Below, piece by piece: positions 1 to 64,000 of a stretch of DNA of 64,000 bases (positions are counted from its first letter, which is position 1; each line of letters begins with the position of its first letter). The notes under the pieces are model-generated. The model ran no database searches and was not told the origin of the DNA. It was given only the letters and a program-made list of their open reading frames with translations. Position numbers and translations under genes: made by a program. Source of the stretch: Sulfurimonas aquatica (lineage in GTDB: Bacteria > Campylobacterota > Campylobacteria > Campylobacterales > Sulfurimonadaceae); the NCBI RefSeq assembly GCF_017357825.1, contig NZ_CP046072.1, forward strand, positions 2,604,001 to 2,668,000, written 5' to 3'.

Positions 1-478
1 CACCATCTAAAACAAATTTCTCCATCGCTTCATCAAATGATATTCGATCGGCCCCAGTCAGTCCATAATCATAGACTCCTTGTGCATTTTCAATATCATT
101 ATCTTTAAAACTACCACTCCATGCTACAACACCATTTTTGTCTATTATGTATACTTTATTTAATAACACCGAATAGGCATTTAAATAATCAGCTAACATT
201 TTTGGTTCTCCACTATACTCTTTAGTTAGAGTATCTCCGAGCACATATTTTACATTAGTATGTACATCCTGCTCTTGAACTTGCAACTCTGGTGTTGTTG
301 CAACCATAATATTTGGAAGCATAGCTTTTTCGACATGATTCATATCTGGATTAACTGGTTTTGCACCAGCACCTACACCAATAACATCTACTTTGCCAAG
401 ATAGGATTTTTCAGCGAAACATCCACTCATAAATAGAGTTATACCTGTTATGATTAACATATTAATTAGAGTTTTCAT
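1..478 (-). CDS. Putative lipoprotein, C-terminus outside the window
   Basis: This reading frame starts at ATG 478 on the minus strand and is still open at base 1, so only about 159 N-terminal residues are visible. The first 20 residues form a hydrophobic signal ending in a lipobox (FMSGC), which predicts an exported, lipid-anchored protein. An ideal Shine-Dalgarno (AAGGAGG) lies just before the start and fixes it. Further on there is a stretch (VYIIDKNGVVAWSGSF) resembling the core of thioredoxin-like or redoxin folds, where such a strand pair follows the active site, but no CxxC is present. The gene is divergent from mqnD. I do not recognise a specific family; function unknown. Confidence 0.7.
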   Translation of the reverse strand, partial: MKTLINMLIITGITLFMSGCFAEKSYLGKVDVIGVGAGAKPVNPDMNHVEKAMLPNIMVATTPELQVQEQDVHTNVKYVLGDTLTKEYSGEPKMLADYLNAYSVLLNKVYIIDKNGVVAWSGSFKDNDIENAQGVYDYGLTGADRISFDEAMEKFVLDG

Positions 479-615
479 AACATCCTCCTTATAGTTTGCT
501 TATACTTTACTTTACTCCTATATTTATTAAAGTTTATTTAAAACATCACTATTTATATTTGGATAAACAAGTAGAAAATAAGCTATTTTTATACTTATTA
601 GGTTAAAATCTACTT

Positions 616-1479
616 ATGAAAAAAACACTAATAGCACACTCCCCTGATGCCGATGATATATTTATGTACTATGCCATAAAGTTTGGTTGGGTAGATATGA
701 AAGATACTCACTTTGACAACATAGCAAAAGATATTCAAACCCTCAACGAAGATGCTTTAAATGGCGTTTATGACATTGTAGCTATTAGTTTTGCCCTTTA
801 TCCACATATCAAATCAGAGTATGCACCTCTTCGCACCGCTGTAAGTTTTGGAGAGGGATATGGACCAAAAGTTATTAAACGCAAGGGTGAAAGGTTAAAA
901 AGAAACTTCAAAGTAGCCCTGAGTGGAGAACACACCACCAATGCCATGCTATTTCGCATAGCATATCCTGAAGCTCGTGTTACCTATATGAACTTTTTAG
1001 ATATAGAACAAGCCGTTATAGATGGTGACGTTCATGCTGGTGTTTTAATACATGAGTCTATTTTAACTTATGCCAATGAGCTTGAAGTAGAACGTGAGAT
1101 GTGGGATATCTGGCAGGAGTTAGCAGGAAAAGAGCTGCCTCTTCCTCTTGGTGGCATGGCTATTCGTCGCTCACTTCCACTTACTAAGTCCATAGAGTAT
1201 GAAAATACGCTTACCAAAGCCGTTCAAGTAGCGCGAGATCATAAAGATAGACTCTCTAAAATGCTACTTGAACGCGACTTAGTTCGTATAGATGCGCAAA
1301 CTTTAGATAAATACTTAGAGCTCTATGCAAACGACGAGTCAATCACACTGAGTGCTATACAGTATGAAGCAATAAACAAGCTCTTTGAAATAGGTTATAA
1401 GCATGGATTTTATGATACTCCGGTAGATATAAAAGATTATCTAATCCCTACAGAGTACACTGAGCTTAGGAACTCTTAG
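616..1479 (+). CDS. mqnD: 1,4-dihydroxy-6-naphthoate synthase (MqnD)
   Basis: MqnD acts in the futalosine pathway to menaquinone, converting cyclic dehypoxanthinyl futalosine to 1,4-dihydroxy-6-naphthoate in the cytoplasm. The 287-residue length, the N-terminal HSPDADDIFMYYA block and the two-lobed periplasmic-binding-protein-like layout match the Campylobacterota form of the family. There is no signal peptide, which separates it from transporter binding proteins of the same fold. The pathway fits organisms of this group, which use menaquinone for respiration and lack the classical Men route. A possible -10 (TATACT, 590-595) lies upstream. The fliQ ATG follows its stop codon directly, so the two are probably co-transcribed. 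Confidence 0.9.
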   Translation: MKKTLIAHSPDADDIFMYYAIKFGWVDMKDTHFDNIAKDIQTLNEDALNGVYDIVAISFALYPHIKSEYAPLRTAVSFGEGYGPKVIKRKGERLKRNFKVALSGEHTTNAMLFRIAYPEARVTYMNFLDIEQAVIDGDVHAGVLIHESILTYANELEVEREMWDIWQELAGKELPLPLGGMAIRRSLPLTKSIEYENTLTKAVQVARDHKDRLSKMLLERDLVRIDAQTLDKYLELYANDESITLSAIQYEAINKLFEIGYKHGFYDTPVDIKDYLIPTEYTELRNS

Positions 1480-1746
1480 ATGGAAGCGAAACTAGTAGCA
1501 CTTGGCGTTGAAACATTTAAAATTGCTCTATTACTCGCTCTTCCTGGCCTTCTCACAGGTATGTTTTTAGGGCTAGCCGTAAGTATCTTTCAGGCTACAA
1601 CGCAGATAAATGAGATGACACTATCTTTCATCCCTAAAATTCTTGGCGTTGTTATCGTTATAGTTCTTACAATGCCATGGATGCTCAATGAGATGACTGA
1701 CTTTGCTACACATGTCTTTAACCTAATGCCTTCATTTGTTGAGTGA
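1480..1746 (+). CDS. fliQ: Flagellar export apparatus protein FliQ
   Basis: FliQ is a small inner-membrane component of the flagellar type III export gate, working with FliP, FliR, FlhA and FlhB. The 88-residue protein has two hydrophobic helices (about residues 15-38 and 52-75) joined by the conserved QATTQINEMTLSFIPK loop, which is diagnostic for the FliQ/SctS family. Length is standard. Its ATG immediately follows the mqnD stop, and its TGA overlaps the murB ATG by one base, so it is embedded in a non-flagellar operon. Scattered flagellar genes are common in Campylobacterota. It implies the organism is motile. No other flagellar gene is seen in the window. Confidence 0.95.
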   Translation: MEAKLVALGVETFKIALLLALPGLLTGMFLGLAVSIFQATTQINEMTLSFIPKILGVVIVIVLTMPWMLNEMTDFATHVFNLMPSFVE

Positions 1747-2558
1747 TGAAAACAAAAACTGTAAACTTTAAGAAATACTCCTCTTTTAAAATTGGTGATA
1801 CTTTTGAGGTTTCGCTTTTAGAGAATGATTTTTCTAATGTAAACGACTACTACCTAATAGGTTCTTGTAACAATACTCTTGTTAGCCCAAACCCTCCCGC
1901 TCTACTTATGCTTGATAAAATGTATGACTATATTAAAGTGGAAGATAATCTTATCAAGATTGGAGGAGCAACGCCATCTGGGAAAATTGCCTCTTTTTGT
2001 AAAAAAAACAATATTGCAAACTTTGAATTTGTCTCCCATCTTCCTGGAAAACTTGGAGGTCTTGTTTATATGAATGCAGGCCTTAAAGAGTATGAAATTT
2101 TCAATCATTTAGTAGAGATAAAAACAACAGACGGAACCAAAAAAAAAGATGAGATAAAATATGGCTACCGCTTTACAAATATCTCTTCGCCAATACTAGA
2201 AGCAACATTTGAGATTAGTTATGGGTTCGATAAAGACAAGGTAGAGATGTTTAAAAAGATGCGTTCAAACCAGCCCTCCACTCCAAGTGCCGGAAGTTGT
2301 TTTAAAAACCCTCCTGGAGATTATGCCGGACGACTTATAGAAGAAGTTGGACTCAAAGGAGTGCTTAAAGGTGATATGTGTTTTAGCCAAGAGCATGCAA
2401 ATTTTCTTGTAAACAATGGAGATGGAAAGTATGAAGATGCTATGTATCTTATAAAAGAGGCAAAAAAAAGGGTTTTTGAAAAGTTTGGGATTAAACTGGA
2501 GTGCGAGATAGTTATTTTAGATAAAAGAGAGATGAGTGACAAATCGTCACTCATATAA
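1746..2558 (+). CDS. murB: UDP-N-acetylenolpyruvoylglucosamine reductase (MurB)
   Basis: MurB is the FAD-dependent cytoplasmic enzyme that reduces UDP-GlcNAc-enolpyruvate to UDP-MurNAc in peptidoglycan synthesis. The protein is about 270 residues, the short form typical of Campylobacterota. The FAD-binding N-terminal half holds an LPGKLGGLVYMNAG segment in place of the usual GIPGxxGG. The conserved YGYRF arginine, the SAGSCFKNP block with the proton-donating serine, and a C-terminal glutamate (LECEIVIL) are all present. I prefer ATG 1746, which overlaps the fliQ stop, over the GTG at 1743. The 3' end of the gene also encodes a hairpin (2532-2554) that probably serves as a terminator. Confidence 0.93.
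   Translation: MKTKTVNFKKYSSFKIGDTFEVSLLENDFSNVNDYYLIGSCNNTLVSPNPPALLMLDKMYDYIKVEDNLIKIGGATPSGKIASFCKKNNIANFEFVSHLPGKLGGLVYMNAGLKEYEIFNHLVEIKTTDGTKKKDEIKYGYRFTNISSPILEATFEISYGFDKDKVEMFKKMRSNQPSTPSAGSCFKNPPGDYAGRLIEEVGLKGVLKGDMCFSQEHANFLVNNGDGKYEDAMYLIKEAKKRVFEKFGIKLECEIVILDKREMSDKSSLI
2532..2554 (-). terminator. Hairpin at murB 3' end, likely terminator for the convergent gene
   Basis: A perfect 9-bp stem (ATGAGTGAC paired with GTCACTCAT, 5-base loop) spans the last codons of murB. In the minus direction it lies just beyond the stop of the outer-membrane protein gene and is followed by a moderately T-rich run, so it best fits termination of that gene; it may act in both directions. Confidence 0.55.
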
Positions 2559-2563
2559 AGAGA

Positions 2564-3325
2564 TTAAAAACGTAGCATTAGACCTGCATAAACACCTGCA
2601 AAATCAAGTTTAAAGTCCACATCATCCGCTTCAGCAGTTTCAAATTTTTGAACTCTATATCCAATCTCAATACCCGGTTGAATAAGTGGAGTAATATCAA
2701 AAGTATAATCTACTTTTATTCTTGCATCATAAATTGTTGTAGATCCATAAGAGATATATTTTATATCTGCTTCTGCAGCTAAATCAGTAATAGGAAGTTG
2801 AAATCTCGTTCTTACATATCCCATAGGAATTGGTAGCATTTGAGCTTTATCATACTCTGTTCCAGTTGCACCAGCAGTAGTTAAAGTTGCATTAGCAACA
2901 TTGTAATTAAGATTTATCATTTTCAAGTCTACCCCTAAATCAAGAGTCAACCAAAAAGTGTTATCTAAAATATTGTAGTAAGGAATGATATCGTACTGAG
3001 TCATCTCTAAAGTAGACTTGCCTGCAGTAGCAGTAAAGCCAGCAAAACTACCTTTTGCTACACCTTCATTTGTCACACTTGCATATTCTAAACGTAAATT
3101 AGGAATAATAGGAACGAAATGTTTTACAAGTAACCAAGCATATCCCCCAGTGTTTTGAGTTTCTGAAGAAGTATCAGAACCAGTTAACCCACTATTACTT
3201 GACACAAGAGCACCAGATGGAGTTTGAGCCCACATACCTGCCCCAACTTCAGCTCTTAAAAAATCTGCACTCACACTCGTAGCTAACATCACACCTAATG
3301 CTAATGTACTTAATACTTTTTTCAT
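2564..3325 (-). CDS. Outer membrane beta-barrel protein
   Basis: The 253-residue protein begins with a clear Sec signal peptide (KKVLSTLALGVMLATSVSA, cleavage near residue 20). The rest consists of alternating beta-strand-like segments with aromatic girdles and ends in a terminal phenylalanine (YAGLMLRF), the usual outer-membrane insertion signal. It resembles the TIGR04219-type outer-membrane proteins common in Campylobacterota and other marine proteobacteria, whose function is unknown. It is transcribed alone, convergent with murB, with AGGTG just before the start as ribosome-binding site. A transport or structural role is possible but cannot be read from the sequence. Confidence 0.75.
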   Translation of the reverse strand: MKKVLSTLALGVMLATSVSADFLRAEVGAGMWAQTPSGALVSSNSGLTGSDTSSETQNTGGYAWLLVKHFVPIIPNLRLEYASVTNEGVAKGSFAGFTATAGKSTLEMTQYDIIPYYNILDNTFWLTLDLGVDLKMINLNYNVANATLTTAGATGTEYDKAQMLPIPMGYVRTRFQLPITDLAAEADIKYISYGSTTIYDARIKVDYTFDITPLIQPGIEIGYRVQKFETAEADDVDFKLDFAGVYAGLMLRF

Positions 3326-3508
3326 ATCTTACACCTTTTTATATTTTTGTAGATTATACCAAACTCTCTTACTCTCAAACATTAAATGAATATCTGTAAA
3401 ATTAATAATATTAGAAAAGTAAACGGATTGAATAGTAAAAATGAGTTTTAAAAAAGTTGAAGAAGAGCTTTACTACCCAAGAGGGCAGTAGGAGTAAATA
3501 ATAAGGGC

Positions 3509-4012
3509 TTAGCTTACTGCAGCGATTGCAGCATCGTAGTTAGGCTCTTCAGTGATCTCTGGAACGATCTCTTTGTAAGTTACAACACCTTCTTCGTTTA
3601 CTGCGAAGATTGCACGACATGTAACACCAGCAAGAACAGAACCACCAAGTAGTACACCGTAAGCATTAGCGAAATCTTTGTTTCTAAAGTCAGAAGTAAC
3701 AGTTAAGTCATTGATTCCCTCAGCTTGACAAAAACGTCCAGAAGCAAATGGTAAGTCAAGAGAAACGATAGTTGCAGCAACACCTTCTAATGCAGAAGCT
3801 TTAGAGTTAAAGTTACGAGTTTCAGTAGCACATACACCTGTGTCTAATGAAGGAACAACGATAATAAGTTGCTTTTTACCTTGAGCTCCACCAACTACTA
3901 CATCACCTAAACCATCAGAGTTTACAACTGTAACTTCTGGTGCTTTATCACCTACATTTACTTCATTTCCTAATAATTCTACGTCTGTACCTTTGAACTT
4001 TGTAGTTGCCAT
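3509..4012 (-). CDS. tpx: Thiol peroxidase (Tpx)
   Basis: Tpx is an atypical 2-Cys peroxiredoxin that reduces hydrogen peroxide and alkyl hydroperoxides using thioredoxin. At 167 residues the length is standard. The peroxidatic cysteine is in the PSLDTGVCATETRNF motif (about residue 62) and the resolving cysteine in SGRFCQAEG (about residue 95), both placed as in E. coli Tpx. There is no signal peptide, although some family members are periplasmic, so I infer a cytoplasmic enzyme. A strong Shine-Dalgarno (AAGGAG) precedes the start. About 100 bases separate it from tsaD upstream, enough for its own promoter. It probably helps this sulfide- and oxygen-exposed organism manage peroxides. Confidence 0.95.
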   Translation of the reverse strand: MATTKFKGTDVELLGNEVNVGDKAPEVTVVNSDGLGDVVVGGAQGKKQLIIVVPSLDTGVCATETRNFNSKASALEGVAATIVSLDLPFASGRFCQAEGINDLTVTSDFRNKDFANAYGVLLGGSVLAGVTCRAIFAVNEEGVVTYKEIVPEITEEPNYDAAIAAVS

Positions 4013-4113
4013 TGGGGCTCCTTGTTATTTTTAATTTCAAGAAGTATATTTGAAATCGGATAATAATCCTCTTATTTCCAAACCAAACAGTTTATCATAA
4101 GTCTTGTTTAAGA

Positions 4114-5097
4114 CTATATGTTACTTTTAGGAGAAATATCCAATGAGTCAAGAGCACTAAACATCTTTTGTTTATACATCTCCACCCCTACTCGTCCAAT
4201 CATAGCTGCATTATCGGAACAGTACTTTAACTCACTCAATAGTAAAGTAGCGTTATGAGGTTTCAAAAGTTCTTCTATTTGTGAACGCAAGTAAAGGTTC
4301 GCACTTGCGCCTCCAACTATGGCAAAAGTTTTTGGTCTTACTGTTTTAAAGTACTTCTTTAGTTTCATAGTTATATGTTTTGTAGCAATATGCTCAAATG
4401 AAGCTGCGATATCTTTGTACTGAGACTTATCTTCACCTGCATCTTCTACCGCTAAACGCACAGCATTTTTAAGACCAGAATAAGAAAATGCGATAAGAGG
4501 CGATTGATGTAGAGGAACCGTAAAGTTATGAGAAAGTCTATCTCCATCTTTTGCAAGTTCTTGAATTAAAGGACCACCGGGATAACCTAAGCCCATCATT
4601 TTTGCAGACTTGTCAAAACTCTCTCCAAAACTATCATCCATACTTTTTGCAACTGTTTTTATATCTGTTAAACTTTTTACTTCCATCACCTGAGTATGAC
4701 CACCAGACACCAGCAAGACTGTAAGAGGAAAAACAGTCTCTTTTTCTATAAAAAGTGAGTATATATGTCCTACTAAATGATTTACGCCAATTAAAGGGAT
4801 ATTTAGAGCTACTGCTATAGCCTTAGCCATAGTTACTCCCTCTACAAGAGTAACGGCAAGTCCAGGAGTAGAAGTAACCGCAACCGCCTTTAAATCTTTA
4901 AAATAGGGCTCACACTCTTGGAGTATTTTAGGTAAAGCTTCAGCATGAAGACGGGCAGCAAGCTCAGGGACTACACCACCATAAACACTATGCTCTAACT
5001 CCTGACTTATTTTTTTATGAAAAAGAAGCTTATTTGTTGCAATTTCAGTGATAGCTATAGCACTATCATCGCAAGAACTCTCTATACTTAAAATCAT
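4114..5097 (-). CDS. tsaD: tRNA N6-threonylcarbamoyladenosine transferase TsaD
   Basis: TsaD (Gcp/YgjD/Kae1) transfers the threonylcarbamoyl group to A37 of ANN-decoding tRNAs, working with TsaB, TsaE and TsaC. The 327-residue ASKHA-fold protein shows the N-terminal [12 protein letters not shown] phosphate loop, the metal-binding HAEALP and NHLVGHIYS histidines, the SGGHTQ nucleotide motif and the C-terminal GGASAN and CSDNAAMIG blocks. It is essential in most bacteria. Only 11 bases separate it from the restriction endonuclease gene upstream, so it may share that transcript. A small 6-bp hairpin overlaps its stop codon at 4100-4115 but has no good T-tract. Confidence 0.96.
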
Positions 5098-5108
5098 TTT
5101 ATTCCCCT

Positions 5109-6203
5109 TTATGAGCAGTTGTACATTTTATGTAGCTCGTCCAATGTCACACTATTTGCTATCATAAAAGCGCTATTTACTCTATATACTTTTGATAGTA
5201 TCTCTGTTTTATCATCTGCTGAGTGTATCTCTCTATGGCAGGTTGGACATAAAGAGACAATATTCTCTACATCATCTAAATCAAACCTATAGTTCTTTTG
5301 CTGAAACATCGGTATAACATGATGTCCTTCAACATAATTGTATCCTTTAGATACAAAGGTCTCATGATTTTTATCTACTTTACAACTGTAGCCATCTCTA
5401 CTCTTTGCTTGTAAAATCAATCTTGCATCGCGTTTATAGCGCTCATGTGCCGTGTTGTCATCAAGCTGGCATAGAAGAGTATCATCATTAAAAAAGAATG
5501 ATTCAAGGGATAAATTTTTATAAAGAACTTCTACCTCTTCATAAATATCCTCAGCTACAAAATAGTTCTTTTCTTTTTTCAAAATCCCTATATCAACAAG
5601 AGAGTTTATAACCCATGTATAAAACTTATCGTATGGCAACTCTTTTTGAATTTTTTCTAAACTCTTCTCTTTTAAGTAAAGGGCCAAATCATCATATTCT
5701 CTTAAATAAACAAGTTGCTTAATTAAAAACTCTTTACTCAGCCCTCTCTCTTTTTCAAGTAGTAGAAGTTTAAAGAGAATCCTAAAAGGGAAGAGTTGTA
5801 GTTTTATTTTTTGAGTCCCTAGATTTGGATACTTAGTATTATCTAGCTGATTTAAAACATACTTTTTACATTTAACATACTCACCTAACTCATAGAAGTG
5901 TAAAAATTTATCACCCTCTAATGTTAGCTCTATTAGTTTACTCGAACTTATTTTGATAAAACCGAGAAAGAGTAAGGGGCGAAAAAAATGTGCTGGGGTT
6001 GATTTGTTTTTTTCATACTCTGTAGAGTCTTGTAAGTAAGCTTTTATCTCTCTTTCAAACATACTCTGAGATACTTTTTTCTTCTCTTGTATATATTTGA
6101 GTACATGAATACTTCTCGTATTCATGTAGCTCCCCTGACCTAAAGGAGCATCAAATACCTTTGCATTCCCAGGGGCCTGCCATCTATATTGATTTGTTGG
6201 CAT
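5109..6203 (-). CDS. HNH-family restriction endonuclease
   Basis: The 364-residue protein is probably the cutting partner of the adjacent DNA methyltransferase. Its C-terminal third (about residues 270-335) has a full HNH nuclease motif: a first cysteine (YSCKVDKNH), [11 protein letters not shown], an asparagine in [16 protein letters not shown], and the closing histidine. The CPTC and earlier Cys suggest a structural zinc site. The N-terminal two thirds lack a domain I can name and look helical, probably the DNA-recognition part. It overlaps the methyltransferase by one base, which implies coupled translation, and is placed after it so the methylase is made first. The target sequence cannot be read from the protein. 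Confidence 0.8.
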
Positions 6204-7249
6204 TATTTCTTTGGAATAGTTGAGAGAAGTCTATCTATGAGTCGTGGAGGCACTCCCTCGCCTATCACTTGACGAATAAGATTTTCACTTGCCCACTCAG
6301 GAGGTGTCCAATCATCAGGTAAGCCCGTCAAAATAAAAATCTCTTTAAGTGTTAAAACACGAGCGTCTGAGAATGTACCATCTTTCTTTTGACGACCGGG
6401 ATGGACATTGTTTTGGCTTGAAACTGAACCATTTGCCATTGTAATGGTAGGTGCTGGCTTATCCCACTCTATGCGTTTATAAGTTGTATCATAACCTTTT
6501 ATTCGCGTTCCATCTACTTTTTTTGGATAGTGCACCTTGTTATGTAGAGCAGTTTTTCCTGTTGGAGTATGCTTTAAAAAACTAATATGTCTCGCATTAT
6601 GTACTTTTGCTCTATGAAAAATTATGTCTGAACTCTCTCCACTCTCTAATGGTGGGAGATGTTCTATCATTTGGCGAACAGTTAGTTTCTCTTCTTTAGG
6701 TGGTAAATCCCATTTCTTCAGTTTTGAGATAAGATATATAGCGCGTTTGCGACTTTGTGGCGTTCCATAATCAGCTGCATCAACAACTACTGGATTGATG
6801 ATGTAACCTAAAGGTTCTAGCTCTTTTTTAATAAAGTCACTTATCTTTATCTTTTCACCCTTATGCACAAGATAAGTTTTTAAAACTTTTGGTACATTTT
6901 CTATAAGTATGTTTGTCGGTTTAAGCTCTTGGGCAAGCTTTATAACATACTTGATAAGAGAGTTTCGTGGATCGTCCTCTTGCATCTTTCCAGCAAGACT
7001 CATCCCTTGACATGGAGGTGTGGCAATAAGAAAGTCACACTTTTGTTTTTTTGCTTCTTTTGCAACTGCATTAAAAACTTCATCACTTGTGATATCGCCT
7101 TGAATCATCTTACATTCTTTATGCATCTGTTGATGAAACTCTGCTCTATTTTTAAGTAGTTCATTTGCTACAGTGATTTTTATATCATGATTATTAATGT
7201 AAGTTTCTGCTATTCCCACATTTGCAAAGAGTGAGACACCATTTATCAT
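6203..7249 (-). CDS. DNA (cytosine-5) methyltransferase
   Basis: This 348-residue enzyme should methylate cytosine at the C5 position in a specific DNA site and protect it from the neighbouring HNH nuclease. The ordered C5-methylase motifs are visible: motif I in a variant form (LFANVGIAET), motif IV PPCQGMSLAGK with the catalytic cysteine, motif VI ENVP, motif VIII YGTPQSRKRA, motif IX around LTLKEIFILTGLP, and motif X as IGEGVPPRLID. A short variable region between VIII and IX would set specificity. The start codon overlaps the dxr stop, so translation is probably coupled to a housekeeping operon. The pair is a type II restriction-modification system. Confidence 0.9.
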   Translation of the reverse strand: MINGVSLFANVGIAETYINNHDIKITVANELLKNRAEFHQQMHKECKMIQGDITSDEVFNAVAKEAKKQKCDFLIATPPCQGMSLAGKMQEDDPRNSLIKYVIKLAQELKPTNILIENVPKVLKTYLVHKGEKIKISDFIKKELEPLGYIINPVVVDAADYGTPQSRKRAIYLISKLKKWDLPPKEEKLTVRQMIEHLPPLESGESSDIIFHRAKVHNARHISFLKHTPTGKTALHNKVHYPKKVDGTRIKGYDTTYKRIEWDKPAPTITMANGSVSSQNNVHPGRQKKDGTFSDARVLTLKEIFILTGLPDDWTPPEWASENLIRQVIGEGVPPRLIDRLLSTIPKK

Positions 7250-8340
7250 ATTTTACCCTTCACGAAAGCCCTAACTTCCTCATCGATAAGAAAAACCTCT
7301 TCAATACTTTTAGGAAGTTGTGTAAACTTCTCAAATGCTCTAATAATATCTTTACTAATATCCATAAAACCTATCTCTTTATTTATAAATTTCTCAATCG
7401 CTGCTTCATTAGCTGCATTTACCACTGCACCTCGAGCGGGATTTTTTAGAAGCTCTTTTTTTATCTCCCATACAGGGTATCTATCAGTAGTAATCTCGCG
7501 AAACTCTAAAGAACCAACTTTAAGTAAATCAACATGTGAGAGTATATTTTCATCCATTTTTTGATTTAGGGCATATGCTATTGGCAACTGCATAGAAGCA
7601 TGAGCTAAGTGAGCTGTAGTTGAACCATCTTTAAAGTCTATAAGAGCGTGAATAAGAGACTTTGTTTCTATGATAGCATCAAACTCACTTACTCCATTTG
7701 TGCCCTCCCCAAAAAGCCATCGCGCCTCTAAGAGTTCAAACATTTTGTTTACCATAGTAGCTGAGTCTATAGTTATCTTTTGACCCATAGACCAGTTTGG
7801 ATGATTTTGAGTGTCTGCAAGTGTAGCATTTTGAAGTTTTTTAATATCCCAGTCACGAAAAGCACCACCACTTGCTGTGATAATCATCTTGCTAACAGGT
7901 CTATCTTGGAGTAGATACCACAGACCAAAATGCTCACTATCAATGGGTTGAATCTGCTTGGGATCTATAAAAGCACCACAAGCAACTAAACTCTCTTTAT
8001 TTGCTAGAGCTACTTTTTTATTGCACTCTATAGCTTTGAGAGTTGGAGCTAAACCTAAAAAACCCACAAGTGCATTGACAACTAAAGAGCTTGAAGCATC
8101 TTCAATTATCTCTAAAATAGCTTCACTTCCAGAATAAACACGAGAGTGATTGACTAAAGAAATATCCTCTTTATCTGCTATAACTACGACTTTTGGATTG
8201 TGCTCTTTTATCTGCTCGTTCAGGAGTTTGATATTTTTTCCACAAACTAAAACCTCAACAGAAATACCAAATTTTTTTGCGACTATAAGTGTATTTACAC
8301 CAATAGAGCCCGTTGAGCCAAGAAGTATCAAATTAGACAA
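7246..8340 (-). CDS. dxr: 1-deoxy-D-xylulose 5-phosphate reductoisomerase
   Basis: Dxr (IspC) makes 2-C-methyl-D-erythritol 4-phosphate, the committed step of the MEP isoprenoid pathway, using NADPH and a divalent metal. The 364-residue protein has the N-terminal GSTGSIG NADPH loop, the ANKESLV motif, the metal/substrate region IDSEHFGLW with the acidic residues, the ITASGGAFRDW loop, and the NHPNWSMGQKITIDSATM signature. Length is slightly short but typical for this phylum. It overlaps cdsA by 8 bases upstream and the DNA methylase start downstream. The cdsA-dxr order is common in Campylobacterota; the methylase/nuclease pair following it is the unusual part. Confidence 0.96.
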   Translation of the reverse strand: MSNLILLGSTGSIGVNTLIVAKKFGISVEVLVCGKNIKLLNEQIKEHNPKVVVIADKEDISLVNHSRVYSGSEAILEIIEDASSSLVVNALVGFLGLAPTLKAIECNKKVALANKESLVACGAFIDPKQIQPIDSEHFGLWYLLQDRPVSKMIITASGGAFRDWDIKKLQNATLADTQNHPNWSMGQKITIDSATMVNKMFELLEARWLFGEGTNGVSEFDAIIETKSLIHALIDFKDGSTTAHLAHASMQLPIAYALNQKMDENILSHVDLLKVGSLEFREITTDRYPVWEIKKELLKNPARGAVVNAANEAAIEKFINKEIGFMDISKDIIRAFEKFTQLPKSIEEVFLIDEEVRAFVKGKI

Positions 8341-9088
8341 GTCCTCTTAAAAGAACAAGCATAACAATCCCAGCAAAAAGGTAACCGTCAATGCGGTCGA
8401 GAATTCCACCATGACCAGGTAAAATATCTCCACTATCTTTTACGTCTGCCCCACGTTTAAGTGAGCTCTCAAAAAGATCACCAAATATAGAACTCACAGC
8501 AACCATAAAAGAGACTACAAACGCCACTCCAACATCTACAATACTCAGGCCAACAAACATACCACCTAGAGTTGCAACGGCTATACCACCGACAACGCCT
8601 TCCATGGTTTTATTTGGACTTGTCTCACTAAACTGAGTTTTTCCTATGCTTTTTCCAACCGCATAAGCGCCAACGTCAGTAAGAGCAACCACGGCGAGTA
8701 ACCAAAGAAGTGATAGTACACCATACTCTTGATACATTGTGAAAATAAAAAGCATTCCCGCAGTTGGATAAATAAATGGAAGGAAATCTTTCCATACAAA
8801 CTCTTTGTTAAACGCCACTACACTCGCATATGCAATACCCGCCAACATAAAGAGATCATCCCCATAAGGATAAACACCAGCAACTATCCATAAGCCAGCA
8901 GCATATGGTAAAAGATTGTCTTTCTCTACTCCAAACAGAGCTGATGCTTCCTTAAATGCTAGAAGATATATTGCGCCAAAAACAAACCATGTAAGAAAAA
9001 AGTTGTCTATATAACCTATACCTATTACAGCGACTAAAAGGACTAAGCCTGTGATAATTCTCTCTTTGTGATCTTCAAAAATACTCAT
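8333..9088 (-). CDS. cdsA: Phosphatidate cytidylyltransferase CdsA
   Basis: CdsA is an integral inner-membrane enzyme that makes CDP-diacylglycerol from phosphatidic acid and CTP, the precursor of all phospholipid head groups here. The 251-residue protein is mostly hydrophobic with about seven to eight membrane segments and carries the C-terminal family signature: SIFGDLFESSLKRGADVKDSGDILPGHGGILDRIDG, cited here only for its position at about residues 200-235, with the acidic metal ligands. It overlaps dxr by 8 bases, a classic lipid and isoprenoid operon. Nothing unusual is seen in it. Confidence 0.95.
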   Translation of the reverse strand: MSIFEDHKERIITGLVLLVAVIGIGYIDNFFLTWFVFGAIYLLAFKEASALFGVEKDNLLPYAAGLWIVAGVYPYGDDLFMLAGIAYASVVAFNKEFVWKDFLPFIYPTAGMLFIFTMYQEYGVLSLLWLLAVVALTDVGAYAVGKSIGKTQFSETSPNKTMEGVVGGIAVATLGGMFVGLSIVDVGVAFVVSFMVAVSSIFGDLFESSLKRGADVKDSGDILPGHGGILDRIDGYLFAGIVMLVLLRGLV

Positions 9089-9129
9089 AAAAAAATCCTA
9101 TTAACATTTATATGAGAGATTATATCTAA

Positions 9130-9432
9130 TCAGACTTTAATATCCAATCTATGAAGAGGTTGAACTTCTTCTTCCTCCTCTTCATCATCCTCTTTTTTGC
9201 TTCTTTTAGTCTCTCTATCTGCTTCATCACGTGTGTGATCTTTATCTTCATCTACCTCTTGGTTCTCTTCAGTAGGACGAACTTCAAGGACTTTTTCATC
9301 CTTTTCATTAGCAGCAGCTTGAGCGACCATATTTTGAAAATCTATTCTATTATTGTGAGCATTTGCAGCAGCACTCGCAACGGGAGTCATCTGATTTGTA
9401 AATATTGCACTTCCAACAGGACCAATCGCCAT
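9130..9432 (-). CDS. Small acidic protein of unknown function
   Basis: A 100-residue protein I cannot assign. The N-terminal half is rich in Ala, Asn and Gln with a conserved-looking start (MAIGPVGSAIF). The C-terminal half is highly charged, with a run of acidic residues (DDEEEEEEV) interleaved with Lys and Arg, and should be disordered. There is no signal peptide or membrane segment. It lies 1 base from the NFACT gene stop upstream and about 40 bases from cdsA, so it is probably in the same transcript. The frame is convincing because the composition is protein-like and the gene fits snugly between neighbours. It could be a small regulatory or flagellum-associated protein, but nothing proves that. 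Confidence 0.65.
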   Translation of the reverse strand: MAIGPVGSAIFTNQMTPVASAAANAHNNRIDFQNMVAQAAANEKDEKVLEVRPTEENQEVDEDKDHTRDEADRETKRSKKEDDEEEEEEVQPLHRLDIKV

Positions 9433-9433
9433 C

Positions 9434-10765
9434 TTATATCCTTGTATCTACCTCGATAGTTTTATACTTATTATAAAGTACGTTTGCACCACTTTGTATA
9501 GTGACTTCTCTTCGTGGAGTATAATCGACCAAAAACTTATCTTGCGCAGTTGTTGTAAAGTCTACACAGAGTCTTGCAGCTGATTTTATGATATTTTCTG
9601 GTAGGTTTTGCTTATCAGTTGTAATGATAACATGGCAAGATGGCTGATCTTTTAAATGCAGCCAAATATCTTTTGCTCGTGCATTTTTAAGGACATCTAT
9701 ATTTCCTTTTTCATTTTTCCCAAGTTGTACTTTATAGCCCTCAATCCAAAATATCTCTATAGAATCATTCACTTTAACTTTTTTATTTTGTATGCGTTTA
9801 GGAAAAAGTAGTTCTATCTTTGAGATATCTTTAGCCATTGACACGGTATGCATAAAAAGCTCAATATGATCTATCTTCGAGCGAAGCGACTCCTCTTCGA
9901 TATGAAGGTGTTTAGCTCTCTGTTTTGCTTTTTTACTCTTTGCAAAAAACATATTCGAGATTAAAAAAGCATTTGGATACGCTTTTGGAAGTTCAAGCTC
10001 TATTTCACTCTCATCAAAATAGTCTTGAAGAGTTATCTTTGTAGCATATGGCTTAATTTCATGCGCGTTTGCAAGAACTAGATTTCCATAATGCTCGCTC
10101 AGTGTCGCCTCTTTTTCTAGTTCCTCTTTTGAGTCTAGCTTTTCATAAAGTTTTTGTAGTTTTTTAAGTTTTTTATTTAAAAAAGCTCTCTTTTGCTTTT
10201 TAAGATTTTCTAGCTTATCGTTTTGCTCTTTCTCATAAGTCTCAAACAGGAACTTCTCAACGCTCTGCAGCGGATACTCTTTTGCGACAAAGGGTGCATT
10301 AGGAACGTCTAAGAGTTTTTGTCCGACACGCACTTCACGAAAAGAGGAGTAAAGGTCTACGTGACGGAGGGCTTCTAGAACTAGGTTTTGCTCATCCAAT
10401 ATAATTATATTGGTATATTTTCCCGTAAACTCTATCTGAAGATATGTTATCTCTTCTTTGTAAGCAGATGCTACGGAAGTTTTAAAGCGGATGATTTTAT
10501 CACCATTTAAAAGTTCTATATTTAAGATGTTAGAGCGATTAAAGCGCTTTGCAAGAATGACGTCAAAAGGAGCATTGTAAACTTTTGAGCGTGGATACTC
10601 TTGGCACTTAAATATACTAGAGTTTGAACGCATCATATTAAAATAGATCTCATCATTTTTATCAAACACCACTTTGATGATAGTATCACTTACTCTATGA
10701 ATGGCCGATATTTTTTTGAAATTTTGAAGATAGCCGATAATCTGTTTTAAATGGGAGAGTTTCAT
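9434..10765 (-). CDS. NFACT family protein (RqcH/Fbp-like)
   Basis: NFACT proteins bind 50S ribosomes carrying stalled peptidyl-tRNA; the bacterial RqcH branch adds alanine tails for rescue. This 443-residue protein has an N-terminal NFACT-N-type region (about residues 1-180), a central basic coiled coil (about 185-310) and a C-terminal NFACT-R domain (about 340-440, IWLHLKDQPSCHVII). It is shorter than Firmicute homologues (about 570) and the helix-hairpin-helix region seems reduced. The N-terminal site reads RHVDLYSSFREVRVG; I cannot confirm from it alone the Asp-Arg pair needed for tail synthesis. Annotated elsewhere as fibronectin-binding protein, a legacy name. Confidence 0.8.
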   Translation of the reverse strand: MKLSHLKQIIGYLQNFKKISAIHRVSDTIIKVVFDKNDEIYFNMMRSNSSIFKCQEYPRSKVYNAPFDVILAKRFNRSNILNIELLNGDKIIRFKTSVASAYKEEITYLQIEFTGKYTNIIILDEQNLVLEALRHVDLYSSFREVRVGQKLLDVPNAPFVAKEYPLQSVEKFLFETYEKEQNDKLENLKKQKRAFLNKKLKKLQKLYEKLDSKEELEKEATLSEHYGNLVLANAHEIKPYATKITLQDYFDESEIELELPKAYPNAFLISNMFFAKSKKAKQRAKHLHIEEESLRSKIDHIELFMHTVSMAKDISKIELLFPKRIQNKKVKVNDSIEIFWIEGYKVQLGKNEKGNIDVLKNARAKDIWLHLKDQPSCHVIITTDKQNLPENIIKSAARLCVDFTTTAQDKFLVDYTPRREVTIQSGANVLYNKYKTIEVDTRI

Positions 10766-10791
10766 GGGAGTATTTTATCCTAGTTTTTAGT

Positions 10792-10797
10792 TATAAT
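10792..10797 (+). promoter_or_regulatory. Probable -10 element upstream of the 51-residue ORF
   Basis: A perfect TATAAT lies 22 bases before the GTG at 10820, in the gap divergent from the NFACT gene. No clear -35 is visible, which is normal for Campylobacterota sigma-70 promoters. It could also drive the TonB-dependent receptor operon. Confidence 0.5.
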
Positions 10798-10819
10798 TCG
10801 AAAAAACAAAAGAGCAGCC

Positions 10820-10975
10820 GTGCAAGTACCTAAAGGTTTTGGAAAAAACTATTTCTCCTTAGCAGCGATACAAGCCTACATATCTCTTAAGAAGATATTT
10901 GCTCTTAGTAGTTCAGTATGCACACTTGATGGCAAACCTCTTAGACTTCAGATAAACTCTCCTCCCTCTTCTTAA
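10820..10975 (+). CDS. Possible 51-residue protein, GTG start
   Basis: An open frame from GTG 10820 to TAA 10975 encodes 51 residues (begins MQVPKGFGKNYFSL, ends QINSPPSS). The composition is protein-like, with a hydrophobic amphipathic middle, and it fills most of the gap between NFACT and the TonB-dependent receptor, behind a good -10. The ribosome-binding site is weak (AAAGAG). It has one cysteine and no recognised domain. I do not know a function. It could be a conserved small protein missed by standard gene callers, or chance. Confidence 0.4.
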   Translation: MQVPKGFGKNYFSLAAIQAYISLKKIFALSSSVCTLDGKPLRLQINSPPSS

Positions 10976-11026
10976 ACATATACTAAATAAGTCAAATACA
11001 AAATATAAAAATGTTTAAGGACAACT

Positions 11027-12976
11027 ATGAAAAAAACACTACAACTATCACTAATTTCAGCCGCTTTAATTAGCTCACTCTCTGCAGCAGAACTAACGCT
11101 AATACCAATAGAAATTACTTCTACGGCTATCTCTACAGATGAACTACGAGCAACTGACGCGGTAGAAGTTTATACTCAAGAAGACATAGAAAAAGCGCAT
11201 GTTCAAAATATTTATGAGTTCTTAACAACTCAAACTTCTATTTTTGCCACAAGCGCTTACGGTAATCCATACTCACAAAAAATTGATATGCGAGGATATG
11301 GAGTAGCCGATGGTTACCAAAATATTGTTGTCAGCGTAAATGGGCGTAGAATGAACAATGCAGATATGGTTTCACAACTTTTAGCATCCATTTCTCCCTC
11401 GTCAATTAAAAAAATAGAAATCATCAAATCAAGTGGGGTTGTAATAGCTGGCGATGGTGCAAACGCAGGCGTGATTAATATCATTACAAAAGAGAGTAAT
11501 GACAAAGAGATCTCTTTTTATATGGGAAATTATAATCTTGTTAATGGCTCTTTTTACCTTGGTCACACAGATGATAAGCTCTCTATAAACGCAAGTGGAG
11601 AGCTTCAAAGAAGTGAAGGCATTAGAGATATTGATACTGATGGGGATAAAGACGCGAATAGCATGGCTACATTTTCTTTTAATGCCGCCTATAGAGCAAC
11701 GCAAGATTTAGAGCTGCGTTTAGGCGCTATGCTTACTAGAACTGACGTTATTTACGCATCGACAATGAGTGAGCAAGAGTACAAAGAGAATCCTACACAG
11801 CAGGGAACAAGTTATGGTTTTGCTAGTAACTACGCAAATCAAAAATTTGATTCCAACGTCCTCAGTGCAGGTTTTACTTATAAAATAAACAATGAGCTTT
11901 CACTTCAAACTGATATATCAAAAGAGAAAAAGAAGTCTCTGTATGATATCCCCGCTTATGGTTCTAATTCACGAACGGACTATGACTATACGCAGTTCAA
12001 GACATATTTAGATTATTCTAATGAATCACTTGCACTCAAGCTTGGGGTTGATACATTTTATGCTGGACTTGATTATATAAATAGTTACAATGTAGACTTG
12101 GCTATGAACAAAGAGAATGAAGCTCTTTTCATAATGTCTGAGTTTTATCTGAATGACTTTACTCTTAAAGCTGGTTATAGATATGAAAATATGAACTTTA
12201 ACGAGTCGGGTGGTGAGCATGAGAGTGAAAACCTTCATGGCGTTGAGCTTGGCGCAAATTACTTACTCAATAAAACCAGTTCTACTTTTTTAAACTACTC
12301 GCATGGCTATCAAACAGCCTCGCTTGACAGAATGTTTAGCTATTTTGGCACTGGATATATGGGATATGTAAAACCATCTCAAAGTGATAACTACACTCTA
12401 GGTTATTCAAATATACAAGCAAGTAACAAGCTAAAAGTTTCTCTTTTCTATCTCTCATTAAAAGATGAGATTTATTACTATGCTGATCCTAGCTTCATAA
12501 ATTCAAAAAATACAAATATAGACAAGTCTCATAAATATGGTCTTGATATATATGACAATATACTTATAAATCAAGAGTTAAATTTAGTTTTAAACTATAA
12601 CTATGTTCAAGCCATTATGGATGAAGAGATTGAAAATGGTGAAGATTACTCAGGGAATAAACTTCCAGGAGTCTCAAATCATAATCTCAAAGCTACGCTC
12701 AACTATCTTCCAAATAAGTTTAGCACTCTATCTTTAGTGCAAGTTTATCGTTCAGACGCATATGCCGCTGAAGACTTTCACAACAACTTCTCTCAAAAAC
12801 AAGATGCTGTTTACTCTACAGATATTTCAGCTACCCTAGCAAAAGACAATTGGGAAGTTTTCGCTAAAATAAACAATATATTCAATCAAAGTAATGGTTT
12901 ATGGATAAGAAATGATGCTATCTATCCAATGAACTATGCTACAACTGGCTTTGTAGGTTTTAAGCTTAAATACTAA
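11027..12976 (+). CDS. TonB-dependent outer-membrane receptor
   Basis: This 649-residue protein should import a scarce ligand across the outer membrane using TonB energy. A signal peptide covers residues 1-20 (ending SLSAAE). A plug domain follows (about 35-155), with the region EVYTQEDIEKAHVQNIYEFLTT and the NAGVINIITKES end typical of the family. The remaining about 490 residues form the 22-strand barrel, ending in aromatic-rich strands (VGFKLKY). Size and plug are closest to the BtuB/colicin-receptor-like group. The next gene starts 12 bases downstream, and two later genes suggest corrinoid handling, so a vitamin B12 or related ligand is my inference; iron chelates remain possible. I saw no cobalamin riboswitch upstream. 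Confidence 0.88.
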   Translation: MKKTLQLSLISAALISSLSAAELTLIPIEITSTAISTDELRATDAVEVYTQEDIEKAHVQNIYEFLTTQTSIFATSAYGNPYSQKIDMRGYGVADGYQNIVVSVNGRRMNNADMVSQLLASISPSSIKKIEIIKSSGVVIAGDGANAGVINIITKESNDKEISFYMGNYNLVNGSFYLGHTDDKLSINASGELQRSEGIRDIDTDGDKDANSMATFSFNAAYRATQDLELRLGAMLTRTDVIYASTMSEQEYKENPTQQGTSYGFASNYANQKFDSNVLSAGFTYKINNELSLQTDISKEKKKSLYDIPAYGSNSRTDYDYTQFKTYLDYSNESLALKLGVDTFYAGLDYINSYNVDLAMNKENEALFIMSEFYLNDFTLKAGYRYENMNFNESGGEHESENLHGVELGANYLLNKTSSTFLNYSHGYQTASLDRMFSYFGTGYMGYVKPSQSDNYTLGYSNIQASNKLKVSLFYLSLKDEIYYYADPSFINSKNTNIDKSHKYGLDIYDNILINQELNLVLNYNYVQAIMDEEIENGEDYSGNKLPGVSNHNLKATLNYLPNKFSTLSLVQVYRSDAYAAEDFHNNFSQKQDAVYSTDISATLAKDNWEVFAKINNIFNQSNGLWIRNDAIYPMNYATTGFVGFKLKY

Positions 12977-12988
12977 CATGGAGTAACT

Positions 12989-13558
12989 TTGCTAAAATTA
13001 AACATAAGAGAGTTTATAAAGTATAAGCTTCTAAACTCTCTTTTTCTCGGGATTAGCGTTGGGAGTATTTTCATACTCTATGCGCCTCTACAACCATCCA
13101 TATACAGCATGGGAGGGATTCTCTTAGCACTTGCTATGCTAGTAGTTGCAAAGTTCTACTACAAGATAATGAACATAGAGTACTTTTTTAAAATATCTCT
13201 AACGGTTGAGCTAACGCTTCTGTTTGTTATAACTCTCTTTTTACTCTTTGCATACTCATATACTACTGCGCTGATCATCTATATAGGCTACCAGATTACC
13301 TTTACTTTTGGCTCTTATCTTATCCGTGCCGAGACCCTATTTTTAAAGCACTCTAAACCTTTAGAGCTTGTTGACGTTGCAAAACAAAAAGGGTATCTTC
13401 TAGGGATGCTTCTTTCATACATTTTCTACAGATTCTTGGAACTCGGCTTTGGTATTGATAACAAACAAACAGAGGTTTATCTCATACACTTTTTACTTCT
13501 TCTAAATCAAGTATCTATCATTTTTTATCTTTTCAAATCATTTAAGAGAATCAAATGA
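12989..13558 (+). CDS. Small multi-pass membrane protein of unknown function
   Basis: A 189-residue very hydrophobic protein with about six predicted membrane helices and few charged residues. I place the start at TTG 12989, preceded by GGAG; no ATG in a better position exists. It follows the TonB-dependent receptor by 12 bases and its stop overlaps the ATG of the cysteine-rich gene (ATGA), so it belongs to the same operon. It has no nucleotide-binding or substrate-binding motif. In size it resembles half-transporter or S-component-like permeases, so it may carry the ligand delivered by the receptor across the inner membrane. This role is inferred from context only. Confidence 0.7.
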   Translation: MLKLNIREFIKYKLLNSLFLGISVGSIFILYAPLQPSIYSMGGILLALAMLVVAKFYYKIMNIEYFFKISLTVELTLLFVITLFLLFAYSYTTALIIYIGYQITFTFGSYLIRAETLFLKHSKPLELVDVAKQKGYLLGMLLSYIFYRFLELGFGIDNKQTEVYLIHFLLLLNQVSIIFYLFKSFKRIK

Positions 13559-13992
13559 CTTATAAAAATTGGTTTGATGAGCATGCCATTAAGCATAAAA
13601 ACATAGTTAAAAAACTCACCTCTCAGGGCTATGATAAAGAGCAAATCACCCAGTACTTTGATTTTGACAACATGGTAAAAAATGAGAAAGATTTTTGCCT
13701 TTTATATGAGAGCAATAAAAAATGCCATGATATAGAGACTCTAAACTGTTACCTCTGTGCATGTCCGCATTTTCGTTTCAATGATAATGGACTCTCAAAA
13801 AAGAATGAGCAAACTCTGTATAGTAAGTGCGAGCTAGATCTTGGAGATAACTTTACATATGAAAATAGTGTGCATCACGACTGTACAAACTGCCTTATTC
13901 CACATAAGCTTCACTTTGTGAGTAAAACGTTTGATTTAGAGTGGAAAAACATTATGAGTGAGTGCGAGACGAAAGAGGAAGTAAAAATATGA
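13555..13992 (+). CDS. Cysteine-rich small domain protein (PF04071-like)
   Basis: A 145-residue soluble protein with a cluster of cysteines in the middle: CHDIETLNCYLCACPHF, then KCELD, then DCTNCLIPHK. The pattern CxxCxCP followed by a DCxNCxxPH block matches the cysteine-rich small domain (PF04071), a predicted metal-binding module. As I recall, this domain often occurs beside cobalamin-related genes in anaerobes and archaea; that association is knowledge, not something shown here. The N-terminal 50 residues look helical. Both ends overlap neighbours by ATGA, so translation is coupled. It may bind Zn, Co or an Fe-S cluster. The exact role is unknown. Confidence 0.75.
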   Translation: MTYKNWFDEHAIKHKNIVKKLTSQGYDKEQITQYFDFDNMVKNEKDFCLLYESNKKCHDIETLNCYLCACPHFRFNDNGLSKKNEQTLYSKCELDLGDNFTYENSVHHDCTNCLIPHKLHFVSKTFDLEWKNIMSECETKEEVKI

Positions 13993-14774
13993 AAATAGTA
14001 AATATCTTAAACAACCAAGAAGAGCTTTTTTTAGAAGGCAAAGCCGACTTTATCTTTGCCTCTTTTAAAAAGAGTGAAAACTTTTTCACCTCTAAAGAGC
14101 TTATGATAAATGAAGATAAAACCATAAGCCCTTCCATTATAAGCAGAGCCATAAATGCGACAGTGCCATTTAGCGCAACGCAGCTTTTAGATCTCAGTCA
14201 TCTTTGTGATTCAACTGCCAAAGAGATTGTCATAGAGGGGATGAAATTAGGTGCTGAGTATGAGTTAAAAGGACATTTTCTCATACTCTCACAAGACTCT
14301 TTAGCATATGACAGTGATGAAAATATCAATTCACTCCAAGAGCTAAATAAGTTCAAAAACAAAACACTTCTTTTTTATGCTGGTTTTTTACTTGAAGCCT
14401 CTAGAAGGTTCCATATTGTTCTCTCCGGGGCGGAAGATATGGCAACTTGCTTGCTTATTGCAGACAACTTAAGAGAAGATATTCTCATGAGAGTTAAACA
14501 CGATAACATCACTCTAACCTCCGCTACTTTTTCACAAGATAAATCCCAAGAGCAAACGAAAGAGATACTCAAAAAGTTAAGTTACACACCAAAAGTTCTC
14601 ACACTAAACTTTAGTTTTGAAGACTCAGAGATAGAACTTCTCAAAGTCTCTCAAGACAAAATGAAAGATACTCATGGAGCGGGAGCGGCTCTTTGTATTG
14701 CTGTGTTTAATAATTTAAATGAGCAAGAGATATTAGATGCCATAGAGCTCACTATTTATACTATAGATATTTAA
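13989..14774 (+). CDS. CobT-like phosphoribosyltransferase homologue, possibly inactive
   Basis: The 261-residue protein looks like the CobT family (nicotinate-nucleotide:dimethylbenzimidazole phosphoribosyltransferase), nearest to the short archaeal type. Supporting segments in order: SPSIISRAINATVPF (about 47-61), a GAEYELKGHF loop at the position of the GGTTTA loop, HIVLSGAEDMATCLLIA (about 148-164) matching VLAGGTQMAAVLA, and THGAGAALCIAV near the end, matching the EGTGAALA motif. In CobT that Glu is catalytic; here His seems to replace it. It may therefore bind a base or corrinoid precursor without the usual reaction. I chose ATG 13989, which overlaps the previous stop, over an upstream in-frame ATG at 13962. 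Its 3' end overlaps the convergent kinase gene by 14 bases. Confidence 0.6.
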   Translation: MKIVNILNNQEELFLEGKADFIFASFKKSENFFTSKELMINEDKTISPSIISRAINATVPFSATQLLDLSHLCDSTAKEIVIEGMKLGAEYELKGHFLILSQDSLAYDSDENINSLQELNKFKNKTLLFYAGFLLEASRRFHIVLSGAEDMATCLLIADNLREDILMRVKHDNITLTSATFSQDKSQEQTKEILKKLSYTPKVLTLNFSFEDSEIELLKVSQDKMKDTHGAGAALCIAVFNNLNEQEILDAIELTIYTIDI

Positions 14775-16485
14775 TCAACACTTTTTGAAACTCAGCATTA
14801 TCTATAGGTTTTGCAAGATAATCATCAAAACCCTCTTCTAAGTACTTCTGTTTATCTCCAGCCACTGCATTAGCGGTTAAGGCAACTATTGGCGTTTTAT
14901 CACCTCTTTGTTTGATATCTTTCATTGCCTCACTACCATTCTTATTTGGCATGTTTATATCCATTAAGATTAGATCAAATTCTTGTGCTTTAGAGAGTTC
15001 TACAGCTTCAACTCCATCATTAGCGATAGTCACATCAATCTCATAATCTTCAAGTAAAATTTCTATAAGCATCTGGTTTGTTTTATTGTCTTCTGCGACT
15101 AGGATATGCTTTGTACTAAAGAGTAGTTCCCTCTCTTGTTCTTCTTCCTCTTGTTCATGTTCAACCAGTTCTACTGGAAGCTCAAAGTAAAAGCTACTCC
15201 CTACTCCAAATTCACTTCTTATCTGAAGTTCACTCTTTTGGAGTGTAAGAAATTTTGATACTATCGAGAGGCCAAGTCCCGTACCTCCATATTTTCTTGC
15301 TACACTATCATCTGCTTGAGTGAACTCCCCAGTGATTTTTTTCATATTTTCACTATCAATGCCTATGCCTTCATCTCTTACCTCAACATAGAGCATTGCT
15401 TTTTCCTTATTGAAACTCGAGATAAGTTCAATATCTTTTCCCTCTTTAGTAAACTTAAGAGCATTTGATAGTAGATTAGAGACAATCTGCTTTAAACGCA
15501 GAGAATCACCTATAATATATTGAGGTAAATCAGGCGAAATAGAATTTATTATTTTTATTTTCTTCTGAGAACAAGCCACTTTGTAAAGATTAAAAACACT
15601 CTCTAACTCTTTGGTAGGTTCATATTCAACAGACTCTATTACTACTTTGCCTGACTCTATTTTTGTCAGATCTAATATATCGTTAATAACATTCATTAGC
15701 ATTTCTGAAGATTTATCTACTATCTCAAGATAACTCTTTTTTTGTGGATCTTTTTCTGACTTTTCAAGAATCTGTACAAAACCTATGATGGCGTTAAGAG
15801 GCGTTCTTATCTCATGTGACATAACAGAGAGAAATTTTGACTTCGCGTTGTTATCGGAGTTAGCCTCTTTTACTTTTAGCTCTAAATTATTGATAAGGTT
15901 CTTATTTTCATACTCTAGAGTCATACTAGCAATAATTCTGTTTGACATTTTTTTCGATATTACCGTTAAAAAGAGCATATAAAATATGGAAGTTGTGAGT
16001 AATGAGTTAGCAAGTTGGCTTTCATTCATCATAAAAACATACACAAAAGGACCCATCGAAAAGATAATAAAGATATAAAATAGCTTTACATTCGAGGCAA
16101 GACTAAGTGCGGCTCCTGTAGAGAGACCACCAACCATCATTAAGAGTAAAACTTGTAGCTCTAGCTCTTGAGGAAGCAGAATTACCCCAGTAATTCCCCA
16201 TAACACGGAGGAGGTAAGAACGGTAATGGCAAATACATTGTAATAAAAATTTAAATTACACTCTGCAGGAGAGCACTTTTTATACATCATGTAAAAAATA
16301 ATTCTTATAAAGCTTAATAAAAAAGTTAAAAAAAGCCAAATATTCAAAAGGACTGGATCTACATGCCCACTGATACTGAAGTAAAGTAAAACAGCGATGC
16401 CCATAGCCCCAACCATAGAGTTTAGTAGACTTGAGTAGAGATAATCTAACTTGTTAATTTTAAGTTCTAACTCCTTAGCATTCAT
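14761..16485 (-). CDS. Hybrid sensor histidine kinase with receiver domain
   Basis: A 574-residue membrane sensor kinase. Residues 15-180 contain six to seven hydrophobic segments with no large periplasmic loop, suggesting a membrane-embedded sensor. A short coiled coil leads to HisKA (H-box SVMSHEIRTPLNAIIGF, phosphorylated His near residue 223), HATPase (NLLSNALKF N-box, DEGIGI, GGTGLGLSI) and a C-terminal receiver (LVAEDN, DLILMDINMP with the phosphoacceptor Asp, ALTANA, KP). There is no output domain and no partner response regulator next to it, so its target is unknown. It resembles BarA/LuxQ-type kinases with an integral-membrane input. Transcribed alone, convergent with the CobT-like gene. 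Confidence 0.93.
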   Translation of the reverse strand: MNAKELELKINKLDYLYSSLLNSMVGAMGIAVLLYFSISGHVDPVLLNIWLFLTFLLSFIRIIFYMMYKKCSPAECNLNFYYNVFAITVLTSSVLWGITGVILLPQELELQVLLLMMVGGLSTGAALSLASNVKLFYIFIIFSMGPFVYVFMMNESQLANSLLTTSIFYMLFLTVISKKMSNRIIASMTLEYENKNLINNLELKVKEANSDNNAKSKFLSVMSHEIRTPLNAIIGFVQILEKSEKDPQKKSYLEIVDKSSEMLMNVINDILDLTKIESGKVVIESVEYEPTKELESVFNLYKVACSQKKIKIINSISPDLPQYIIGDSLRLKQIVSNLLSNALKFTKEGKDIELISSFNKEKAMLYVEVRDEGIGIDSENMKKITGEFTQADDSVARKYGGTGLGLSIVSKFLTLQKSELQIRSEFGVGSSFYFELPVELVEHEQEEEEQERELLFSTKHILVAEDNKTNQMLIEILLEDYEIDVTIANDGVEAVELSKAQEFDLILMDINMPNKNGSEAMKDIKQRGDKTPIVALTANAVAGDKQKYLEEGFDDYLAKPIDNAEFQKVLIKYL

Positions 16486-16540
16486 CTAGTTCCTCTTTTT
16501 ATTCTCTTATCTTTGATTATAGCTTATTAAATATAAAATA

Positions 16541-17632
16541 TTATAAAATAACATGTCCAACAAACTTGCTCATATTGTCAAGTATCTCCGCACCTTTTCT
16601 AAAACCTAGTCCGCAGGCTCCATCGCTATAAAAGACCCCTGCTTGGTAGTAACTATTTTCTTCATCTTTTACAAAAGGCGTATACTCTTGATAGATTGCT
16701 TTATACTCATCATAGATACCTTCTGTCGAGGTTAAAACTTCTCCCCTCTCGTCTACTATATCTATGTTCGCGCCCTCTCGACCAAACATTCTTTTTTTTA
16801 CATACTTCTTCTTTATAGGCTTAAACGATGTCTCTAGAAGATAGGGTGAATCTGGAAAAAGTTTATAAAGGATTGCTAACATCCCTTTGGATTGATAAAG
16901 AAGAGTGTAGGATGGATTTAGCATACTAATGTTTTGACTCTCCTCGAATGACTCCATCTCTTCCCAGGGATAGAGTTTAAACATAAAGTCATGTTTATCA
17001 TCAAGATAAGTATCTTCTAGGTAAGAAAACTCTGTTAGTAGTCCTTCGTCTTGTGCTATTTTTTGGAGAAGTTTTGTTGTGTTAAGCTCCTCTTCTATGC
17101 CTGAAATGCAACTAAATAAAAAACGACTATACTCTGCACTTTTACTCTTAGAGATGCTCTTTATCTTTTTGCCAATACTCTCATATATATTGTTAAACTG
17201 CTTTTTATCCTCAAGAGAGTTACTCTTTAACATCAAAAGTTGGATAAGGCTTGACTCAAGTAACATGGTTGGAGTGTCTGCGTTAAACTCTATAAGTTTA
17301 ATTGGTGTCCCATCAATTCCACCACTAAGGTCAAAACGGCTATAGAGATGATTGTCTCTCTCATTTTTAAAAGAGTTTTTTATACTTTGAATTAAACTCT
17401 TTGGTATGTCTAAAAGTTCAAATAGTTCATTTTCTATGACATACTCAGCCGCTTTTTCATACATTTCATAGAGTTCATTAGCCGCATCGTGGTAAGCCAA
17501 AGCTTCTTGCTCGGTAATAGCGAGTAATTTATCTCCAACTACGTACTCTCCATCGCTATCCGTATGCCATGAAAGGCCCATGACACTTAGGGCTTTTGTA
17601 GATATCGGGGTTATATCTAAAAAGTTTGGCAC
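16541..17632 (-). CDS. Glutathionylspermidine synthase family protein
   Basis: A 363-residue protein of the GSP_synth family (PF03738), an ATP-grasp-like ligase fold that joins a peptide or glutathione carboxylate to an amine. The typical blocks are an N-terminal LSWHTD region, RFDLSGGIDGTPIKLIEFNADTPT, here given in part as LIEFNADTP (about residue 110), KLYPWEEM (about 225), NPSYTLLYQSKGMLAILY and the C-terminal REGANI motif with the ATP site. It lacks the N-terminal CHAP amidase domain of E. coli Gss. It starts at GTG directly after the agmatinase stop with no gap. Together they suggest an amine- or polyamine-conjugating step; the true substrates are unknown. Confidence 0.8.
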   Translation of the reverse strand: MPNFLDITPISTKALSVMGLSWHTDSDGEYVVGDKLLAITEQEALAYHDAANELYEMYEKAAEYVIENELFELLDIPKSLIQSIKNSFKNERDNHLYSRFDLSGGIDGTPIKLIEFNADTPTMLLESSLIQLLMLKSNSLEDKKQFNNIYESIGKKIKSISKSKSAEYSRFLFSCISGIEEELNTTKLLQKIAQDEGLLTEFSYLEDTYLDDKHDFMFKLYPWEEMESFEESQNISMLNPSYTLLYQSKGMLAILYKLFPDSPYLLETSFKPIKKKYVKKRMFGREGANIDIVDERGEVLTSTEGIYDEYKAIYQEYTPFVKDEENSYYQAGVFYSDGACGLGFRKGAEILDNMSKFVGHVIL

Positions 17633-18523
17633 TTACTCATACTTTACTAAGGTTTGTGAGCCATTCATCTCTTTTTTATCAAAGCCTCTGCTTTTACCCC
17701 AGTAAGAGATGATTTTTTGCATCAGTTTTGCGGCAAAAACTTGTGAGACGGTAGACGCTTCAGGAATAAGCTCCATTATGTCTACGCCTTTTATCACCGC
17801 TTTTTTATTCTCAAATAGCGCTTCTATGATATCTAACGCGAAGTACCAGTCAAGCCCTCCAGGCTGTGGTGTACCTACGCTTGGAACGTAAGCGGGATTA
17901 AAAGCATCCATGTCAATACTGAGATAGACCTCCCCTTCTATGCTCGAGATAAGAGAGAGAAGTTTCTCTTTCATCCCGGGTTTACGAAGCTCTCTATCTA
18001 AAAAGCACTCTATCATCTCATCACTCTCTATGCGTGCCGCCTCTGTTTCAAACAAAGAGCGAATCCCAGCCATAATGACTTTGTGACCTTGCGCTAAAAG
18101 ATGATGCACAGGCGTTGCGTGACTAAACTCATACCCTTGATAAGACTCTCTTAAATCCCCATGCGCGTCTAAAAAGATTATAGTGGCACCCGAAGATAAT
18201 CTACTCGCCGTGATTTGAGGAGTGATAGAGTGCTCTCCGCCTAAAGATATAAGTAGTTTTTCCTCTTTAAACGCATATGTAGAGACCTTTTCATCTATCT
18301 GCGCATACTCTCTTATCTCCTCTTCCACTCTTACTTTCATGTACTTCATAGGAGACCATTTTAAGTCCTCTTCGTAGTACTCAAGCTGTTCGGATATCTC
18401 CACTATGGCTTTTGGCGCATCAGCGGTTCCACCCTGCCCACAAACGCTCTCTTCGTAACCAATAGGCAATATTACAATATCCGCATCCTCCAAAGACGCA
18501 TTTGGTAGCTCTTGATATTCCAT
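17633..18523 (-). CDS. speB: Agmatinase (SpeB-like ureohydrolase)
   Basis: SpeB hydrolyses agmatine to putrescine and urea with a binuclear manganese centre. The 296-residue length is standard. Metal ligands are seen in SLGGEHSITPQ, FLDAHGDLRE (DxHxD), and SIDMDAFNPAYVPSVGTPQPGG. The arginase/agmatinase family members can differ in substrate, but the N-terminal region and the HxxD spacing best fit agmatinase. It is followed without a gap by the glutathionylspermidine-synthase-like gene, so putrescine made here may feed a downstream conjugate. No arginine decarboxylase is in the window. Confidence 0.88.
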   Translation of the reverse strand: MEYQELPNASLEDADIVILPIGYEESVCGQGGTADAPKAIVEISEQLEYYEEDLKWSPMKYMKVRVEEEIREYAQIDEKVSTYAFKEEKLLISLGGEHSITPQITASRLSSGATIIFLDAHGDLRESYQGYEFSHATPVHHLLAQGHKVIMAGIRSLFETEAARIESDEMIECFLDRELRKPGMKEKLLSLISSIEGEVYLSIDMDAFNPAYVPSVGTPQPGGLDWYFALDIIEALFENKKAVIKGVDIMELIPEASTVSQVFAAKLMQKIISYWGKSRGFDKKEMNGSQTLVKYE

Positions 18524-18622
18524 AAATTTACTCCGTAAATATATTTTTGATTTAAATAGCGATAATTAATGCAAGAATTATATTCTAATCTCCCTTAACT
18601 ATAAAAATAAAATGAAATCAGT

Positions 18623-18628
18623 TATAAT
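18623..18628 (+). promoter_or_regulatory. Probable -10 element for the TerB-like gene
   Basis: Perfect TATAAT, 21 bases before ATG 18650, in the gap divergent from speB. An AAGGA ribosome-binding site follows it. Confidence 0.5.
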
Positions 18629-18649
18629 TCGCATACAAGGACTATTTTA

Positions 18650-19162
18650 ATGATTCTCACAAAGATGAACTGTATGTATAAAAGACTTATCTCTGCGCTC
18701 AAAGAGACAAATAATCGCTGGATTTATGGAAAAGAGATCTCAGACGAGAGTGTTGAGAATTTTCTTGGAACATTGGCTCTCTTATATGCCGCTGCCAATG
18801 TTGATGAGATAGATAAAACCGAACAACAGGTAGTGGCTCTTTACAAATATAATATGAAAAGAGCACTAGATAGACCAGATAAAAAAGGCTTACGAGATAT
18901 ATTTTATGGTTACTCTCACATGGTAAATGAGATAGAGTCTATGAAGCATACCATAAAACTCTCAGAGGCACTAGAGTACTTCCCACATAGTGAATCTGGA
19001 GTATCGCCAGAGCTAAAAGAGAGTCTCATCGAGCTCACAAGTGAAGTTATCGACGTTGATGGCAAGATAACTAAAAAAGAAGAGGAGTTTCGAGAGAGAC
19101 TCTGTATCTACATTCAAAAGGGCTATCCTGCGGTTAAAGAGATACGAAAACTTGAAGCTTAA
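18650..19162 (+). CDS. TerB-like helical protein of unknown function
   Basis: A 170-residue soluble, charged, mostly helical protein. Residues 125-160 (SEVIDVDGKITKKEEEFRERL) match the acidic helix-turn pattern of TerB/co-chaperone DjlA-like domains, where an Asp-Gly pair precedes an EEE helix; a similar half-pattern occurs at residues 45-60 (AANVDEIDKTEQQ), consistent with the two-fold TerB fold. TerB-like domains occur in stress and membrane-associated proteins. The gene stands alone with its own promoter and converges on bioA, overlapping its stop by four bases. No cofactor site is seen and the biological role is unknown. Confidence 0.6.
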   Translation: MILTKMNCMYKRLISALKETNNRWIYGKEISDESVENFLGTLALLYAAANVDEIDKTEQQVVALYKYNMKRALDRPDKKGLRDIFYGYSHMVNEIESMKHTIKLSEALEYFPHSESGVSPELKESLIELTSEVIDVDGKITKKEEEFRERLCIYIQKGYPAVKEIRKLEA

Positions 19163-20430
19163 ATAGCTCCAAACTCTTTAACAACCTCATATAAAGCTCC
19201 TGTTAAAGTGCTAAGTTCCTCTTTACTTATGATGTAAGGAGGCATTATGTAGACTAGGTTTAAAAATGGTCTTACCCAAATGCCATGTGCTATAAACTTC
19301 TCAGTCATCCAAGCCAAGTCTACGTCTGCGTTTAACTCTATAACGCCAATGGCTCCAAGAACTCTTATCTCTTTGACAATATCTAACTCTTCACACTTTT
19401 GAAGTTCATTTTTGAGTTGGGATTCTATGCCCTCAACTCTCTCTTGCCATGGTGACTTTAGCAACAGTTCAAGACTCGCATTTGCGATGGCACAAGCTAA
19501 GGGGTTTGCCATAAAAGTTGGTCCATGCATCAAAACGTTGCCATTAGCCTCAACTCCTTGCATCACTTTTTTACTTGTAAGCGTTGCCGCCATAGAGAGA
19601 TACCCACCAGTTAAAGCCTTTCCAACACAGAGTATATCTGGAGTAACTTCTGCATGCTCATAAGCAAAGAGCTTACCCGTTCGTCCAAAGCCAGTGGCAA
19701 CCTCATCTAAGATAAGTAAGATATCATACTTGTCACACAATGTTCTTACACTTGTTAAGAGAGAGGGCGAGTAGATTCGCATCCCACCAGCGCCTTGAAC
19801 TATGGGTTCTAAAATAACCGCCGCAATCTCAGTATGATAATGCTCTAGTTTAGATTTAAAATCCTCTATATGCTTCTCGTCCCACTCATCATTAAACGCC
19901 GGTGAAGGAGCATCTGCAAAGATATTTTTATGTAAAATTCCTTCAAACGCAGAGTGCATTCCCGTTACGGGATCGCATACGCTCATGGCACCAAATGTAT
20001 CGCCATGGTAACCCTTGCTAAACGCCAGAATCTTATTTTTTTGCTTATTTCCCTGAGAGTTCCAGTACTGATAAGCCATCTTAAGAGCCACTTCAACACT
20101 CACGCTCCCTGAATCACTAAAGAAAATATGTTCGAGTGACTCATCCGTAATCTCTAAAAGAGTTTTTGCAAGTTTTATAGCCGGTTCATGTGTCAGTCCA
20201 CCAAACATAACGTGACTCATTTTGCTCAGTTGCTCAGATGCCGCCGCGTTTAACTCAGGTACATTATATCCGTGAATAACCGACCACCAAGAGCTCATGC
20301 CATCTATGATTTTTCTACCATCTTCTAACTCTAAGTAAACCCCAGAAGCGGACTTGACAAACTGCATATCCATCGAAGGAATCGAGGGAGCGTAAGGGTG
20401 CAAAATATGCTCTTTATCGTATGCTAACAA
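19159..20430 (-). CDS. bioA: Adenosylmethionine-8-amino-7-oxononanoate aminotransferase
   Basis: BioA is a PLP-dependent aminotransferase that converts KAPA to DAPA in biotin synthesis using S-adenosylmethionine as amino donor. The 423-residue protein has the N-terminal MSSWWSVIHGYN motif characteristic of BioA, the cofactor region FSDSGSVSVEVALKMA, ILDEVATGFGRTGKLFA with the PLP-binding Asp, and the PLP lysine in CVGKALTGGY. A GPTFMANPLACA block completes the signature. The gene lies about 80 bases downstream of tamB on the same strand, so it may be co-transcribed, but the pathways are unrelated. No other bio gene is in the window. Confidence 0.95.
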   Translation of the reverse strand: MLAYDKEHILHPYAPSIPSMDMQFVKSASGVYLELEDGRKIIDGMSSWWSVIHGYNVPELNAAASEQLSKMSHVMFGGLTHEPAIKLAKTLLEITDESLEHIFFSDSGSVSVEVALKMAYQYWNSQGNKQKNKILAFSKGYHGDTFGAMSVCDPVTGMHSAFEGILHKNIFADAPSPAFNDEWDEKHIEDFKSKLEHYHTEIAAVILEPIVQGAGGMRIYSPSLLTSVRTLCDKYDILLILDEVATGFGRTGKLFAYEHAEVTPDILCVGKALTGGYLSMAATLTSKKVMQGVEANGNVLMHGPTFMANPLACAIANASLELLLKSPWQERVEGIESQLKNELQKCEELDIVKEIRVLGAIGVIELNADVDLAWMTEKFIAHGIWVRPFLNLVYIMPPYIISKEELSTLTGALYEVVKEFGAI

Positions 20431-20508
20431 ATTAGTATCTCCTCATCACTATTAGTGAATTTTATATCTCTTTGATACAAATATTTTATTTAAAATTATA
20501 CTTGTTTT

Positions 20509-23274
20509 TTACTGAAAATCTTTTAGATAAATCAGGCTAACTCCCTGCCCCGTTTGACGAACGTCAACATCTACTCTTGTAGACTTTCCAAGGTTATACT
20601 GCAAGATAACGCTAGAAACTGTGTCATTTTTATAGACTATTCGCATATCTTTACTTAAACGCGAGCCAACTTCATAGCCTATGGAGCCATCGCTTTTTGT
20701 CAATATATTAAGCGTGTCTATCTGCACAGTAGAGTTTTTGTTAAAGAGCTCTTTCATGCCCGTTCCCAAAAGTAGAGACGTTTTGGAAGTGTCACCCGAG
20801 GAGTTAAACATTGAGTTAGCGCTCTCTCCAAAAAGTATATAAGACATAATGTCGTTTTGACTCAAGGCGGGATTTGATGAGAAGATAAAAACGGGCTCTT
20901 CTAGGGTGTGAGTCACATATATATGAATATCTATATAATCAAGTGTATAGTAGTGTAGATTTAAATTGAGTTTTGGATTTATAGGCATATTTCCATCAAA
21001 ATAGAGTTCACTTTTATCTACTAGAAATTTTTTATCGCTTAAGCTCAACTCCCCTTTTGAGATAAACACTTTACCCTCAACATGAGTATCTTTTGTAGCT
21101 GTTTTTATAACTCGTAGATCTGGATGAAAAAAGATAGTCGCATTTTCATGTATGTAACGAATATCACTTGTAGAGTCAACCTTTATATCCATTAACATAT
21201 CAGATCCTTTATTCTTCTTTTTGATATCTTGAATGATTATAATATCTGAATCATTGATAGTATAGTCCGACTTTGGCATGTATGAAATATTTCCATCTAA
21301 AAGAGTCACTCCACCCGCTACTTTTGTTGCGTTAGCATCAAAGCTAGCGCTTAGATCCATCTTGAGTGTTACGTCAAACTCTTTATCTTTGTAGTGAACC
21401 TTGTCGCCCTTTAGAGTAAAGTCTCCCGATTTTTTCTTAGTTTTGTAACTACCCGCTAAAAGGATATTGTCAAATATCCAAAACTCTTTAAAGAGAATCT
21501 CTGAACTCTTTTTCAGTGAAATTTTCGAACTTTTATTTGAGTAGACAGAGTGCTCTTTATACTTCAGATCATAACTATGAAGAGTAAGTATATCCTCGCT
21601 AAAAGTTATTTTTGCCCTAATGTCATTGAGAAGATGCGTTGTCTGCATATCCGCTTTGTACGCTATGCTTGGAACGTAGAGAGATGATTTCACAATGAAG
21701 GGCTCGCTTAAAACCACGCTACTATTTATATCTAGCATGATGTCGGATATATCGCTCAGACTTGTATCACTCATCTCAAACGCTATAAGCATATTTTTTA
21801 AAGAAGTTACTTTCATATCAAGACTTAATGCCATTGGCTTCTCTTTATCTATCCGAGTTGCTAAAGTAAATCTATTTGATGCAAGCTTACCGTCTCCTGT
21901 GATACTTTCGCCTTTTTTAAGAAGCTTCATCTCTAAAAGATTCGCTTTTATCTTCACTCTTTCATCCACTCCATTGGCGATATAATTACCCTTTAGTGGA
22001 GAGAATTTCTCAAGAGGATAGCCTTCAAAGAGCGCGTTTTCTCTCTTTGGGTTGAGAGTATAAAAAGCTGAGATATTGCCATCTTGCCAAGTGGCGTTTG
22101 TTGCAAGCACGTAGTACAGAGAGTCGACCTCGAGTTTCGCACTCAAGCTCAGTGGAGAGAGTTGCAGCATTGCGCTATTTTTAAAAGAGATGACGTCTTT
22201 TTGTAAAAGTTCAGGCAACTCTTTAACAAAAGAGAGCTCAAAATCTTTAGCCTCACCCTCAATAAAAAACTTTTTATAGTCATCGCTTGTGAACTTATAG
22301 CGCAGTTTGTTTGCGTCTAGGCTCACAGCTATTTTTTTAGGACTTCCTGAGGCTCTGGCGTTTATCTCTTTAAATGGCAAAACAAAAGGAGTCTCTTTCA
22401 CCTCTGCGTTTATAGTTGAGTTAAAGTTGCCATTTAGACCAAGAAGAAGCTTTTGCTTAGCTTGTAGAATAAACCTCTCATAATAAAGTTTATATCTGAA
22501 GTCCCCATTTAACTTTTGCTCTTTAAAGGAGTAGTTTAACTCTAGGGCTATCTCTTTGAGTTCTAACTCTTCTCTCTCTTTGAGTTTGAGACTCTTAAGC
22601 TTAGTAGAGAGTTTTGCACCTTTAGTATCAGCTTCAAGCATGCAGTTTAATCTCTTGGGTGGCGTTTGTAAAAAGCTAAGATATTTTTTACTTATTGAGG
22701 AGTTGACGCTAATGACGCTATCGCTATAGAGTGTGTTAGAATTTATGTAACCATTTAGCAAAACATCTCCATAGGAAGATCTAAAATCCAGTGCCATTTT
22801 CTTTACACTTAAACTCTCTTCGTACTCTATCTTTGTGGCATTTACGTCAAAACCGTACAGCTCTTTGTTGTACATAATTTGTACATTTTTTAGCAAGAGT
22901 GTTTTGATGCTAAACGCAGGAGTTGAAACCCCACTTTCATTACTATCGGAAGTGGGAAGCTTATCTGCGTTTAGATATAAAGAGTCGCTTGTTATCTTAC
23001 TAATCTTTGGAGAGAGGGCTAAAAGTGAGAAAAAGTCGTAACGAACCGTGAGTGATTTGGCTTTTAAAAAATCTTTATACTCTAGCTCTTTTACAGTGAT
23101 GCCAAAAAAAAGTGTTCCCTCTACTTTTGAGTACTTTAGTCCATACTCTCCTGCATACTTTTGTGCTAAATATGGAACGACCTCTTTGTTAATGAGAAGC
23201 ACACCAAGCAGAATAAAAATCGTAATAAAAAATAGAATAATGTTTCGATACAAGAGATAAAGATAGGAGATCAA
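20509..23274 (-). CDS. tamB: Translocation and assembly module protein TamB
   Basis: TamB spans the periplasm from an inner-membrane anchor and works with TamA in moving phospholipid or assembling outer-membrane proteins. The 921-residue protein starts with one membrane helix (about residues 5-27, IILFFITIFILLGVLLI) followed by a long beta-rich, repetitive AsmA-like body. The C-terminal about 330 residues match the DUF490/TamB domain, including SYILFGESA near residue 815 and a C-terminal region ending in KDF. It is shorter than E. coli TamB (1259), as expected for a low-AT-content-independent size variation in this phylum. It overlaps tamA by four bases, so the pair is co-translated. Confidence 0.9.
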   Translation of the reverse strand: MISYLYLLYRNIILFFITIFILLGVLLINKEVVPYLAQKYAGEYGLKYSKVEGTLFFGITVKELEYKDFLKAKSLTVRYDFFSLLALSPKISKITSDSLYLNADKLPTSDSNESGVSTPAFSIKTLLLKNVQIMYNKELYGFDVNATKIEYEESLSVKKMALDFRSSYGDVLLNGYINSNTLYSDSVISVNSSISKKYLSFLQTPPKRLNCMLEADTKGAKLSTKLKSLKLKEREELELKEIALELNYSFKEQKLNGDFRYKLYYERFILQAKQKLLLGLNGNFNSTINAEVKETPFVLPFKEINARASGSPKKIAVSLDANKLRYKFTSDDYKKFFIEGEAKDFELSFVKELPELLQKDVISFKNSAMLQLSPLSLSAKLEVDSLYYVLATNATWQDGNISAFYTLNPKRENALFEGYPLEKFSPLKGNYIANGVDERVKIKANLLEMKLLKKGESITGDGKLASNRFTLATRIDKEKPMALSLDMKVTSLKNMLIAFEMSDTSLSDISDIMLDINSSVVLSEPFIVKSSLYVPSIAYKADMQTTHLLNDIRAKITFSEDILTLHSYDLKYKEHSVYSNKSSKISLKKSSEILFKEFWIFDNILLAGSYKTKKKSGDFTLKGDKVHYKDKEFDVTLKMDLSASFDANATKVAGGVTLLDGNISYMPKSDYTINDSDIIIIQDIKKKNKGSDMLMDIKVDSTSDIRYIHENATIFFHPDLRVIKTATKDTHVEGKVFISKGELSLSDKKFLVDKSELYFDGNMPINPKLNLNLHYYTLDYIDIHIYVTHTLEEPVFIFSSNPALSQNDIMSYILFGESANSMFNSSGDTSKTSLLLGTGMKELFNKNSTVQIDTLNILTKSDGSIGYEVGSRLSKDMRIVYKNDTVSSVILQYNLGKSTRVDVDVRQTGQGVSLIYLKDFQ

Positions 23275-24986
23275 AAAAGTTCTCCTATGTGAAAGTGAAA
23301 AGCAAACTGTGAAGAGGGATTACTCAAGTCAAAACCAACATCAAACGCGATAGGACCAATAGGTGAAATATATCGTAGACCCACACCTCCACTATAGTAA
23401 GCAGTTTGACTATCGGGGAGATAACTATCACCCACAAAGCTATTATCACTAAATAGCACCGCTCTAAAGTCTCCATAGAGAGGAAATCGGTACTCAAGAG
23501 TACTCTCAACAATTGTGTCGAATCCTGATGGGTTACCATTACTATTTTTAGGGCCTAAATCACGGTAGGTGTAGGCACGGTTACTATGCATACCTCCAGC
23601 AAAGTACCTATAAGAAGCCGGTATGACTCCATCAAATACATTCAAGGCTCCAAAAGTTACTTTTGCTCCAAGAGTTGATGATTTTATGGGGTAGAGATAA
23701 GCTCCTTTGATATTTCCTTTTAGGTAAGAGGCATCTGAGAGTGTACTTTTAATCGAACCCATTATGTCACTACTAAAGAAGTAACCATTTTTTGGATCAA
23801 GTAGACTATCTCTTGTATCGTACATCCACTCTAACTTTGGGGAGACCACAAGTAAAACAGCCTCTGGAAAAAGCACTGTATCCTGGGCATTATAAGTACT
23901 CGTGCGATCTAAAATAAGACTCTCTTTAAAAGTAGATGGGATGTAGCGTTGTGTTAAATAAGCAGAGCTAAAGAGTCTATACTCTGTAAAACCACTAAAT
24001 ATTTCATTTTCCAAACCAACTTCAAAGCCTGTCGCATCTTTATATAAAAGAGGCATATCAAACTGCATTTTAATACTCTGTTTTACCTCTGTAACTCGTG
24101 TTTCAACACCTAAACTTTTTAAATTACCATAAAAGTTCCTATGCTTAAGACCCATTTGTCCCATCAGTCCCTCATCACTACTGATACCTAAACCCGCTAT
24201 AAAACGCAGTGGTTTTTCATTTTCTTCTATTTCTAGTTTTATGTTAACGCTACTATTATTCTCCACTTGTGTCTCTATCAAAACCTTTGAAACACCATCA
24301 TATGCATAAATGTTTTTATAGCTTTTTTTGATATTTTCTATACTAAAGAGATCTCCCTCTTCAAAATACAGAAGCGACTTTGCAATATCTGCAGATATGT
24401 TTTTAGAGCTATTAACTTCAATCTTCTTAAAATGACACAACTCGTTTTCTACAACCTTATAGACAAGTCTGACACTATTTTTTTGAGTATCTACATAAGC
24501 CTTTGAGTCTAGTGAAATGTCACAATAGCTCTCTTTTGAATAAAGAAGTTTAATATCCTTTTTGCTTTTAGAAAAAGCATCCGCATTAAATAACTCACTC
24601 TTCTTAAAAGGTAAAACTGGGACTATATCGAGTTTTGAGTCTATCTCGATACTTTCTACGAGCATAGGTTCATTCTCTTTTATCGAGATTATTACACTCC
24701 CTTCTCTCTCATAGTAAGAGACCTCTGTATGGTAAAAACCTTTTGTTCTATAGTAGTTTTGAATCACTTGGAGAAGAAGCTTTATACTCTTAATATCAAC
24801 CTTAGGTTCCTCTTTATAGAACTCATATAAATAAAGTTTTTTAAGATTTAGTGCTTCGTAGAGCCCCCTCTCTTGTAACTCACTTTGGCCTTCAAAAAGA
24901 AGGGGAATCTTTTGCGCAAAGAGATGCGAAGAGAGTAAAAACAATAAAATAAATTGCACTACTAGATGTATATTTTTCTTTTTCAA
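23271..24986 (-). CDS. tamA: Outer-membrane translocation module TamA (Omp85 family)
   Basis: TamA is the outer-membrane partner of TamB. The 571-residue protein has a signal peptide (about 1-24, ending HLFAQ), about three POTRA-like domains (about 30-255) and a 16-strand Omp85 barrel to the C-terminal phenylalanine (HFHIGELF). The barrel contains the family motif region RYFAGGMHSNRAYTYRDLGP near residue 470, with the conserved RGY/RGF-like lid position appearing as NRAY, and a GGVGLRYISPIGPIAFD block. The adjacent tamB makes TamA more likely than BamA. No Bam or lipopolysaccharide genes are nearby. Confidence 0.9.
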   Translation of the reverse strand: MKKKNIHLVVQFILLFLLSSHLFAQKIPLLFEGQSELQERGLYEALNLKKLYLYEFYKEEPKVDIKSIKLLLQVIQNYYRTKGFYHTEVSYYEREGSVIISIKENEPMLVESIEIDSKLDIVPVLPFKKSELFNADAFSKSKKDIKLLYSKESYCDISLDSKAYVDTQKNSVRLVYKVVENELCHFKKIEVNSSKNISADIAKSLLYFEEGDLFSIENIKKSYKNIYAYDGVSKVLIETQVENNSSVNIKLEIEENEKPLRFIAGLGISSDEGLMGQMGLKHRNFYGNLKSLGVETRVTEVKQSIKMQFDMPLLYKDATGFEVGLENEIFSGFTEYRLFSSAYLTQRYIPSTFKESLILDRTSTYNAQDTVLFPEAVLLVVSPKLEWMYDTRDSLLDPKNGYFFSSDIMGSIKSTLSDASYLKGNIKGAYLYPIKSSTLGAKVTFGALNVFDGVIPASYRYFAGGMHSNRAYTYRDLGPKNSNGNPSGFDTIVESTLEYRFPLYGDFRAVLFSDNSFVGDSYLPDSQTAYYSGGVGLRYISPIGPIAFDVGFDLSNPSSQFAFHFHIGELF

Positions 24987-25069
24987 AAGTATATAAGCTC
25001 TCTTATATGTTTAATCATATATTCTATATATAAATCACTTAATTTAGAGTCAGTTTTGATTTATTTGAT

Positions 25070-25075
25070 TATAAT
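25070..25075 (+). promoter_or_regulatory. Probable -10 element of the MscS/KefB-like operon
   Basis: Perfect TATAAT, 31 bases before ATG 25107 in the gap divergent from tamA, with an AAGGAA ribosome-binding site between. No convincing -35. Confidence 0.5.
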
Positions 25076-25106
25076 TCCATATTACCATAACAAGGAAATT
25101 TAAACA

Positions 25107-25619
25107 ATGAATAATGAGATTATTTTAACTTTAGCGCTTATTTTAGGAACTATTGCTAGCCTTAGATCTTTAGACTATTTTTTAACTAAATTAGGGGCGA
25201 TTAAAAAGGTCTCTGAGAAAAGAACTTACTATATATCTAAGAGTATCTCTTTTTTAGTCATCGTAGTAGCCTTTTTGCTTCTTGCTATTATCTGGAGTGT
25301 AAGTCTTGATGGTGTTTTAATCTTTGCTTCATCTATATTTACAGTCGTTGGTGTGGCTCTTTTTGCACAATGGTCTATTCTTAGTAACCTTACTGCAAGC
25401 ATAATTATATTTTTTACATTTCCTGCTCGCGTTGGGGATACCATCACAATTATAGATGGAGATAACACCGTTACTGGAACCATAATTGAAATATCACTTT
25501 TTACAATTGAGCTTTTAGACGCCGATGGTGAAACTATTATGTATCCAAACAACCTTTTTATACAAAAGCCTATTAAAAAGTTAAAAAAAACTAAGGAAGA
25601 TATGTGCTTGGAATCATAG
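25107..25619 (+). CDS. Small MscS-family mechanosensitive channel
   Basis: A 170-residue membrane protein with about three hydrophobic segments (about 4-22, 42-65, 68-100) and an MscS-type core: a pore-lining region around residues 80-105, then PARVGDTITI (family pattern with Gly-Asp) and a beta domain ending MYPNNLFIQKPIKK. It is far shorter than E. coli MscS (286) and lacks most of the cytoplasmic vestibule. It likely forms a homo-oligomeric channel that releases solutes on hypo-osmotic shock. The 3' end overlaps the KefB-like antiporter start by 16 bases, so channel and antiporter are made together. Confidence 0.85.
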   Translation: MNNEIILTLALILGTIASLRSLDYFLTKLGAIKKVSEKRTYYISKSISFLVIVVAFLLLAIIWSVSLDGVLIFASSIFTVVGVALFAQWSILSNLTASIIIFFTFPARVGDTITIIDGDNTVTGTIIEISLFTIELLDADGETIMYPNNLFIQKPIKKLKKTKEDMCLES

Positions 25620-27202
25620 TTGCAACACTATTTATAGCGTTAGTGGCAAATATATTTTTAAAAAAATTCGCACTTCCCACACTAATAGGCTATATCCTCA
25701 CAGGTACTATTATCTCTTACCTATTTGGTCTGCATGACGCCGTAAACAACCATGAGCTCAAAGAGATAGCGGAATTTGGCGTTGTTTTTTTGATGTTTAC
25801 CATAGGACTTGAGTTTTCGTTTAAGCACCTCAAAGAGATGAAGTATGAGGTTCTTGTTGTTGGAAGCTTACAGATTCTCATAACTTCACTTGTTATTTTT
25901 CTTATTGCGTTTTACATTTTTGATTTAGCCAAATATAGCGCTTTTATTATCTCTATGGCTGTAGCAATGTCATCTACAGCCATAGTGCTCAAAACTTTTA
26001 ACGAAACAGGAGAGATAAATAAACAGTATGGAAAAAATGCTTTAGGCATTTTGATTATGCAAGATATTGCAGTTATCCCTGTTTTAATAATCATAGGAAT
26101 ACTCGCTTCTAGTGAGACAAGTATAAGGAGTGTAATCTCTGAAATTATTCTTGGCGTGGTAATTTTAATGGCAGCCCTCTATGTTATAGGAAGGTATCTT
26201 TTAGAGCCATTTTTCACGCAAATAATAAAGACACACTCGGATGAACTCTTTATAGGCTCAATTCTTTTTTTAGCTATTGGTGCATCATATGGTGCTCACT
26301 TACTCGGTTTCTCCTATTCACTTGGAGCATTTATAGCCGGAATGCTAATCTCAGAGACTAAGTACAAACATCAAGCAGAAGCCGACCTCATTCCTTTTAG
26401 AGACATCTTACTTGGGGTGTTTTTTATAACCGTTGGTATGCAGATAAAGTTTGGGATTATATTCGAGTATGCCTTTTTGATTCTTTTTTTACTCCTTCTC
26501 ATCATGGTAGTAAAGTTTTTTATCATTTATTTCATTGTCAAATTTGGCAAAAACAACAACAGAAGAACTACCTTAAAAACTGCATTTTCGCTTCTTCAAG
26601 TTGGTGAATTTTCTTTAGTTATCTTAGAGTTAGCAAGAGCACACTCTTTAGTAGAGGCTCCTTATGGGCAAGTGATGATTATCGTCATTGTAATCTCCAT
26701 GATTATGACACCTTTTATACTCTCCAACCTGAGTAGACTTACAGATATGTTCATCAAAGAACTCGAAGCCAAACCTGATGACACGAAGTTCTTTAGTACT
26801 GAAATTAGTGAGCATGTTGTAGTTTTGGGTTATGGAGAATTTGGACAAAATCTTAGCACGAAACTTAAAGCAGATGGTCAATTTTATATCGTTATAGAGA
26901 ATAACGCCGATCGGTATGAGCTGGCGGTAAAAAATAAAGAACCTGTAATCTATGGCAATGCCGCCAATAGAGAGATACTCAAAAAGTCTTATCTCACAAA
27001 AGCTAAAAAGGTTGTCATCGCCATAGACAATGAGAAAAAACTCCACCTTGTATGTCAAATCGTACAGAAGCTAGTACATAATGATAAAGTCATTGTTAAA
27101 GTTCACTCCATCAAGGAGAGAGCTTATTTACAAGAGTTGGGTCTTCAGCATATTATTGTTGAGAATGAAGAGACAAGTAGAGCTATATTAAATTATATTT
27201 AG
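25604..27202 (+). CDS. CPA2-family cation:proton antiporter, KefB-like, with TrkA-N domain
   Basis: A 532-residue antiporter. Residues 1-375 form about 12-13 membrane helices of the Na/H exchanger (CPA2) type, with GVVFLMFTIGLEFS and the SYSLGAFIAGMLISET helix. The cytoplasmic TrkA-N domain (about 400-515) has an NAD-binding HVVVLGYGEFGQNLS loop, the pattern that gates Kef and related K+ systems. There is no clear TrkA-C domain. Translation starts at GTG 25604 inside the channel gene. It may move K+ or Na+ against protons; whether glutathione or another ligand gates it cannot be seen. No KefF/KefG partner is present. Confidence 0.88.
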   Translation: MLGIIVATLFIALVANIFLKKFALPTLIGYILTGTIISYLFGLHDAVNNHELKEIAEFGVVFLMFTIGLEFSFKHLKEMKYEVLVVGSLQILITSLVIFLIAFYIFDLAKYSAFIISMAVAMSSTAIVLKTFNETGEINKQYGKNALGILIMQDIAVIPVLIIIGILASSETSIRSVISEIILGVVILMAALYVIGRYLLEPFFTQIIKTHSDELFIGSILFLAIGASYGAHLLGFSYSLGAFIAGMLISETKYKHQAEADLIPFRDILLGVFFITVGMQIKFGIIFEYAFLILFLLLLIMVVKFFIIYFIVKFGKNNNRRTTLKTAFSLLQVGEFSLVILELARAHSLVEAPYGQVMIIVIVISMIMTPFILSNLSRLTDMFIKELEAKPDDTKFFSTEISEHVVVLGYGEFGQNLSTKLKADGQFYIVIENNADRYELAVKNKEPVIYGNAANREILKKSYLTKAKKVVIAIDNEKKLHLVCQIVQKLVHNDKVIVKVHSIKERAYLQELGLQHIIVENEETSRAILNYI

Positions 27203-27211
27203 AGGATTATT

Positions 27212-28249
27212 ATGGAAGAATTTTATGACATTTTAAAACAACTGATTCGTATACCAAGTGTAGTTGGAGCGGAGCATCCATTTTTTATGTTTGTTAAACG
27301 CGAACTTGAAGAGATAGGCGTCGAAGTTGAGTACTACGATGGCGTTTTAGTTGCTAAGGGGAGTAAACCATCAAGTGGTTATATGTCTTCGCATGCAGAT
27401 AGACATGGGCTCATATGTACAGGGCACAATGAGTTTCAATACGCTGCGTTTATTGCAAAAAATAGAGCAGACTTAACGGGCACATCCAACTCTGAAAAAC
27501 TTTTACATAACTTTAATGCCCGTTTTGTTGGTGAGAAAGTCCAAGCATATGAGCCTTGGTCTGGCACCTATTTAGGAATGGGAGTTATAACAGAAGCTTC
27601 ACTATGTGAGCGACGAAATAATATCATCTTTAAAGTTGATGATTTTTCACACCTTTTTCCTGGAACTCCCATCGCATTTATGGATAAGCTAGAGTTTAAA
27701 GATGATCATTTATCAGCGCAAATCGACAATGTAATCTCTGTAGCAATAATGATATATATGTACCACATAGGCTATAAAGGCACCGCATTTTTCACCGCGT
27801 CTGAAGAGGCTGGAAAGAGTTGGAGATTTTTACTCGAGTACTTTAAACGTTTTGACATCACCACAAACGAGCTTTTAGTTTTAGATACAAGTCCTTATGC
27901 ATCACTTGAGGACATGCAAAACTTAGATGTAATTCTAAGACATCGTGATGAAAACGCAGTTTTTAAATCACCCCTAAAAAACACTATTAAAAAAATAGCG
28001 ATGGACAATGGAATTAAATATCATTTCAAAGATGCATATTTAAAAAATATCATGAAGCAAAATGGAACAAAAAACTCTCTAGGAACTACGGAACTCGGTC
28101 GTATTATCCATGCCACAAAAGGTGAGATACAAGGGACGACTCTTCAACTTCCTACTATTGGATATCATACGGTTGATGAGACAACAAGCATCAAGTCAGT
28201 TGAGAGTATGATTACTATTTTAAGTAAACTATATCAAATAGATAGTTAA
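27212..28249 (+). CDS. M42-family aminopeptidase-like metallohydrolase
   Basis: A 345-residue cytosolic hydrolase of the M42 family (glutamyl-aminopeptidase/cellulase-M group), predicted to use two metal ions. Ligand positions appear as SSHADRHG (His), SAQIDNVIS (bridging Asp), ASEEAGKSW (general-base Glu pair), LVLDTSPYAS (Asp) and GYHTVDETTS (His). The set is intact, so it should be active. It lies 9 bases after the KefB-like gene and before a polysaccharide deacetylase. Some M42 members act in osmolyte dipeptide turnover (the NAGGN system), but the partner synthetases are not beside it, so the substrate is unknown. Confidence 0.85.
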   Translation: MEEFYDILKQLIRIPSVVGAEHPFFMFVKRELEEIGVEVEYYDGVLVAKGSKPSSGYMSSHADRHGLICTGHNEFQYAAFIAKNRADLTGTSNSEKLLHNFNARFVGEKVQAYEPWSGTYLGMGVITEASLCERRNNIIFKVDDFSHLFPGTPIAFMDKLEFKDDHLSAQIDNVISVAIMIYMYHIGYKGTAFFTASEEAGKSWRFLLEYFKRFDITTNELLVLDTSPYASLEDMQNLDVILRHRDENAVFKSPLKNTIKKIAMDNGIKYHFKDAYLKNIMKQNGTKNSLGTTELGRIIHATKGEIQGTTLQLPTIGYHTVDETTSIKSVESMITILSKLYQIDS

Positions 28250-28264
28250 GACGGCGATAATACT

Positions 28265-29335
28265 ATGAATATTTCATTGAGACTACAAGTTATCTTTGTT
28301 CTAATGCTTATGATAACTTCAATGGATGCCCAAGAAATAAATAAAACTTACAACTCTTCTCAAAAACAAAATATGAGTGCCATAGTTTTCATGTATCACC
28401 GCTTTGGAGAGAGTACTTACCCCTCAACAAATATACGTCTTGAGCAGTTTAAACGCCAACTTGATTACTTAGAACAAAAGAGCTTTAAGGTATGGCCCTT
28501 TTCAAAAATAGCTCGTTACGTTCTTGAGGGAAAGAATATTCCACATAAAACAGTAGCCCTAACAATAGACGATGCTTATATAAGTGTCTACACAAAAGCT
28601 TTTCCCCTGTTAAAGGAGAAAAAATATCCATTTACCGTTTTTGTAAATACTTCTGCAGTAGGTGGCAAGTCTATCAACTATGTGAGTTGGGAACAGATAC
28701 GAGAGATGCGTTTACATGGGGGTGAGTTTGCAAATCATTCGCTAACTCATGATGTTTTACTCCCTTGCAAAGATGAAAGTAAGCAGAAATGGCAAAGCCG
28801 TTTAAAAAAAGAGATAGAAGGTGCACAAGAAAAACTTCATGAAGAGCTCGGCATACATACAAACGAAAATCCAAAACTACTCTCTTATCCATTTGGCGAG
28901 TATAGTCAAGCGACTGCTGAGTTTATAAAAAGGCTAGGCTATATTGGAGTAACTCAAACATCAGGTGCCATTGATTTAAATAGCGATTTAAAAGCCCTAC
29001 CGCGTTTTGCGATGTCGGAGACTTTTTCAGACCTTGATGGGTTTGTTTTGAAGTTAAACACCCTTGCGTTACCTATAGCCTCCCTATCTCCATATGAGCC
29101 GCTTGTCAAAGAGAACAATCCACCTAAATTAACTTTAAAACTAAAATATCCTATGAAAAGAATGAACTGTTTTACGTCTAATGGCGAAGGGATTAGCATT
29201 AAATGGCTCTCTGATTTAGAGGCGGAAGTTCAAGCAAGTAAAACGCTTAATGCTCCACGAGATAGATACACCTGCACCGCTCCATCAGAAGATGGCAAAT
29301 GGTTTTGGTATAGTCATCTATGGATTATAAACTAG
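28265..29335 (+). CDS. Exported polysaccharide deacetylase family protein
   Basis: A 356-residue protein with a signal peptide (about 1-23, ending TSMDAQ). The NodB homology domain spans about residues 40-235: MYHRFGES at its start, LTIDDAY (the metal-binding Asp pair equivalent to TFDDG, with Tyr replacing Gly), FANHSLTHD (the HSxxH zinc ligands) and LSYPFGEYS. The final 110 residues lie outside this domain and have beta-sandwich character with two to three cysteines. It probably removes N-acetyl groups from a cell-envelope polysaccharide or peptidoglycan. It ends the operon of the channel, antiporter and M42 peptidase, and converges with the DUF389 gene. Confidence 0.88.
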   Translation: MNISLRLQVIFVLMLMITSMDAQEINKTYNSSQKQNMSAIVFMYHRFGESTYPSTNIRLEQFKRQLDYLEQKSFKVWPFSKIARYVLEGKNIPHKTVALTIDDAYISVYTKAFPLLKEKKYPFTVFVNTSAVGGKSINYVSWEQIREMRLHGGEFANHSLTHDVLLPCKDESKQKWQSRLKKEIEGAQEKLHEELGIHTNENPKLLSYPFGEYSQATAEFIKRLGYIGVTQTSGAIDLNSDLKALPRFAMSETFSDLDGFVLKLNTLALPIASLSPYEPLVKENNPPKLTLKLKYPMKRMNCFTSNGEGISIKWLSDLEAEVQASKTLNAPRDRYTCTAPSEDGKWFWYSHLWIIN

Positions 29336-29358
29336 CTTACTTATCTATCCCTGTTAGT

Positions 29359-31284
29359 TTAGCGAACAATAATCATAGGAGTAACTTCTAAGACAATTCT
29401 TCTTTGAAGTTTTTTCTCTATACTCTGTTTTATCTTGACATACTCTTCATGTGTTAACGGTTTCTCAGAAATACTCTGCAAATCTACAACCAATACATCA
29501 TTATTTAACTTCACATCATAGATGTTAAGTTCTATTTTTTCCTCATGTAAAATAATGCTTTTAACACTCTCTAAATCACTCATATACTTATTTTTTTCAA
29601 TCATGTCGGCAAAGGAAAATATTAGTGGAATAGTTATAATGGTTAAAAGAACACTCGTGTAGTAGATCCCTTTTTTTGCCGTTGTAACTGGCGAGTAGCC
29701 CAGAACTATAAACGTTAACGCAGCACTTAGGGTAATCCCTATAAGGTTTGTTATAAAGAGTAAAAATGAGCCGTAGATAACGTCAAAACTACCAAGTCCT
29801 ATTCCTATTCCAGTAACGCTTAGAGGTGGAACGAGTGCTACAGCTATTGCAACGCCAGCTAAAGACTTTGCTACCTCTTCTTTTGAGTTAGCATAAGCAC
29901 CCGCTATTCCAGATAATATCGCAACCATCAGGTCTAATATGTTTGGATTTAACCGGCCTTGCATCTCTGGCGTAATTCTCTCTAACGGTATGATAAATGT
30001 AAAAATTGCAGAGAAAAACAGTGCCATGACTATTCCTATAGAGAGCGTTCTTATGCTTTGTGAAATAAGTAAATTTTCCGCTCGAACCACGCCCATAGAA
30101 AGTGAGATTATAGGTGCCATAAGTGGTGCTAGAATCATAGCACCTATGATTACAGGAGCTGAGTTTGCAAACAATCCGGTAGTTGCTAAAAGAGTACTTA
30201 GAATCATTAGTATTAAAAATACATATGTGAACTTAGCACTTGAGCGTAAATTTAAAAATAACTCTTTAAAATCATCCTCACTAGCCTTTTTAAATAGAGG
30301 AAGTTTTTTATCTATCAAAAACTTATTCATCTCTCCGTGAGGAAGAGCGTTAAGGTTTATGATATCTTTAGATTCTACTTGATTATTTTCTACTTTTACA
30401 TTATCTATAAGCGAGCGACCCAGGTGTACTTTCATTGTGTCGCGCATTGTATTTAATTCAACTTCTTGAGCACTAAGAAGCGCACCATCTAACATATACT
30501 CTATTGGCTCACTTGAACTGATAGTTAAGTTTGCAGTTTTAATGTAGCCTAAACTTCTTGGTAATGCCTTGATTGATACTTTTTGATAAAAAAATATTGA
30601 GAGTAGATACCAAAGGTAAGATATTAAAGACGTTGGGGCAAGAATAAAGGCATTGAGTTTACCGTCATGAATAGAGAGGCTATCTTTGAGTGCTAATTTT
30701 TCATCTTGAATCGTGTGTTCAAGAATTGTTATACCAGAAGCTACAGTTTTGATTGTATGCTCTTTTGACGTGCTCAAAGAGTAGCTTTTAAACTTTATAT
30801 TTTTCAGATTATTAAAAAAGTATTTGACCTTCTGCCATCTGCTACTTTCATTTAGGTTTAATCTATTCATCCCATGCATATCGCCAATTACGACACTGTT
30901 AAAGGCGATGAGTTCATTACAAATTAAAAGATCAATTTCACTACGGCACTCAATATTTAAAGCATCATCAACTGCCTCAAATAAATCTTTAGATATCCCA
31001 TAGTTTTTCATGGCCAACGCCGCTTTGTCGTTTGGGAGTATTCCAATGTTAAGCTTAGATTGAAGATGATTTTTGAAAAATATTTTTATTTCATCATCAT
31101 CCAAATATAATAAGTAGAGTTCATTTTCATCTCCCTCTTCAAACATATCCATGTGAGAGTGAATATCTGGAACTATTTTGTACTGTGTTTTTATATAATT
31201 TAATAGCTCATCAAACGTCTCAGATGAAGCCAACTCATCCACGATGAGATATATTTTTTTATACATTAATAGGAGACTCTTCAT
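29359..31284 (-). CDS. DUF389 (TIGR00341-like) membrane protein with lipid-kinase-like N-terminal region
   Basis: A 641-residue protein in two parts. Residues about 355-590 contain the DUF389 membrane domain: several hydrophobic helices with GANAPVI-type segment here as NSAPVIIGAMILAPLMAPI, then GAYANSKEEVAKSLAGVAIAVALVPP. Residues 1-310 are soluble and, by pattern, look like the diacylglycerol/sphingosine kinase fold: NIGILPNDKAALAMKNYGI resembles the GTxND loop region, and EYMLDGALLSAQEV resembles the DGE strand. The GGDGT catalytic motif is not obvious, so this domain may bind rather than phosphorylate. Its start overlaps the upstream MscS gene by 26 bases; ATG 31266 is an alternative. DUF389 function is unknown. 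Confidence 0.75.
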   Translation of the reverse strand: MKSLLLMYKKIYLIVDELASSETFDELLNYIKTQYKIVPDIHSHMDMFEEGDENELYLLYLDDDEIKIFFKNHLQSKLNIGILPNDKAALAMKNYGISKDLFEAVDDALNIECRSEIDLLICNELIAFNSVVIGDMHGMNRLNLNESSRWQKVKYFFNNLKNIKFKSYSLSTSKEHTIKTVASGITILEHTIQDEKLALKDSLSIHDGKLNAFILAPTSLISYLWYLLSIFFYQKVSIKALPRSLGYIKTANLTISSSEPIEYMLDGALLSAQEVELNTMRDTMKVHLGRSLIDNVKVENNQVESKDIINLNALPHGEMNKFLIDKKLPLFKKASEDDFKELFLNLRSSAKFTYVFLILMILSTLLATTGLFANSAPVIIGAMILAPLMAPIISLSMGVVRAENLLISQSIRTLSIGIVMALFFSAIFTFIIPLERITPEMQGRLNPNILDLMVAILSGIAGAYANSKEEVAKSLAGVAIAVALVPPLSVTGIGIGLGSFDVIYGSFLLFITNLIGITLSAALTFIVLGYSPVTTAKKGIYYTSVLLTIITIPLIFSFADMIEKNKYMSDLESVKSIILHEEKIELNIYDVKLNNDVLVVDLQSISEKPLTHEEYVKIKQSIEKKLQRRIVLEVTPMIIVR

Positions 31285-33052
31285 CTTTTTTTATATGTAA
31301 ATCTAACTGAGGGAACGGAATTGTAATATTGTGCTCGTAAAGTGCCTCATAAATGAGTATCAAAAATCTTGACTCTGTTCTTTTTGGATTGAAGATTTCA
31401 TTTCCTTTAATCCAGACATTTAATGTAAAGTTCACACTACTATCACCCATACCGGTCATCAAGACTCTTGTAACTCTCTCCTTACTCACATAGACATCAC
31501 TAAAAGTACTATTTTTAACTGCGTCTTCAATTACTTGGATAACTTGTTTTATATCTGCACCATAAGCAACACCAAAATGCATATCAAACCTTTTAATACT
31601 GTCGTTCATTGTCCAGTTGACTACATTGTTTTGTATAAAGTTCTGATTAGGTACAATAACGTCAATATTTGCGTTTGTAGTTATCACCGTAGAGCGCATT
31701 CTTATATCTGTGATTCTACCTCGAAGTGTATCTGAGAGTTCCACATAGTCATGAATCTTAACACTTTTTTCAAACATCAAGATTAATCCAGAGATAAAGT
31801 TAGATACTATATTTTGTAATCCAAAACCGATTCCCACAGACAAAGCACCTGCTATTAACGCTACTGAAGAGAGGTTAATCCCTAAAGTGTTAAGTGATAT
31901 GAAAAGTCCAATTATCACGATTATATAATAGCCAAGATTTGAGAGAAGAATAGTAGTCGAGCCACTTATAACTTCGCTTTTTGTACTTACGAATCTTATG
32001 TATTTTTTATATGATCCACCAAGATAAAAACCAAAAACAAATATTAAAACCGCAACCATTAATTTTAAGAAGCTTATCTCAACATCATTTATACTAAAGA
32101 GAGTTTTATTTAACATATTTAATAGATCAGTGATAGATTCTTGAATACTTTGATTTGTTGAGGCAGTTATAGTTGTTAAGACTCCCATATGTTCTGATGA
32201 TAGTGAGTTGATAAAATTTAAAACACTATTTTTAAACTCAGGAGATAGCAACATTTGATTTAAAATAGTTTTGATTTCTGTTTGAATATCAAAAACTTTT
32301 TCATTTTTTTGCTGCAGGTATAGAGTAAAGTATAAGAACTTTTGAGCTAGTTGTTTCTCCTTAACTTCTTGAAGCTTTTTTTGCTCTGTTTCTATCATTG
32401 CTATCACATCATTCGTCTCTTTAAGATTATCTAGTAGTTGAAACTTCTCTTTTTCTAATTTTAATTTTGTTATTAACTCTAGTAACTTCTTCTCTGATGT
32501 ATATGAGATACTCAAATCATTCTCAAGACTTTTTTTATCTATTTTTATCCTCATAAGATTGCTAGAGATAAGCTCTTTTTGAGTATCTACTGCTTTTTGC
32601 AGACCTGCTACTTTATTTTTACTGTAGAGTAACTTTTTTTTGTGATATGCATATTGTAACTGTTGCGTTAGTATTGATTCTACTTTATCACTACTTTCAA
32701 GATTCTCTTGTAGTAATAGTAGTGTATGCTCTGTATTTTCAAGAGAAGCCTTAGCCACAAATAGCTCTTGCATATTTAGATAATAATTTTTTAATAATTT
32801 TCTGTACTCTACTTCACCTGTTATAGTTGTATTAACGTCCCCATTAACCTTATACTCTGTATCAAATGATTCTAATTTTTTAATAAGTACTTTTTGAAGA
32901 AGGGTATCACTATCTGTTTGTTTCTTCATTTCAACTTGTTTGTACAATGCTTCAAGTGTGCTATTGTCAGCATCAATAATCTTACTATCTAGCTGAGCTG
33001 CATATAATGACAATGTCATAAAACTGAGTAATATAATTAACTTGTAAATCAT
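31259..33052 (-). CDS. MscS-family mechanosensitive channel with long periplasmic coiled coil
   Basis: A 597-residue channel-like protein. A signal peptide (about 1-18) is followed by about 280 residues of Lys/Glu/Leu-rich coiled coil (about 20-320), placing a long helical arm in the periplasm as in MscK/KefA-like proteins. The membrane and pore part (about 325-430) includes LSVGIGFGLQNIVSNFISG, the TM3-like glycine/alanine pore helix, then the beta domain with SVKIHDYVEL, VPNQNFIQNNVVNW and a C-terminal vestibule. All features of a working channel are present. It overlaps the DUF389 gene by 26 bases, indicating co-expression. Confidence 0.92.
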   Translation of the reverse strand: MIYKLIILLSFMTLSLYAAQLDSKIIDADNSTLEALYKQVEMKKQTDSDTLLQKVLIKKLESFDTEYKVNGDVNTTITGEVEYRKLLKNYYLNMQELFVAKASLENTEHTLLLLQENLESSDKVESILTQQLQYAYHKKKLLYSKNKVAGLQKAVDTQKELISSNLMRIKIDKKSLENDLSISYTSEKKLLELITKLKLEKEKFQLLDNLKETNDVIAMIETEQKKLQEVKEKQLAQKFLYFTLYLQQKNEKVFDIQTEIKTILNQMLLSPEFKNSVLNFINSLSSEHMGVLTTITASTNQSIQESITDLLNMLNKTLFSINDVEISFLKLMVAVLIFVFGFYLGGSYKKYIRFVSTKSEVISGSTTILLSNLGYYIIVIIGLFISLNTLGINLSSVALIAGALSVGIGFGLQNIVSNFISGLILMFEKSVKIHDYVELSDTLRGRITDIRMRSTVITTNANIDVIVPNQNFIQNNVVNWTMNDSIKRFDMHFGVAYGADIKQVIQVIEDAVKNSTFSDVYVSKERVTRVLMTGMGDSSVNFTLNVWIKGNEIFNPKRTESRFLILIYEALYEHNITIPFPQLDLHIKKDEESPINV

Positions 33053-33104
33053 CTGTTTTTCTCTCTTTTAAATTTCATTTTAAATAGATTAAATAAACTT
33101 AAGT

Positions 33105-33341
33105 CTATTTATTTAATATCTTTTTACCTTTTTGTATCTGCAAGGTAATAATATCTAGCTCCTCTTGGCACTCTTTGTGGTTCTCTTTATTGGACTCGTC
33201 TTTGAGAGATTTAAGGATTTTTAATCTGCGTTTTTTTAGCTTCTTTAGAAGGTTTTTTACAGACTTTCTTTTTCCAGACTGTATAAAATTCTTGAGCCCC
33301 AAGGTCTCTACCACCCTATCTATAAACTTTTGCTCACTCAT
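33105..33341 (-). CDS. Small basic helical protein, unknown
   Basis: A 78-residue lysine-rich protein, predicted to be one long amphipathic helical hairpin (KSVKNLLKKLKKRRLK then a Glu/Lys-rich second helix). There is no signal peptide or membrane segment. It lies 2 bases downstream of the Na/phosphate transporter stop and 52 bases upstream of the MscS gene, in the same direction, so it belongs to that run. A role in nucleic-acid or membrane binding would fit the charge, but I do not recognise the family. The high lysine content partly reflects AT-rich codons, so function is undetermined. Confidence 0.55.
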   Translation of the reverse strand: MSEQKFIDRVVETLGLKNFIQSGKRKSVKNLLKKLKKRRLKILKSLKDESNKENHKECQEELDIITLQIQKGKKILNK

Positions 33342-33343
33342 CT

Positions 33344-35158
33344 CTAATCCTTTTTATCCAAAATAGATGTCACTTCACTATCACTTATAATCGCACTCTC
33401 ATGCAAACTTTTTATATCACTACTGTTATCTATAAAAAGTGTCTCTGCCATAGAAATCATATTTTTACTAATGTTAAAGACATAAGTACTATCATTCATC
33501 AAAGAGGTAGCCATCTGATTTGTAATAAGACGATTTCTAATTAAATTATCTAGTGTTCCATTAGAGATAATGTCATACTTTTGTGCATGTACTTTAGCTT
33601 TTGCAAGTAGTAGTACTATAACATCCTCTTCATCTGTTGTTGCTATTATATTTATATTTCTCAAAAGTTCAGCCAAGTTTCTTTTCATCTTGCGATACTC
33701 TTCTTGGAGATGCTTATTTGGGTGAGTAGAGAACTTCACTAAGTTTTTCTGTAGATGTTTTGTATCTTTGACTGCTTCTACTATGTCTCTATTTGCTAGT
33801 TTTAGTTTATATAAATTTTGAATATACTCCGGACTCATATTTGTCTGAGCTCTTGTAGCAAAGTCTAAAATATCACCATATATCTCTTTAATCTTATGAT
33901 GATAAAAATCTTCTATGTCAATATATTTTTTAGAGTAGTGTACTTTTAAAACCTCATCTAACTCCATGGATGAAACAATATTTCTTTTTTTAATGTTTAT
34001 GCCGTGAGCGATTATCTCAAATGCATTTTCATAAAGGTGTTTTGTCTCTTTTTTTATCGACTCCATTGCCGCATCTTGAAAGTCAAGTGATGCTTCACTA
34101 AGATAGATAGCTCTATCAAAGCCTATCTCATCATTTGTAGTAGTAGTTGTAATTTTAGTTTCTAAGAAAGTAACTAATCTACCTATAAATGGCAACATCA
34201 CGACTACACCTATTACATTAAAAACAGTATGAAACACAGCAAGTTTCAAGGTATAATCATCGCTCATTATTCCAAAATAGTTTGCAATCATATCAACTAA
34301 AAATATGATTTGATGGATAAAGACAATAGCAATAACACCGGTGGTAACATTAAAAATAAAATGAGCACCTGCAAGTCTTTTCCCATCAATATTAGAGCTA
34401 AGAGAACCTATAATTGCGGTAATTGTAGTACCGATATTAGTTCCTATCGCTAAAGCTAAGGCATTCTCATAACTAATCTGCCCTACTGCCAATGCAGTAA
34501 TGATAAGAACTAGCGTTGCATGGGAAGATTGCATCACCACAGTAGCAAATATACCTATACCAACAAAGATAAAGAGACCTTTGTAGCCATCAACCGAATA
34601 AGCTGACAAATCAATAGTACTCTTAAAGGCTTCAAAGCCATCTTTCATATAGTGAATACCAAGAAACAAAAATCCTAGTCCGGCTAAAATATATCCCAAT
34701 CCTTTGATAGAACTATTTTTTTGAAAAATAAAAACAATACCAAAAACAAGCATCGGCATTGCATAAGCTGCGATATCAACCTTAAGACCAAAACCAGCGA
34801 TTAGCCAAGCTCCAGTAGTCGTACCAAGATTTGCTCCAAATATAATACCGATACTTTGAGTAAGACCGATAAGTCCTGCACTTAAAAAAGATATCGTAAG
34901 TATAGAGACCAAAGAGCTTGATTGCATAAAGGTAGTCGATATTGCGCCAAAGAGTATACTTTTATAAAGTTTGTCAGTAGACTTTTTGAGAACTTTTTCT
35001 AAAAGCCCCCCAGTAAAAGCCTGAAAACCTTGCTCAAGTGCGAGCATTCCAAATAAAAATATTGAAATTCCCGCAGCTATCTCTTTAAAGTTTGGGCTAA
35101 TCCAAAAGCCATAAGCCAGCAGAGCTAAGATTGAAGGTAAAAATATTTTTTTTAGCAT
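33344..35158 (-). CDS. Na+/phosphate cotransporter family protein with PhoU-like domain
   Basis: A 604-residue transporter of the Na/Pi (NptA/YjbB) family. Residues 1-330 hold two inverted repeats of the PF02690 domain, shown by the paired QSSS/QSSH motifs: TTFMQSSSLVSILTISFLSAG (about 77; quoted in part as MQSSSLVSI) and VVMQSSHATLVLII (about 207), each followed by GTTTGAW or GTTITAI. Residues about 340-590 are helical and PhoU-like, and would be cytoplasmic. It may import phosphate with sodium or export it, as suggested for YjbB. It is upstream of a small basic protein and downstream of an MscS gene in the ion-transport run. Confidence 0.9.
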   Translation of the reverse strand: MLKKIFLPSILALLAYGFWISPNFKEIAAGISIFLFGMLALEQGFQAFTGGLLEKVLKKSTDKLYKSILFGAISTTFMQSSSLVSILTISFLSAGLIGLTQSIGIIFGANLGTTTGAWLIAGFGLKVDIAAYAMPMLVFGIVFIFQKNSSIKGLGYILAGLGFLFLGIHYMKDGFEAFKSTIDLSAYSVDGYKGLFIFVGIGIFATVVMQSSHATLVLIITALAVGQISYENALALAIGTNIGTTITAIIGSLSSNIDGKRLAGAHFIFNVTTGVIAIVFIHQIIFLVDMIANYFGIMSDDYTLKLAVFHTVFNVIGVVVMLPFIGRLVTFLETKITTTTTNDEIGFDRAIYLSEASLDFQDAAMESIKKETKHLYENAFEIIAHGINIKKRNIVSSMELDEVLKVHYSKKYIDIEDFYHHKIKEIYGDILDFATRAQTNMSPEYIQNLYKLKLANRDIVEAVKDTKHLQKNLVKFSTHPNKHLQEEYRKMKRNLAELLRNINIIATTDEEDVIVLLLAKAKVHAQKYDIISNGTLDNLIRNRLITNQMATSLMNDSTYVFNISKNMISMAETLFIDNSSDIKSLHESAIISDSEVTSILDKKD

Positions 35159-35176
35159 CGCTTAGCCCAATCCCTG

Positions 35177-36562
35177 TTATTCACCATCATCTACTTTTGC
35201 TTTTGTAGATGGTTTAGAACTTTTTAATTTGATATTTCCAGAGTCGCTATAGGCCTGTAGAAGTTTAATAGAAATTTCACCACGCATTTTTGAAGCTACT
35301 TTATAGTTTATATTATAAGATATAAGTCCGATGATGCCTGTTTTTAAATTGTTCAAAGTAAAAGTAATTTTAAAATCACTCTCAAGTTTACTAAAGACAT
35401 CCGAAGTGATTTTTTCTACTTCGCTAAAGTCTGTTGCGGGAGTAAACTCGAACTCTATAAGATCATTTATCAGACCATCTTTTTTACGAGAGTAGTTGTA
35501 AAATACTTTTGTAAAAACATAACTATTAGGTACATATATAGTCCTTCCGACATTTTTAATCTCTTTTAAATTACTATAGTCTTCTATCTCATTGAGTTTA
35601 ATTTTCATTAATGATATGTCAACTATATCACCTATAGTATGCTTAGTCTCAAACTGAACCATGATTCTATCGCCAACTCTTACCATGTTACTAAAAAAGA
35701 TATATATTGAACCAATTATGTTGAGTATTATCTCTCTTGTGGCTATTGTAAGTGCTGCTGCAACCACACTTAAAAATGTAACAATATACAAAAAGTCTTC
35801 CATATATCTTACAACTAGGAATATAAAAGTTCCTAAAAAGAAAAATATTGATAAAACCTTTTTGTATCTAATTTGACTAGTTTCTTTGTGCAGTTTACTC
35901 TCAATATATAGTAAAAAATAGCTAAATATTTTATAGATAATATAAGCGGCCAAGAGAATATAAGAGGTAATGAGATGCTTTTGTAACTTATTCTCAAGAT
36001 ATAGTTCATACTTTTCATCTAGCTCATTTTTGGCTTCAATAAGATTAGAGTATGTTTTATCAATATTTTGTGAGAACTCTTTGAAATATTCAAGGTCGGC
36101 TTTTCGTACAAGTTTCTCTTTTTTAGCAGAACTCTTAAGTAAAGAGTGTGCCTTATAAAATTCATTTTTCAGCTCTATATATTTGTCTATAGTTTTAGAG
36201 AGTTGGTTTTTTGCATCTTTAAATACATAGTCTTGAATCGTAATCTCTTGAACTTCAAACTTGTATGGCAGGAGCAACCTATCAAAACTCTTATTTCTCT
36301 CATATAAGTTAAGTTTAGACTTTTGAACCTCTAGACGAGAATGTAACTCCTCTAAATATTCCATATCGTACTTTACTTTTTTAATCTTTTGCTCAATTTT
36401 TACAATATTGTTAATGATAATCTTATAGTTTCTATTGTTAGCATAAGTTTTAATCCAGATATTATCATTATCCCAGATATTCTTTTTTATAGGTGCGGTA
36501 GTATTCGTATCTGCGAGTATAAAACAGAAACTAAAAAGTAGTGAAAATATTATTTTTATCAA
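35177..36562 (-). CDS. MscS-family mechanosensitive channel, second long form
   Basis: A 461-residue protein with signal peptide (about 1-18), a helical periplasmic region (about 30-195), membrane segments (about 195-305) and an MscS beta domain: SNMVRVGDRIMVQ, GDIVDISLMKIKL and YVPNSYVFTKVFYNYSR. The pore helix (TIATREIILNIIGS) is more polar than in canonical MscS, so gating may differ. The C-terminus is short and charged. It starts 2 bases after the exported retropepsin stop, so it is likely in one operon with the glutamate-ligase module. It is not a recent copy of the MscS gene at 31259; similarity is limited to the core. Confidence 0.88.
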   Translation of the reverse strand: MIKIIFSLLFSFCFILADTNTTAPIKKNIWDNDNIWIKTYANNRNYKIIINNIVKIEQKIKKVKYDMEYLEELHSRLEVQKSKLNLYERNKSFDRLLLPYKFEVQEITIQDYVFKDAKNQLSKTIDKYIELKNEFYKAHSLLKSSAKKEKLVRKADLEYFKEFSQNIDKTYSNLIEAKNELDEKYELYLENKLQKHLITSYILLAAYIIYKIFSYFLLYIESKLHKETSQIRYKKVLSIFFFLGTFIFLVVRYMEDFLYIVTFLSVVAAALTIATREIILNIIGSIYIFFSNMVRVGDRIMVQFETKHTIGDIVDISLMKIKLNEIEDYSNLKEIKNVGRTIYVPNSYVFTKVFYNYSRKKDGLINDLIEFEFTPATDFSEVEKITSDVFSKLESDFKITFTLNNLKTGIIGLISYNINYKVASKMRGEISIKLLQAYSDSGNIKLKSSKPSTKAKVDDGE

Positions 36563-36564
36563 TC

Positions 36565-37044
36565 TTACTCCTCTCTTTCTCTTTTTTTCTTATATGAAAG
36601 AAATTTTTTTGTTACATCAACAACAAAACCTTTATTTAAAAGTTCTCGTCCTATAAGTAGCGGATAGAGCATCTCTCCTCTTGAACTCAAAGAAAGCTCT
36701 ATCTCATATACTTTACCATATATAAGTATTTTTGTATTTATAAAGTATCTTTTTTCCGCTTTACCATTTGAACTTTTAACCTTAGATACTCTTGATATAT
36801 CTTTTACTACATAGCCATTACTTAAGCTGTTGTTTTTACTATCCATCACTATAAATTTAACTTTATTATAGCCAGTAGGCATGATTGAGCTACAATGTAG
36901 CGATGATGTTTTTGCACCTGTATCTAACTTCGCTTTTATATTAGATATATTAAACTCTGGTAAATCAAACTTGTCTATACGCCCTATAGTCTCTTGAGCA
37001 TTTAAAGCAAGCACTAAAAAAAGTAAAAATATATATTTCATCAT
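36565..37044 (-). CDS. Exported RimB-like retropepsin family protease
   Basis: A 159-residue protein of the RimB/ATP-dependent zinc protease family (PF05618), whose fold is retropepsin-like. It has a signal peptide (about 1-17, FLLFLVLALNAQE), so it acts in the periplasm. The active-site motif KLDTGAKTSSLHC (about residue 42) gives the DTGA aspartate; LIGRELLNKGFVVDV closes the domain. A cytoplasmic paralogue is encoded at 40145. The start overlaps the exported deacylase gene by one base. RimB proteins partner with RimK in Pseudomonas; a periplasmic form is unusual and is my reason for the exported-module hypothesis. Confidence 0.85.
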   Translation of the reverse strand: MMKYIFLLFLVLALNAQETIGRIDKFDLPEFNISNIKAKLDTGAKTSSLHCSSIMPTGYNKVKFIVMDSKNNSLSNGYVVKDISRVSKVKSSNGKAEKRYFINTKILIYGKVYEIELSLSSRGEMLYPLLIGRELLNKGFVVDVTKKFLSYKKKREREE

Positions 37045-38144
37045 TATTCAATAGCCTCTGCATCATTATAATCTATAAATTCACAATCATCTAAAGCACC
37101 CTCACAAAAATAGCCTATTTTACTATCTGCAATTTTAAGTTTTTTAAAATTTGCTATATGAAAAACAGCATCTCCCTCTTGGATTAAAGGCATTTCTGAT
37201 TTTCCTATAATAATCCCATCATAAGGAGCAACTATCTCATAAATATTATCATCCAATGGTTCATTTATATAAGCCATTATTTCACCCTCTTGTACGGTAT
37301 CACCTAGTGCTTTTACTGTTCTAATAATACCGCTATCAGTAGCTCGTAGCCATTGACTACTTCTAGCAACTACTGGAAACTTTTTACTCTTAGTAGTAAG
37401 CAAATCAGGAAGCATACCATTGGCACTAAGAACATTCACTATCCCTTTAACACCAATGCGTATACTCTGCTCATCAAAACGCAGAGCTTCCCCAGATTCA
37501 TAAAGCAGTGTTGGCACACCTGCATCTTGAGCAACCGCTCTAAGAGATCCATCACGAAGTTCTGAGTGCAAAACTACTGGCGCTTCAAAGGCTGTAGCCA
37601 ACCTAAAAGTATATTTGTTATCTAAATTTGTTCTAATCTGAGGCAAGTTAGACCTATGAAGCGAGCCCGTATGAAGGTCTATACCTAAATCGCATTTTTT
37701 GACTATTTCATTAAAAAAGATGTCTGCGATTCTTGCAGCTAAAGAGCCTTTATCACTTCCTGGAAAGTTTCTATTTAAGTCCCTTCTATCAGGTAGGTAT
37801 CTTGATTGGTTCATAACGCCATAAATATTAACTATGGGGACGAGGATCAGAGTTCCTTTTAAACCCTGCAGTAACTCCAGGTTTCGTAATCTTCTAATAA
37901 TTTCGATTCCATTAAGTTCATCACCATGTATAGCCGCACTGATAAAAACAACAGGGCCATCTTCTTTACCACGAATAACTCTCACTGGGAGCTCAGTTGC
38001 GGTATTATAAAACTTTGGTAGTTCAATATTGATGGTTACAGTAGTTCCTCTTAATACTTCTACTCCACCTAAGATAAACTTTTTATCAGTGGCTTGGGCT
38101 AGCAAAAGAGACGTAAACAGTGAGATTAGAATAAGAAGTCTCAT
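37044..38144 (-). CDS. Exported succinylglutamate desuccinylase/aspartoacylase family protein
   Basis: A 366-residue zinc carboxypeptidase-like (M14 fold, PF04952) hydrolase with a signal peptide (about 1-18, LLILISLFTSLLLAQ), hence periplasmic. Zinc ligands: AAIHGDELNG (His and Glu, about residue 77) and IDLHTGS (His, about 158); catalytic Glu in LYESGEAL. The last about 95 residues form a lipoyl/biotinyl-like barrel (ALGDTVQEGE, APYDGIIIGKS). It is clearly a paralogue of the gene at 38148, which has no signal peptide. Family members cleave N-acyl amino acids such as succinylglutamate or acetylaspartate; the substrate here is unknown but probably contains glutamate. Confidence 0.88.
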   Translation of the reverse strand: MRLLILISLFTSLLLAQATDKKFILGGVEVLRGTTVTINIELPKFYNTATELPVRVIRGKEDGPVVFISAAIHGDELNGIEIIRRLRNLELLQGLKGTLILVPIVNIYGVMNQSRYLPDRRDLNRNFPGSDKGSLAARIADIFFNEIVKKCDLGIDLHTGSLHRSNLPQIRTNLDNKYTFRLATAFEAPVVLHSELRDGSLRAVAQDAGVPTLLYESGEALRFDEQSIRIGVKGIVNVLSANGMLPDLLTTKSKKFPVVARSSQWLRATDSGIIRTVKALGDTVQEGEIMAYINEPLDDNIYEIVAPYDGIIIGKSEMPLIQEGDAVFHIANFKKLKIADSKIGYFCEGALDDCEFIDYNDAEAIE

Positions 38145-38147
38145 GGT

Positions 38148-39194
38148 TTACTCTATTGTATCTTCGTTATTAAGTTCATAAAATTCACTCTCTTCAATCA
38201 TGTTTTCATGGAAATGTTCTATCTTGTCTTCAGCCTGTTCTAGATTTTTAAATCTAGCTATATGAAAGACAGCATCACCGGCTTGTACTAGAGGAATTTC
38301 AGACTTACCGATGATAATACCATCAAATGGCGATCTCACTTCAAAACTCTCATCATCAAGTGGCTCATCAATATAAGCAATTATCTCATCTTGTGCGACT
38401 GTATCTCCAAGTGCCTTGATAGTTCGCAGCATCCCACTTTCACTAGAGCGAATCCATTTACTACTTCTAGTGATTACAGGAACTTTATGCACCTTTTTAC
38501 TCACCTTTGGAAGCATCTCATTTTCTCTAAGCACATTTACTAAGCCATGAACGCCAATACGAATTGAAGTCTCATCAAAACGCAGGGCTTCTCCAGCTTC
38601 ATATAGTAAAATAGGTACACCCTCTTCTTGAGCTACAGCACGAAGGGAGCCATCACGAAGTTCCGAATGCAGAACTACAGCTGCCCCAAATGCTTTAGCA
38701 AGTCTAAAGGTATACTCATTATCTGTGTTTGTTCTCACTTGAGGAAGATTTGATTTATGAATTGATGCCGTATGCAGGTCAATCCCTAAATCACATTTTT
38801 TTACAATCTCATCAAAAAATATTCTCGCTACACGCCCAGCTAAAGAGCCCTTTGCATTTCCTGGAAAACTTCTGTTTAAATCTCTTCTATCTGGCAAGTA
38901 ACGTGAAAGAGTCATAATCCCATATACGTTGACAATAGGTACTAAAATAAGAGTACCTTTTAACTTTTTTAAAATACTTAGCTTTCTAAAACGTCTAATT
39001 ATCTCAATACCATTAAGCTCATCACCATGAATAGCCGCACTTATAAAAACAACTGGTCCACTGCGTTTACCACGAATAACCCTTACGGGGAGTTGAGTAG
39101 GTGTATTATAAAGCTTAGGGAGTTCAAGATTTATGGTTACATTTACCCCTCTTGGAATATCAACGCCACCTAAATTAAACATGGGTGCTGGCAT
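38148..39194 (-). CDS. Cytoplasmic succinylglutamate desuccinylase/aspartoacylase family protein
   Basis: A 348-residue paralogue of the preceding protein lacking any signal peptide, so cytoplasmic. The same M14 features are present: HGDELNG, DLHTAS, and the catalytic Glu in LYEAGEAL, with the C-terminal lipoyl-like barrel (ALGDTVAQDE, SPFDGIIIGKS). All catalytic positions are intact. The two paralogues are aligned over their whole mature length, with long identical blocks such as RVIRGK..GPVVFISAAIHGDELNGIEIIRR (quoted only in part), which points to tandem duplication. It starts 3 bases after the rimK stop. I infer it removes or trims what RimK adds. Confidence 0.9.
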   Translation of the reverse strand: MPAPMFNLGGVDIPRGVNVTINLELPKLYNTPTQLPVRVIRGKRSGPVVFISAAIHGDELNGIEIIRRFRKLSILKKLKGTLILVPIVNVYGIMTLSRYLPDRRDLNRSFPGNAKGSLAGRVARIFFDEIVKKCDLGIDLHTASIHKSNLPQVRTNTDNEYTFRLAKAFGAAVVLHSELRDGSLRAVAQEEGVPILLYEAGEALRFDETSIRIGVHGLVNVLRENEMLPKVSKKVHKVPVITRSSKWIRSSESGMLRTIKALGDTVAQDEIIAYIDEPLDDESFEVRSPFDGIIIGKSEIPLVQAGDAVFHIARFKNLEQAEDKIEHFHENMIEESEFYELNNEDTIE

Positions 39195-39196
39195 CT

Positions 39197-40129
39197 CTAT
39201 GCTCCAATATTATCGCGTTTTATTTTTTTCTTTTTAGTTGTTGTATCTGTGGCTGGCGTTACATTTTTTTCTATATAATCCATAACTTTACCAGCTATAT
39301 CTAGCTTTGTAGACTTCTCAATTCCTTCAAGGCCTGGAGATGAGTTAACTTCCATTACAAGCGGACCACGAGCTGACTCAATCATATCAACGCCACAAAC
39401 ACCAAGACCCATAGCTTTAGCAGCCGCAAGCGCAGTTGACTTCTCTTTACGAGTAAGTTTGTGAGATGTCGCGCTTCCACCTTGATGTAGGTTAGATCTA
39501 AAGTCACCCTTTGCACCTTGGCGTTTCATTGCTCCAACAACTTCTCCATCAACAACAAAGGCACGGATATCAGCCCCACCAGCTTCTTCAATGAACTCTT
39601 GAACAAGTAGGTTAACATCCATGCCGTAAAATGCGTCAAGAACGGACTTTGCAGCTTTTTCAGTGTCCACTAAAACAACACCTACACCCTGTGTTCCCTC
39701 AAGTATCTTTAAAACTAAAGGTGCCCCGCCACTTAAGGCTATAACGTCTTTAGCAGTTGATTTATTTGAGGCGAAAACGGTTCTAGGCATATCTACATTA
39801 TGCTTTGAGAGCACCTGCAGACTTCTAAGCTTATCTCTACTTCTAGCTATTGCCAAGTTCCCTGAAGTTGAAAAAACGTCCATCATCTCAAAGTGTCTAA
39901 CCATTGCAGTACCATAAAATGTTCTACTAGCACCTATTCTTGGTATGACTGCATCTGGAACTGGTAGTTGCTTACCTAAATAGTTAATATGAAGCTCCCC
40001 TTTCATAATCTCAATAGAGCATTTTAAATAATCGATAACTTGAATATCCCAGCCCTTAGCTTCTCCTGCTTCAATTAATCTTTTTGTCGAATACAACTCT
40101 TTATTTCTTGATAATATATATACTTTCAT
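39197..40129 (-). CDS. rimK: RimK-type alpha-L-glutamate ligase (ATP-grasp)
   Basis: RimK adds glutamate residues to the C-terminus of ribosomal protein S6 and can make free poly-alpha-glutamate in E. coli. The 310-residue protein matches E. coli RimK closely: [42 protein letters not shown] (ATP-grasp loop), [30 protein letters not shown] and the metal-binding [12 protein letters not shown]. The extra C-terminal tail is basic (KKKKIK). It lies between a RimB-like retropepsin and two deacylases. Whether the target is S6, another protein or a free peptide is not decided by sequence. Confidence 0.93.
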
Positions 40130-40144
40130 TATTTTTCCTTTGTT

Positions 40145-40567
40145 TTATGACTCTTTTGATAAATATTCTTGCGATACGTCTACTAAAAACTTACCACTTA
40201 AAAATTTTCTTCCTATAAGCATTGGGTACTTCATATCGGCTCTATTTGTTAAAGAGATAATAGTTTTATATCTTTTCCCCATAAACTCAACGCTAACCTT
40301 AATGGAAGGTCTCTCTTGGAGCTCTCCATTTGAACTTCTAACTTTTTTGACCTTATACAAAGGCATGCTCATTCTTTTTCCATGATATGACGCATGGACT
40401 TCATCAAGTAGATGAAAGTGAACAAAGCCACTCTTATCTATCTCTATATGATCGCAATGCAAAGCATTTGAATCAGCCCCGGTATCTACCTTGGCATCTA
40501 AATCAAAAAGCTCTAAATCTAAAATAGATATAATCTCTTTTTTTCCAACAATTTTTTTGTCATTCAT
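40145..40567 (-). CDS. rimB: Cytoplasmic RimB-like retropepsin family protease
   Basis: A 140-residue RimB/PF05618 protein without a signal peptide, so cytoplasmic. The retropepsin active-site motif is AKVDTGADSNALHC (about residue 28), with the LIGRKFLSGKFLVDV closing strand. Retropepsin folds dimerise to pair two aspartates. In Pseudomonas fluorescens RimB is a protease that reverses or balances RimK-driven glutamylation of S6; this is family knowledge. It is 15 bases upstream of rimK in the same direction and is the first gene of the module. The ribosome-binding site is GAGG. It shares the same layout as the exported paralogue at 36565. Confidence 0.88.
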   Translation of the reverse strand: MNDKKIVGKKEIISILDLELFDLDAKVDTGADSNALHCDHIEIDKSGFVHFHLLDEVHASYHGKRMSMPLYKVKKVRSSNGELQERPSIKVSVEFMGKRYKTIISLTNRADMKYPMLIGRKFLSGKFLVDVSQEYLSKES

Positions 40568-40634
40568 AAAGTACCTCTTATTTTGTTAGCTATATTCAAT
40601 TATACAGACTTCTCATTATACGATAATATAAACT

Positions 40635-41300
40635 TTAGTCATATTTTACTAACTTGTTAAATCGTATAACCTGGCTCAACTCTTTACCATATTTTGCACC
40701 TATTTCAGAGTACTTGTCTAGCTTTTTTACAAGCTGATGAGGGTCATTTGTTTTGAGTCTCAAAGCGCGAAATTCTTTATAAGCTTTTCCTCTAGCCATT
40801 AGTCTATAGTAAGCTTTTACACTTGCTTCTACAGAGTTAAACTTTCTAAGCCAAATTGTTCTTTTACCACCGCGTTTCTCATTGGCTGCGATTCTAGGTT
40901 CATTTTTATTTGTACTCCAAACACCAAAAATATTATAAGCTTTTACAAAAAACCTCGAAGTTGCCCAAGAGCTCTCCATCGCGGCTTGAGCCAATGCTAT
41001 ACTTTGTGGATGAGGCTTTAAGCATGCTAAAAGTTCATTATCTGTTTTGACATTGTATGTAGTTTTTAATGCAGCAATCTTTGCCTTGTTTTTACCATTT
41101 TTCATATCTTTTGCAACACTAAGATACTCTTTCATTAAGTCCGAATACACTTTTTTTACAGCTGGTGCAACAAGTGCATAAAATCTCTTTTTTTTTGTCT
41201 GAACACTCATATTTTTTGGAACGACATTGGCAACAAATTTCGGAGTGACAGTTGATGCCGCTAAACTCGAAACTAGTAATGTGATGTAAATTAATTTCAT
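40635..41300 (-). CDS. Exported glucosaminidase-domain protein (Bax-like)
   Basis: A 221-residue protein with a signal peptide (about 1-16, YITLLVSSLAAS). Residues about 95-205 match the mannosyl-glycoprotein endo-beta-N-acetylglucosaminidase-like (PF01832) domain of E. coli Bax and FlgJ-type enzymes: ALAQAAMESSWATSRFFVKAYNIFGVWS, quoted here in part (AMESSW with the catalytic Glu; NIFGVW), then SVEASVKAYYRLM and KYSEIGAKYGKELSQVI. It is likely a periplasmic peptidoglycan hydrolase. It stands just upstream of the RimB/RimK genes on the same strand, about 70 bases away. Cell-wall turnover would fit the osmotic theme of the region, which is an inference. Confidence 0.88.
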   Translation of the reverse strand: MKLIYITLLVSSLAASTVTPKFVANVVPKNMSVQTKKKRFYALVAPAVKKVYSDLMKEYLSVAKDMKNGKNKAKIAALKTTYNVKTDNELLACLKPHPQSIALAQAAMESSWATSRFFVKAYNIFGVWSTNKNEPRIAANEKRGGKRTIWLRKFNSVEASVKAYYRLMARGKAYKEFRALRLKTNDPHQLVKKLDKYSEIGAKYGKELSQVIRFNKLVKYD

Positions 41301-41336
41301 TTTATTTTATTTCCTAGTATCTTTTACTCTTTTATA

Positions 41337-41903
41337 TTACAAGGAAGTTAATTTTGCAACCACATCATTAATACTATCACTAAAAAGCATATGCAACAAT
41401 GGTGCTACGTCTTTAGAGTTATATGATGGCGAGATCCATTTTCCACTCTGTTGCTTAAAGTTGAAAGTTAAAGTTTTATCCCCTTTTTTAACGCTAGCCT
41501 CGATCATTATTTTGCCCTTTAGATTTTCATCAAATGATTCGTTTGTGTAAACTACGTTAATCTCTTTTATAAAAATGTTAACTACAAGAGTCGCTTCATT
41601 TTTTTTCACATCAGTGTCAAATCCAGCTATGTTTAATGCATGCCCTAGTCCATCTTTGTACTTTTTTTCGAAGTCGTCTTCACTAAATAAAGTAACTGCT
41701 TTTTTGTCACCTTCTAAAACATAACCGATTGATCTTTTATCTAACCTTGTATCTTTAACACTAGAGAGAAAAACAGTTGTATTCTTTGGTGCTATCTCTC
41801 CACTATAATCTGCCTTGTATGACTCCAAAACAACTGGATTATTTTTATAACTACATCCTACTAGCATAAGTGCTAGAACTACTATATAACTTAATTTTTT
41901 CAT
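41337..41903 (-). CDS. YajG-like lipoprotein
   Basis: A 188-residue protein with a lipoprotein signal (VLALMLVGC, lipid-bearing Cys at 17). The body resembles the YajG family (PF03923): an early TVFLSSVKDTRLDKRSIGYV strand (quoted in part as DTRLDKRSIG), then LGHALNIAGFDTDV and NIFIKEINVVY. No catalytic residues are known for the family; it is a structural or accessory outer-membrane-associated lipoprotein. It lies between the glucosaminidase and the Ca/H antiporter with small gaps, so it is probably part of a shared transcript. Function unknown. Confidence 0.7.
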   Translation of the reverse strand: MKKLSYIVVLALMLVGCSYKNNPVVLESYKADYSGEIAPKNTTVFLSSVKDTRLDKRSIGYVLEGDKKAVTLFSEDDFEKKYKDGLGHALNIAGFDTDVKKNEATLVVNIFIKEINVVYTNESFDENLKGKIMIEASVKKGDKTLTFNFKQQSGKWISPSYNSKDVAPLLHMLFSDSINDVVAKLTSL

Positions 41904-41919
41904 TTTTAAATCCTTTTTT

Positions 41920-43095
41920 TTAATAATAAATGGCGATTATTGTAAACGCCATAAAGAACATTAGATGAGACATACCTTCAAAGTAGTTGGTTTGTCCCTC
42001 ATCAGTTGTTTTCCAAGCTAAAATGACCGTAAGTATTAAAGCACCAATTTCAAGTGGATTAAAGTCCAATGTAAATCGAATACCACTTGCGTACGCTAAT
42101 GCCATCAAGATTGGCACCGTTAAAAGTATGGAGACTGTTGAAGCACCCATAGCGATGTTTACAACCCTTTGAATCTCATCATTTTTAGCAGCCTTAATCG
42201 CTGTAACTATCTCAGGAGCAACAGCAACTATCGCAATGATAAGACCTGAGAGGCCCGCTGAAATGCCATACTCTTTTGCTAGTTTAATTCCATCATTGGC
42301 AAAAACTTCTGCACCTAAAGCGATTATAGCAATAAACACAAATATAGACAAGATAAGTCCAAGCATATTGAACTTTTCAAATATGTAATCATCATCTTCA
42401 TCCTCATGTTCATCTAACTCTAACTCCTCCTCGCTCATCTTTCTTTTTACTCTAAAAACCCTACTTTTTGTATTACTTTTAAAAAGATGTGTATGCGTTC
42501 TTGTTTGAAATACCAATATAACTATATAAAAAGCCATAAGTAAAACCGCAATTGCGATGGAGGCATCTTCTATAATAGTTGGCGAATGCTTACCAAAGCT
42601 TAATACACCTGGTACCAACAGTGCCGCCGCCGTTACAAAAAGAATAGTCGTATATGTACTTGATGTCTTTTTGTTATGCTGTTGTTCCGTAAACCTTAAG
42701 CCACCTAAAAAGACGGCCAAACCTAAAAGAACATTCATATCTACAATAATTGCAGAGATGATACCTCCTTTTACAGTGTTAACCACTTCTGGATCACTCA
42801 CAGCTTGAAGCAATATGATATATAAAAGTATAATCTCAACCACAACGGCGCTTAGAGTTAATACAAAGCTACCATAAGGCTCTTGTAGTCGCTCTGAGAG
42901 TATCTCAGCAACTTCAGAAACCGTTAATGAAAGCGAGCCAATTCCAATAGCTGCAAAAAGAGTAGCAAGACCACCCTGTCCCATCTTATGAAAATAAAAA
43001 GCGATAATCATGCTCATTATTCCTAAAAATATATCCCAATAATCTTCGATAAAATATTTTAATTTTTTATCTTGTTTTTCTATAGTTTGTTCCAA
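41920..43095 (-). CDS. chaA: Ca2+/H+ (Na+/H+) antiporter, ChaA/CAX family
   Basis: A 391-residue CaCA-family exchanger with about 11 membrane helices in two inverted repeats. The conserved acidic exchange motifs are VSEVAEILSERLQEPYGS (about residue 60) and VAVAPEIVTAIKAAKNDE (about 293). A central cytoplasmic loop contains an acidic cluster (EEELELDEHEDEDDDY, about 220-235), as expected between the two halves of ChaA-type proteins. It should export Ca2+ or Na+ in exchange for protons. It is 9 bases downstream of mgtE on the same strand, so divalent and monovalent cation handling are linked. Confidence 0.9.
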   Translation of the reverse strand: MEQTIEKQDKKLKYFIEDYWDIFLGIMSMIIAFYFHKMGQGGLATLFAAIGIGSLSLTVSEVAEILSERLQEPYGSFVLTLSAVVVEIILLYIILLQAVSDPEVVNTVKGGIISAIIVDMNVLLGLAVFLGGLRFTEQQHNKKTSSTYTTILFVTAAALLVPGVLSFGKHSPTIIEDASIAIAVLLMAFYIVILVFQTRTHTHLFKSNTKSRVFRVKRKMSEEELELDEHEDEDDDYIFEKFNMLGLILSIFVFIAIIALGAEVFANDGIKLAKEYGISAGLSGLIIAIVAVAPEIVTAIKAAKNDEIQRVVNIAMGASTVSILLTVPILMALAYASGIRFTLDFNPLEIGALILTVILAWKTTDEGQTNYFEGMSHLMFFMAFTIIAIYY

Positions 43096-43104
43096 ATCTT
43101 CTCC

Positions 43105-44478
43105 TTATAAAAGTATGATGCTAGCTAAGCCTAAAAAGCTAAAAAATCCTACGACATCAGTTACAGTTGTAAGTAGAACCGTACTTCCTATAGCAGGGTC
43201 CACTCCAGCTTTTTGTAAAACTAACGGTATAACGCTACCAAAAAATCCAGCTCCTAAGAGATTGATTATCATTGATAATCCTATGACAACTCCTAACATC
43301 GGCATATTAAACCAGAGATAAGCGATAACCCCTATCAAAACGGCAAACAGAGTTCCATTTACCAAAGAGATTATCACCTCTTTGTAGATTGTTTTTTTTG
43401 CATCATCACCCTCAATATCTCCAAGAGCCATCTGACGAACAGTAACCGTAAGCGTTTGGGTTCCCGCGTTTCCACCCATAGATGCCACTATTGGCATTAA
43501 AATTGCAAGCGCGACAAGAGATTGAATCGTTGCGTCAAACATTCCAATAACCAAAGATGCAGCGATTGCCGTTAAAAGATTAAGCCCAAGCCATATAGCT
43601 CGAGTTTTACCAATTTGGAACATATTCTCTTCTTGCTCCGCCTCATCATTTACACCAGCGAGGTTAAAGATTTGCTCAGTTGCACTCTCTTGAATAATAT
43701 CTATGATATCATCAGAGGTAATCCTACCTACAAGACGGTTTTTGTCATCTAAAACAGCAATGGCGTTTAAGTTGTAGTTTGTTACCATCTCTACAACTTC
43801 TTTAATATTTTGCTTATGGTTGACGGAGTAGTTTTTATGCTTCTCATATGGTACGTCTTCAAAGTTCAAGTCACGATCAAAGATAATCAACTCTTCAAGT
43901 CCAATCGAACCTAAATATTTATTTCTCTCATTTACAAGATGAACATGCCAAATATTATCAACATCACCACTAGTTTTGAGTCCTCTGAGTCTCTCTAAAG
44001 CTTTACCAATATTCTCATCAATCTTTGCATGAAAGAGCTCAGTTTGCATGTAAGAACCTGCTTCATACTCTTCATAAGAGATTAGTTGCTCTATTATCTC
44101 TTTATCTTCCTCAGTAAAACGCTCCAAAATATTTTGAGAAACATCTTCATGATCTTCACTAATATTTTGGATTAAAGTAGCAGCATCATCAGTATCCATA
44201 TGCAGTGCGATATTTGCAAGCTTTTTAACACTTAAAATATCCGCCGTCTCTTCTTGAACATGATTAGGTAGTTCAGATAAAATATCTGCAAAGAGACTAC
44301 TTGGTATTTTCTTAATTATCTGCTCATACGCTTGATTGCTTAAACCTCTTACTTTTAAAAGCTGTTCGGCAATATCATAAGGGTGCACACTTGTTTCACT
44401 CTCTTTATACTGATTTATTTCAGTCTCAAGTATATGCAAGATAGACGTTAACTCTTCTTGATCTATTTCCAATTGCAT
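43105..44478 (-). CDS. mgtE: Magnesium transporter MgtE
   Basis: MgtE is a Mg2+ channel controlled by cytoplasmic Mg2+ sensors. The 457-residue protein has an N-terminal helical MgtE-N domain (about 20-130), two CBS domains (about 135-260, with NAIAVLDDKNRLVGRITSDD) and five membrane helices (about 285-457), including the PIVASMGGNAGTQTLTV pore helix signature (quoted in part as ASMGGNAGTQ). The length is standard. It is the first gene of a long minus-strand run through chaA to the rimK region, and is divergent from the TetR-family regulator gene at 44632. Confidence 0.95.
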   Translation of the reverse strand: MQLEIDQEELTSILHILETEINQYKESETSVHPYDIAEQLLKVRGLSNQAYEQIIKKIPSSLFADILSELPNHVQEETADILSVKKLANIALHMDTDDAATLIQNISEDHEDVSQNILERFTEEDKEIIEQLISYEEYEAGSYMQTELFHAKIDENIGKALERLRGLKTSGDVDNIWHVHLVNERNKYLGSIGLEELIIFDRDLNFEDVPYEKHKNYSVNHKQNIKEVVEMVTNYNLNAIAVLDDKNRLVGRITSDDIIDIIQESATEQIFNLAGVNDEAEQEENMFQIGKTRAIWLGLNLLTAIAASLVIGMFDATIQSLVALAILMPIVASMGGNAGTQTLTVTVRQMALGDIEGDDAKKTIYKEVIISLVNGTLFAVLIGVIAYLWFNMPMLGVVIGLSMIINLLGAGFFGSVIPLVLQKAGVDPAIGSTVLLTTVTDVVGFFSFLGLASIILL

Positions 44479-44631
44479 CTCCTTATTTGGTCTATTTTAC
44501 TATTCATATATATCTTTTAAACTTCACTATATTTCATAGCAAAGTATAGAATAGTCTTTCAATTAAAAGTATACTATATTTTATAATGAATTAAGTTATA
44601 TATTTCAAATAATATTTTATATTTTAAAATT

Positions 44632-45246
44632 ATGATATACTTGCACATGGAAAAAACAATAGCAGAAAAATTAGAATTGCTCAAAAGAGACCTTTACCTG
44701 GAAGTTGCAGCTAAAATATTCGATGAAGTAGGATATGAAAATGTGACTGTTTCGGACTTGGCAGACTCTTTTGATATTTCAGTTGGAACATTTTATAAAA
44801 TATTTGAAACAAAAGAAAATTTATATTTTGAATATATTTTATATCAATTTAGAACTTTTGTTGAGAGACTAGAGGATAACTCTACTGATGACCCCATTCA
44901 AAACCTCAAACTATTTTTACACTACACATATGAGCCTTTTATAAAAAATAAAAAGGGCAAGAGTATTAATATCTCACTTGAAAACGACCCTTTCTTTTTT
45001 CACAACTTAAACACTAATGATTCACAGCCCATGGATGGTCTTTACAAGTATCTAGCAAAACAGTTTGAAGAAATATTAAAAAATGAGAAAATCGACTGCT
45101 ACCATACAGCAGTGCTATTTAAAAAATTAGCTGATGGGTATACTCAAAGTTATATGATTAAAAAGTTTGATACAACGAATGTCATTGATGACACGATTAC
45201 TCTGTTTTTTAGTGGGATTGCTAAAATTTCAAAACAAGATATCTAA
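44632..45246 (+). CDS. TetR-family transcriptional regulator
   Basis: A 204-residue regulator. The N-terminal helix-turn-helix (about residues 17-62) reads AAKIFDEVGYENVTVSDLADSFDISVGTFYKIFETKENLYFEYI, cited by its key parts VTVSDLA, SVGTFYKIF and KENLYFEY, which is the classic TetR signature. The remaining 140 residues form the ligand-binding, dimerising helices and are not informative. It is divergent from mgtE, separated by about 150 AT-rich bases that hold both promoters, so it may control mgtE/chaA or itself. An ATG at 44647 is an alternative start (MEKTIAEK); neither start has a good ribosome-binding site. Confidence 0.88.
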   Translation: MIYLHMEKTIAEKLELLKRDLYLEVAAKIFDEVGYENVTVSDLADSFDISVGTFYKIFETKENLYFEYILYQFRTFVERLEDNSTDDPIQNLKLFLHYTYEPFIKNKKGKSINISLENDPFFFHNLNTNDSQPMDGLYKYLAKQFEEILKNEKIDCYHTAVLFKKLADGYTQSYMIKKFDTTNVIDDTITLFFSGIAKISKQDI

Positions 45247-45258
45247 ATGCCGCTTCAA

Positions 45259-46182
45259 TCAAAAAATTGACAATCCCGTTTTATCACTAAAGAGTTCTAA
45301 GGCCTTGGTTCCAACAAGCGAGTTTCCTTGAGTGTTTAGTCCGGGAGCCCATACAGATATACCCATAAGCTTAGGTACGACTACAACTATGCCTCCGCCA
45401 ACACCACTTTTTCCAGGTAGTCCAACGCGAAATGCAAAATCTCCAGAAGCGTCATAGTGCCCACATGTCAACATCACGGTATTTATACGTTTAGCTCGCT
45501 GCACTGATACATATCTAATCCCTGTTATTGGATCTACTCCATGATTTGCAAGATAGAGCATTGCACGAGAGAGCATCTTTGTATTCATCTCAATTGAGCA
45601 GTGTTTAAAGTAAACACTTACAACATCGTCTACTTCATTATCTAGATTACCAAAACTTTTCATTAAGTTTGCTAGAGCCATATTTCTATGGCCATATTTC
45701 ATTTCTGATTTAGAAACTATCTCATTAGAGCTTATAGAGTTATCATCAGCTATAGAGCGAATAAACTCCATTACCTCTTCACAAGCGACTTCTTCACTCT
45801 CATAGTGACTAATGAGCGCGTCTGTCACGTTAATGGCACCTGCGTTTATAAATGGATTTCTTGGTTTTCCATGCTCATATTCTAATTGCACTAGAGAGTT
45901 AAAAGGATTTCCTGAAGGCTCACGTCCTATACGTTTATACAGACTACTACCATAAATATTTAAGCCAAGGGTAAAGGTAAAAACTTTTGAAATGCTCTGA
46001 ATGGAGAAGAGTCTATCGGCATAGCCTACATTATACTGAGTGCCATCAAAGAGCGTGACACTCATGGCAAACTGTTCAGGATCAACGCTAGCAAGTGCTG
46101 GTATGTAGTCAGCAACTTTGCCATCTTTTAAAAAAGGAGTGACTTCTTGGGCTATCTCATTTATAATTTTTTGATAGTCCAC
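45259..46182 (-). CDS. glsA: Glutaminase (GlsA family)
   Basis: Glutaminase hydrolyses glutamine to glutamate and ammonia in the cytoplasm. The 307-residue serine-dependent enzyme (PF04960) has the catalytic SxxK motif in SIQSISKVF (about residue 63), plus SGNPFNSLVQLEYEHGKPRNPFINAGAI (cited by FNSLVQLE and NPFINAGAI), NLMKSFGN and the GKSGVGGGIV loop. The length is standard. Glutamate from it could supply the RimK module or acid and osmotic adjustment, which is inference from position only. It converges on the TetR gene. Confidence 0.95.
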   Translation of the reverse strand: MDYQKIINEIAQEVTPFLKDGKVADYIPALASVDPEQFAMSVTLFDGTQYNVGYADRLFSIQSISKVFTFTLGLNIYGSSLYKRIGREPSGNPFNSLVQLEYEHGKPRNPFINAGAINVTDALISHYESEEVACEEVMEFIRSIADDNSISSNEIVSKSEMKYGHRNMALANLMKSFGNLDNEVDDVVSVYFKHCSIEMNTKMLSRAMLYLANHGVDPITGIRYVSVQRAKRINTVMLTCGHYDASGDFAFRVGLPGKSGVGGGIVVVVPKLMGISVWAPGLNTQGNSLVGTKALELFSDKTGLSIF

Positions 46183-46196
46183 TTTTCATTCCTTTC

Positions 46197-46724
46197 TTAT
46201 ACTCCACTGAAATAACCTTCTATATAGCGAGTGTATAATCGATATTCAAATTCAGTTTGTTCATCAATCATATTAATAATATACCGAATATCATCTATAC
46301 TAAACTTGTTCATAGTCCACTCATACGACTCTAGATAGTTAGCCAAATCCATCTTATTTAATTTTACACTATGGTTAGAACCCTTAAATCCAGTAATCAT
46401 TTTTTTTAGTTTAGTAGCAATTATATCTATGTTTGAACTATCAACATCCTCAACTTCTAAGGCTACTTTTTTAGCAGCTGTAGCGTGTACTTTTATTTTA
46501 AGATTATATATCGCATTGAGATACTCAAAGGCAGACCTATAACTTGAAAAGTTTAGAGTATTGCCATTTGAAAACTCAACCTTAGTTTTATTGTGAGGGG
46601 TAGTCACGATTTTATCTATTACGATATGTCCAAGATTATTTAAGCATTTGTTATTGACAACTTCTACTATATCAATTTGATTGATATCTAAATAATTAGA
46701 ATCGCTTTTTATCTCTTTCATCAT
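46197..46724 (-). CDS. Hypothetical protein, 175 residues
   Basis: A soluble, mixed alpha/beta protein with no recognised motif. It lacks a signal peptide and membrane segments. The middle (KVEFSNGNTLNFSSYRSAFEYLN) has a beta-hairpin then helix, and the C-terminal 60 residues are helical with a charged-aromatic pattern. It is 14 bases upstream of glsA and in line with two small genes upstream (46761-46874 and 46885-47124), so the four may form one operon. The start is one of two adjacent ATGs (46724 or 46721). I do not know the family. Confidence 0.6.
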   Translation of the reverse strand: MMKEIKSDSNYLDINQIDIVEVVNNKCLNNLGHIVIDKIVTTPHNKTKVEFSNGNTLNFSSYRSAFEYLNAIYNLKIKVHATAAKKVALEVEDVDSSNIDIIATKLKKMITGFKGSNHSVKLNKMDLANYLESYEWTMNKFSIDDIRYIINMIDEQTEFEYRLYTRYIEGYFSGV

Positions 46725-46760
46725 TTTATTTAAAGACTTTTTGATAGTTATACAAAGTTT

Positions 46761-46874
46761 TTACTCGCTCAATTGCTTATCTAGCAATTTTAAGTCGCCT
46801 AGCATATTTATATTACGGATTTTTCCATCTATAACCCGTATAAATGATCTGTTGATTAATTCTCTGTTCGCCAT
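46761..46874 (-). CDS. Possible 37-residue protein
   Basis: An open frame from ATG 46874 to TAA at 46761 encodes 37 residues (starts MANRELINRSFIRV, ends DKQLSE). It is preceded by AGAGG eight bases before the start and fills the gap between two same-strand unknown genes, starting 10 bases after the upstream stop. The composition is charged and protein-like. I do not recognise it. Short length means chance cannot be excluded. Confidence 0.35.
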   Translation of the reverse strand: MANRELINRSFIRVIDGKIRNINMLGDLKLLDKQLSE

Positions 46875-46884
46875 TGCTAAGCCT

Positions 46885-47124
46885 CTAATCTTGATAGTGA
46901 TTCTTATGTGGGAATTTTTCTATTGAATAATACTCATCATCGTCAAAACTATCATATTCATCATAATCTACAGTGAAAACTTTAGGATAACCTTTTTTTA
47001 AAAGCTCATCATCTAAAAAGTCACTATTAAAGCCTTTGCTTTTGCAAAGAGCAAGGATGCTTTCAATATCTGAAGCATCAACGCCAGCAAGTTCCATTTC
47101 AAACTCTACGTCAGAAATTTCCAT
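46885..47124 (-). CDS. Small acidic protein, unknown
   Basis: A 79-residue acidic protein (starts MEISDVEFEMELAG) rich in Asp and Tyr near the C-terminus (DYDEYDSFDDDEYY). I place the start at ATG 47124, which has GAGG at the right distance, over the upstream ATG at 47157 that would add 11 residues without a ribosome-binding site. No signal peptide or known motif is visible. It is the first of three small minus-strand genes ahead of glsA. The acidity could suit cation binding or DNA mimicry, but this is only a guess from composition. Confidence 0.5.
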   Translation of the reverse strand: MEISDVEFEMELAGVDASDIESILALCKSKGFNSDFLDDELLKKGYPKVFTVDYDEYDSFDDDEYYSIEKFPHKNHYQD

Positions 47125-47166
47125 TGTGTCCTCGATAAAATAAATTATGTTATACATAAAGAAAAC

Positions 47167-47187
47167 GTTTGATAGAAGGTATCAAAC
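47167..47187 (-). terminator. Probable terminator after the CitE/HpcH-like gene
   Basis: A perfect 8-bp stem (GTTTGATA with TATCAAAC, 5-base loop) followed in the minus direction by GTTTTCTTT. It lies about 120 bases beyond the lyase stop and before the next minus-strand gene, so it fits as a terminator there. Confidence 0.5.
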
Positions 47188-47308
47188 ACAGCCAAAAAAA
47201 ACCTGAATTACTATATGCTAGTAGCTCTTTTGACTCAAAGGTTTCGCAAAGAAAATAAACCATAAACTTGAGTACAAAATTATACTCTTTTTTTAAAAAA
47301 AATAGTAA

Positions 47309-48196
47309 CTACTCTTTAAAATCACAAATCCCATAGAGTTCAGCTCTTCTAATAATTTCTAAAGAGTATGGCTTCATGGTCTTTATCTCTGCCATTTTTC
47401 TATTGATTGCACTTAGGGCTTTGTCACTTTTAGAGATGTAAAGTGCTTCGTCATACTCCTCTTTTGTGACCTTATAAAGTTCATTTGTAATTTCTATCTG
47501 TTTGGGATGAATAATGGTTTTAGAGAAGAGCCCCTCTCTTAGATCGCGTTTGACATCCCTAATAAAACCTGCATCATCTTTAAAGCATGGATAAACACCA
47601 CCACTTACTCCAAAGCCCGCACTTTTAAATATGGCAATAAAAGTTCCAAGAACAGATGCCGGAGCACTATAGTCAAAGATACTATACTCACAACTGCGCT
47701 TCATTCTTAGTTGTCTAAGCATATCCTCAAGTCCAAAACGAACTAAAAGTATTTGTTCTTTATATGGAAGAAGTATATCTCTAAGCTCATATAGTTCGGC
47801 TTGGTTAAAAAGTTCACTTCCCTCTATGCTAGGCATAATAAAAAACTTTTTTTTCTCTAATATTTTTAAATACTCTTTTGCATTAGAGAGTGAAAACTTT
47901 GGAAGAATAAAGCCATCTACTTTTTCAATACCCTCAAGGCTTAATAACTCTCTTAATCCATCACAATTTTTAGGGCGAATAAATAGTAAAAGTTTTTGCT
48001 TATCATAAGTTCTCAAGACTCTTTGAATTTTTTCTAAAGCTACTTCATACTTTTCATCTTCTATGCCATCTTCTGTATCTATCAAAACACTTTTAAGCTC
48101 AGGATATTTTTGAGCATTCAAAATATCCTCGAGATTCTTATGAGTGCTTGGAACAAATAGTGTCGCACCCAAATCTATATAGTTAACTTTTTTCAT
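47309..48196 (-). CDS. HpcH/HpaI aldolase / CitE-like lyase family protein
   Basis: A roughly 295-residue TIM-barrel protein of the HpcH/HpaI-CitE family, which cleaves or forms C-C bonds of hydroxy-acyl-CoA or keto acids using a divalent metal. Seen: ATLFVPSTH at the N-terminus, a DTEDGIEDEKYEVAL block (about 40-55) matching the CitE-like DLED region, LLFIRPKN, the metal-binding Glu in IEGSELFNQAELYELR, and KTIIHPKQIEI near the end. Start: ATG 48196 has a better ribosome-binding site than TTG 48205. It overlaps the 2-oxoglutarate oxygenase gene by 14 bases. The substrate is unknown. Confidence 0.8.
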   Translation of the reverse strand: MKKVNYIDLGATLFVPSTHKNLEDILNAQKYPELKSVLIDTEDGIEDEKYEVALEKIQRVLRTYDKQKLLLFIRPKNCDGLRELLSLEGIEKVDGFILPKFSLSNAKEYLKILEKKKFFIMPSIEGSELFNQAELYELRDILLPYKEQILLVRFGLEDMLRQLRMKRSCEYSIFDYSAPASVLGTFIAIFKSAGFGVSGGVYPCFKDDAGFIRDVKRDLREGLFSKTIIHPKQIEITNELYKVTKEEYDEALYISKSDKALSAINRKMAEIKTMKPYSLEIIRRAELYGICDFKE

Positions 48197-48785
48197 CTTT
48201 ATCAATCCTAAACCACCCAGCTATCGAGTAGCGTTTCACTTTAGCAGGCAACACCTCATGAGGAAACTTATCACTTAAAAAGAGTACGAGTGTGTTGAAT
48301 CTGGGTATCACTTTTGTTAAAAAATTATCATTCTCATCATATATAACAAGCTCTCCACCATTCTCATCACTCCACTCTTCGTTTAGATAGTAGACAGTTG
48401 TAAGAATACGATTTTTTGAATTTTTAAAAGCATCGAAATGTTTTTCATAAAAATCACCCTCTTCATAAATTGCAAAATGCGATTCATAATATTTTAAACC
48501 CAAAAATAGCGATCTATTTAAGTATTCACTTAAGTCATTTGTAAAAAAGAGATACTCAGCTTCATGCTTGTTTTTAGCATCAATCCATCTTATCTTGTTT
48601 CGTCTACGGTTTCTATCAACCTTCTTTTTAGTGCCTCCTGCAATTCCTCCGAGTTTAAAGCCTACGTCTATCTTTGCAAGGTCTACTAAACTATGTGCAA
48701 GTTCTAAGTCTAATGCATCATCAATGATAACATATCCAGTATTAACCAATTCATCAATTATCTTCTCGTAAAGTGCCTTATACAC
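48183..48785 (-). CDS. 2-oxoglutarate/Fe(II)-dependent oxygenase, prolyl-hydroxylase-like
   Basis: A 200-residue double-stranded beta-helix dioxygenase. The iron ligands are HFDAF (HxD, about residue 115) and the distal His in FPHEVLP, with the 2-oxoglutarate-binding Arg in RYSIAGWFR. LTTVYYLNEEWSDENGGELVIY is the prolyl 4-hydroxylase-like strand (quoted in part as TVYYLNEEW). It most resembles SM-20/EGLN-type bacterial hydroxylases. It lies upstream of and overlaps the CitE-like gene, so both probably act in one process, such as modifying a protein or small molecule. The substrate is not evident. Confidence 0.85.
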   Translation of the reverse strand: MYKALYEKIIDELVNTGYVIIDDALDLELAHSLVDLAKIDVGFKLGGIAGGTKKKVDRNRRRNKIRWIDAKNKHEAEYLFFTNDLSEYLNRSLFLGLKYYESHFAIYEEGDFYEKHFDAFKNSKNRILTTVYYLNEEWSDENGGELVIYDENDNFLTKVIPRFNTLVLFLSDKFPHEVLPAKVKRYSIAGWFRIDKDEKS

Positions 48786-48935
48786 CTAGTTATTTCTAAC
48801 TAAATGCATGATACTCATAAGGGCATCTCCACTACTATATTTTATTTTCAATAATATTGTCCATTATTTAATTTGGTAAAAAGAATTAAGTTTATGCCCA
48901 TCAGTGAATTTGTGAGCAGTTGTAGTAGAAGTGTT

Positions 48936-48951
48936 GTGAATAGCTATTCAC
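48936..48951. promoter_or_regulatory. 16-bp perfect palindrome in an intergenic gap
   Basis: GTGAATAGCTATTCAC is a perfect 16-bp inverted repeat in the 260-base gap between the divergent-free ends of the 2-oxoglutarate oxygenase and nifU genes. It has the size of a dimeric repressor site. The rest of the gap (48786-49045) shows no convincing gene. Confidence 0.35.
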
Positions 48952-49022
48952 TATTATATTACAGCCTAATGCTAATGCGTAGTTTACAGTAATATATTTG
49001 AAAGTAAGTGTGAAAATATTTA

Positions 49023-49040
49023 AGACCTCATAAGAGGTCT
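49023..49040 (-). terminator. Terminator after nifU
   Basis: A 7-bp stem (AGACCTC/GAGGTCT, 4-base loop), five bases beyond the nifU stop and followed in the minus direction by TTAAATATTTTC. Typical intrinsic terminator geometry. Confidence 0.7.
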
Positions 49041-49045
49041 ATAAA

Positions 49046-50026
49046 TTAGATTGGTAAAACGCGGATCTTATCTGAAAGTTTTTCTTTAAGTGTTGACTCA
49101 ATTGCATAAAGCGTACCAGTTGAACTAGAAGCACAACCATCACAAGAACCTAAATAACGGATATAAATATCGATGAACTCTTCATTTTTCTTAATATCAA
49201 TGATTTCCATATTACCACCATCCATAATAAGAAACTGACGAACGTTTTCATCAATAACCGCATCAACAGCTTTAATCTGCTGAACAAGAGTCATAGTCTC
49301 AAAGTTTCCACCACCAGCTGCCATTGCGTCTGCTGCCGCTTTCATTTTCTCTTCATCCATCTCTTGTCTAGTGTCTGCTAAGATATCTACTAAATAGTAA
49401 TCCATAGCTTCGTGTCCACCAGGACGGATACAAGACTTACAAAAACCACCAGCTTTAGTATAATCTGTAATCTGCTCAACTGTTTTAAGGTCATTTAACT
49501 TGATAACCTCTTTAAGCGTACCAAGTGAAACGCGTGCACATTCACAAACAATAGTTTCAGTTTCAAAACTATCTGCATCAACACCCATGTAAATTCCAGC
49601 AGCTTTTTTGATAACGTCATAAGCCATAACGGAACAGTGCATTTTTTGAGGCGGAACAGCTGGAACATCTGGTGTGTCACGAAGTGCCATCTCAACATCA
49701 ATATTTGTAATTTTAACAGCTTCTTCAACTTTTTTACCGATACAAAGTTCAGTCATAACATCAGATGATGCGATAGCTGTACCACAACCAAAAGACTTAA
49801 ACTTTGAATTTACAATAGTATCATTCTTAGGGTCAATTTCCCAATATAAACGTACTGCATCACCACAAGATTCTGCACCGAAGTCAGCAACAATAAGTTT
49901 GTTACCACGTTCTGTTGCCTCTTCTTCAAAGATCTCTCCTTGGTGCTGAGGGTTGTTCATAAGAGTTGTAACTTTATTTGAATAAGCGTCCCAAAGGGAC
50001 TCGTTTAACATATCTGCTTTTGCCAT
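49046..50026 (-). CDS. nifU: Fe-S cluster scaffold protein NifU
   Basis: The 326-residue three-domain NifU builds Fe-S clusters on sulfur from NifS. The N-terminal IscU-like domain has Cys in KSFGCGTAIASSD, MTELCIG and KMHCSVM; the central Fer2_BFD domain has IVCECARVS and GGFCKSCIRPGG, which hold a permanent 2Fe-2S cluster; the C-terminal Nfu domain has GSCDGCASS (CxxC). In Campylobacterota this NIF-type pair is the housekeeping system, so it does not imply nitrogen fixation. Coupled with nifS, 43 bases upstream on the same strand. A terminator follows. Confidence 0.95.
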   Translation of the reverse strand: MAKADMLNESLWDAYSNKVTTLMNNPQHQGEIFEEEATERGNKLIVADFGAESCGDAVRLYWEIDPKNDTIVNSKFKSFGCGTAIASSDVMTELCIGKKVEEAVKITNIDVEMALRDTPDVPAVPPQKMHCSVMAYDVIKKAAGIYMGVDADSFETETIVCECARVSLGTLKEVIKLNDLKTVEQITDYTKAGGFCKSCIRPGGHEAMDYYLVDILADTRQEMDEEKMKAAADAMAAGGGNFETMTLVQQIKAVDAVIDENVRQFLIMDGGNMEIIDIKKNEEFIDIYIRYLGSCDGCASSSTGTLYAIESTLKEKLSDKIRVLPI

Positions 50027-50069
50027 AATATTTTCCTTTAATCTATAATTTATTATTTATATTTATTAT

Positions 50070-51350
<1,281 letters not shown>

Positions 51351-51446
51351 TTAGTTTTGACATAATAATAGCTTTGTGATTATGATTACCTTAAGTAAAA
51401 CTGATATGACTTTTGCCTTAAGAATTAAAACAGAGTAGAATGATGA

Positions 51447-51452
51447 TATAAT
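51447..51452 (+). promoter_or_regulatory. Probable -10 element for the gene at 51472
   Basis: Perfect TATAAT, 19 bases before ATG 51472, with AAGGA between as ribosome-binding site. It lies in the gap divergent from nifS. Confidence 0.55.
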
Positions 51453-51471
51453 ATCCTACAAAAGGACAAGA

Positions 51472-51975
51472 ATGTGCAATTTTAATAAGCAAAATGAAGA
51501 TACAAAAATGCTAATCCATCTCTTTATGGTAAAAGCAGCAGATAATGTTGGTGGAGAGAACTATCTTCTCTCTCTTATAGAGGCGATGAAAAAAAGTCGA
51601 CCAAATGCACTTATGGCTAAAAGTTGTCAAATAGCATCCAACAATACAATCATAAAATGGAATAAAGTAGTCTTTAAAGATAAGGTTGACTTGCTTGATC
51701 TGATTTTACTCCAACATAAAAGTTCTGAAAATCCAGATTTCAATATTCTCAATGAAGAAAATACAAAAAAAAGAAAAAACATTATAAATATGGTTAGAGC
51801 CCTCTCTCCTATAGAGTTTACCGTTACTCCTCAAAATCCAAATGATGGTGGTGGCTTTAACTTTAAAGTCTTTGAGAGCATAGAAGATGATGTGGTGAAG
51901 CTAAACCCTATCTTTATTACGATGTTTTTCTGCTCTGGCGAGTTTATTAAAAAAGCTTTACGATATAAAATATAG
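51472..51975 (+). CDS. Hypothetical protein, 167 residues
   Basis: A soluble mixed alpha/beta protein that I do not recognise. The N-terminal half has LIHLFMVKAADNVGGENYLLSL, the middle is basic and helical, and the C-terminal half has NDGGGFNFKVFESIE and FITMFFCSGEF. Two cysteines (residue 2 and in the FFCSGEF segment) and no metal motif are seen. It has its own TATAAT and ribosome-binding site and is divergent from nifS, so it might be regulated with Fe-S metabolism, though the sequence gives no proof. The next 250 bases up to leuC hold no convincing gene except its promoter. Confidence 0.6.
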   Translation: MCNFNKQNEDTKMLIHLFMVKAADNVGGENYLLSLIEAMKKSRPNALMAKSCQIASNNTIIKWNKVVFKDKVDLLDLILLQHKSSENPDFNILNEENTKKRKNIINMVRALSPIEFTVTPQNPNDGGGFNFKVFESIEDDVVKLNPIFITMFFCSGEFIKKALRYKI

Positions 51976-52194
51976 TAGTGCTTTTAAACAAGGGATTAAA
52001 CTAATATTTAAGTCTATGAATAAAAGTGCATGAAGCTTTGCTGTCAAATCAATTCCAAGATGCGAAAAGTTTCGTAAATTCTCAGAAAAGAGCATAGCAA
52101 AATATACATATTTTATATAAAAAAATAGTACACAAACAGCCTCTGCTAAAACAACTTTAAACTCACTACAGAATAATTTTAAAGCTTAGATGGT

Positions 52195-52200
52195 ATAATC
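52195..52200 (+). promoter_or_regulatory. Probable -10 element for leuC
   Basis: Perfect TATAAT, 31 bases before the leuC ATG, preceded by TGG (partly extended -10). An AAAAGG ribosome-binding site follows. Confidence 0.55.
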
Positions 52201-52231
52201 GCAAAATTATTACACTTTTAAAAGGTTTATT

Positions 52232-53491
52232 ATGGCTCAAACTATAACTGAAAAAATATTCTCTCAACATTTAGGTCGTGAAGTTTTCGCTGGTGAGATT
52301 ATCCGCTGCGATATCGATATGGTTATTGGTAATGATATAACTACCCCTATCTCGATTAAAGCTTTTGAAGATAGCGGTGCTGAGTCCTTAGCAAATCCAG
52401 ATGGTTTTTCTATTGTTCTAGATCACTTTATCCCTGCAAAAGATATTGCATCTGCAAATCAAGCAAGAATATCTCGTGATTTTGCAAAAAAGCATACACT
52501 TAAAAACTTTTTTGATGAAAAAGACATGGGAATAGAACATGCACTTTTACCTGAAAAAGGTCTTATCTCTCCGGGTGATGTAATCATCGGTGCAGATTCT
52601 CATACATGTACGCATGGTGCGTTAGGAGCATTTTCAACTGGTATGGGTTCAACTGACCTAGCTTTTGCAATGATAACTGGTGGGAACTGGTTTAAAGTAC
52701 CTGAGTCAATCAAAGTAGTTTTAAGTGGAAAACCAGAAAAATATACAACTGGAAAAGATATTATCCTCGAAATTATTCGTCTAATCGGTGTTGATGGTGC
52801 ACTTTATAAAACTCTAGAGTTTACAGGAAGCACAATTGAGCACTTAAACATGGACGACAGGTTCTCTATGTGTAATATGGCCATAGAAGCTGGTGCAAAA
52901 AGTGGAATTGTTGCATATGATGATGTTACAAAAGAGTTTTTAGCAGATAAAAATCTTGCACGTGAACCTCGAATACATTACTCTGATGAAGATGCTAACT
53001 ACACTCAAATATTAGAGATAAATGTAGCTGAACTTGAACCAGTTATTGCTTATCCATTTTTACCGTCTAATGGACACTCAATTACACAAGCAGTAAGTGA
53101 TAAAATCAAAATTGATCAAGCATTTATAGGAAGCTGTACAAATGGACGTCTAGGCGATCTTAAAACAGCAGCCGAAATTCTAGAGGGTAAAAAAGTTCAT
53201 GAGGATGTCCGCTTAATAGTAACGCCAGGAACACAAAAGATACTTAAAGAAGCTTATAAACTAGGATATATGGATATAATAATTGATGCAGGTGGCGTTG
53301 TGAGCAATCCAACTTGTGGTGCTTGTCTTGGTGGATATATGGGTATTTTAGGTGATGGCGAAAGAGCAGTCTCTACAACAAATAGAAATTTTGTAGGACG
53401 TATGGGTTCACGCTCATCTGAAGTTTATTTAGCAAACTCTGCTGTTGCAGCAATATCTGCGATTACAGGTTATATTACAGATCCAAGATAA
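52232..53491 (+). CDS. leuC: 3-isopropylmalate dehydratase large subunit (LeuC)
   Basis: LeuC with LeuD isomerises 2- to 3-isopropylmalate in leucine synthesis using a 4Fe-4S cluster. The 419-residue size is that of the short, archaeal/thermophile-type large subunit. Cluster cysteines are at IGSCTNGRLGDL (about residue 299) and PTCGACLGGYMG (CxxC, about 361-364). Further signature blocks are GADSHTCTHGALGAFSTGMGSTD (cited in part) and GRMGSRSSEVYLAN. Close relatives act on homoaconitate or methylmalate, so substrate assignment within the family is by likelihood. leuD is not adjacent. Confidence 0.92.
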   Translation: MAQTITEKIFSQHLGREVFAGEIIRCDIDMVIGNDITTPISIKAFEDSGAESLANPDGFSIVLDHFIPAKDIASANQARISRDFAKKHTLKNFFDEKDMGIEHALLPEKGLISPGDVIIGADSHTCTHGALGAFSTGMGSTDLAFAMITGGNWFKVPESIKVVLSGKPEKYTTGKDIILEIIRLIGVDGALYKTLEFTGSTIEHLNMDDRFSMCNMAIEAGAKSGIVAYDDVTKEFLADKNLAREPRIHYSDEDANYTQILEINVAELEPVIAYPFLPSNGHSITQAVSDKIKIDQAFIGSCTNGRLGDLKTAAEILEGKKVHEDVRLIVTPGTQKILKEAYKLGYMDIIIDAGGVVSNPTCGACLGGYMGILGDGERAVSTTNRNFVGRMGSRSSEVYLANSAVAAISAITGYITDPR

Positions 53492-53518
53492 TATCACTCA
53501 TAGCTCACTAATGTCTGA

Positions 53519-53535
53519 TATAATTTTTCTATAAT
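53519..53535 (+). promoter_or_regulatory. Two -10-like elements before the OmpA-family gene
   Basis: TATAAT occurs at 53519-53524 and again at 53530-53535, 32 and 21 bases before ATG 53556. Two tandem start sites would suit strong expression of an abundant outer-membrane protein. An AAAAGG ribosome-binding site follows. Confidence 0.5.
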
Positions 53536-53555
53536 TAAAACTAAAAGGAAAAAAA

Positions 53556-54917
53556 ATGAAAAAATTACTACTTATTCCGGCTCTACTTACTACATTAGCT
53601 ATGGCGGAACAAAAGAAAATCGAAATCTCTCCTATGATAGGTTATGATATTGCTGAGGGTAACCTTGGATTTAAGGACGATGGTTATCTAGTTGGTGGAT
53701 TAGAAGTTCAGTTTAATTCTCCAGATTCAAAGATCTCTCCTGAGTTTTCTCTTTTATACTCTAAAGCAGATTATGCAGTAGCTGGTGATACAAAAGTAAT
53801 TCGTGGTGCATTCAACGGTGTTTATACATTTGATGAAACAAGTGCAATGATTCCATTTGCAAAACTAGGAGCGGGTTTTGAGTCTATTGGTGATGAGAAT
53901 ATAGACAATCAATCTGGTTTCTTTTTAGATGCTGGAGTAGGTGCAAAAGTTCCTTTTACAGATAATATAGCTCTTAAATTAGAGGCACTATATATGGCTA
54001 AACTTGCACATAGAAATGGTATTGCAGATAGCAACCTCATAGCTATGGCAGGTCTTACATTTGCATTTGGTGATAGCGCACCAAAAGCTGTTCCTGTTGT
54101 TGATGGTGATGATGATAGAGATGGTGTTTTAAACTCTAAAGATATGTGTAAAGCTACACCTGCTGGAACAACTGTAGATGCTAAAGGTTGTAAAGTTGAT
54201 GGTGATGACGATAGAGATGGTGTTTTAAATTCTAAAGATATGTGTAAAGCTACACCTGCTGGAACAACTGTAGATGCTAAAGGTTGTAAAGTTGATGGTG
54301 ATGACGATAGAGATGGTGTTTTAAATTCTAAAGATATGTGTAAAGCTACACCTGCTGGAACAACTGTAGATGCTAAAGGTTGTAAAGTTGATGGTGATGA
54401 CGATAGAGATGGCGTTTTAAACTCTAAAGATATGTGTAAAGCTACACCTGCTGGAACAACTGTAGATGCTAAAGGTTGTAAAGTTGATGGTGATGATGAC
54501 AGAGATGGTGTTTTAAACTCTAAAGATCAATGTAAAAACTCTCCTAAAAATGCGGTAGTTGATAGCTCAGGATGTATTGCCCAAGTAGATCTTCATATTG
54601 TATTTGAGAATGCTTCATACAAAGTAAATGCACAGTCTAAAGAGAACATTACTAAGTTTGCAAACTTCTTAAAAGAGAGAAGTAACTTCACTGCTAAAAT
54701 AGTTGGTTATACTGATGATAGAGGTGCTGCATCGTTTAATCAATCTCTTTCAGAAAAACGTGCAAAAGTTGTAAGTGACTTAATAGTTGCAGAGGGTGTT
54801 AAGGCATCTAGAGTAACTCACTTAGGTATGGGTGAAAGTAGCCCAGTTGCAGATAATGCTACAAAAGCTGGTCGTGCACAAAACAGAAGAATAGAAGCTA
54901 AACTTACAAGAAACTAG
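53556..54917 (+). CDS. OmpA-family outer-membrane protein with thrombospondin type 3 repeats
   Basis: A 453-residue protein that anchors the outer membrane to peptidoglycan. Domains: signal peptide (about 1-17), an eight-strand beta-barrel (about 20-170), five tandem 32-residue calcium-binding thrombospondin type 3 repeats (about 182-341; DxDxDG-like core DGDDDRDGVLNSKD plus two Cys each), and an OmpA C-terminal peptidoglycan-binding domain (about 345-453, GYTDDRGAASFNQSLSEKRA, RVTHLGMGESSPVADN). Each repeat supplies acidic calcium ligands and a likely disulfide. Four repeats are almost identical in DNA. mobA begins right after its stop. Confidence 0.93.
   Translation: MKKLLLIPALLTTLAMAEQKKIEISPMIGYDIAEGNLGFKDDGYLVGGLEVQFNSPDSKISPEFSLLYSKADYAVAGDTKVIRGAFNGVYTFDETSAMIPFAKLGAGFESIGDENIDNQSGFFLDAGVGAKVPFTDNIALKLEALYMAKLAHRNGIADSNLIAMAGLTFAFGDSAPKAVPVVDGDDDRDGVLNSKDMCKATPAGTTVDAKGCKVDGDDDRDGVLNSKDMCKATPAGTTVDAKGCKVDGDDDRDGVLNSKDMCKATPAGTTVDAKGCKVDGDDDRDGVLNSKDMCKATPAGTTVDAKGCKVDGDDDRDGVLNSKDQCKNSPKNAVVDSSGCIAQVDLHIVFENASYKVNAQSKENITKFANFLKERSNFTAKIVGYTDDRGAASFNQSLSEKRAKVVSDLIVAEGVKASRVTHLGMGESSPVADNATKAGRAQNRRIEAKLTRN
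54099..54578 (+). repeat. Five tandem 96-bp coding repeats
   Basis: Units start at 54099, 54195, 54291, 54387 and 54483 with exact 96-base spacing. Units 2 and 3 are identical; units 1 and 4 each differ from them by two synonymous bases. The fifth is diverged in its second half. This points to recent expansion or gene conversion and possible length variation between strains. Confidence 0.9.
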
Positions 54918-55496
54918 ATGATAAATATCCCCTGCGTTATTTTCGCTGGTGGCAAAAGTTCAAGAATGAAAGAAGATAAATCTCTTCTTCCATTCCGAGG
55001 CTTTAGTACTCTAACAGAGTACCAATTCTCACATTTAAGTAAAATTTTCTCCACAGTATATATCTCATGTAAAGACAAAAAAAAGTTTGACTTTCAAGCA
55101 GATTTTTTAGAAGATGATAAAAACTCAACTCTGTTTGCTCCTACTCAAGGATTTCTTAGTAGCTTTAAAACATTAAGCACGGATAGGTTCTTTGTAATTA
55201 GTGTAGACTCTCCCTTCATAAATTTAGATATCATTGAAAAAATAATCTCTTCTGATAACAAAGATTGTGATGCAACAATAGCTAGAGTAAATTCAAATGT
55301 TCAGCCCTTGTGTGGAATCTATCATCGATCACTTAATGCAAAATTTCAAGATATGCTGCAAAACAATACTCATAAGCTTGGATTTCTACTACAAAACTCT
55401 CGAGTAAACTATGTTGACTTTAAAGATGAAAAACTATTTTTAAACTTAAACTATCCGCATGAATACCAAGAAGCACTAAAACTATCTACAAACTAA
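54918..55496 (+). CDS. mobA: Molybdenum cofactor guanylyltransferase MobA
   Basis: MobA attaches GMP to molybdopterin to make the guanine dinucleotide cofactor used by DMSO-reductase-type enzymes. The 192-residue protein begins with the nucleotide-binding signature [23 protein letters not shown] (cited by AGGKSSRM and DKSLLPF), and has VDSPF near residue 95 (metal-binding Asp) and PLCGIYHRS. The length fits. It starts the base after the OmpA-family stop, so it probably shares that transcript, and moaC follows 46 bases later behind its own TATAAT. SoxC of this window is a different Mo type (sulfite oxidase family) and would not need MobA. Confidence 0.9.
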
Positions 55497-55514
55497 TTAT
55501 TAACACCTCTTCGC

Positions 55515-55520
55515 TATAAT
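55515..55520 (+). promoter_or_regulatory. Probable -10 element for moaC
   Basis: Perfect TATAAT, 22 bases before ATG 55543, in the 46-base gap after mobA. Confidence 0.45.
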
Positions 55521-55542
55521 AATAAAAAATAAAAAGACTTTA

Positions 55543-56016
55543 ATGATGAATTTAACACATTTAGATGAAAATCAAAGACCAAAAATGGTTGATGTAAGCG
55601 ATAAGAATCAAACTACAAGAGTAGCAGTGGCAAGTGGAATTATAGAAATGAGCCAAGATGCTTATGATGCTATTGTTAATGAAAAAACAAAAAAAGGACC
55701 AGTATTACAAACTGCAGTTATTGCCGCAATTATGGGAGTTAAAAAAACTAGTGATTTAATTCCTATGTGTCACCCACTAAATCTTAGTGGAATTAATTGT
55801 GATGTTGATGAGCTTAGCTCCCTTCCAGGATTTAAGCTTACAGTAACTGCAAAGCTTACAGGTCAAACTGGTGTTGAAATGGAAGCATTAACAGGAACAA
55901 GTATCGGACTACTTACAATTTATGACATGGTAAAAGCCATAGATAAGGGTATGATTATACGAAATGTTCAACTAGAAGAGAAATCAGGAGGTAAAAATGG
56001 AGATTTTAAACGATAG
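55543..56016 (+). CDS. moaC: Cyclic pyranopterin monophosphate synthase MoaC
   Basis: MoaC catalyses the second half of the first step of molybdenum cofactor synthesis, forming cyclic pyranopterin monophosphate from the MoaA product. The 157-residue length is standard. Conserved parts are [12 protein letters not shown] (about 68-79), [19 protein letters not shown] (about 98-116, quoted in part) and MVKAIDKGM, with the catalytic Lys and Asp residues. Starts at ATG 55543 or 55546. It overlaps the DUF493 gene by 20 bases, and with mobA it forms a Mo-cofactor block upstream of soxC, a Mo enzyme. Confidence 0.95.
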
Positions 56017-56266
56017 TCAAAAAAAACTTGAACTTACATATCCTTGTACTTGGTGCTATAAAATAATTGCAACAGAAAAAAAAGCCCTTGAAAAAGCGAT
56101 TCGGGATGTATTAGATGAGAGAGAACATAGTTTAGTTCACTCAAACAAATCTAAAACTGGAAAGTATGTAAGTATGAATTTAGATATGTTAGTCCATAAT
56201 GAGGATGACAGAACCTTTATATTTGAAGCTTTGAGAAAGCATCAAAATATTAAAATGGTAATTTAA
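55997..56266 (+). CDS. DUF493 (YbeD-like) protein
   Basis: An 89-residue ferredoxin-like-fold protein of the DUF493/YbeD family. Seen: [23 protein letters not shown] (cited in part; YPCxW matches the FPxxFxxK core in modified form), [19 protein letters not shown] and the C-terminal [12 protein letters not shown]. Two cysteines (CTWC) give a CxxC that is unusual in YbeD, which is generally CxxC-free. A perfect AGGAGG precedes the ATG inside moaC. It is thought to be an ACT-like regulatory domain, with unknown function. Confidence 0.75.
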
Positions 56267-56277
56267 AAGGTTGCATA

Positions 56278-57315
56278 ATGAGCACTTCAAATTTAGAAGA
56301 AAAAATACATTTAGCTTATGCTAAAAAACTAGAGTCAGCAGATAAAAGAATAGTTGGTGCAGTTCAAGAGTGCGAACTAGATATAAAAGAGATGTCATTC
56401 CAGGATATAAAAGAGATTACTACTACTATCGTCTCCCTTGAAACACTCTCATTAGAGTCTGATTTAAATGAGCTTTTAGAAAAAAAAGAAGCTATAGAAA
56501 GAGCTTTAGAGAAAAAACATGATGAACTTCAAAACTCTAAATATGAAATCTTTAATGTTCTTGAAGAACAATTTAGTTCAAGTGAATACGCTCTCTCAAA
56601 ACTTCATCAAGTCAAACTTCAATCTATAGATTTATATAATATACTTAGTGAAATGGTTGAATCAGCAATTATCACTGCTTTAGAAAAAGATACAGATGGT
56701 GATATTATAGAATCTACTACTGAAGTTATAAAAGAGATAACATTTGAAGCGATAAAAGAGGGTTCTCTTAACACTATAAGAGTGAGAAAAATTCTATCTA
56801 CTATTTTGATGACGGCAATTGATGTAGCAGATGCAATGCCAAATAGAGCAGACAAAATTTTAAAATCTACTCTTAGGGGAATGAGAAGTGGCCTTATTAA
56901 GTCTATTGATAGATTCAAAAAAAGACTTGCGTTTATGCCTATGGAAGCAAAACATATACTTATCGAAGATTACGACACTATTATTGAAGATTTAAATCAG
57001 ACTGATACACTCTTTTCTCAAGTTGTATCAACTCAAGCAATTCAATGTAATGAACCAATTAAAACCATTCTAACAAAACTCAACAAAGAGATGTCATATG
57101 ATTTAGAAGAGCTAGTTCATATATCAAAAGAAACAGCAGAGGTAATGAGGGAGAGATTTTCTAGCTTTGCAAAAATTGCAGTCAAAAAAGCAGATATCGC
57201 TCTTAACTCACCAAAAGCAAAAGAAGCTAAAAGAATGGGAACACAAGCTTGGGGCGTTGCTAAAGTCGCTCTAGGAAGTGCCATTAAATCAGCAAAAAAT
57301 GCTATTGACAAATAA
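56278..57315 (+). CDS. Hypothetical helical protein, 345 residues
   Basis: A soluble, almost entirely helical and coiled-coil protein with no signal peptide. Long Glu/Lys/Leu heptads run across residues 1-100 and 200-310, and the C-terminus has an Ala/Lys-rich amphipathic segment (GTQAWGVAKVALGSAIKSAKNAIDK, cited in part). It resembles large families of uncharacterised Campylobacterota proteins (DUF6781-like in my memory, not certain). It lies 11 bases after the DUF493 gene and 22 before a DUF2231-like gene, so it may be co-transcribed. It could be a scaffold or membrane-surface protein. Confidence 0.55.
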   Translation: MSTSNLEEKIHLAYAKKLESADKRIVGAVQECELDIKEMSFQDIKEITTTIVSLETLSLESDLNELLEKKEAIERALEKKHDELQNSKYEIFNVLEEQFSSSEYALSKLHQVKLQSIDLYNILSEMVESAIITALEKDTDGDIIESTTEVIKEITFEAIKEGSLNTIRVRKILSTILMTAIDVADAMPNRADKILKSTLRGMRSGLIKSIDRFKKRLAFMPMEAKHILIEDYDTIIEDLNQTDTLFSQVVSTQAIQCNEPIKTILTKLNKEMSYDLEELVHISKETAEVMRERFSSFAKIAVKKADIALNSPKAKEAKRMGTQAWGVAKVALGSAIKSAKNAIDK

Positions 57316-57337
57316 ACTCAACAAAAAAGGATAATTT

Positions 57338-57949
57338 ATGATGTTACACCCAGCAACAGTTCACTTCGCAATGGTTCTCCCAGTAGTTGCCTCAGTATTT
57401 GGAATTATATATCTTATAAAGAAAGACAAGATGAGTGCTCAACTATCTTCTTTAAGCACTCTCGTCGCTGCATTTGCCATGATAGTAGCTTGGTATACCG
57501 GGAGTGAAGCAGGACCACAGATATATGATTATCTTAGTGAGGCAGGACAACATGAGCTTATAGAACACAAAGAGTTAGGTCTATACTTAGCTATTGCATT
57601 ATCTATTGTAGCAATTTTAAAAATTCTTGGATGTAAAATGCAAAAGTTTTTTATCGAGGCAATCTCGATTATCTTATTATTGCTTATTACTGCTACTACT
57701 TTCCTTCAAGGAAAAGATGGTGGGGAAATTGTGTATGAGCATGGAATGCCCTTTAAAGCATATATGATTGAAGACTCTCTAAATGAAGCACAAGTAAATG
57801 CTGAGGAAGAAGAAGATCCTGAAGCAAAAGTAGAAATATATGAAGAAACGATAGAGGATATCAAGCTACTTTCTCAAGAAGTTAACGAGCTCTACTCTGA
57901 TAAATCTTCTGCAGAAGAGAGTCAAGAAGAAGAAAAAGAAGAAGAATAA
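57338..57949 (+). CDS. DUF2231-like membrane protein with acidic tail
   Basis: A 203-residue protein with four membrane segments (about 5-25, 37-57, 83-100, 104-124) starting MLHPATVHFAMVLPVVA, the HPxxVHFAxxL signature of the DUF2231 group. The histidines in the first helix could bind a haem or metal, as proposed for related membrane cytochrome-like proteins. Residues 145-203 are strongly acidic and soluble (EEEDPEAKVE, then EESQEEEKEEE). Function unknown. The candidate antitoxin ORF begins two bases after its stop. Confidence 0.7.
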   Translation: MMLHPATVHFAMVLPVVASVFGIIYLIKKDKMSAQLSSLSTLVAAFAMIVAWYTGSEAGPQIYDYLSEAGQHELIEHKELGLYLAIALSIVAILKILGCKMQKFFIEAISIILLLLITATTFLQGKDGGEIVYEHGMPFKAYMIEDSLNEAQVNAEEEEDPEAKVEIYEETIEDIKLLSQEVNELYSDKSSAEESQEEEKEEE

Positions 57950-57951
57950 AT

Positions 57952-58080
57952 ATGGATGAAAATCTCAAGATACAAATACTTCGTGATATAGAGAGATATA
58001 AAAATGATAAAAGTAGCTTTAAAAACCTTGTTGAGAATATGAAAGAGATAACAAAGTGGCTAGAAGAGAAAAGTAAATAA
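57952..58080 (+). CDS. Candidate antitoxin, 42 residues
   Basis: An ORF of 42 codons (starts MDENLKIQIL, ends WLEEKSK) that is too short for many gene finders. It is charged and helical, with a Lys/Asp-rich first part. Its stop (TAA) overlaps the start of the following ParE-like ORF by one base (TAATG), and it begins 2 bases after the DUF2231-like stop. Short acidic/helical proteins in front of a ParE-like gene are typical antitoxins. I infer that it binds the toxin; it has no clear DNA-binding domain, so autoregulation is uncertain. Confidence 0.55.
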   Translation: MDENLKIQILRDIERYKNDKSSFKNLVENMKEITKWLEEKSK

Positions 58081-58349
58081 TGAATATTTTATGTACACCT
58101 CTTTATGAGGAACAGCTTATGTATATCTTAGAGGGTATGCATAATGAAAATAAAAGTTTAACAAAGAAGTTCAAACTCTACCTAGATACAATCATCATCA
58201 ATCTACCAACAAAAGCACAAAAATATAAATCATCTATCTATTTTGATGATGAGACAATAAAAGATATAGAACATGAGGGTTACACTATAATTTTTTACAC
58301 AGATAAAGAGAGTAGTACCTATCTCATTTTATCTATTCTCAAGAAATAA
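58080..58349 (+). CDS. ParE/RelE-family toxin-like protein
   Basis: An 89-residue protein of the ParE/RelE fold: an N-terminal helix pair, FKLYLDTIIINLPTKAQKYKSSIYFDD (cited in part), then the beta-sheet with GYTIIFYTDKES and ILSILKK. These are the strands and the C-terminal motif usual in Campylobacterota ParE-like toxins, including the YTIIFY core. Such toxins poison gyrase or cleave ribosome-bound mRNA; which one applies cannot be told. Translation is coupled to the 42-residue ORF upstream, which supports a toxin-antitoxin pair. Confidence 0.65.
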   Translation: MNILCTPLYEEQLMYILEGMHNENKSLTKKFKLYLDTIIINLPTKAQKYKSSIYFDDETIKDIEHEGYTIIFYTDKESSTYLILSILKK

Positions 58350-58551
58350 TCTCTTAGACACTGTTTCATTTTGTAACCTAAGTAGCCTTGATATTCTAAG
58401 ATAATATTACTGCTTCCACATATTACCTATTTGGTAACAACCCTAAATTTCAAATTAAGTATAAAATGGCATAATTGTATGGTAAAAACTATGCTTATAA
58501 TCTGTATAAGAGGCATAGAACTAATTATATTAACTAATTAAAGGAGAGAAT

Positions 58552-59874
58552 ATGGATAATAAAAAATCTCAACAAGATAATGTTCTTGGCAGAAGAGACT
58601 TTTTCAGTAAAGTAGCTGCAATGTCAGCAACTGCTCTTGCTGGAACATCACTTTTAGCAAATGAATCAGCCGGAGAAGGCGATCCTGCCATAATGCATCA
58701 TACAAAATGGGGGCAAGTTTGGGGAGATCCTGTAACTACAAACCTATATGGTGTTCCTTCGCCGTATGAGCATAATAACACAAGAAGAAGTACTAAACTT
58801 CTTGCTTCTGGTAACTTTAGAGCATCAATTGCTGTAACACCTATACATGAATCAGAAGGAATTATTACTCCAAATGGTCTTTTCTTTTCTCGTTCACATG
58901 GTGGTACTGCACATGTTGATCCAAATGAATACCGTTTAATGATTCACGGTTTAGTGGAAAAGCCAATAGTATTAACTCTTGCTCAGCTTAAGCGCTATCC
59001 AAGTGTTACACGTACTCACTTTATTGAGTGTCCAGCAAATGGTGGACAAGAGTGGAGAGGGCCACAGTTCAACTCTGTACAATTTGCTAAAGGTTTTATG
59101 GCATCTGCTGAGTGGACTGGTGTTTACATTAAAACTATCCTTGAAGACTTAGGCCTTAAGCCAGAAGCACAATGGATGCTTGCTGAAGGTTCTGATAACT
59201 CTAAAATGGGAAGAACAGTGCCTGTAGATAAAGTAATGGACGATGCGATGATCGTTTGGGGACAAAATGGTGAAGCACTACGTCCTGAGCAAGGTTATCC
59301 AGTAAGATTACTTCTTCCAGGTTGGGAAGGTAACTTATGTGTTAAGTGGTTACGTAGATTAGAATTTGCTGTTGAACCTTGGTACTGTAAAGAAGAGACT
59401 TCTAAATATACAGATCTTAAGCCAACTGGTAAAGCTATCCAACACTTCTATGCAAATGAAGTTAACTCAACAGTTACTTCTCCATCTCCAGAGATTCCTT
59501 GGACTGACCTCAAAGAGGGCGATCAAGTAGAAATTGAAGGACTTGCATGGTCTGGTATGGGTACAATTACAACAGTAGATCTTTCATTTGATGGTGGTAG
59601 AAACTATGTTGAAGCACAAATCAAAGGTTTAGTATTACCAAAATCTTGGACTAGATGGTCATATATGTTTACTATACCAAAAGACTTTCAGGTGAATGGT
59701 AAGCAAATTATTCTTGCTTCACGTGCTATAGATGATGCTGGGTATATTCAGCCAACTATCGATGAAGAAATAGGTATCATGGGTGTAGAAGCTGTATATC
59801 ACAGAAATGCAGTTGAGACTTGGGAAGTAACAAAAGAAGGAAAGGTGAATCATGTTCAAATTAGAAGTATATAG
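58552..59874 (+). CDS. soxC: Sulfane dehydrogenase molybdenum subunit SoxC
   Basis: SoxC is the Mo-pterin subunit of SoxCD, which oxidises the sulfane sulfur bound to SoxY with release of six electrons. The 440-residue protein has a twin-arginine signal (GRRDFFSKVAAMSATALAG) for folded export, then a sulfite-oxidase-type domain with the Mo-binding Cys in HFIECPANGGQEW (about residue 164) and a dimerisation domain (about 290-430). It starts behind GGAGAG 6 bases before ATG. Its last 23 bases overlap soxD. With soxDYZ it is a separate cluster of the kind known in Sulfurimonas. Confidence 0.96.
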   Translation: MDNKKSQQDNVLGRRDFFSKVAAMSATALAGTSLLANESAGEGDPAIMHHTKWGQVWGDPVTTNLYGVPSPYEHNNTRRSTKLLASGNFRASIAVTPIHESEGIITPNGLFFSRSHGGTAHVDPNEYRLMIHGLVEKPIVLTLAQLKRYPSVTRTHFIECPANGGQEWRGPQFNSVQFAKGFMASAEWTGVYIKTILEDLGLKPEAQWMLAEGSDNSKMGRTVPVDKVMDDAMIVWGQNGEALRPEQGYPVRLLLPGWEGNLCVKWLRRLEFAVEPWYCKEETSKYTDLKPTGKAIQHFYANEVNSTVTSPSPEIPWTDLKEGDQVEIEGLAWSGMGTITTVDLSFDGGRNYVEAQIKGLVLPKSWTRWSYMFTIPKDFQVNGKQIILASRAIDDAGYIQPTIDEEIGIMGVEAVYHRNAVETWEVTKEGKVNHVQIRSI

Positions 59875-61024
59875 TAAATTAGTAGTTTCAAGCACAATAG
59901 CTGCTACTGTAGCACTATTTGCCGCTGGTTGTATGTCTGGAGGCACAGCTCCTTCTTCATCACCTGCATCTAGTGAACTAAGTATAGATGGTGGTGTTAC
60001 TTATCCAGTAGTTAATGGAAAAACTGGTCCTTACCATGTTATATCAGTTAGCGATGAGTATAAAAAACAAAATAATGGCCGTGTTCCTAATCATGCGGAA
60101 CTAAAAAAATGGAATACAGATGTTATGGCATCTTATGTGTACAATGAAGACCCAACAGCAGAAGGTTTACCAGAAGGTGAAGGTTCTGTTGAAGAAGGTG
60201 AAGCTTTATACGAGAAACAATGTGTAATGTGTCACGGTGACTTTGGTTCAGGTGGTGGTGGATATCCAGCACTTTCCAAAGGTAATGCATATGAATTACA
60301 AAAGACTTTAAAAAATAACAGATACAAAGACCCAGAAGCTGATGGTCCAGTTCGTCTTTTTGGTTCATACTGGCCTCAAGCTAGTACAATGTTCTGGTAT
60401 ATTAGAGATGGTATGCCTCACCCTAAATCTGACACATTAAGTGTTAATGAGACTTATGCACTGACTGCATACATGCTAAACATTAATGAAATGATAGTAG
60501 ATGGTGAAGAAGTAGATGATGAGTATGTACTTAATCGTGAGAAATTTTTAAAAATTAAAATGCCAAATGAAGATGGATTTGAACCAAACATTAAAGGTCC
60601 AAATACTTTACCTGGAGTAAAAGCATACTTTGGTAAAGCAGAAAACTTCGGTGCTAAAAATCTTAACCAAGGGGCAGAGCGCTGTATGACTGATTGTCAA
60701 AAACCAACTGCTAAAACTAAGTACATCCAAAATGGTGGTATCAAAGACTTTATTCCAGATATGAATACAGTAAGAGATTTACCAGTAAAAGAAGAAGTTG
60801 CAGTTGATCCAAAAGAAGTGTATGCAAATGCTTGTGCTATGTGTCACTCTGCATTCCTTTCACCAGGTGCACCTGAGTGGGCTGGCTATACTGCTAAAGG
60901 TATGGACAAAGTTTATGCTAATGGAATTAACGGAACTGAGGGTGGTATGCCTGCTAAAGGTGGAGCAAACCTTTCAGACAAAAACTTTAAAACTGTAGTT
61001 GACTATTTAGTTAACGGTAAATAA
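59852..61024 (+). CDS. soxD: SoxD, diheme cytochrome c of sulfane dehydrogenase
   Basis: SoxD takes electrons from SoxC. The 390-residue protein carries two haem-c motifs: CVMCH (about residue 124) and CAMCH (about 326), each with a downstream Met candidate. A CMTDC segment between them (about 276) may form a disulfide. The N-terminus has a lipobox (LFAAGC, Cys at 27), suggesting a lipid anchor instead of a free periplasmic protein. It overlaps soxC, and soxY follows after 17 bases. The first about 70 residues after the signal are low complexity, likely a linker. Confidence 0.92.
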   Translation: MFKLEVYSKLVVSSTIAATVALFAAGCMSGGTAPSSSPASSELSIDGGVTYPVVNGKTGPYHVISVSDEYKKQNNGRVPNHAELKKWNTDVMASYVYNEDPTAEGLPEGEGSVEEGEALYEKQCVMCHGDFGSGGGGYPALSKGNAYELQKTLKNNRYKDPEADGPVRLFGSYWPQASTMFWYIRDGMPHPKSDTLSVNETYALTAYMLNINEMIVDGEEVDDEYVLNREKFLKIKMPNEDGFEPNIKGPNTLPGVKAYFGKAENFGAKNLNQGAERCMTDCQKPTAKTKYIQNGGIKDFIPDMNTVRDLPVKEEVAVDPKEVYANACAMCHSAFLSPGAPEWAGYTAKGMDKVYANGINGTEGGMPAKGGANLSDKNFKTVVDYLVNGK

Positions 61025-61041
61025 AAAAAGAAGGAATTATT

Positions 61042-61494
61042 ATGGAAAGAAGACAATTTTTAAGTATGACTCTAGGTGCATTAGCTTTAGCTACTGTTCC
61101 TGCAAGTGTAAGAGCGGAAGATTTTAGAAAAACTAAGCCAACTGTATGGTCTGCACACACTGTTGATGATGCTATCAAAGCAATGTATGGCTCAACTAAC
61201 TTAGTTATGCAAGGCGTTACTTTAACGGCTCCAGATGTTGCAAGTAATGGTGGAGCAATCCCTGTTGATTTTGGTACTTCAATCGATGCTAAAACTATCG
61301 CAGTGTTTCAAGATGCAAATCCTGAAGCTGCTGTATGTGTTTATACATTAAATAAGTATAGTAAAAATGATTACTCTATAAAAATCAAAATGGCAAAATC
61401 AGGAACTATAACTATCGTTGCTGAAGGTAAAGATGGAAAGCTATACGCAGCTAAGAAAACTCTAGACGTTGCTCTTGGTGGATGTGAAGGTTAA
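61042..61494 (+). CDS. soxY: Sulfur-carrier protein SoxY
   Basis: SoxY carries thiosulfate-derived sulfur on a C-terminal cysteine. The 150-residue protein has a twin-arginine signal (ERRQFLSMTLGALALATVPASVRA), cleaved near residue 25, and an Ig-like SoxY domain. The usual C-terminal swinging arm GGCGG is here GGCEG; the carrier cysteine remains but the second last residue is Glu. This differs from the standard motif and may mark the SoxCD-linked variant. An AAGGAA ribosome-binding site is present. It is paired with soxZ 49 bases downstream. Confidence 0.93.
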   Translation: MERRQFLSMTLGALALATVPASVRAEDFRKTKPTVWSAHTVDDAIKAMYGSTNLVMQGVTLTAPDVASNGGAIPVDFGTSIDAKTIAVFQDANPEAAVCVYTLNKYSKNDYSIKIKMAKSGTITIVAEGKDGKLYAAKKTLDVALGGCEG

Positions 61495-61543
61495 TTCCTT
61501 AGCATTTAATAACAAAATATTAATAATTAATTAAAGGTATATT

Positions 61544-61849
61544 ATGAAAGTAAAAGCAAAATTAAAAAATGGCGTTGTTAAAGTTAAGTGTATGGCTAAA
61601 CATGACATGACTACTTACAACCAGATGGAAAAGAAAACAGGTAATAGAGAAGATGCAAACTTTATTACATATATGACTGCTAAAATCGGTAATGAAACTG
61701 TATTTGAAGCTTCAACTTCTCAGTTTTTATCTAAAAACCCAATCTTCAAGTTTCAATTTCAAGGTATTGGCGCTAAAGGCGACAAACTTGTAATGGAATG
61801 GACAGACCGTAAAGGTAATAAAGGTAAAGGTAAAGGTAAAATTAAATAA
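61544..61849 (+). CDS. soxZ: SoxZ, partner of SoxY
   Basis: SoxZ forms the SoxYZ heterodimer and is a small immunoglobulin-like protein without cysteine function. The 101-residue protein has the family opening VKAKLKNGVVKVKCMAKHDM and the ITYMTAKIGNETVFEAST region, both cited in part. The C-terminus is a Lys/Gly repeat (KGNKGKGKGKIK) that looks like an extension beyond the typical end. It has no signal peptide and would be exported as a complex with Tat-bearing SoxY. A terminator hairpin follows. Confidence 0.93.
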   Translation: MKVKAKLKNGVVKVKCMAKHDMTTYNQMEKKTGNREDANFITYMTAKIGNETVFEASTSQFLSKNPIFKFQFQGIGAKGDKLVMEWTDRKGNKGKGKGKIK

Positions 61850-61874
61850 TTTTACTCTTTATCAAACTACTTTA

Positions 61875-61897
61875 GGAAATGAGCTAGTCTCATTTCC
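61875..61897 (+). terminator. Hairpin after soxZ
   Basis: A perfect 9-bp stem (GGAAATGAG/CTCATTTCC, 5-base loop), 25 bases after the soxZ stop and followed by CACTTTTAA. It closes the soxCDYZ unit; the T-tract is short. Confidence 0.6.
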
Positions 61898-62049
61898 CAC
61901 TTTTAACCCTTCCCTTCCCCTAACAAACAAATACCTACAGTAAAAAAATCTATATATTTCATTTTTTATAAAGCATAGCTTTGACCAAAAATATAAATAT
62001 TGATATACTTAGTTAATGAAAAATAATAAAACTGAGAGAATCTAATCAA

Positions 62050-62502
62050 ATGACAGTACACTCACAAGGTAAAGTTATACAGCTTTATGTAACAAATAAA
62101 GATACTACTAAAGGTAGACAGACTACAAAAAAAGTACACTTAGATGAGAAGGGTATAATTGATGACAAGTTCTATAATAAAAACCTTCAGCGCTCTATAC
62201 TTATAGCCTCAATCGATAGTTACACTATAGCTAAAGAGAACGGTATAGAGATAGAAGATGGATCGCTAGGTGAAAACATTTTAATAGATATAAACCCCTA
62301 CCACCTTAAAAGTGGCGATACTCTCATAATAGGTAAAAATGAGCTAAAGATAACTCAAAACTGTACAATCTGTCAAGGATTATCTTCAGTTGACTCCAAG
62401 TTACCAAAACTACTAAAAAATGATAGAGGTATCTTTGCAAGATATGTAAAGGGTAATTCAGAAATAAAAATAGGTGATAGTGTCCTAATTACTAAATCTT
62501 AA
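62050..62502 (+). CDS. MOSC domain protein
   Basis: A 150-residue protein with a MOSC (MOCO sulfurase C-terminal) fold. The N-terminal strand VIQLYVTNKD, the segment GSLGENILID (matching the GDxGENI family pattern) and the conserved Cys in NCTICQG are present. MOSC domains bind sulfur or molybdenum-cofactor ligands and can move sulfur. Its position after soxCDYZ and near Mo-cofactor genes suggests a role in cofactor or sulfur handling, but it has its own upstream region. ATG 62050 follows AGAGA. Single-domain form; partner unknown. Confidence 0.85.
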   Translation: MTVHSQGKVIQLYVTNKDTTKGRQTTKKVHLDEKGIIDDKFYNKNLQRSILIASIDSYTIAKENGIEIEDGSLGENILIDINPYHLKSGDTLIIGKNELKITQNCTICQGLSSVDSKLPKLLKNDRGIFARYVKGNSEIKIGDSVLITKS

Positions 62503-62562
62503 TATAATTTATAGAAAAATGATGTTAGAATCTAAAACAAAATTTACTCACAAGGAATAAAT

Positions 62563-63534
62563 ATGAAAAAAATAATATCACTGATAATGGCTGCATTAGT
62601 AGCACTATCAATAGTTGGTTGCTCAAGTGCAGAAGCTACTCCAGCAAAACCTAAAAAGATCCAAGATGTACAGGTATTCTCTACACCTAATGCAGATGGA
62701 AAAATAACAACTAAGACAATTGAAAAGGCTTTTGACTCAGTTGGTCTAAGTGTGCCAGGAAACAACGATATGAATAAGCCTTTTAGTCAAAGGTTTCCTA
62801 AGCTACACTACAAAGTTTATAACTTAGCAATGTATGTAAATAATGACTTAACATATAAGTTAATAAAAAAATATCCTAACTTTGGTGCTTTAACTCCGCT
62901 AACAATGTCAATATGGGAAGGTAAAGAAGGATGCATGAATGTAGCAACCCTAACTATTAACGGTATGGCAAGATCAACTGGTATTCCTCTTACAGACCCA
63001 GACTTAATTGCTTATGCTGCTTTAATACATAAAGGTTTAAAAACTGCAATGCCACATGGTAGTTTTAAAAACTTAGACCATACAGTTAAGTTTCCTAATA
63101 AGACGCTAGCGACTAACTTTGAAATGGAACTTGAACTTGATGGTGAATCCCCAGAGGACTTTATAGAAAACTTTGAAGCAGAATTTGAAGCAGAAATGGA
63201 GCCATTAGGTTTCTTGATGCCAAACTATTCTAACCTTAATGAAGAAATATTTGACGAAGCTGGTTATGAAGCATATGACTTTTATCATACATATTCAATC
63301 TGTAAATTTGATGTAATTTACCCAGTCTCTGAAAAACATCCTGAAGCAGGTGCTTGGGCTCCATGTTCATTTTATCTTTATAAGAAAAAAGGTGAGAATA
63401 AAATGTACTTAGGTTTCCTTTCAGTAGATAACTGGATTACAACAATCGGAATTACAGAAGATGAAGAAGGTGCTAAAAAACTTCGTGAGGCTCAAGGTTT
63501 TATTGAAAGAATTATTAATGAGATGACTGAGTAA
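62563..63534 (+). CDS. Putative lipoprotein, DUF302-like region
   Basis: A 323-residue exported protein with a lipobox signal (ALSIVGC, Cys at 20). The middle contains LIKKYPNFGALTPLTMSIWE and NGMARSTGIPLTDPDL, which look like the DUF302-type conserved region in its exported form. A Glu/Asp-rich segment (about residues 190-215) is probably a flexible linker. The C-terminal half has several cysteines (YSICKFDV, APCSFYLY). The next gene (63640) encodes a related N-terminus, so this is a tandem pair. Function unknown; proximity to sox may mean a periplasmic sulfur role. Confidence 0.65.
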   Translation: MKKIISLIMAALVALSIVGCSSAEATPAKPKKIQDVQVFSTPNADGKITTKTIEKAFDSVGLSVPGNNDMNKPFSQRFPKLHYKVYNLAMYVNNDLTYKLIKKYPNFGALTPLTMSIWEGKEGCMNVATLTINGMARSTGIPLTDPDLIAYAALIHKGLKTAMPHGSFKNLDHTVKFPNKTLATNFEMELELDGESPEDFIENFEAEFEAEMEPLGFLMPNYSNLNEEIFDEAGYEAYDFYHTYSICKFDVIYPVSEKHPEAGAWAPCSFYLYKKKGENKMYLGFLSVDNWITTIGITEDEEGAKKLREAQGFIERIINEMTE

Positions 63535-63540
63535 AATCTT

Positions 63541-63569
63541 TATAGACCTGCCAATGTGGTAGGTTTATA
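63541..63569 (+). terminator. Inverted repeat after the DUF302-like gene
   Basis: A 13-bp stem with two G-T pairs (TATAGACCTGCCA with TGGTAGGTTTATA, 3-base loop) four bases beyond the stop, followed by ATTTAGTT. It is probably part of a double terminator with the next hairpin. Confidence 0.5.
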
Positions 63570-63577
63570 ATTTAGTT

Positions 63578-63616
63578 AAAAAACATATGAACTTACATGA
63601 AGTTTATATGTTTTTT
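63578..63616 (+). terminator. Strong bidirectional-type terminator
   Basis: A 17-bp stem (AAAAAACATATGAACTT with its complement, one G-T pair, 5-base loop) ending in six T. It should stop transcription from the upstream gene and separate the two DUF302-like genes. Confidence 0.8.
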
Positions 63617-63639
63617 AATTCATAACTTCAGGGGTAAAA

Positions 63640-64000
63640 ATGAGACTACTAAATCAAATACTTTCCGCAGCTGCTATTACAACAGCAATTCTAACTAATA
63701 TACAAGCACAAACACAATTTTCACCAAGTGACAATAAAAAGCTGGCAGTAGAATACACTATAAATGGGAATATTGACGATGATTTTTTTGAATTTACAAA
63801 AGATCCATTGGCGGATATTGGTTTTTACTTAAATGATCCTCACCACAATGTAAATGTCGTGTATGAACAGCAAGTAGGAGCTACATCACTTGAGCAACTT
63901 GCATTTTCATCTTTAGTAAACGATAATAAAGCAAGAGAACTTATGAATATAGATCCAAGAATAGGTGGATTTACACCTTTTAATCTTGTTATTTATAGAA
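63640..64000 (+). CDS. Exported protein related to the preceding one, C-terminus outside the window
   Basis: The frame starts at ATG 63640 and is open to the window end (about 120 residues). A signal peptide (residues 1-24, ending NIQAQ) predicts export, but without a lipobox. Residues about 70-120 (LEQLAFSSLV, ELMNIDPRIGGFTPFNLVIY) correspond to the LIKKYPNFGALTPLTMSIWE region of the upstream lipoprotein, so both belong to one family. A GGGG run just before the ATG serves as ribosome-binding site. The rest cannot be judged. Function unknown. Confidence 0.7.
   Translation, partial: MRLLNQILSAAAITTAILTNIQAQTQFSPSDNKKLAVEYTINGNIDDDFFEFTKDPLADIGFYLNDPHHNVNVVYEQQVGATSLEQLAFSSLVNDNKARELMNIDPRIGGFTPFNLVIYR

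Follow-up and report, generated by a model that had tools for sequence, protein, structure and literature searches.

The Sox system of Paracoccus is encoded in one soxXYZABCD cluster, its carrier SoxY ends in a GGCGG arm and its SoxD bears a cleavable signal. In Sulfurimonas and Sulfurovum, soxCDY2Z2(H) genes detached from soxABXY1Z1 have been described (SoxY-II, Pjevac 2018), and the split between SoxY-I and SoxY-II is thus already known. According to the accessible part of that study (PMC5904459), SoxY-II shows the greater diversity of the two carriers and was the only epsilonproteobacterial SoxY detected in its metaproteomes. The retrieved text of two further papers (PMC10045233; PMC9122950) links soxCDY2Z2 to the oxidation of S0 or sulfide and reports soxH beside soxCDYZ. 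For sulfur oxidation with soxCDYZ only in Campylobacterota, the same text either proposes SoxH, the putative sulfate-releasing hydrolase, or calls the release step unresolved. Work on the SoxY swinging arm of symbionts (PMC11237559), which mentions the divergent SoxY of S. denitrificans, likewise advances the idea that substrate use is tuned through substitutions in the arm. However, the signatures in the excerpts of that paper concern the VTIGGC motif, with neither a Glu after the Cys nor a correlation with SoxH. In the literature searched, as far as its text was accessible, we found no earlier description of the arm code or of its complementarity to SoxH. Nor did we find any mention there of GGCEG in SoxY; the GGCEG matches listed were not Sox-related by title.

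Here we analysed 64,000 nucleotides of Sulfurimonas aquatica (NZ_CP046072.1, positions 2,604,001 to 2,668,000; hereafter the window), which contain a detached soxCDYZ unit (Table 1). It comprises the same genes as the described soxCDY2Z2(H) sets and is likewise separate from soxABXY1Z1, but soxH does not follow soxZ, so that the unit is not a soxCDYZH set, and the carrier arm reads GGCEG. SoxC, SoxD, SoxY and SoxZ are homologous to the Paracoccus proteins: 2xts_A is the closest solved structure to SoxC, SoxD is related to Paracoccus SoxD (2xts_B, E 1.7e-24), and the carrier cysteine sits in a C-terminal GGC arm in both systems. The 5' part of soxD overlaps the 3' end of soxC. SoxY-I, encoded with soxXYZAB in the same genome (L121), belongs to the same family as the window's SoxY; its arm, GGCG, is one residue shorter. 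In our neighbourhood counts (within 4 kb), 40 of 46 GGCEG soxCDYZ units and all 16 GGCGG units have a MOSC homologue, and 33 of the 46 GGCEG units have a DUF302 homologue. At the same distance, moaC was found near 23 and a MobA-like gene near 20 of these 46.

Table 1. Features of the soxCDYZ locus (positions within the window)
Feature	Position	Strand	Description and basis
MobA-like gene	54918-55496		Pfam; upstream of soxCDYZ
moaC	55543-56016	+	Molybdenum cofactor synthesis; Pfam; upstream of soxCDYZ
soxC	58552-59874	+	Molybdenum sulfane dehydrogenase subunit, twin-arginine signal; TIGR04555, 561.6 bits (cut-off 420)
SoxC Asn88	58813-58815		Diagnostic position
SoxC Tyr192	59125-59127		Diagnostic position
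soxD	59852-61024	+	390 aa, ATG start; di-haem cytochrome c (CVMCH, CAMCH); Pfam cytochrome c domains
SoxD lipobox LFAAGC	59915-59932	+	Cys27 at 59930-59932; sequence and lipobox rule
SoxD His190	60419-60421		Diagnostic position
soxY (SoxY2)	61042-61494	+	Sulfur carrier subunit, 150 aa; Pfam SoxY (PF13501), 84.8 bits (gathering cut-off 28.4)
GGCEG-stop carrier arm	61477-61494	+	GGC at 61477-61485; sulfur-binding Cys148, then Glu149 and Gly150; pattern search and survey
soxZ (SoxZ2)	61544-61849	+	TIGR04490, 95.2 bits (cut-off 76)
MOSC-domain gene	62050-62502	+	Pfam PF03473; next gene after soxZ
DUF302 gene	62563-63534	+	Lipoprotein-like start; Pfam PF03625; downstream of soxCDYZ
Second DUF302-like gene, 5' part	63640-64000	+	Extends past the window, to 64656 in locus L161

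The initial annotation had reported a SoxY C-terminus that departs from the Paracoccus type, and this was borne out: SoxY ends VALGGCEG, whereas five of five alphaproteobacterial SoxY, chosen from 12 plasmid matches, end GGCGG. A search for DNA encoding GGCEG-stop gave a single match in the window and none in 100 shuffled sequences. Against TIGR04488 ('GGCGG' true SoxY) the window's protein scores 108.1 bits, under the cut-off of 125, and its arm does not match the GGCGG in the name of that model. The carrier cysteine itself is present in all 151 aligned SoxY rows (L154, which has no GGC end, was excluded beforehand). The window's SoxY has an extra internal Cys, and the number of Cys residues ranges from 1 to 4 among GGCEG SoxY.

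In these 151 SoxY, all arm-bearing and from Campylobacterota, the type of arm tracks the gene context. We found GGCG in 34 of the 34 fetched soxXYZAB clusters and GGCGG in 43 of 43 combined soxCDXYZAB clusters, while detached soxCDYZ units carry GGCEG (46 units) or GGCGG (16 units). Solitary soxYZ pairs have GGCEG in seven cases, none adjoining soxCD, and GGCG in five. The arm thus separates SoxCD-linked SoxY (GGCGG or GGCEG) from SoxXAB-linked SoxY (GGCG), and GGCEG, far from being common to all SoxY of the phylum, is restricted to one lineage. SoxXAB-linked and solitary SoxY are represented by a selection of the places listed. Copies of own-genome loci (L001-L004) were excluded from the SoxY, SoxC, SoxD and SoxZ sets, with L120 representing the L002 locus, and five soxCD loci in which SoxY is missing or incomplete (L006, L029, L076, L078, L103) were left out of the arm count. 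In addition to the SoxY matches listed, GGCEG was sought by its DNA pattern; this pattern gives chance matches, as several SoxY-less genomes matched and a reversed control matched in some. One scan with the single window SoxY, reaching close relatives, returned no viral copies.

The two arms of detached units differ in their association with soxH. Directly after soxZ, soxH is present in 16 of 16 GGCGG soxCDYZ units. For 45 GGCEG units, 1.4 kb or more of downstream sequence was available; they contain one soxH profile match, a divergent and more distant metallo-beta-lactamase 802 bp away (L011, with 20 bp downstream, was set aside; L032, without a recognised soxZ, was measured from soxY). That is, SoxCDYZ-linked SoxY are of two kinds, GGCGG with soxH and GGCEG without it. 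Some GGCGG units have the gene order soxCDYZ-H-fam277-MOSC-DUF302, and many GGCEG units have the same order minus H. We rejected the idea that a linked gene replaces SoxH, because no tested neighbour family is common to all hydrolase-less units; moreover, in some GGCGG units MOSC, DUF302 and fam277 genes are themselves neighbours of soxH.

Genome-wide searches extended this pattern. Profile search detected one SoxH in the genome of S. aquatica itself, at C1:1605327 in the soxXYZAB region. In 11 of the 31 GGCEG survey genomes, SoxA (E 1e-10), SoxB (E 1e-60) and SoxH (E 1e-25) were not found, with rechecks by TIGR04486 for SoxB and at E 1e-5 for SoxH; two of the 11 gave weak, sub-cut-off matches to the SoxB model. 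Each of these 11 genomes, two of them single-contig assemblies, has one SoxY among the matches listed, the GGCEG protein. These genomes may use a hydrolase that is undetectable by such searches. SoxB is present in the other 20 GGCEG genomes, most of which also encode SoxH elsewhere, and it could serve the GGCEG carrier in trans there. Among SoxB-less soxCDYZ genomes, SoxH was found in 8 of 8 with GGCGG versus 0 of 11 with GGCEG.

On a SoxY tree built without the arm columns only two arm changes are needed, so the distribution of GGCEG fits a single origin (clade of 53 rows, SH-aLRT 89). A SoxD tree needs one change, with a GGCEG clade of 48 rows (SH-aLRT 99); arm labels for L006, L029, L076 and L078 were assigned by hand, and L006 and L029, both within the 48, have no SoxY. 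Both are 'quick' trees with SH-aLRT as the sole support measure. GGCEG is probably derived from GGCGG. One origin of Glu is one evolutionary event, and its link with the absence of soxH could therefore be a coincidence of descent. Glu149 might accordingly be a neutral clade marker that became fixed on one occasion, in the ancestor of this lineage of SoxCD, and has been inherited ever since, with the absence of SoxH unrelated. The lack of independent replication favours this view, as does the variation of the last arm residues elsewhere (GGCG, GGCGG). However, Glu is retained in 53 of 53 SoxY of the clade despite pairwise identities down to 39% and switching between GAA (43) and GAG (10) codons, and it is one of 22 invariant positions out of 150. 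Furthermore, the only two clade-diagnostic SoxY positions found, Ala144 and Glu149, both lie in or beside the arm. We regard neutrality as rather unlikely. The partner proteins also have diagnostic residues, namely SoxC Asn88 (44 of 45 GGCEG-linked SoxC, the remaining one being a gap), SoxC Tyr192 (45 of 45) and SoxD His190 (46 of 46), but drift on one branch would yield the same pattern for such positions in SoxC, SoxD and SoxZ.

Alternatively, the extra negative charge might bar SoxY2Z2 from SoxAX and SoxB and so keep two Sox cycles in one periplasm free of cross-talk. In all 24 survey genomes for which both soxXYZAB and a SoxY-bearing soxCDYZ were fetched, the two arms differ (GGCG versus GGCEG in 16, GGCG versus GGCGG in 8), and genome G218 combines a GGCGG soxCDXYZA cluster with a GGCEG soxCDYZ unit. 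But insulation leaves unexplained why Glu is kept in the 11 genomes without detected SoxA or SoxB, and detached GGCGG units coexist with SoxXAB without any Glu (for example in G328, G333 and G343). We regard this explanation, too, as rather unlikely.

A third possibility is that Glu149 replaces the hydrolase: a carboxylate beside Cys148 might help water, or a thiol, to release the oxidised sulfur from the arm, so that the carrier would be self-releasing and need neither SoxB nor SoxH. GGCGG units have a linked SoxB (41 of 43 combined clusters, the other two at a contig end) or a linked SoxH (all 16 detached units). GGCEG units have neither, except for the one divergent profile match, and the genome-wide contrast in SoxH among SoxB-less genomes points the same way. 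Yet all these counts trace back to one event on the tree and are not independent, and 20 of the 31 GGCEG genomes encode SoxB elsewhere. We consider such a role of Glu149 unlikely. The evolutionary scenario that would go with it appears equally doubtful. In this scenario, soxCDYZ was detached from soxB, after which SoxH was recruited in a lineage that retained GGCGG, whereas a second lineage gained a carboxylate beside the Cys and became self-releasing, able to run the cycle without SoxAX, SoxB or SoxH. If true, it would define a minimal Sox pathway of four proteins (SoxC, SoxD, SoxY and SoxZ) whose carrier assists the release of its own product.

The GGCEG cycle might also yield sulfite (or thiosulfate) instead of sulfate; the release of this product would involve no hydrolysis, and a SorA-type sulfite dehydrogenase would complete the oxidation. 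A SorA-like enzyme distinct from SoxC was found in 21 of 31 GGCEG versus 6 of 16 GGCGG soxCDYZ genomes; the corresponding figures are 6 of 11 for the hydrolase-less genomes and 1 of 8 for the SoxB-less GGCGG genomes (rows grouped by hand; G195 was taken at 232 bits, the others at more than 400). However, these differences are small and ignore kinship, five of the 11 hydrolase-less genomes have no SorA-like match beyond SoxC, and none of the 47 genomes reaches the 600-bit cut-off of the SorA model. We judge a sulfite product to be distinctly unlikely.

The initial annotation had further ascribed a lipobox to SoxD, and the motif LFAAGC is indeed present. The N-terminus of SoxD is MFKLEVYSKLVVSSTIAATVALFAAGC-MSGG, in which a basic n-region and a hydrophobic stretch precede the lipobox as expected of a lipoprotein, and Cys27 fits a PROSITE-type lipobox rule. 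This rule matched 81 of 1991 N-termini of non-Sox ORFs from the fetched loci, true lipoproteins included, and a chance match therefore has a frequency of about 4% or less. No alternative start spares the signal while losing the Cys: there is no ATG, GTG or TTG codon between Met1 and Cys27, and a start at the next one, Met28, would delete the entire signal, although this c-type cytochrome has to be exported. In its lipobox SoxD deviates from the counterpart in Paracoccus ferrooxidans, whose signal is cleavable, of the AMA type and free of such a motif. That the lipobox defines a specialised unit, with SoxCD membrane-anchored because it serves that unit, is very improbable and was rejected, since the motif, although shared by the window's SoxD and its five nearest tree rows, is absent from 16 of 46 GGCEG units (present in 30), occurs in 7 of 16 GGCGG soxCDYZ units and, among combined clusters, in 11 of 43, and changes 11 times on the SoxD tree. 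Of the two deviations first taken together as marks of a specialised SoxCDYZ unit, the GGCEG arm does mark detached units without soxH, while the lipobox falls outside that specialisation. For the window and its near relatives, membrane anchoring of SoxCD is plausible, but as a trait of its own that is labile in evolution.

The reading we favour, and hold to be somewhat more probable than its negation, is that the window encodes a dedicated, hydrolase-less module in which a SoxCD sulfane dehydrogenase works with its own carrier, SoxY2Z2. Sulfane sulfur from the oxidation of polysulfide, S0 or sulfide would be loaded on Cys148 without SoxAX. The molybdenum centre of SoxC would then oxidise the outer sulfur, and SoxD would pass on the electrons, in S. 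aquatica probably while tethered to the membrane by a lipid on Cys27. The oxidised sulfur would be released without a dedicated SoxB or SoxH, and the Glu beside the sulfur-bearing Cys may suit the arm to a SoxCD-only cycle. Strains that appear to fit less well are S. xiamenensis and S. lithotrophica, which, according to the retrieved part of PMC7952632, have soxCDYZ but no soxABXYZ and reportedly convert thiosulfate to sulfur; should their carriers have the GGCEG arm, this would not be predicted for a unit without thiosulfate handling.

Because SoxCDYZ-linked SoxY are of two kinds, the physiology of a SoxH-bearing strain should not be transferred untested to a GGCEG strain. The survey points to eleven genomes without detected SoxB or SoxH. 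One residue together with one neighbouring gene offers a simple predictor of the species that rely on SoxH and of those that have to employ another means.

The SoxY encoded in the window ends in GGCEG (Cys148, Glu149, Gly150), as the initial annotation had read it, whereas all five alphaproteobacterial SoxY translated from 12 plasmid matches end in GGCGG. We analysed a sample of 397 genomes drawn from the Campylobacterota. Of these, 119 contained SoxY, 93 a SoxD relative (E limit 1e-20) and 38 a DNA pattern for GGCEG followed by a stop codon, some of the last by chance. Arms were then classified in 140 fetched stretches and 16 named loci, yielding 151 SoxY with a GGC arm. Arm type tracks gene context. 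Clusters of soxXYZAB without soxCD encode a GGCG arm (34/34) and combined soxCDXYZAB clusters a GGCGG arm (43/43); detached soxCDYZ units encode GGCEG (46) or GGCGG (16), and solitary soxYZ pairs GGCEG (7) or GGCG (5). The GGCEG lineage spans five survey families (f1, f4, f7, f9, f10).

The two arms of the detached units coincide with a difference in the neighbouring hydrolase gene. The product of soxH is a metallo-beta-lactamase, proposed in passages of two studies (PMC9122950, PMC10045233) as the sulfate-releasing hydrolase of soxCDYZH. All 16 GGCGG units carry soxH at most 155 bp after soxZ. Among the 45 of 46 GGCEG units whose sequence extends 1.4 kb or more downstream, a single one (locus L041) had a SoxH profile match nearby, 802 bp away and with only 23% identity to the window genome's own SoxH. 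Gene order was soxCDYZ-H-fam277-MOSC-DUF302 in some GGCGG units (e.g. L052, L062) and soxCDYZ-fam277-MOSC-DUF302 or soxCDYZ-MOSC-DUF302 in many GGCEG units. Of the 43 combined clusters, 41 include soxB at the same locus, and the remaining two (L105, L111) reach a contig end.

At the genome level, 20 of the 31 GGCEG survey genomes encode both SoxB and SoxA and 11 encode neither (E limits 1e-60 and 1e-10). No SoxH was found in these 11 at an E limit of 1e-25, and a SoxH profile at E 1e-5 matched none of them and all five comparison genomes. In two of the 11, the SoxB family model gave weak matches (124 and 103 bits; cut-off 550); similar ones arose in 10 of the 14 control genomes, E. coli among them. 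All 11 have a single SoxY match apiece, and two (G319, G163) are single contigs. All eight GGCGG soxCDYZ genomes lacking SoxB encode SoxH. Since the species are related, this SoxH-or-nothing split among SoxB-less genomes is a pattern, not a count of independent events. SorA-like enzymes, which are relevant if the product is sulfite, occur in 21 of the 31 GGCEG genomes versus 6 of 16 GGCGG soxCDYZ genomes, and are absent from five of the 11.

A SoxY tree built without the arm columns requires two arm changes, the minimum for three states. With midpoint rooting, GGCEG SoxY form one group (53 rows, SH-aLRT 89) inside the SoxCD-linked group, and in the SoxD tree all 48 GGCEG-linked rows fall on one side of a single branch (SH-aLRT 99). 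GGCGG would be the older state, because it is found in combined clusters and in Alphaproteobacteria. Within the GGCEG clade, pairwise SoxY identity falls to 39% and 22 of 150 positions are invariant, Glu149 among them, encoded by GAA (43) or GAG (10). Thus, Glu149 looks to be kept by selection. It may aid release, keep the arm off SoxAX and SoxB, or only adjust how the arm fits SoxC. A search for positions whose residue is shared by 90% or more of GGCEG rows but by no more than 10% of GGCGG rows yielded two in SoxY (Ala144 and Glu149, both within or adjoining the arm), six in SoxC (including Asn88 for Asp, and Tyr192), three in SoxD (including His190, adjoining a Met-Pro common to Paracoccus) and one in SoxZ. 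These positions may reflect matching changes but do not prove them.

The initial annotation had suggested that lipobox and arm together may mark a specialised unit, and this holds for the arm only. The lipobox itself is present in the window SoxD (LFAAGC with Cys27), and there is no start codon between Met1 and Cys27; Paracoccus SoxD, in contrast, has a cleavable signal. The rule it fits also matches 81 of 1991 other ORF N-termini. The feature is labile, needing 11 changes on the SoxD tree (109 rows, first 44 residues left out), and occurs in all three SoxCD contexts: 30/46 GGCEG units, 7/16 GGCGG units and 11/43 combined clusters. Since the window SoxD and its five nearest rows all carry it, it is reasonable to predict that SoxCD is lipid-anchored in this species. 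In the SoxB of the same genome (L121:3826-5586), the twin-arginine signal ends in TAGC and may contain a lipobox; this Cys is absent from the three other soxXYZAB SoxB and 11 combined-cluster SoxB inspected.

Features of the unit, its surroundings and related loci
Feature	Position	Description
soxC	start 58552	first gene of the soxC-soxD-soxY-soxZ unit
soxD	59852-61024	part of the unit
soxY	61042-61494	part of the unit
soxZ	end 61849	last gene of the unit
MOSC-domain gene	62050-62502	
two DUF302 genes	62563-64656	after the unit; extend past the window end
second GGCEG soxYZ copy	L120:6708-8308; G000:C1 about 562700-564300	own genome; preceded by two small genes, including a cytochrome c gene
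fam277	L117:8318-9151 and homologues	predicted secreted protein; representative 277 aa

The window SoxC scores above the equivalog threshold of its NCBIfam model. SoxD is similar to chain 2xts_B, the SoxD of Paracoccus, and SoxY to SoxY chains of solved structure. The NCBIfam SoxY model, whose name includes GGCGG, gives the window SoxY 108 bits versus a cut-off of 125, so GGCEG carriers may go unnamed in automatic annotation. Of the three SoxY encoded in the genome, one belongs to a full soxXYZAB cluster, one is the window copy, and the third, also ending in GGCEG (C1:563.6 kb), is 98% identical to the window copy. Solitary GGCEG soxYZ occur in seven survey genomes and are near-identical to a soxCDYZ copy within their own genome or genus (in G326 with no difference across the tree columns), pointing to recent duplication or gene conversion. 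Genome G282 has four SoxY matches and two GGCEG-stop matches 184 bp apart (C3:380305-380506), suggesting tandem or partial duplication. A metagenome-bin contig titled 'Helicobacter pylori PMSS1' (L016) carries a GGCEG unit that closely resembles the one in an Arcobacteraceae bin (L017); the contig is probably mislabelled.

The window unit has molybdenum cofactor genes (MobA-like, MoaC) upstream and the MOSC and DUF302 genes downstream. Of the 62 detached units, 56 have a MOSC homologue no more than 4 kb away, either downstream in the same orientation or upstream in the opposite one; that molybdenum links it with SoxCD is a guess. The first DUF302 gene has a lipoprotein-like start (VGC). A DUF302 homologue lies three genes from soxH in the soxXYZAB region of the same genome (L121:1-492), and a DUF302 gene is annotated on a Methylosinus plasmid (L165), in its soxZ-soxB-dsrE region. 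The fam277 gene is found within 4 kb of 25/46 GGCEG units, 6/16 GGCGG units and 27/43 combined clusters.

Passages of earlier work already describe two SoxY kinds in Campylobacterota (PMC5904459) and state that arm changes may matter (PMC11237559). In the literature searched we found no paper naming GGCEG together with SoxY, and in the passages covered neither the three-way arm pattern nor its correspondence to the presence of soxB, of soxH or of neither gene; priority is not certain. The same kind of source links soxCDY2Z2 to S0 and sulfide oxidation (PMC10045233, PMC9122950, PMC5904459): its expression is higher with S0 than with thiosulfate in Sulfurovum indicum (PMC10045233), and in Black Sea Sulfurimonas it resembles that of sqr and exceeds that of soxXYZAB roughly a hundredfold (PMC9122950). 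In two vent metaproteomes, no epsilonproteobacterial SoxY other than SoxY-II was detected (PMC5904459). These studies concern soxCDYZH or, in the passages covered, give no arm, so the same role for GGCEG units is an inference. Given this link, the window unit is probably a SoxCD-only cycle: sulfane from polysulfide or sulfide would be loaded on Cys148 and oxidised there by SoxC, electrons would exit via SoxD, and the product would depart without SoxB or SoxH.
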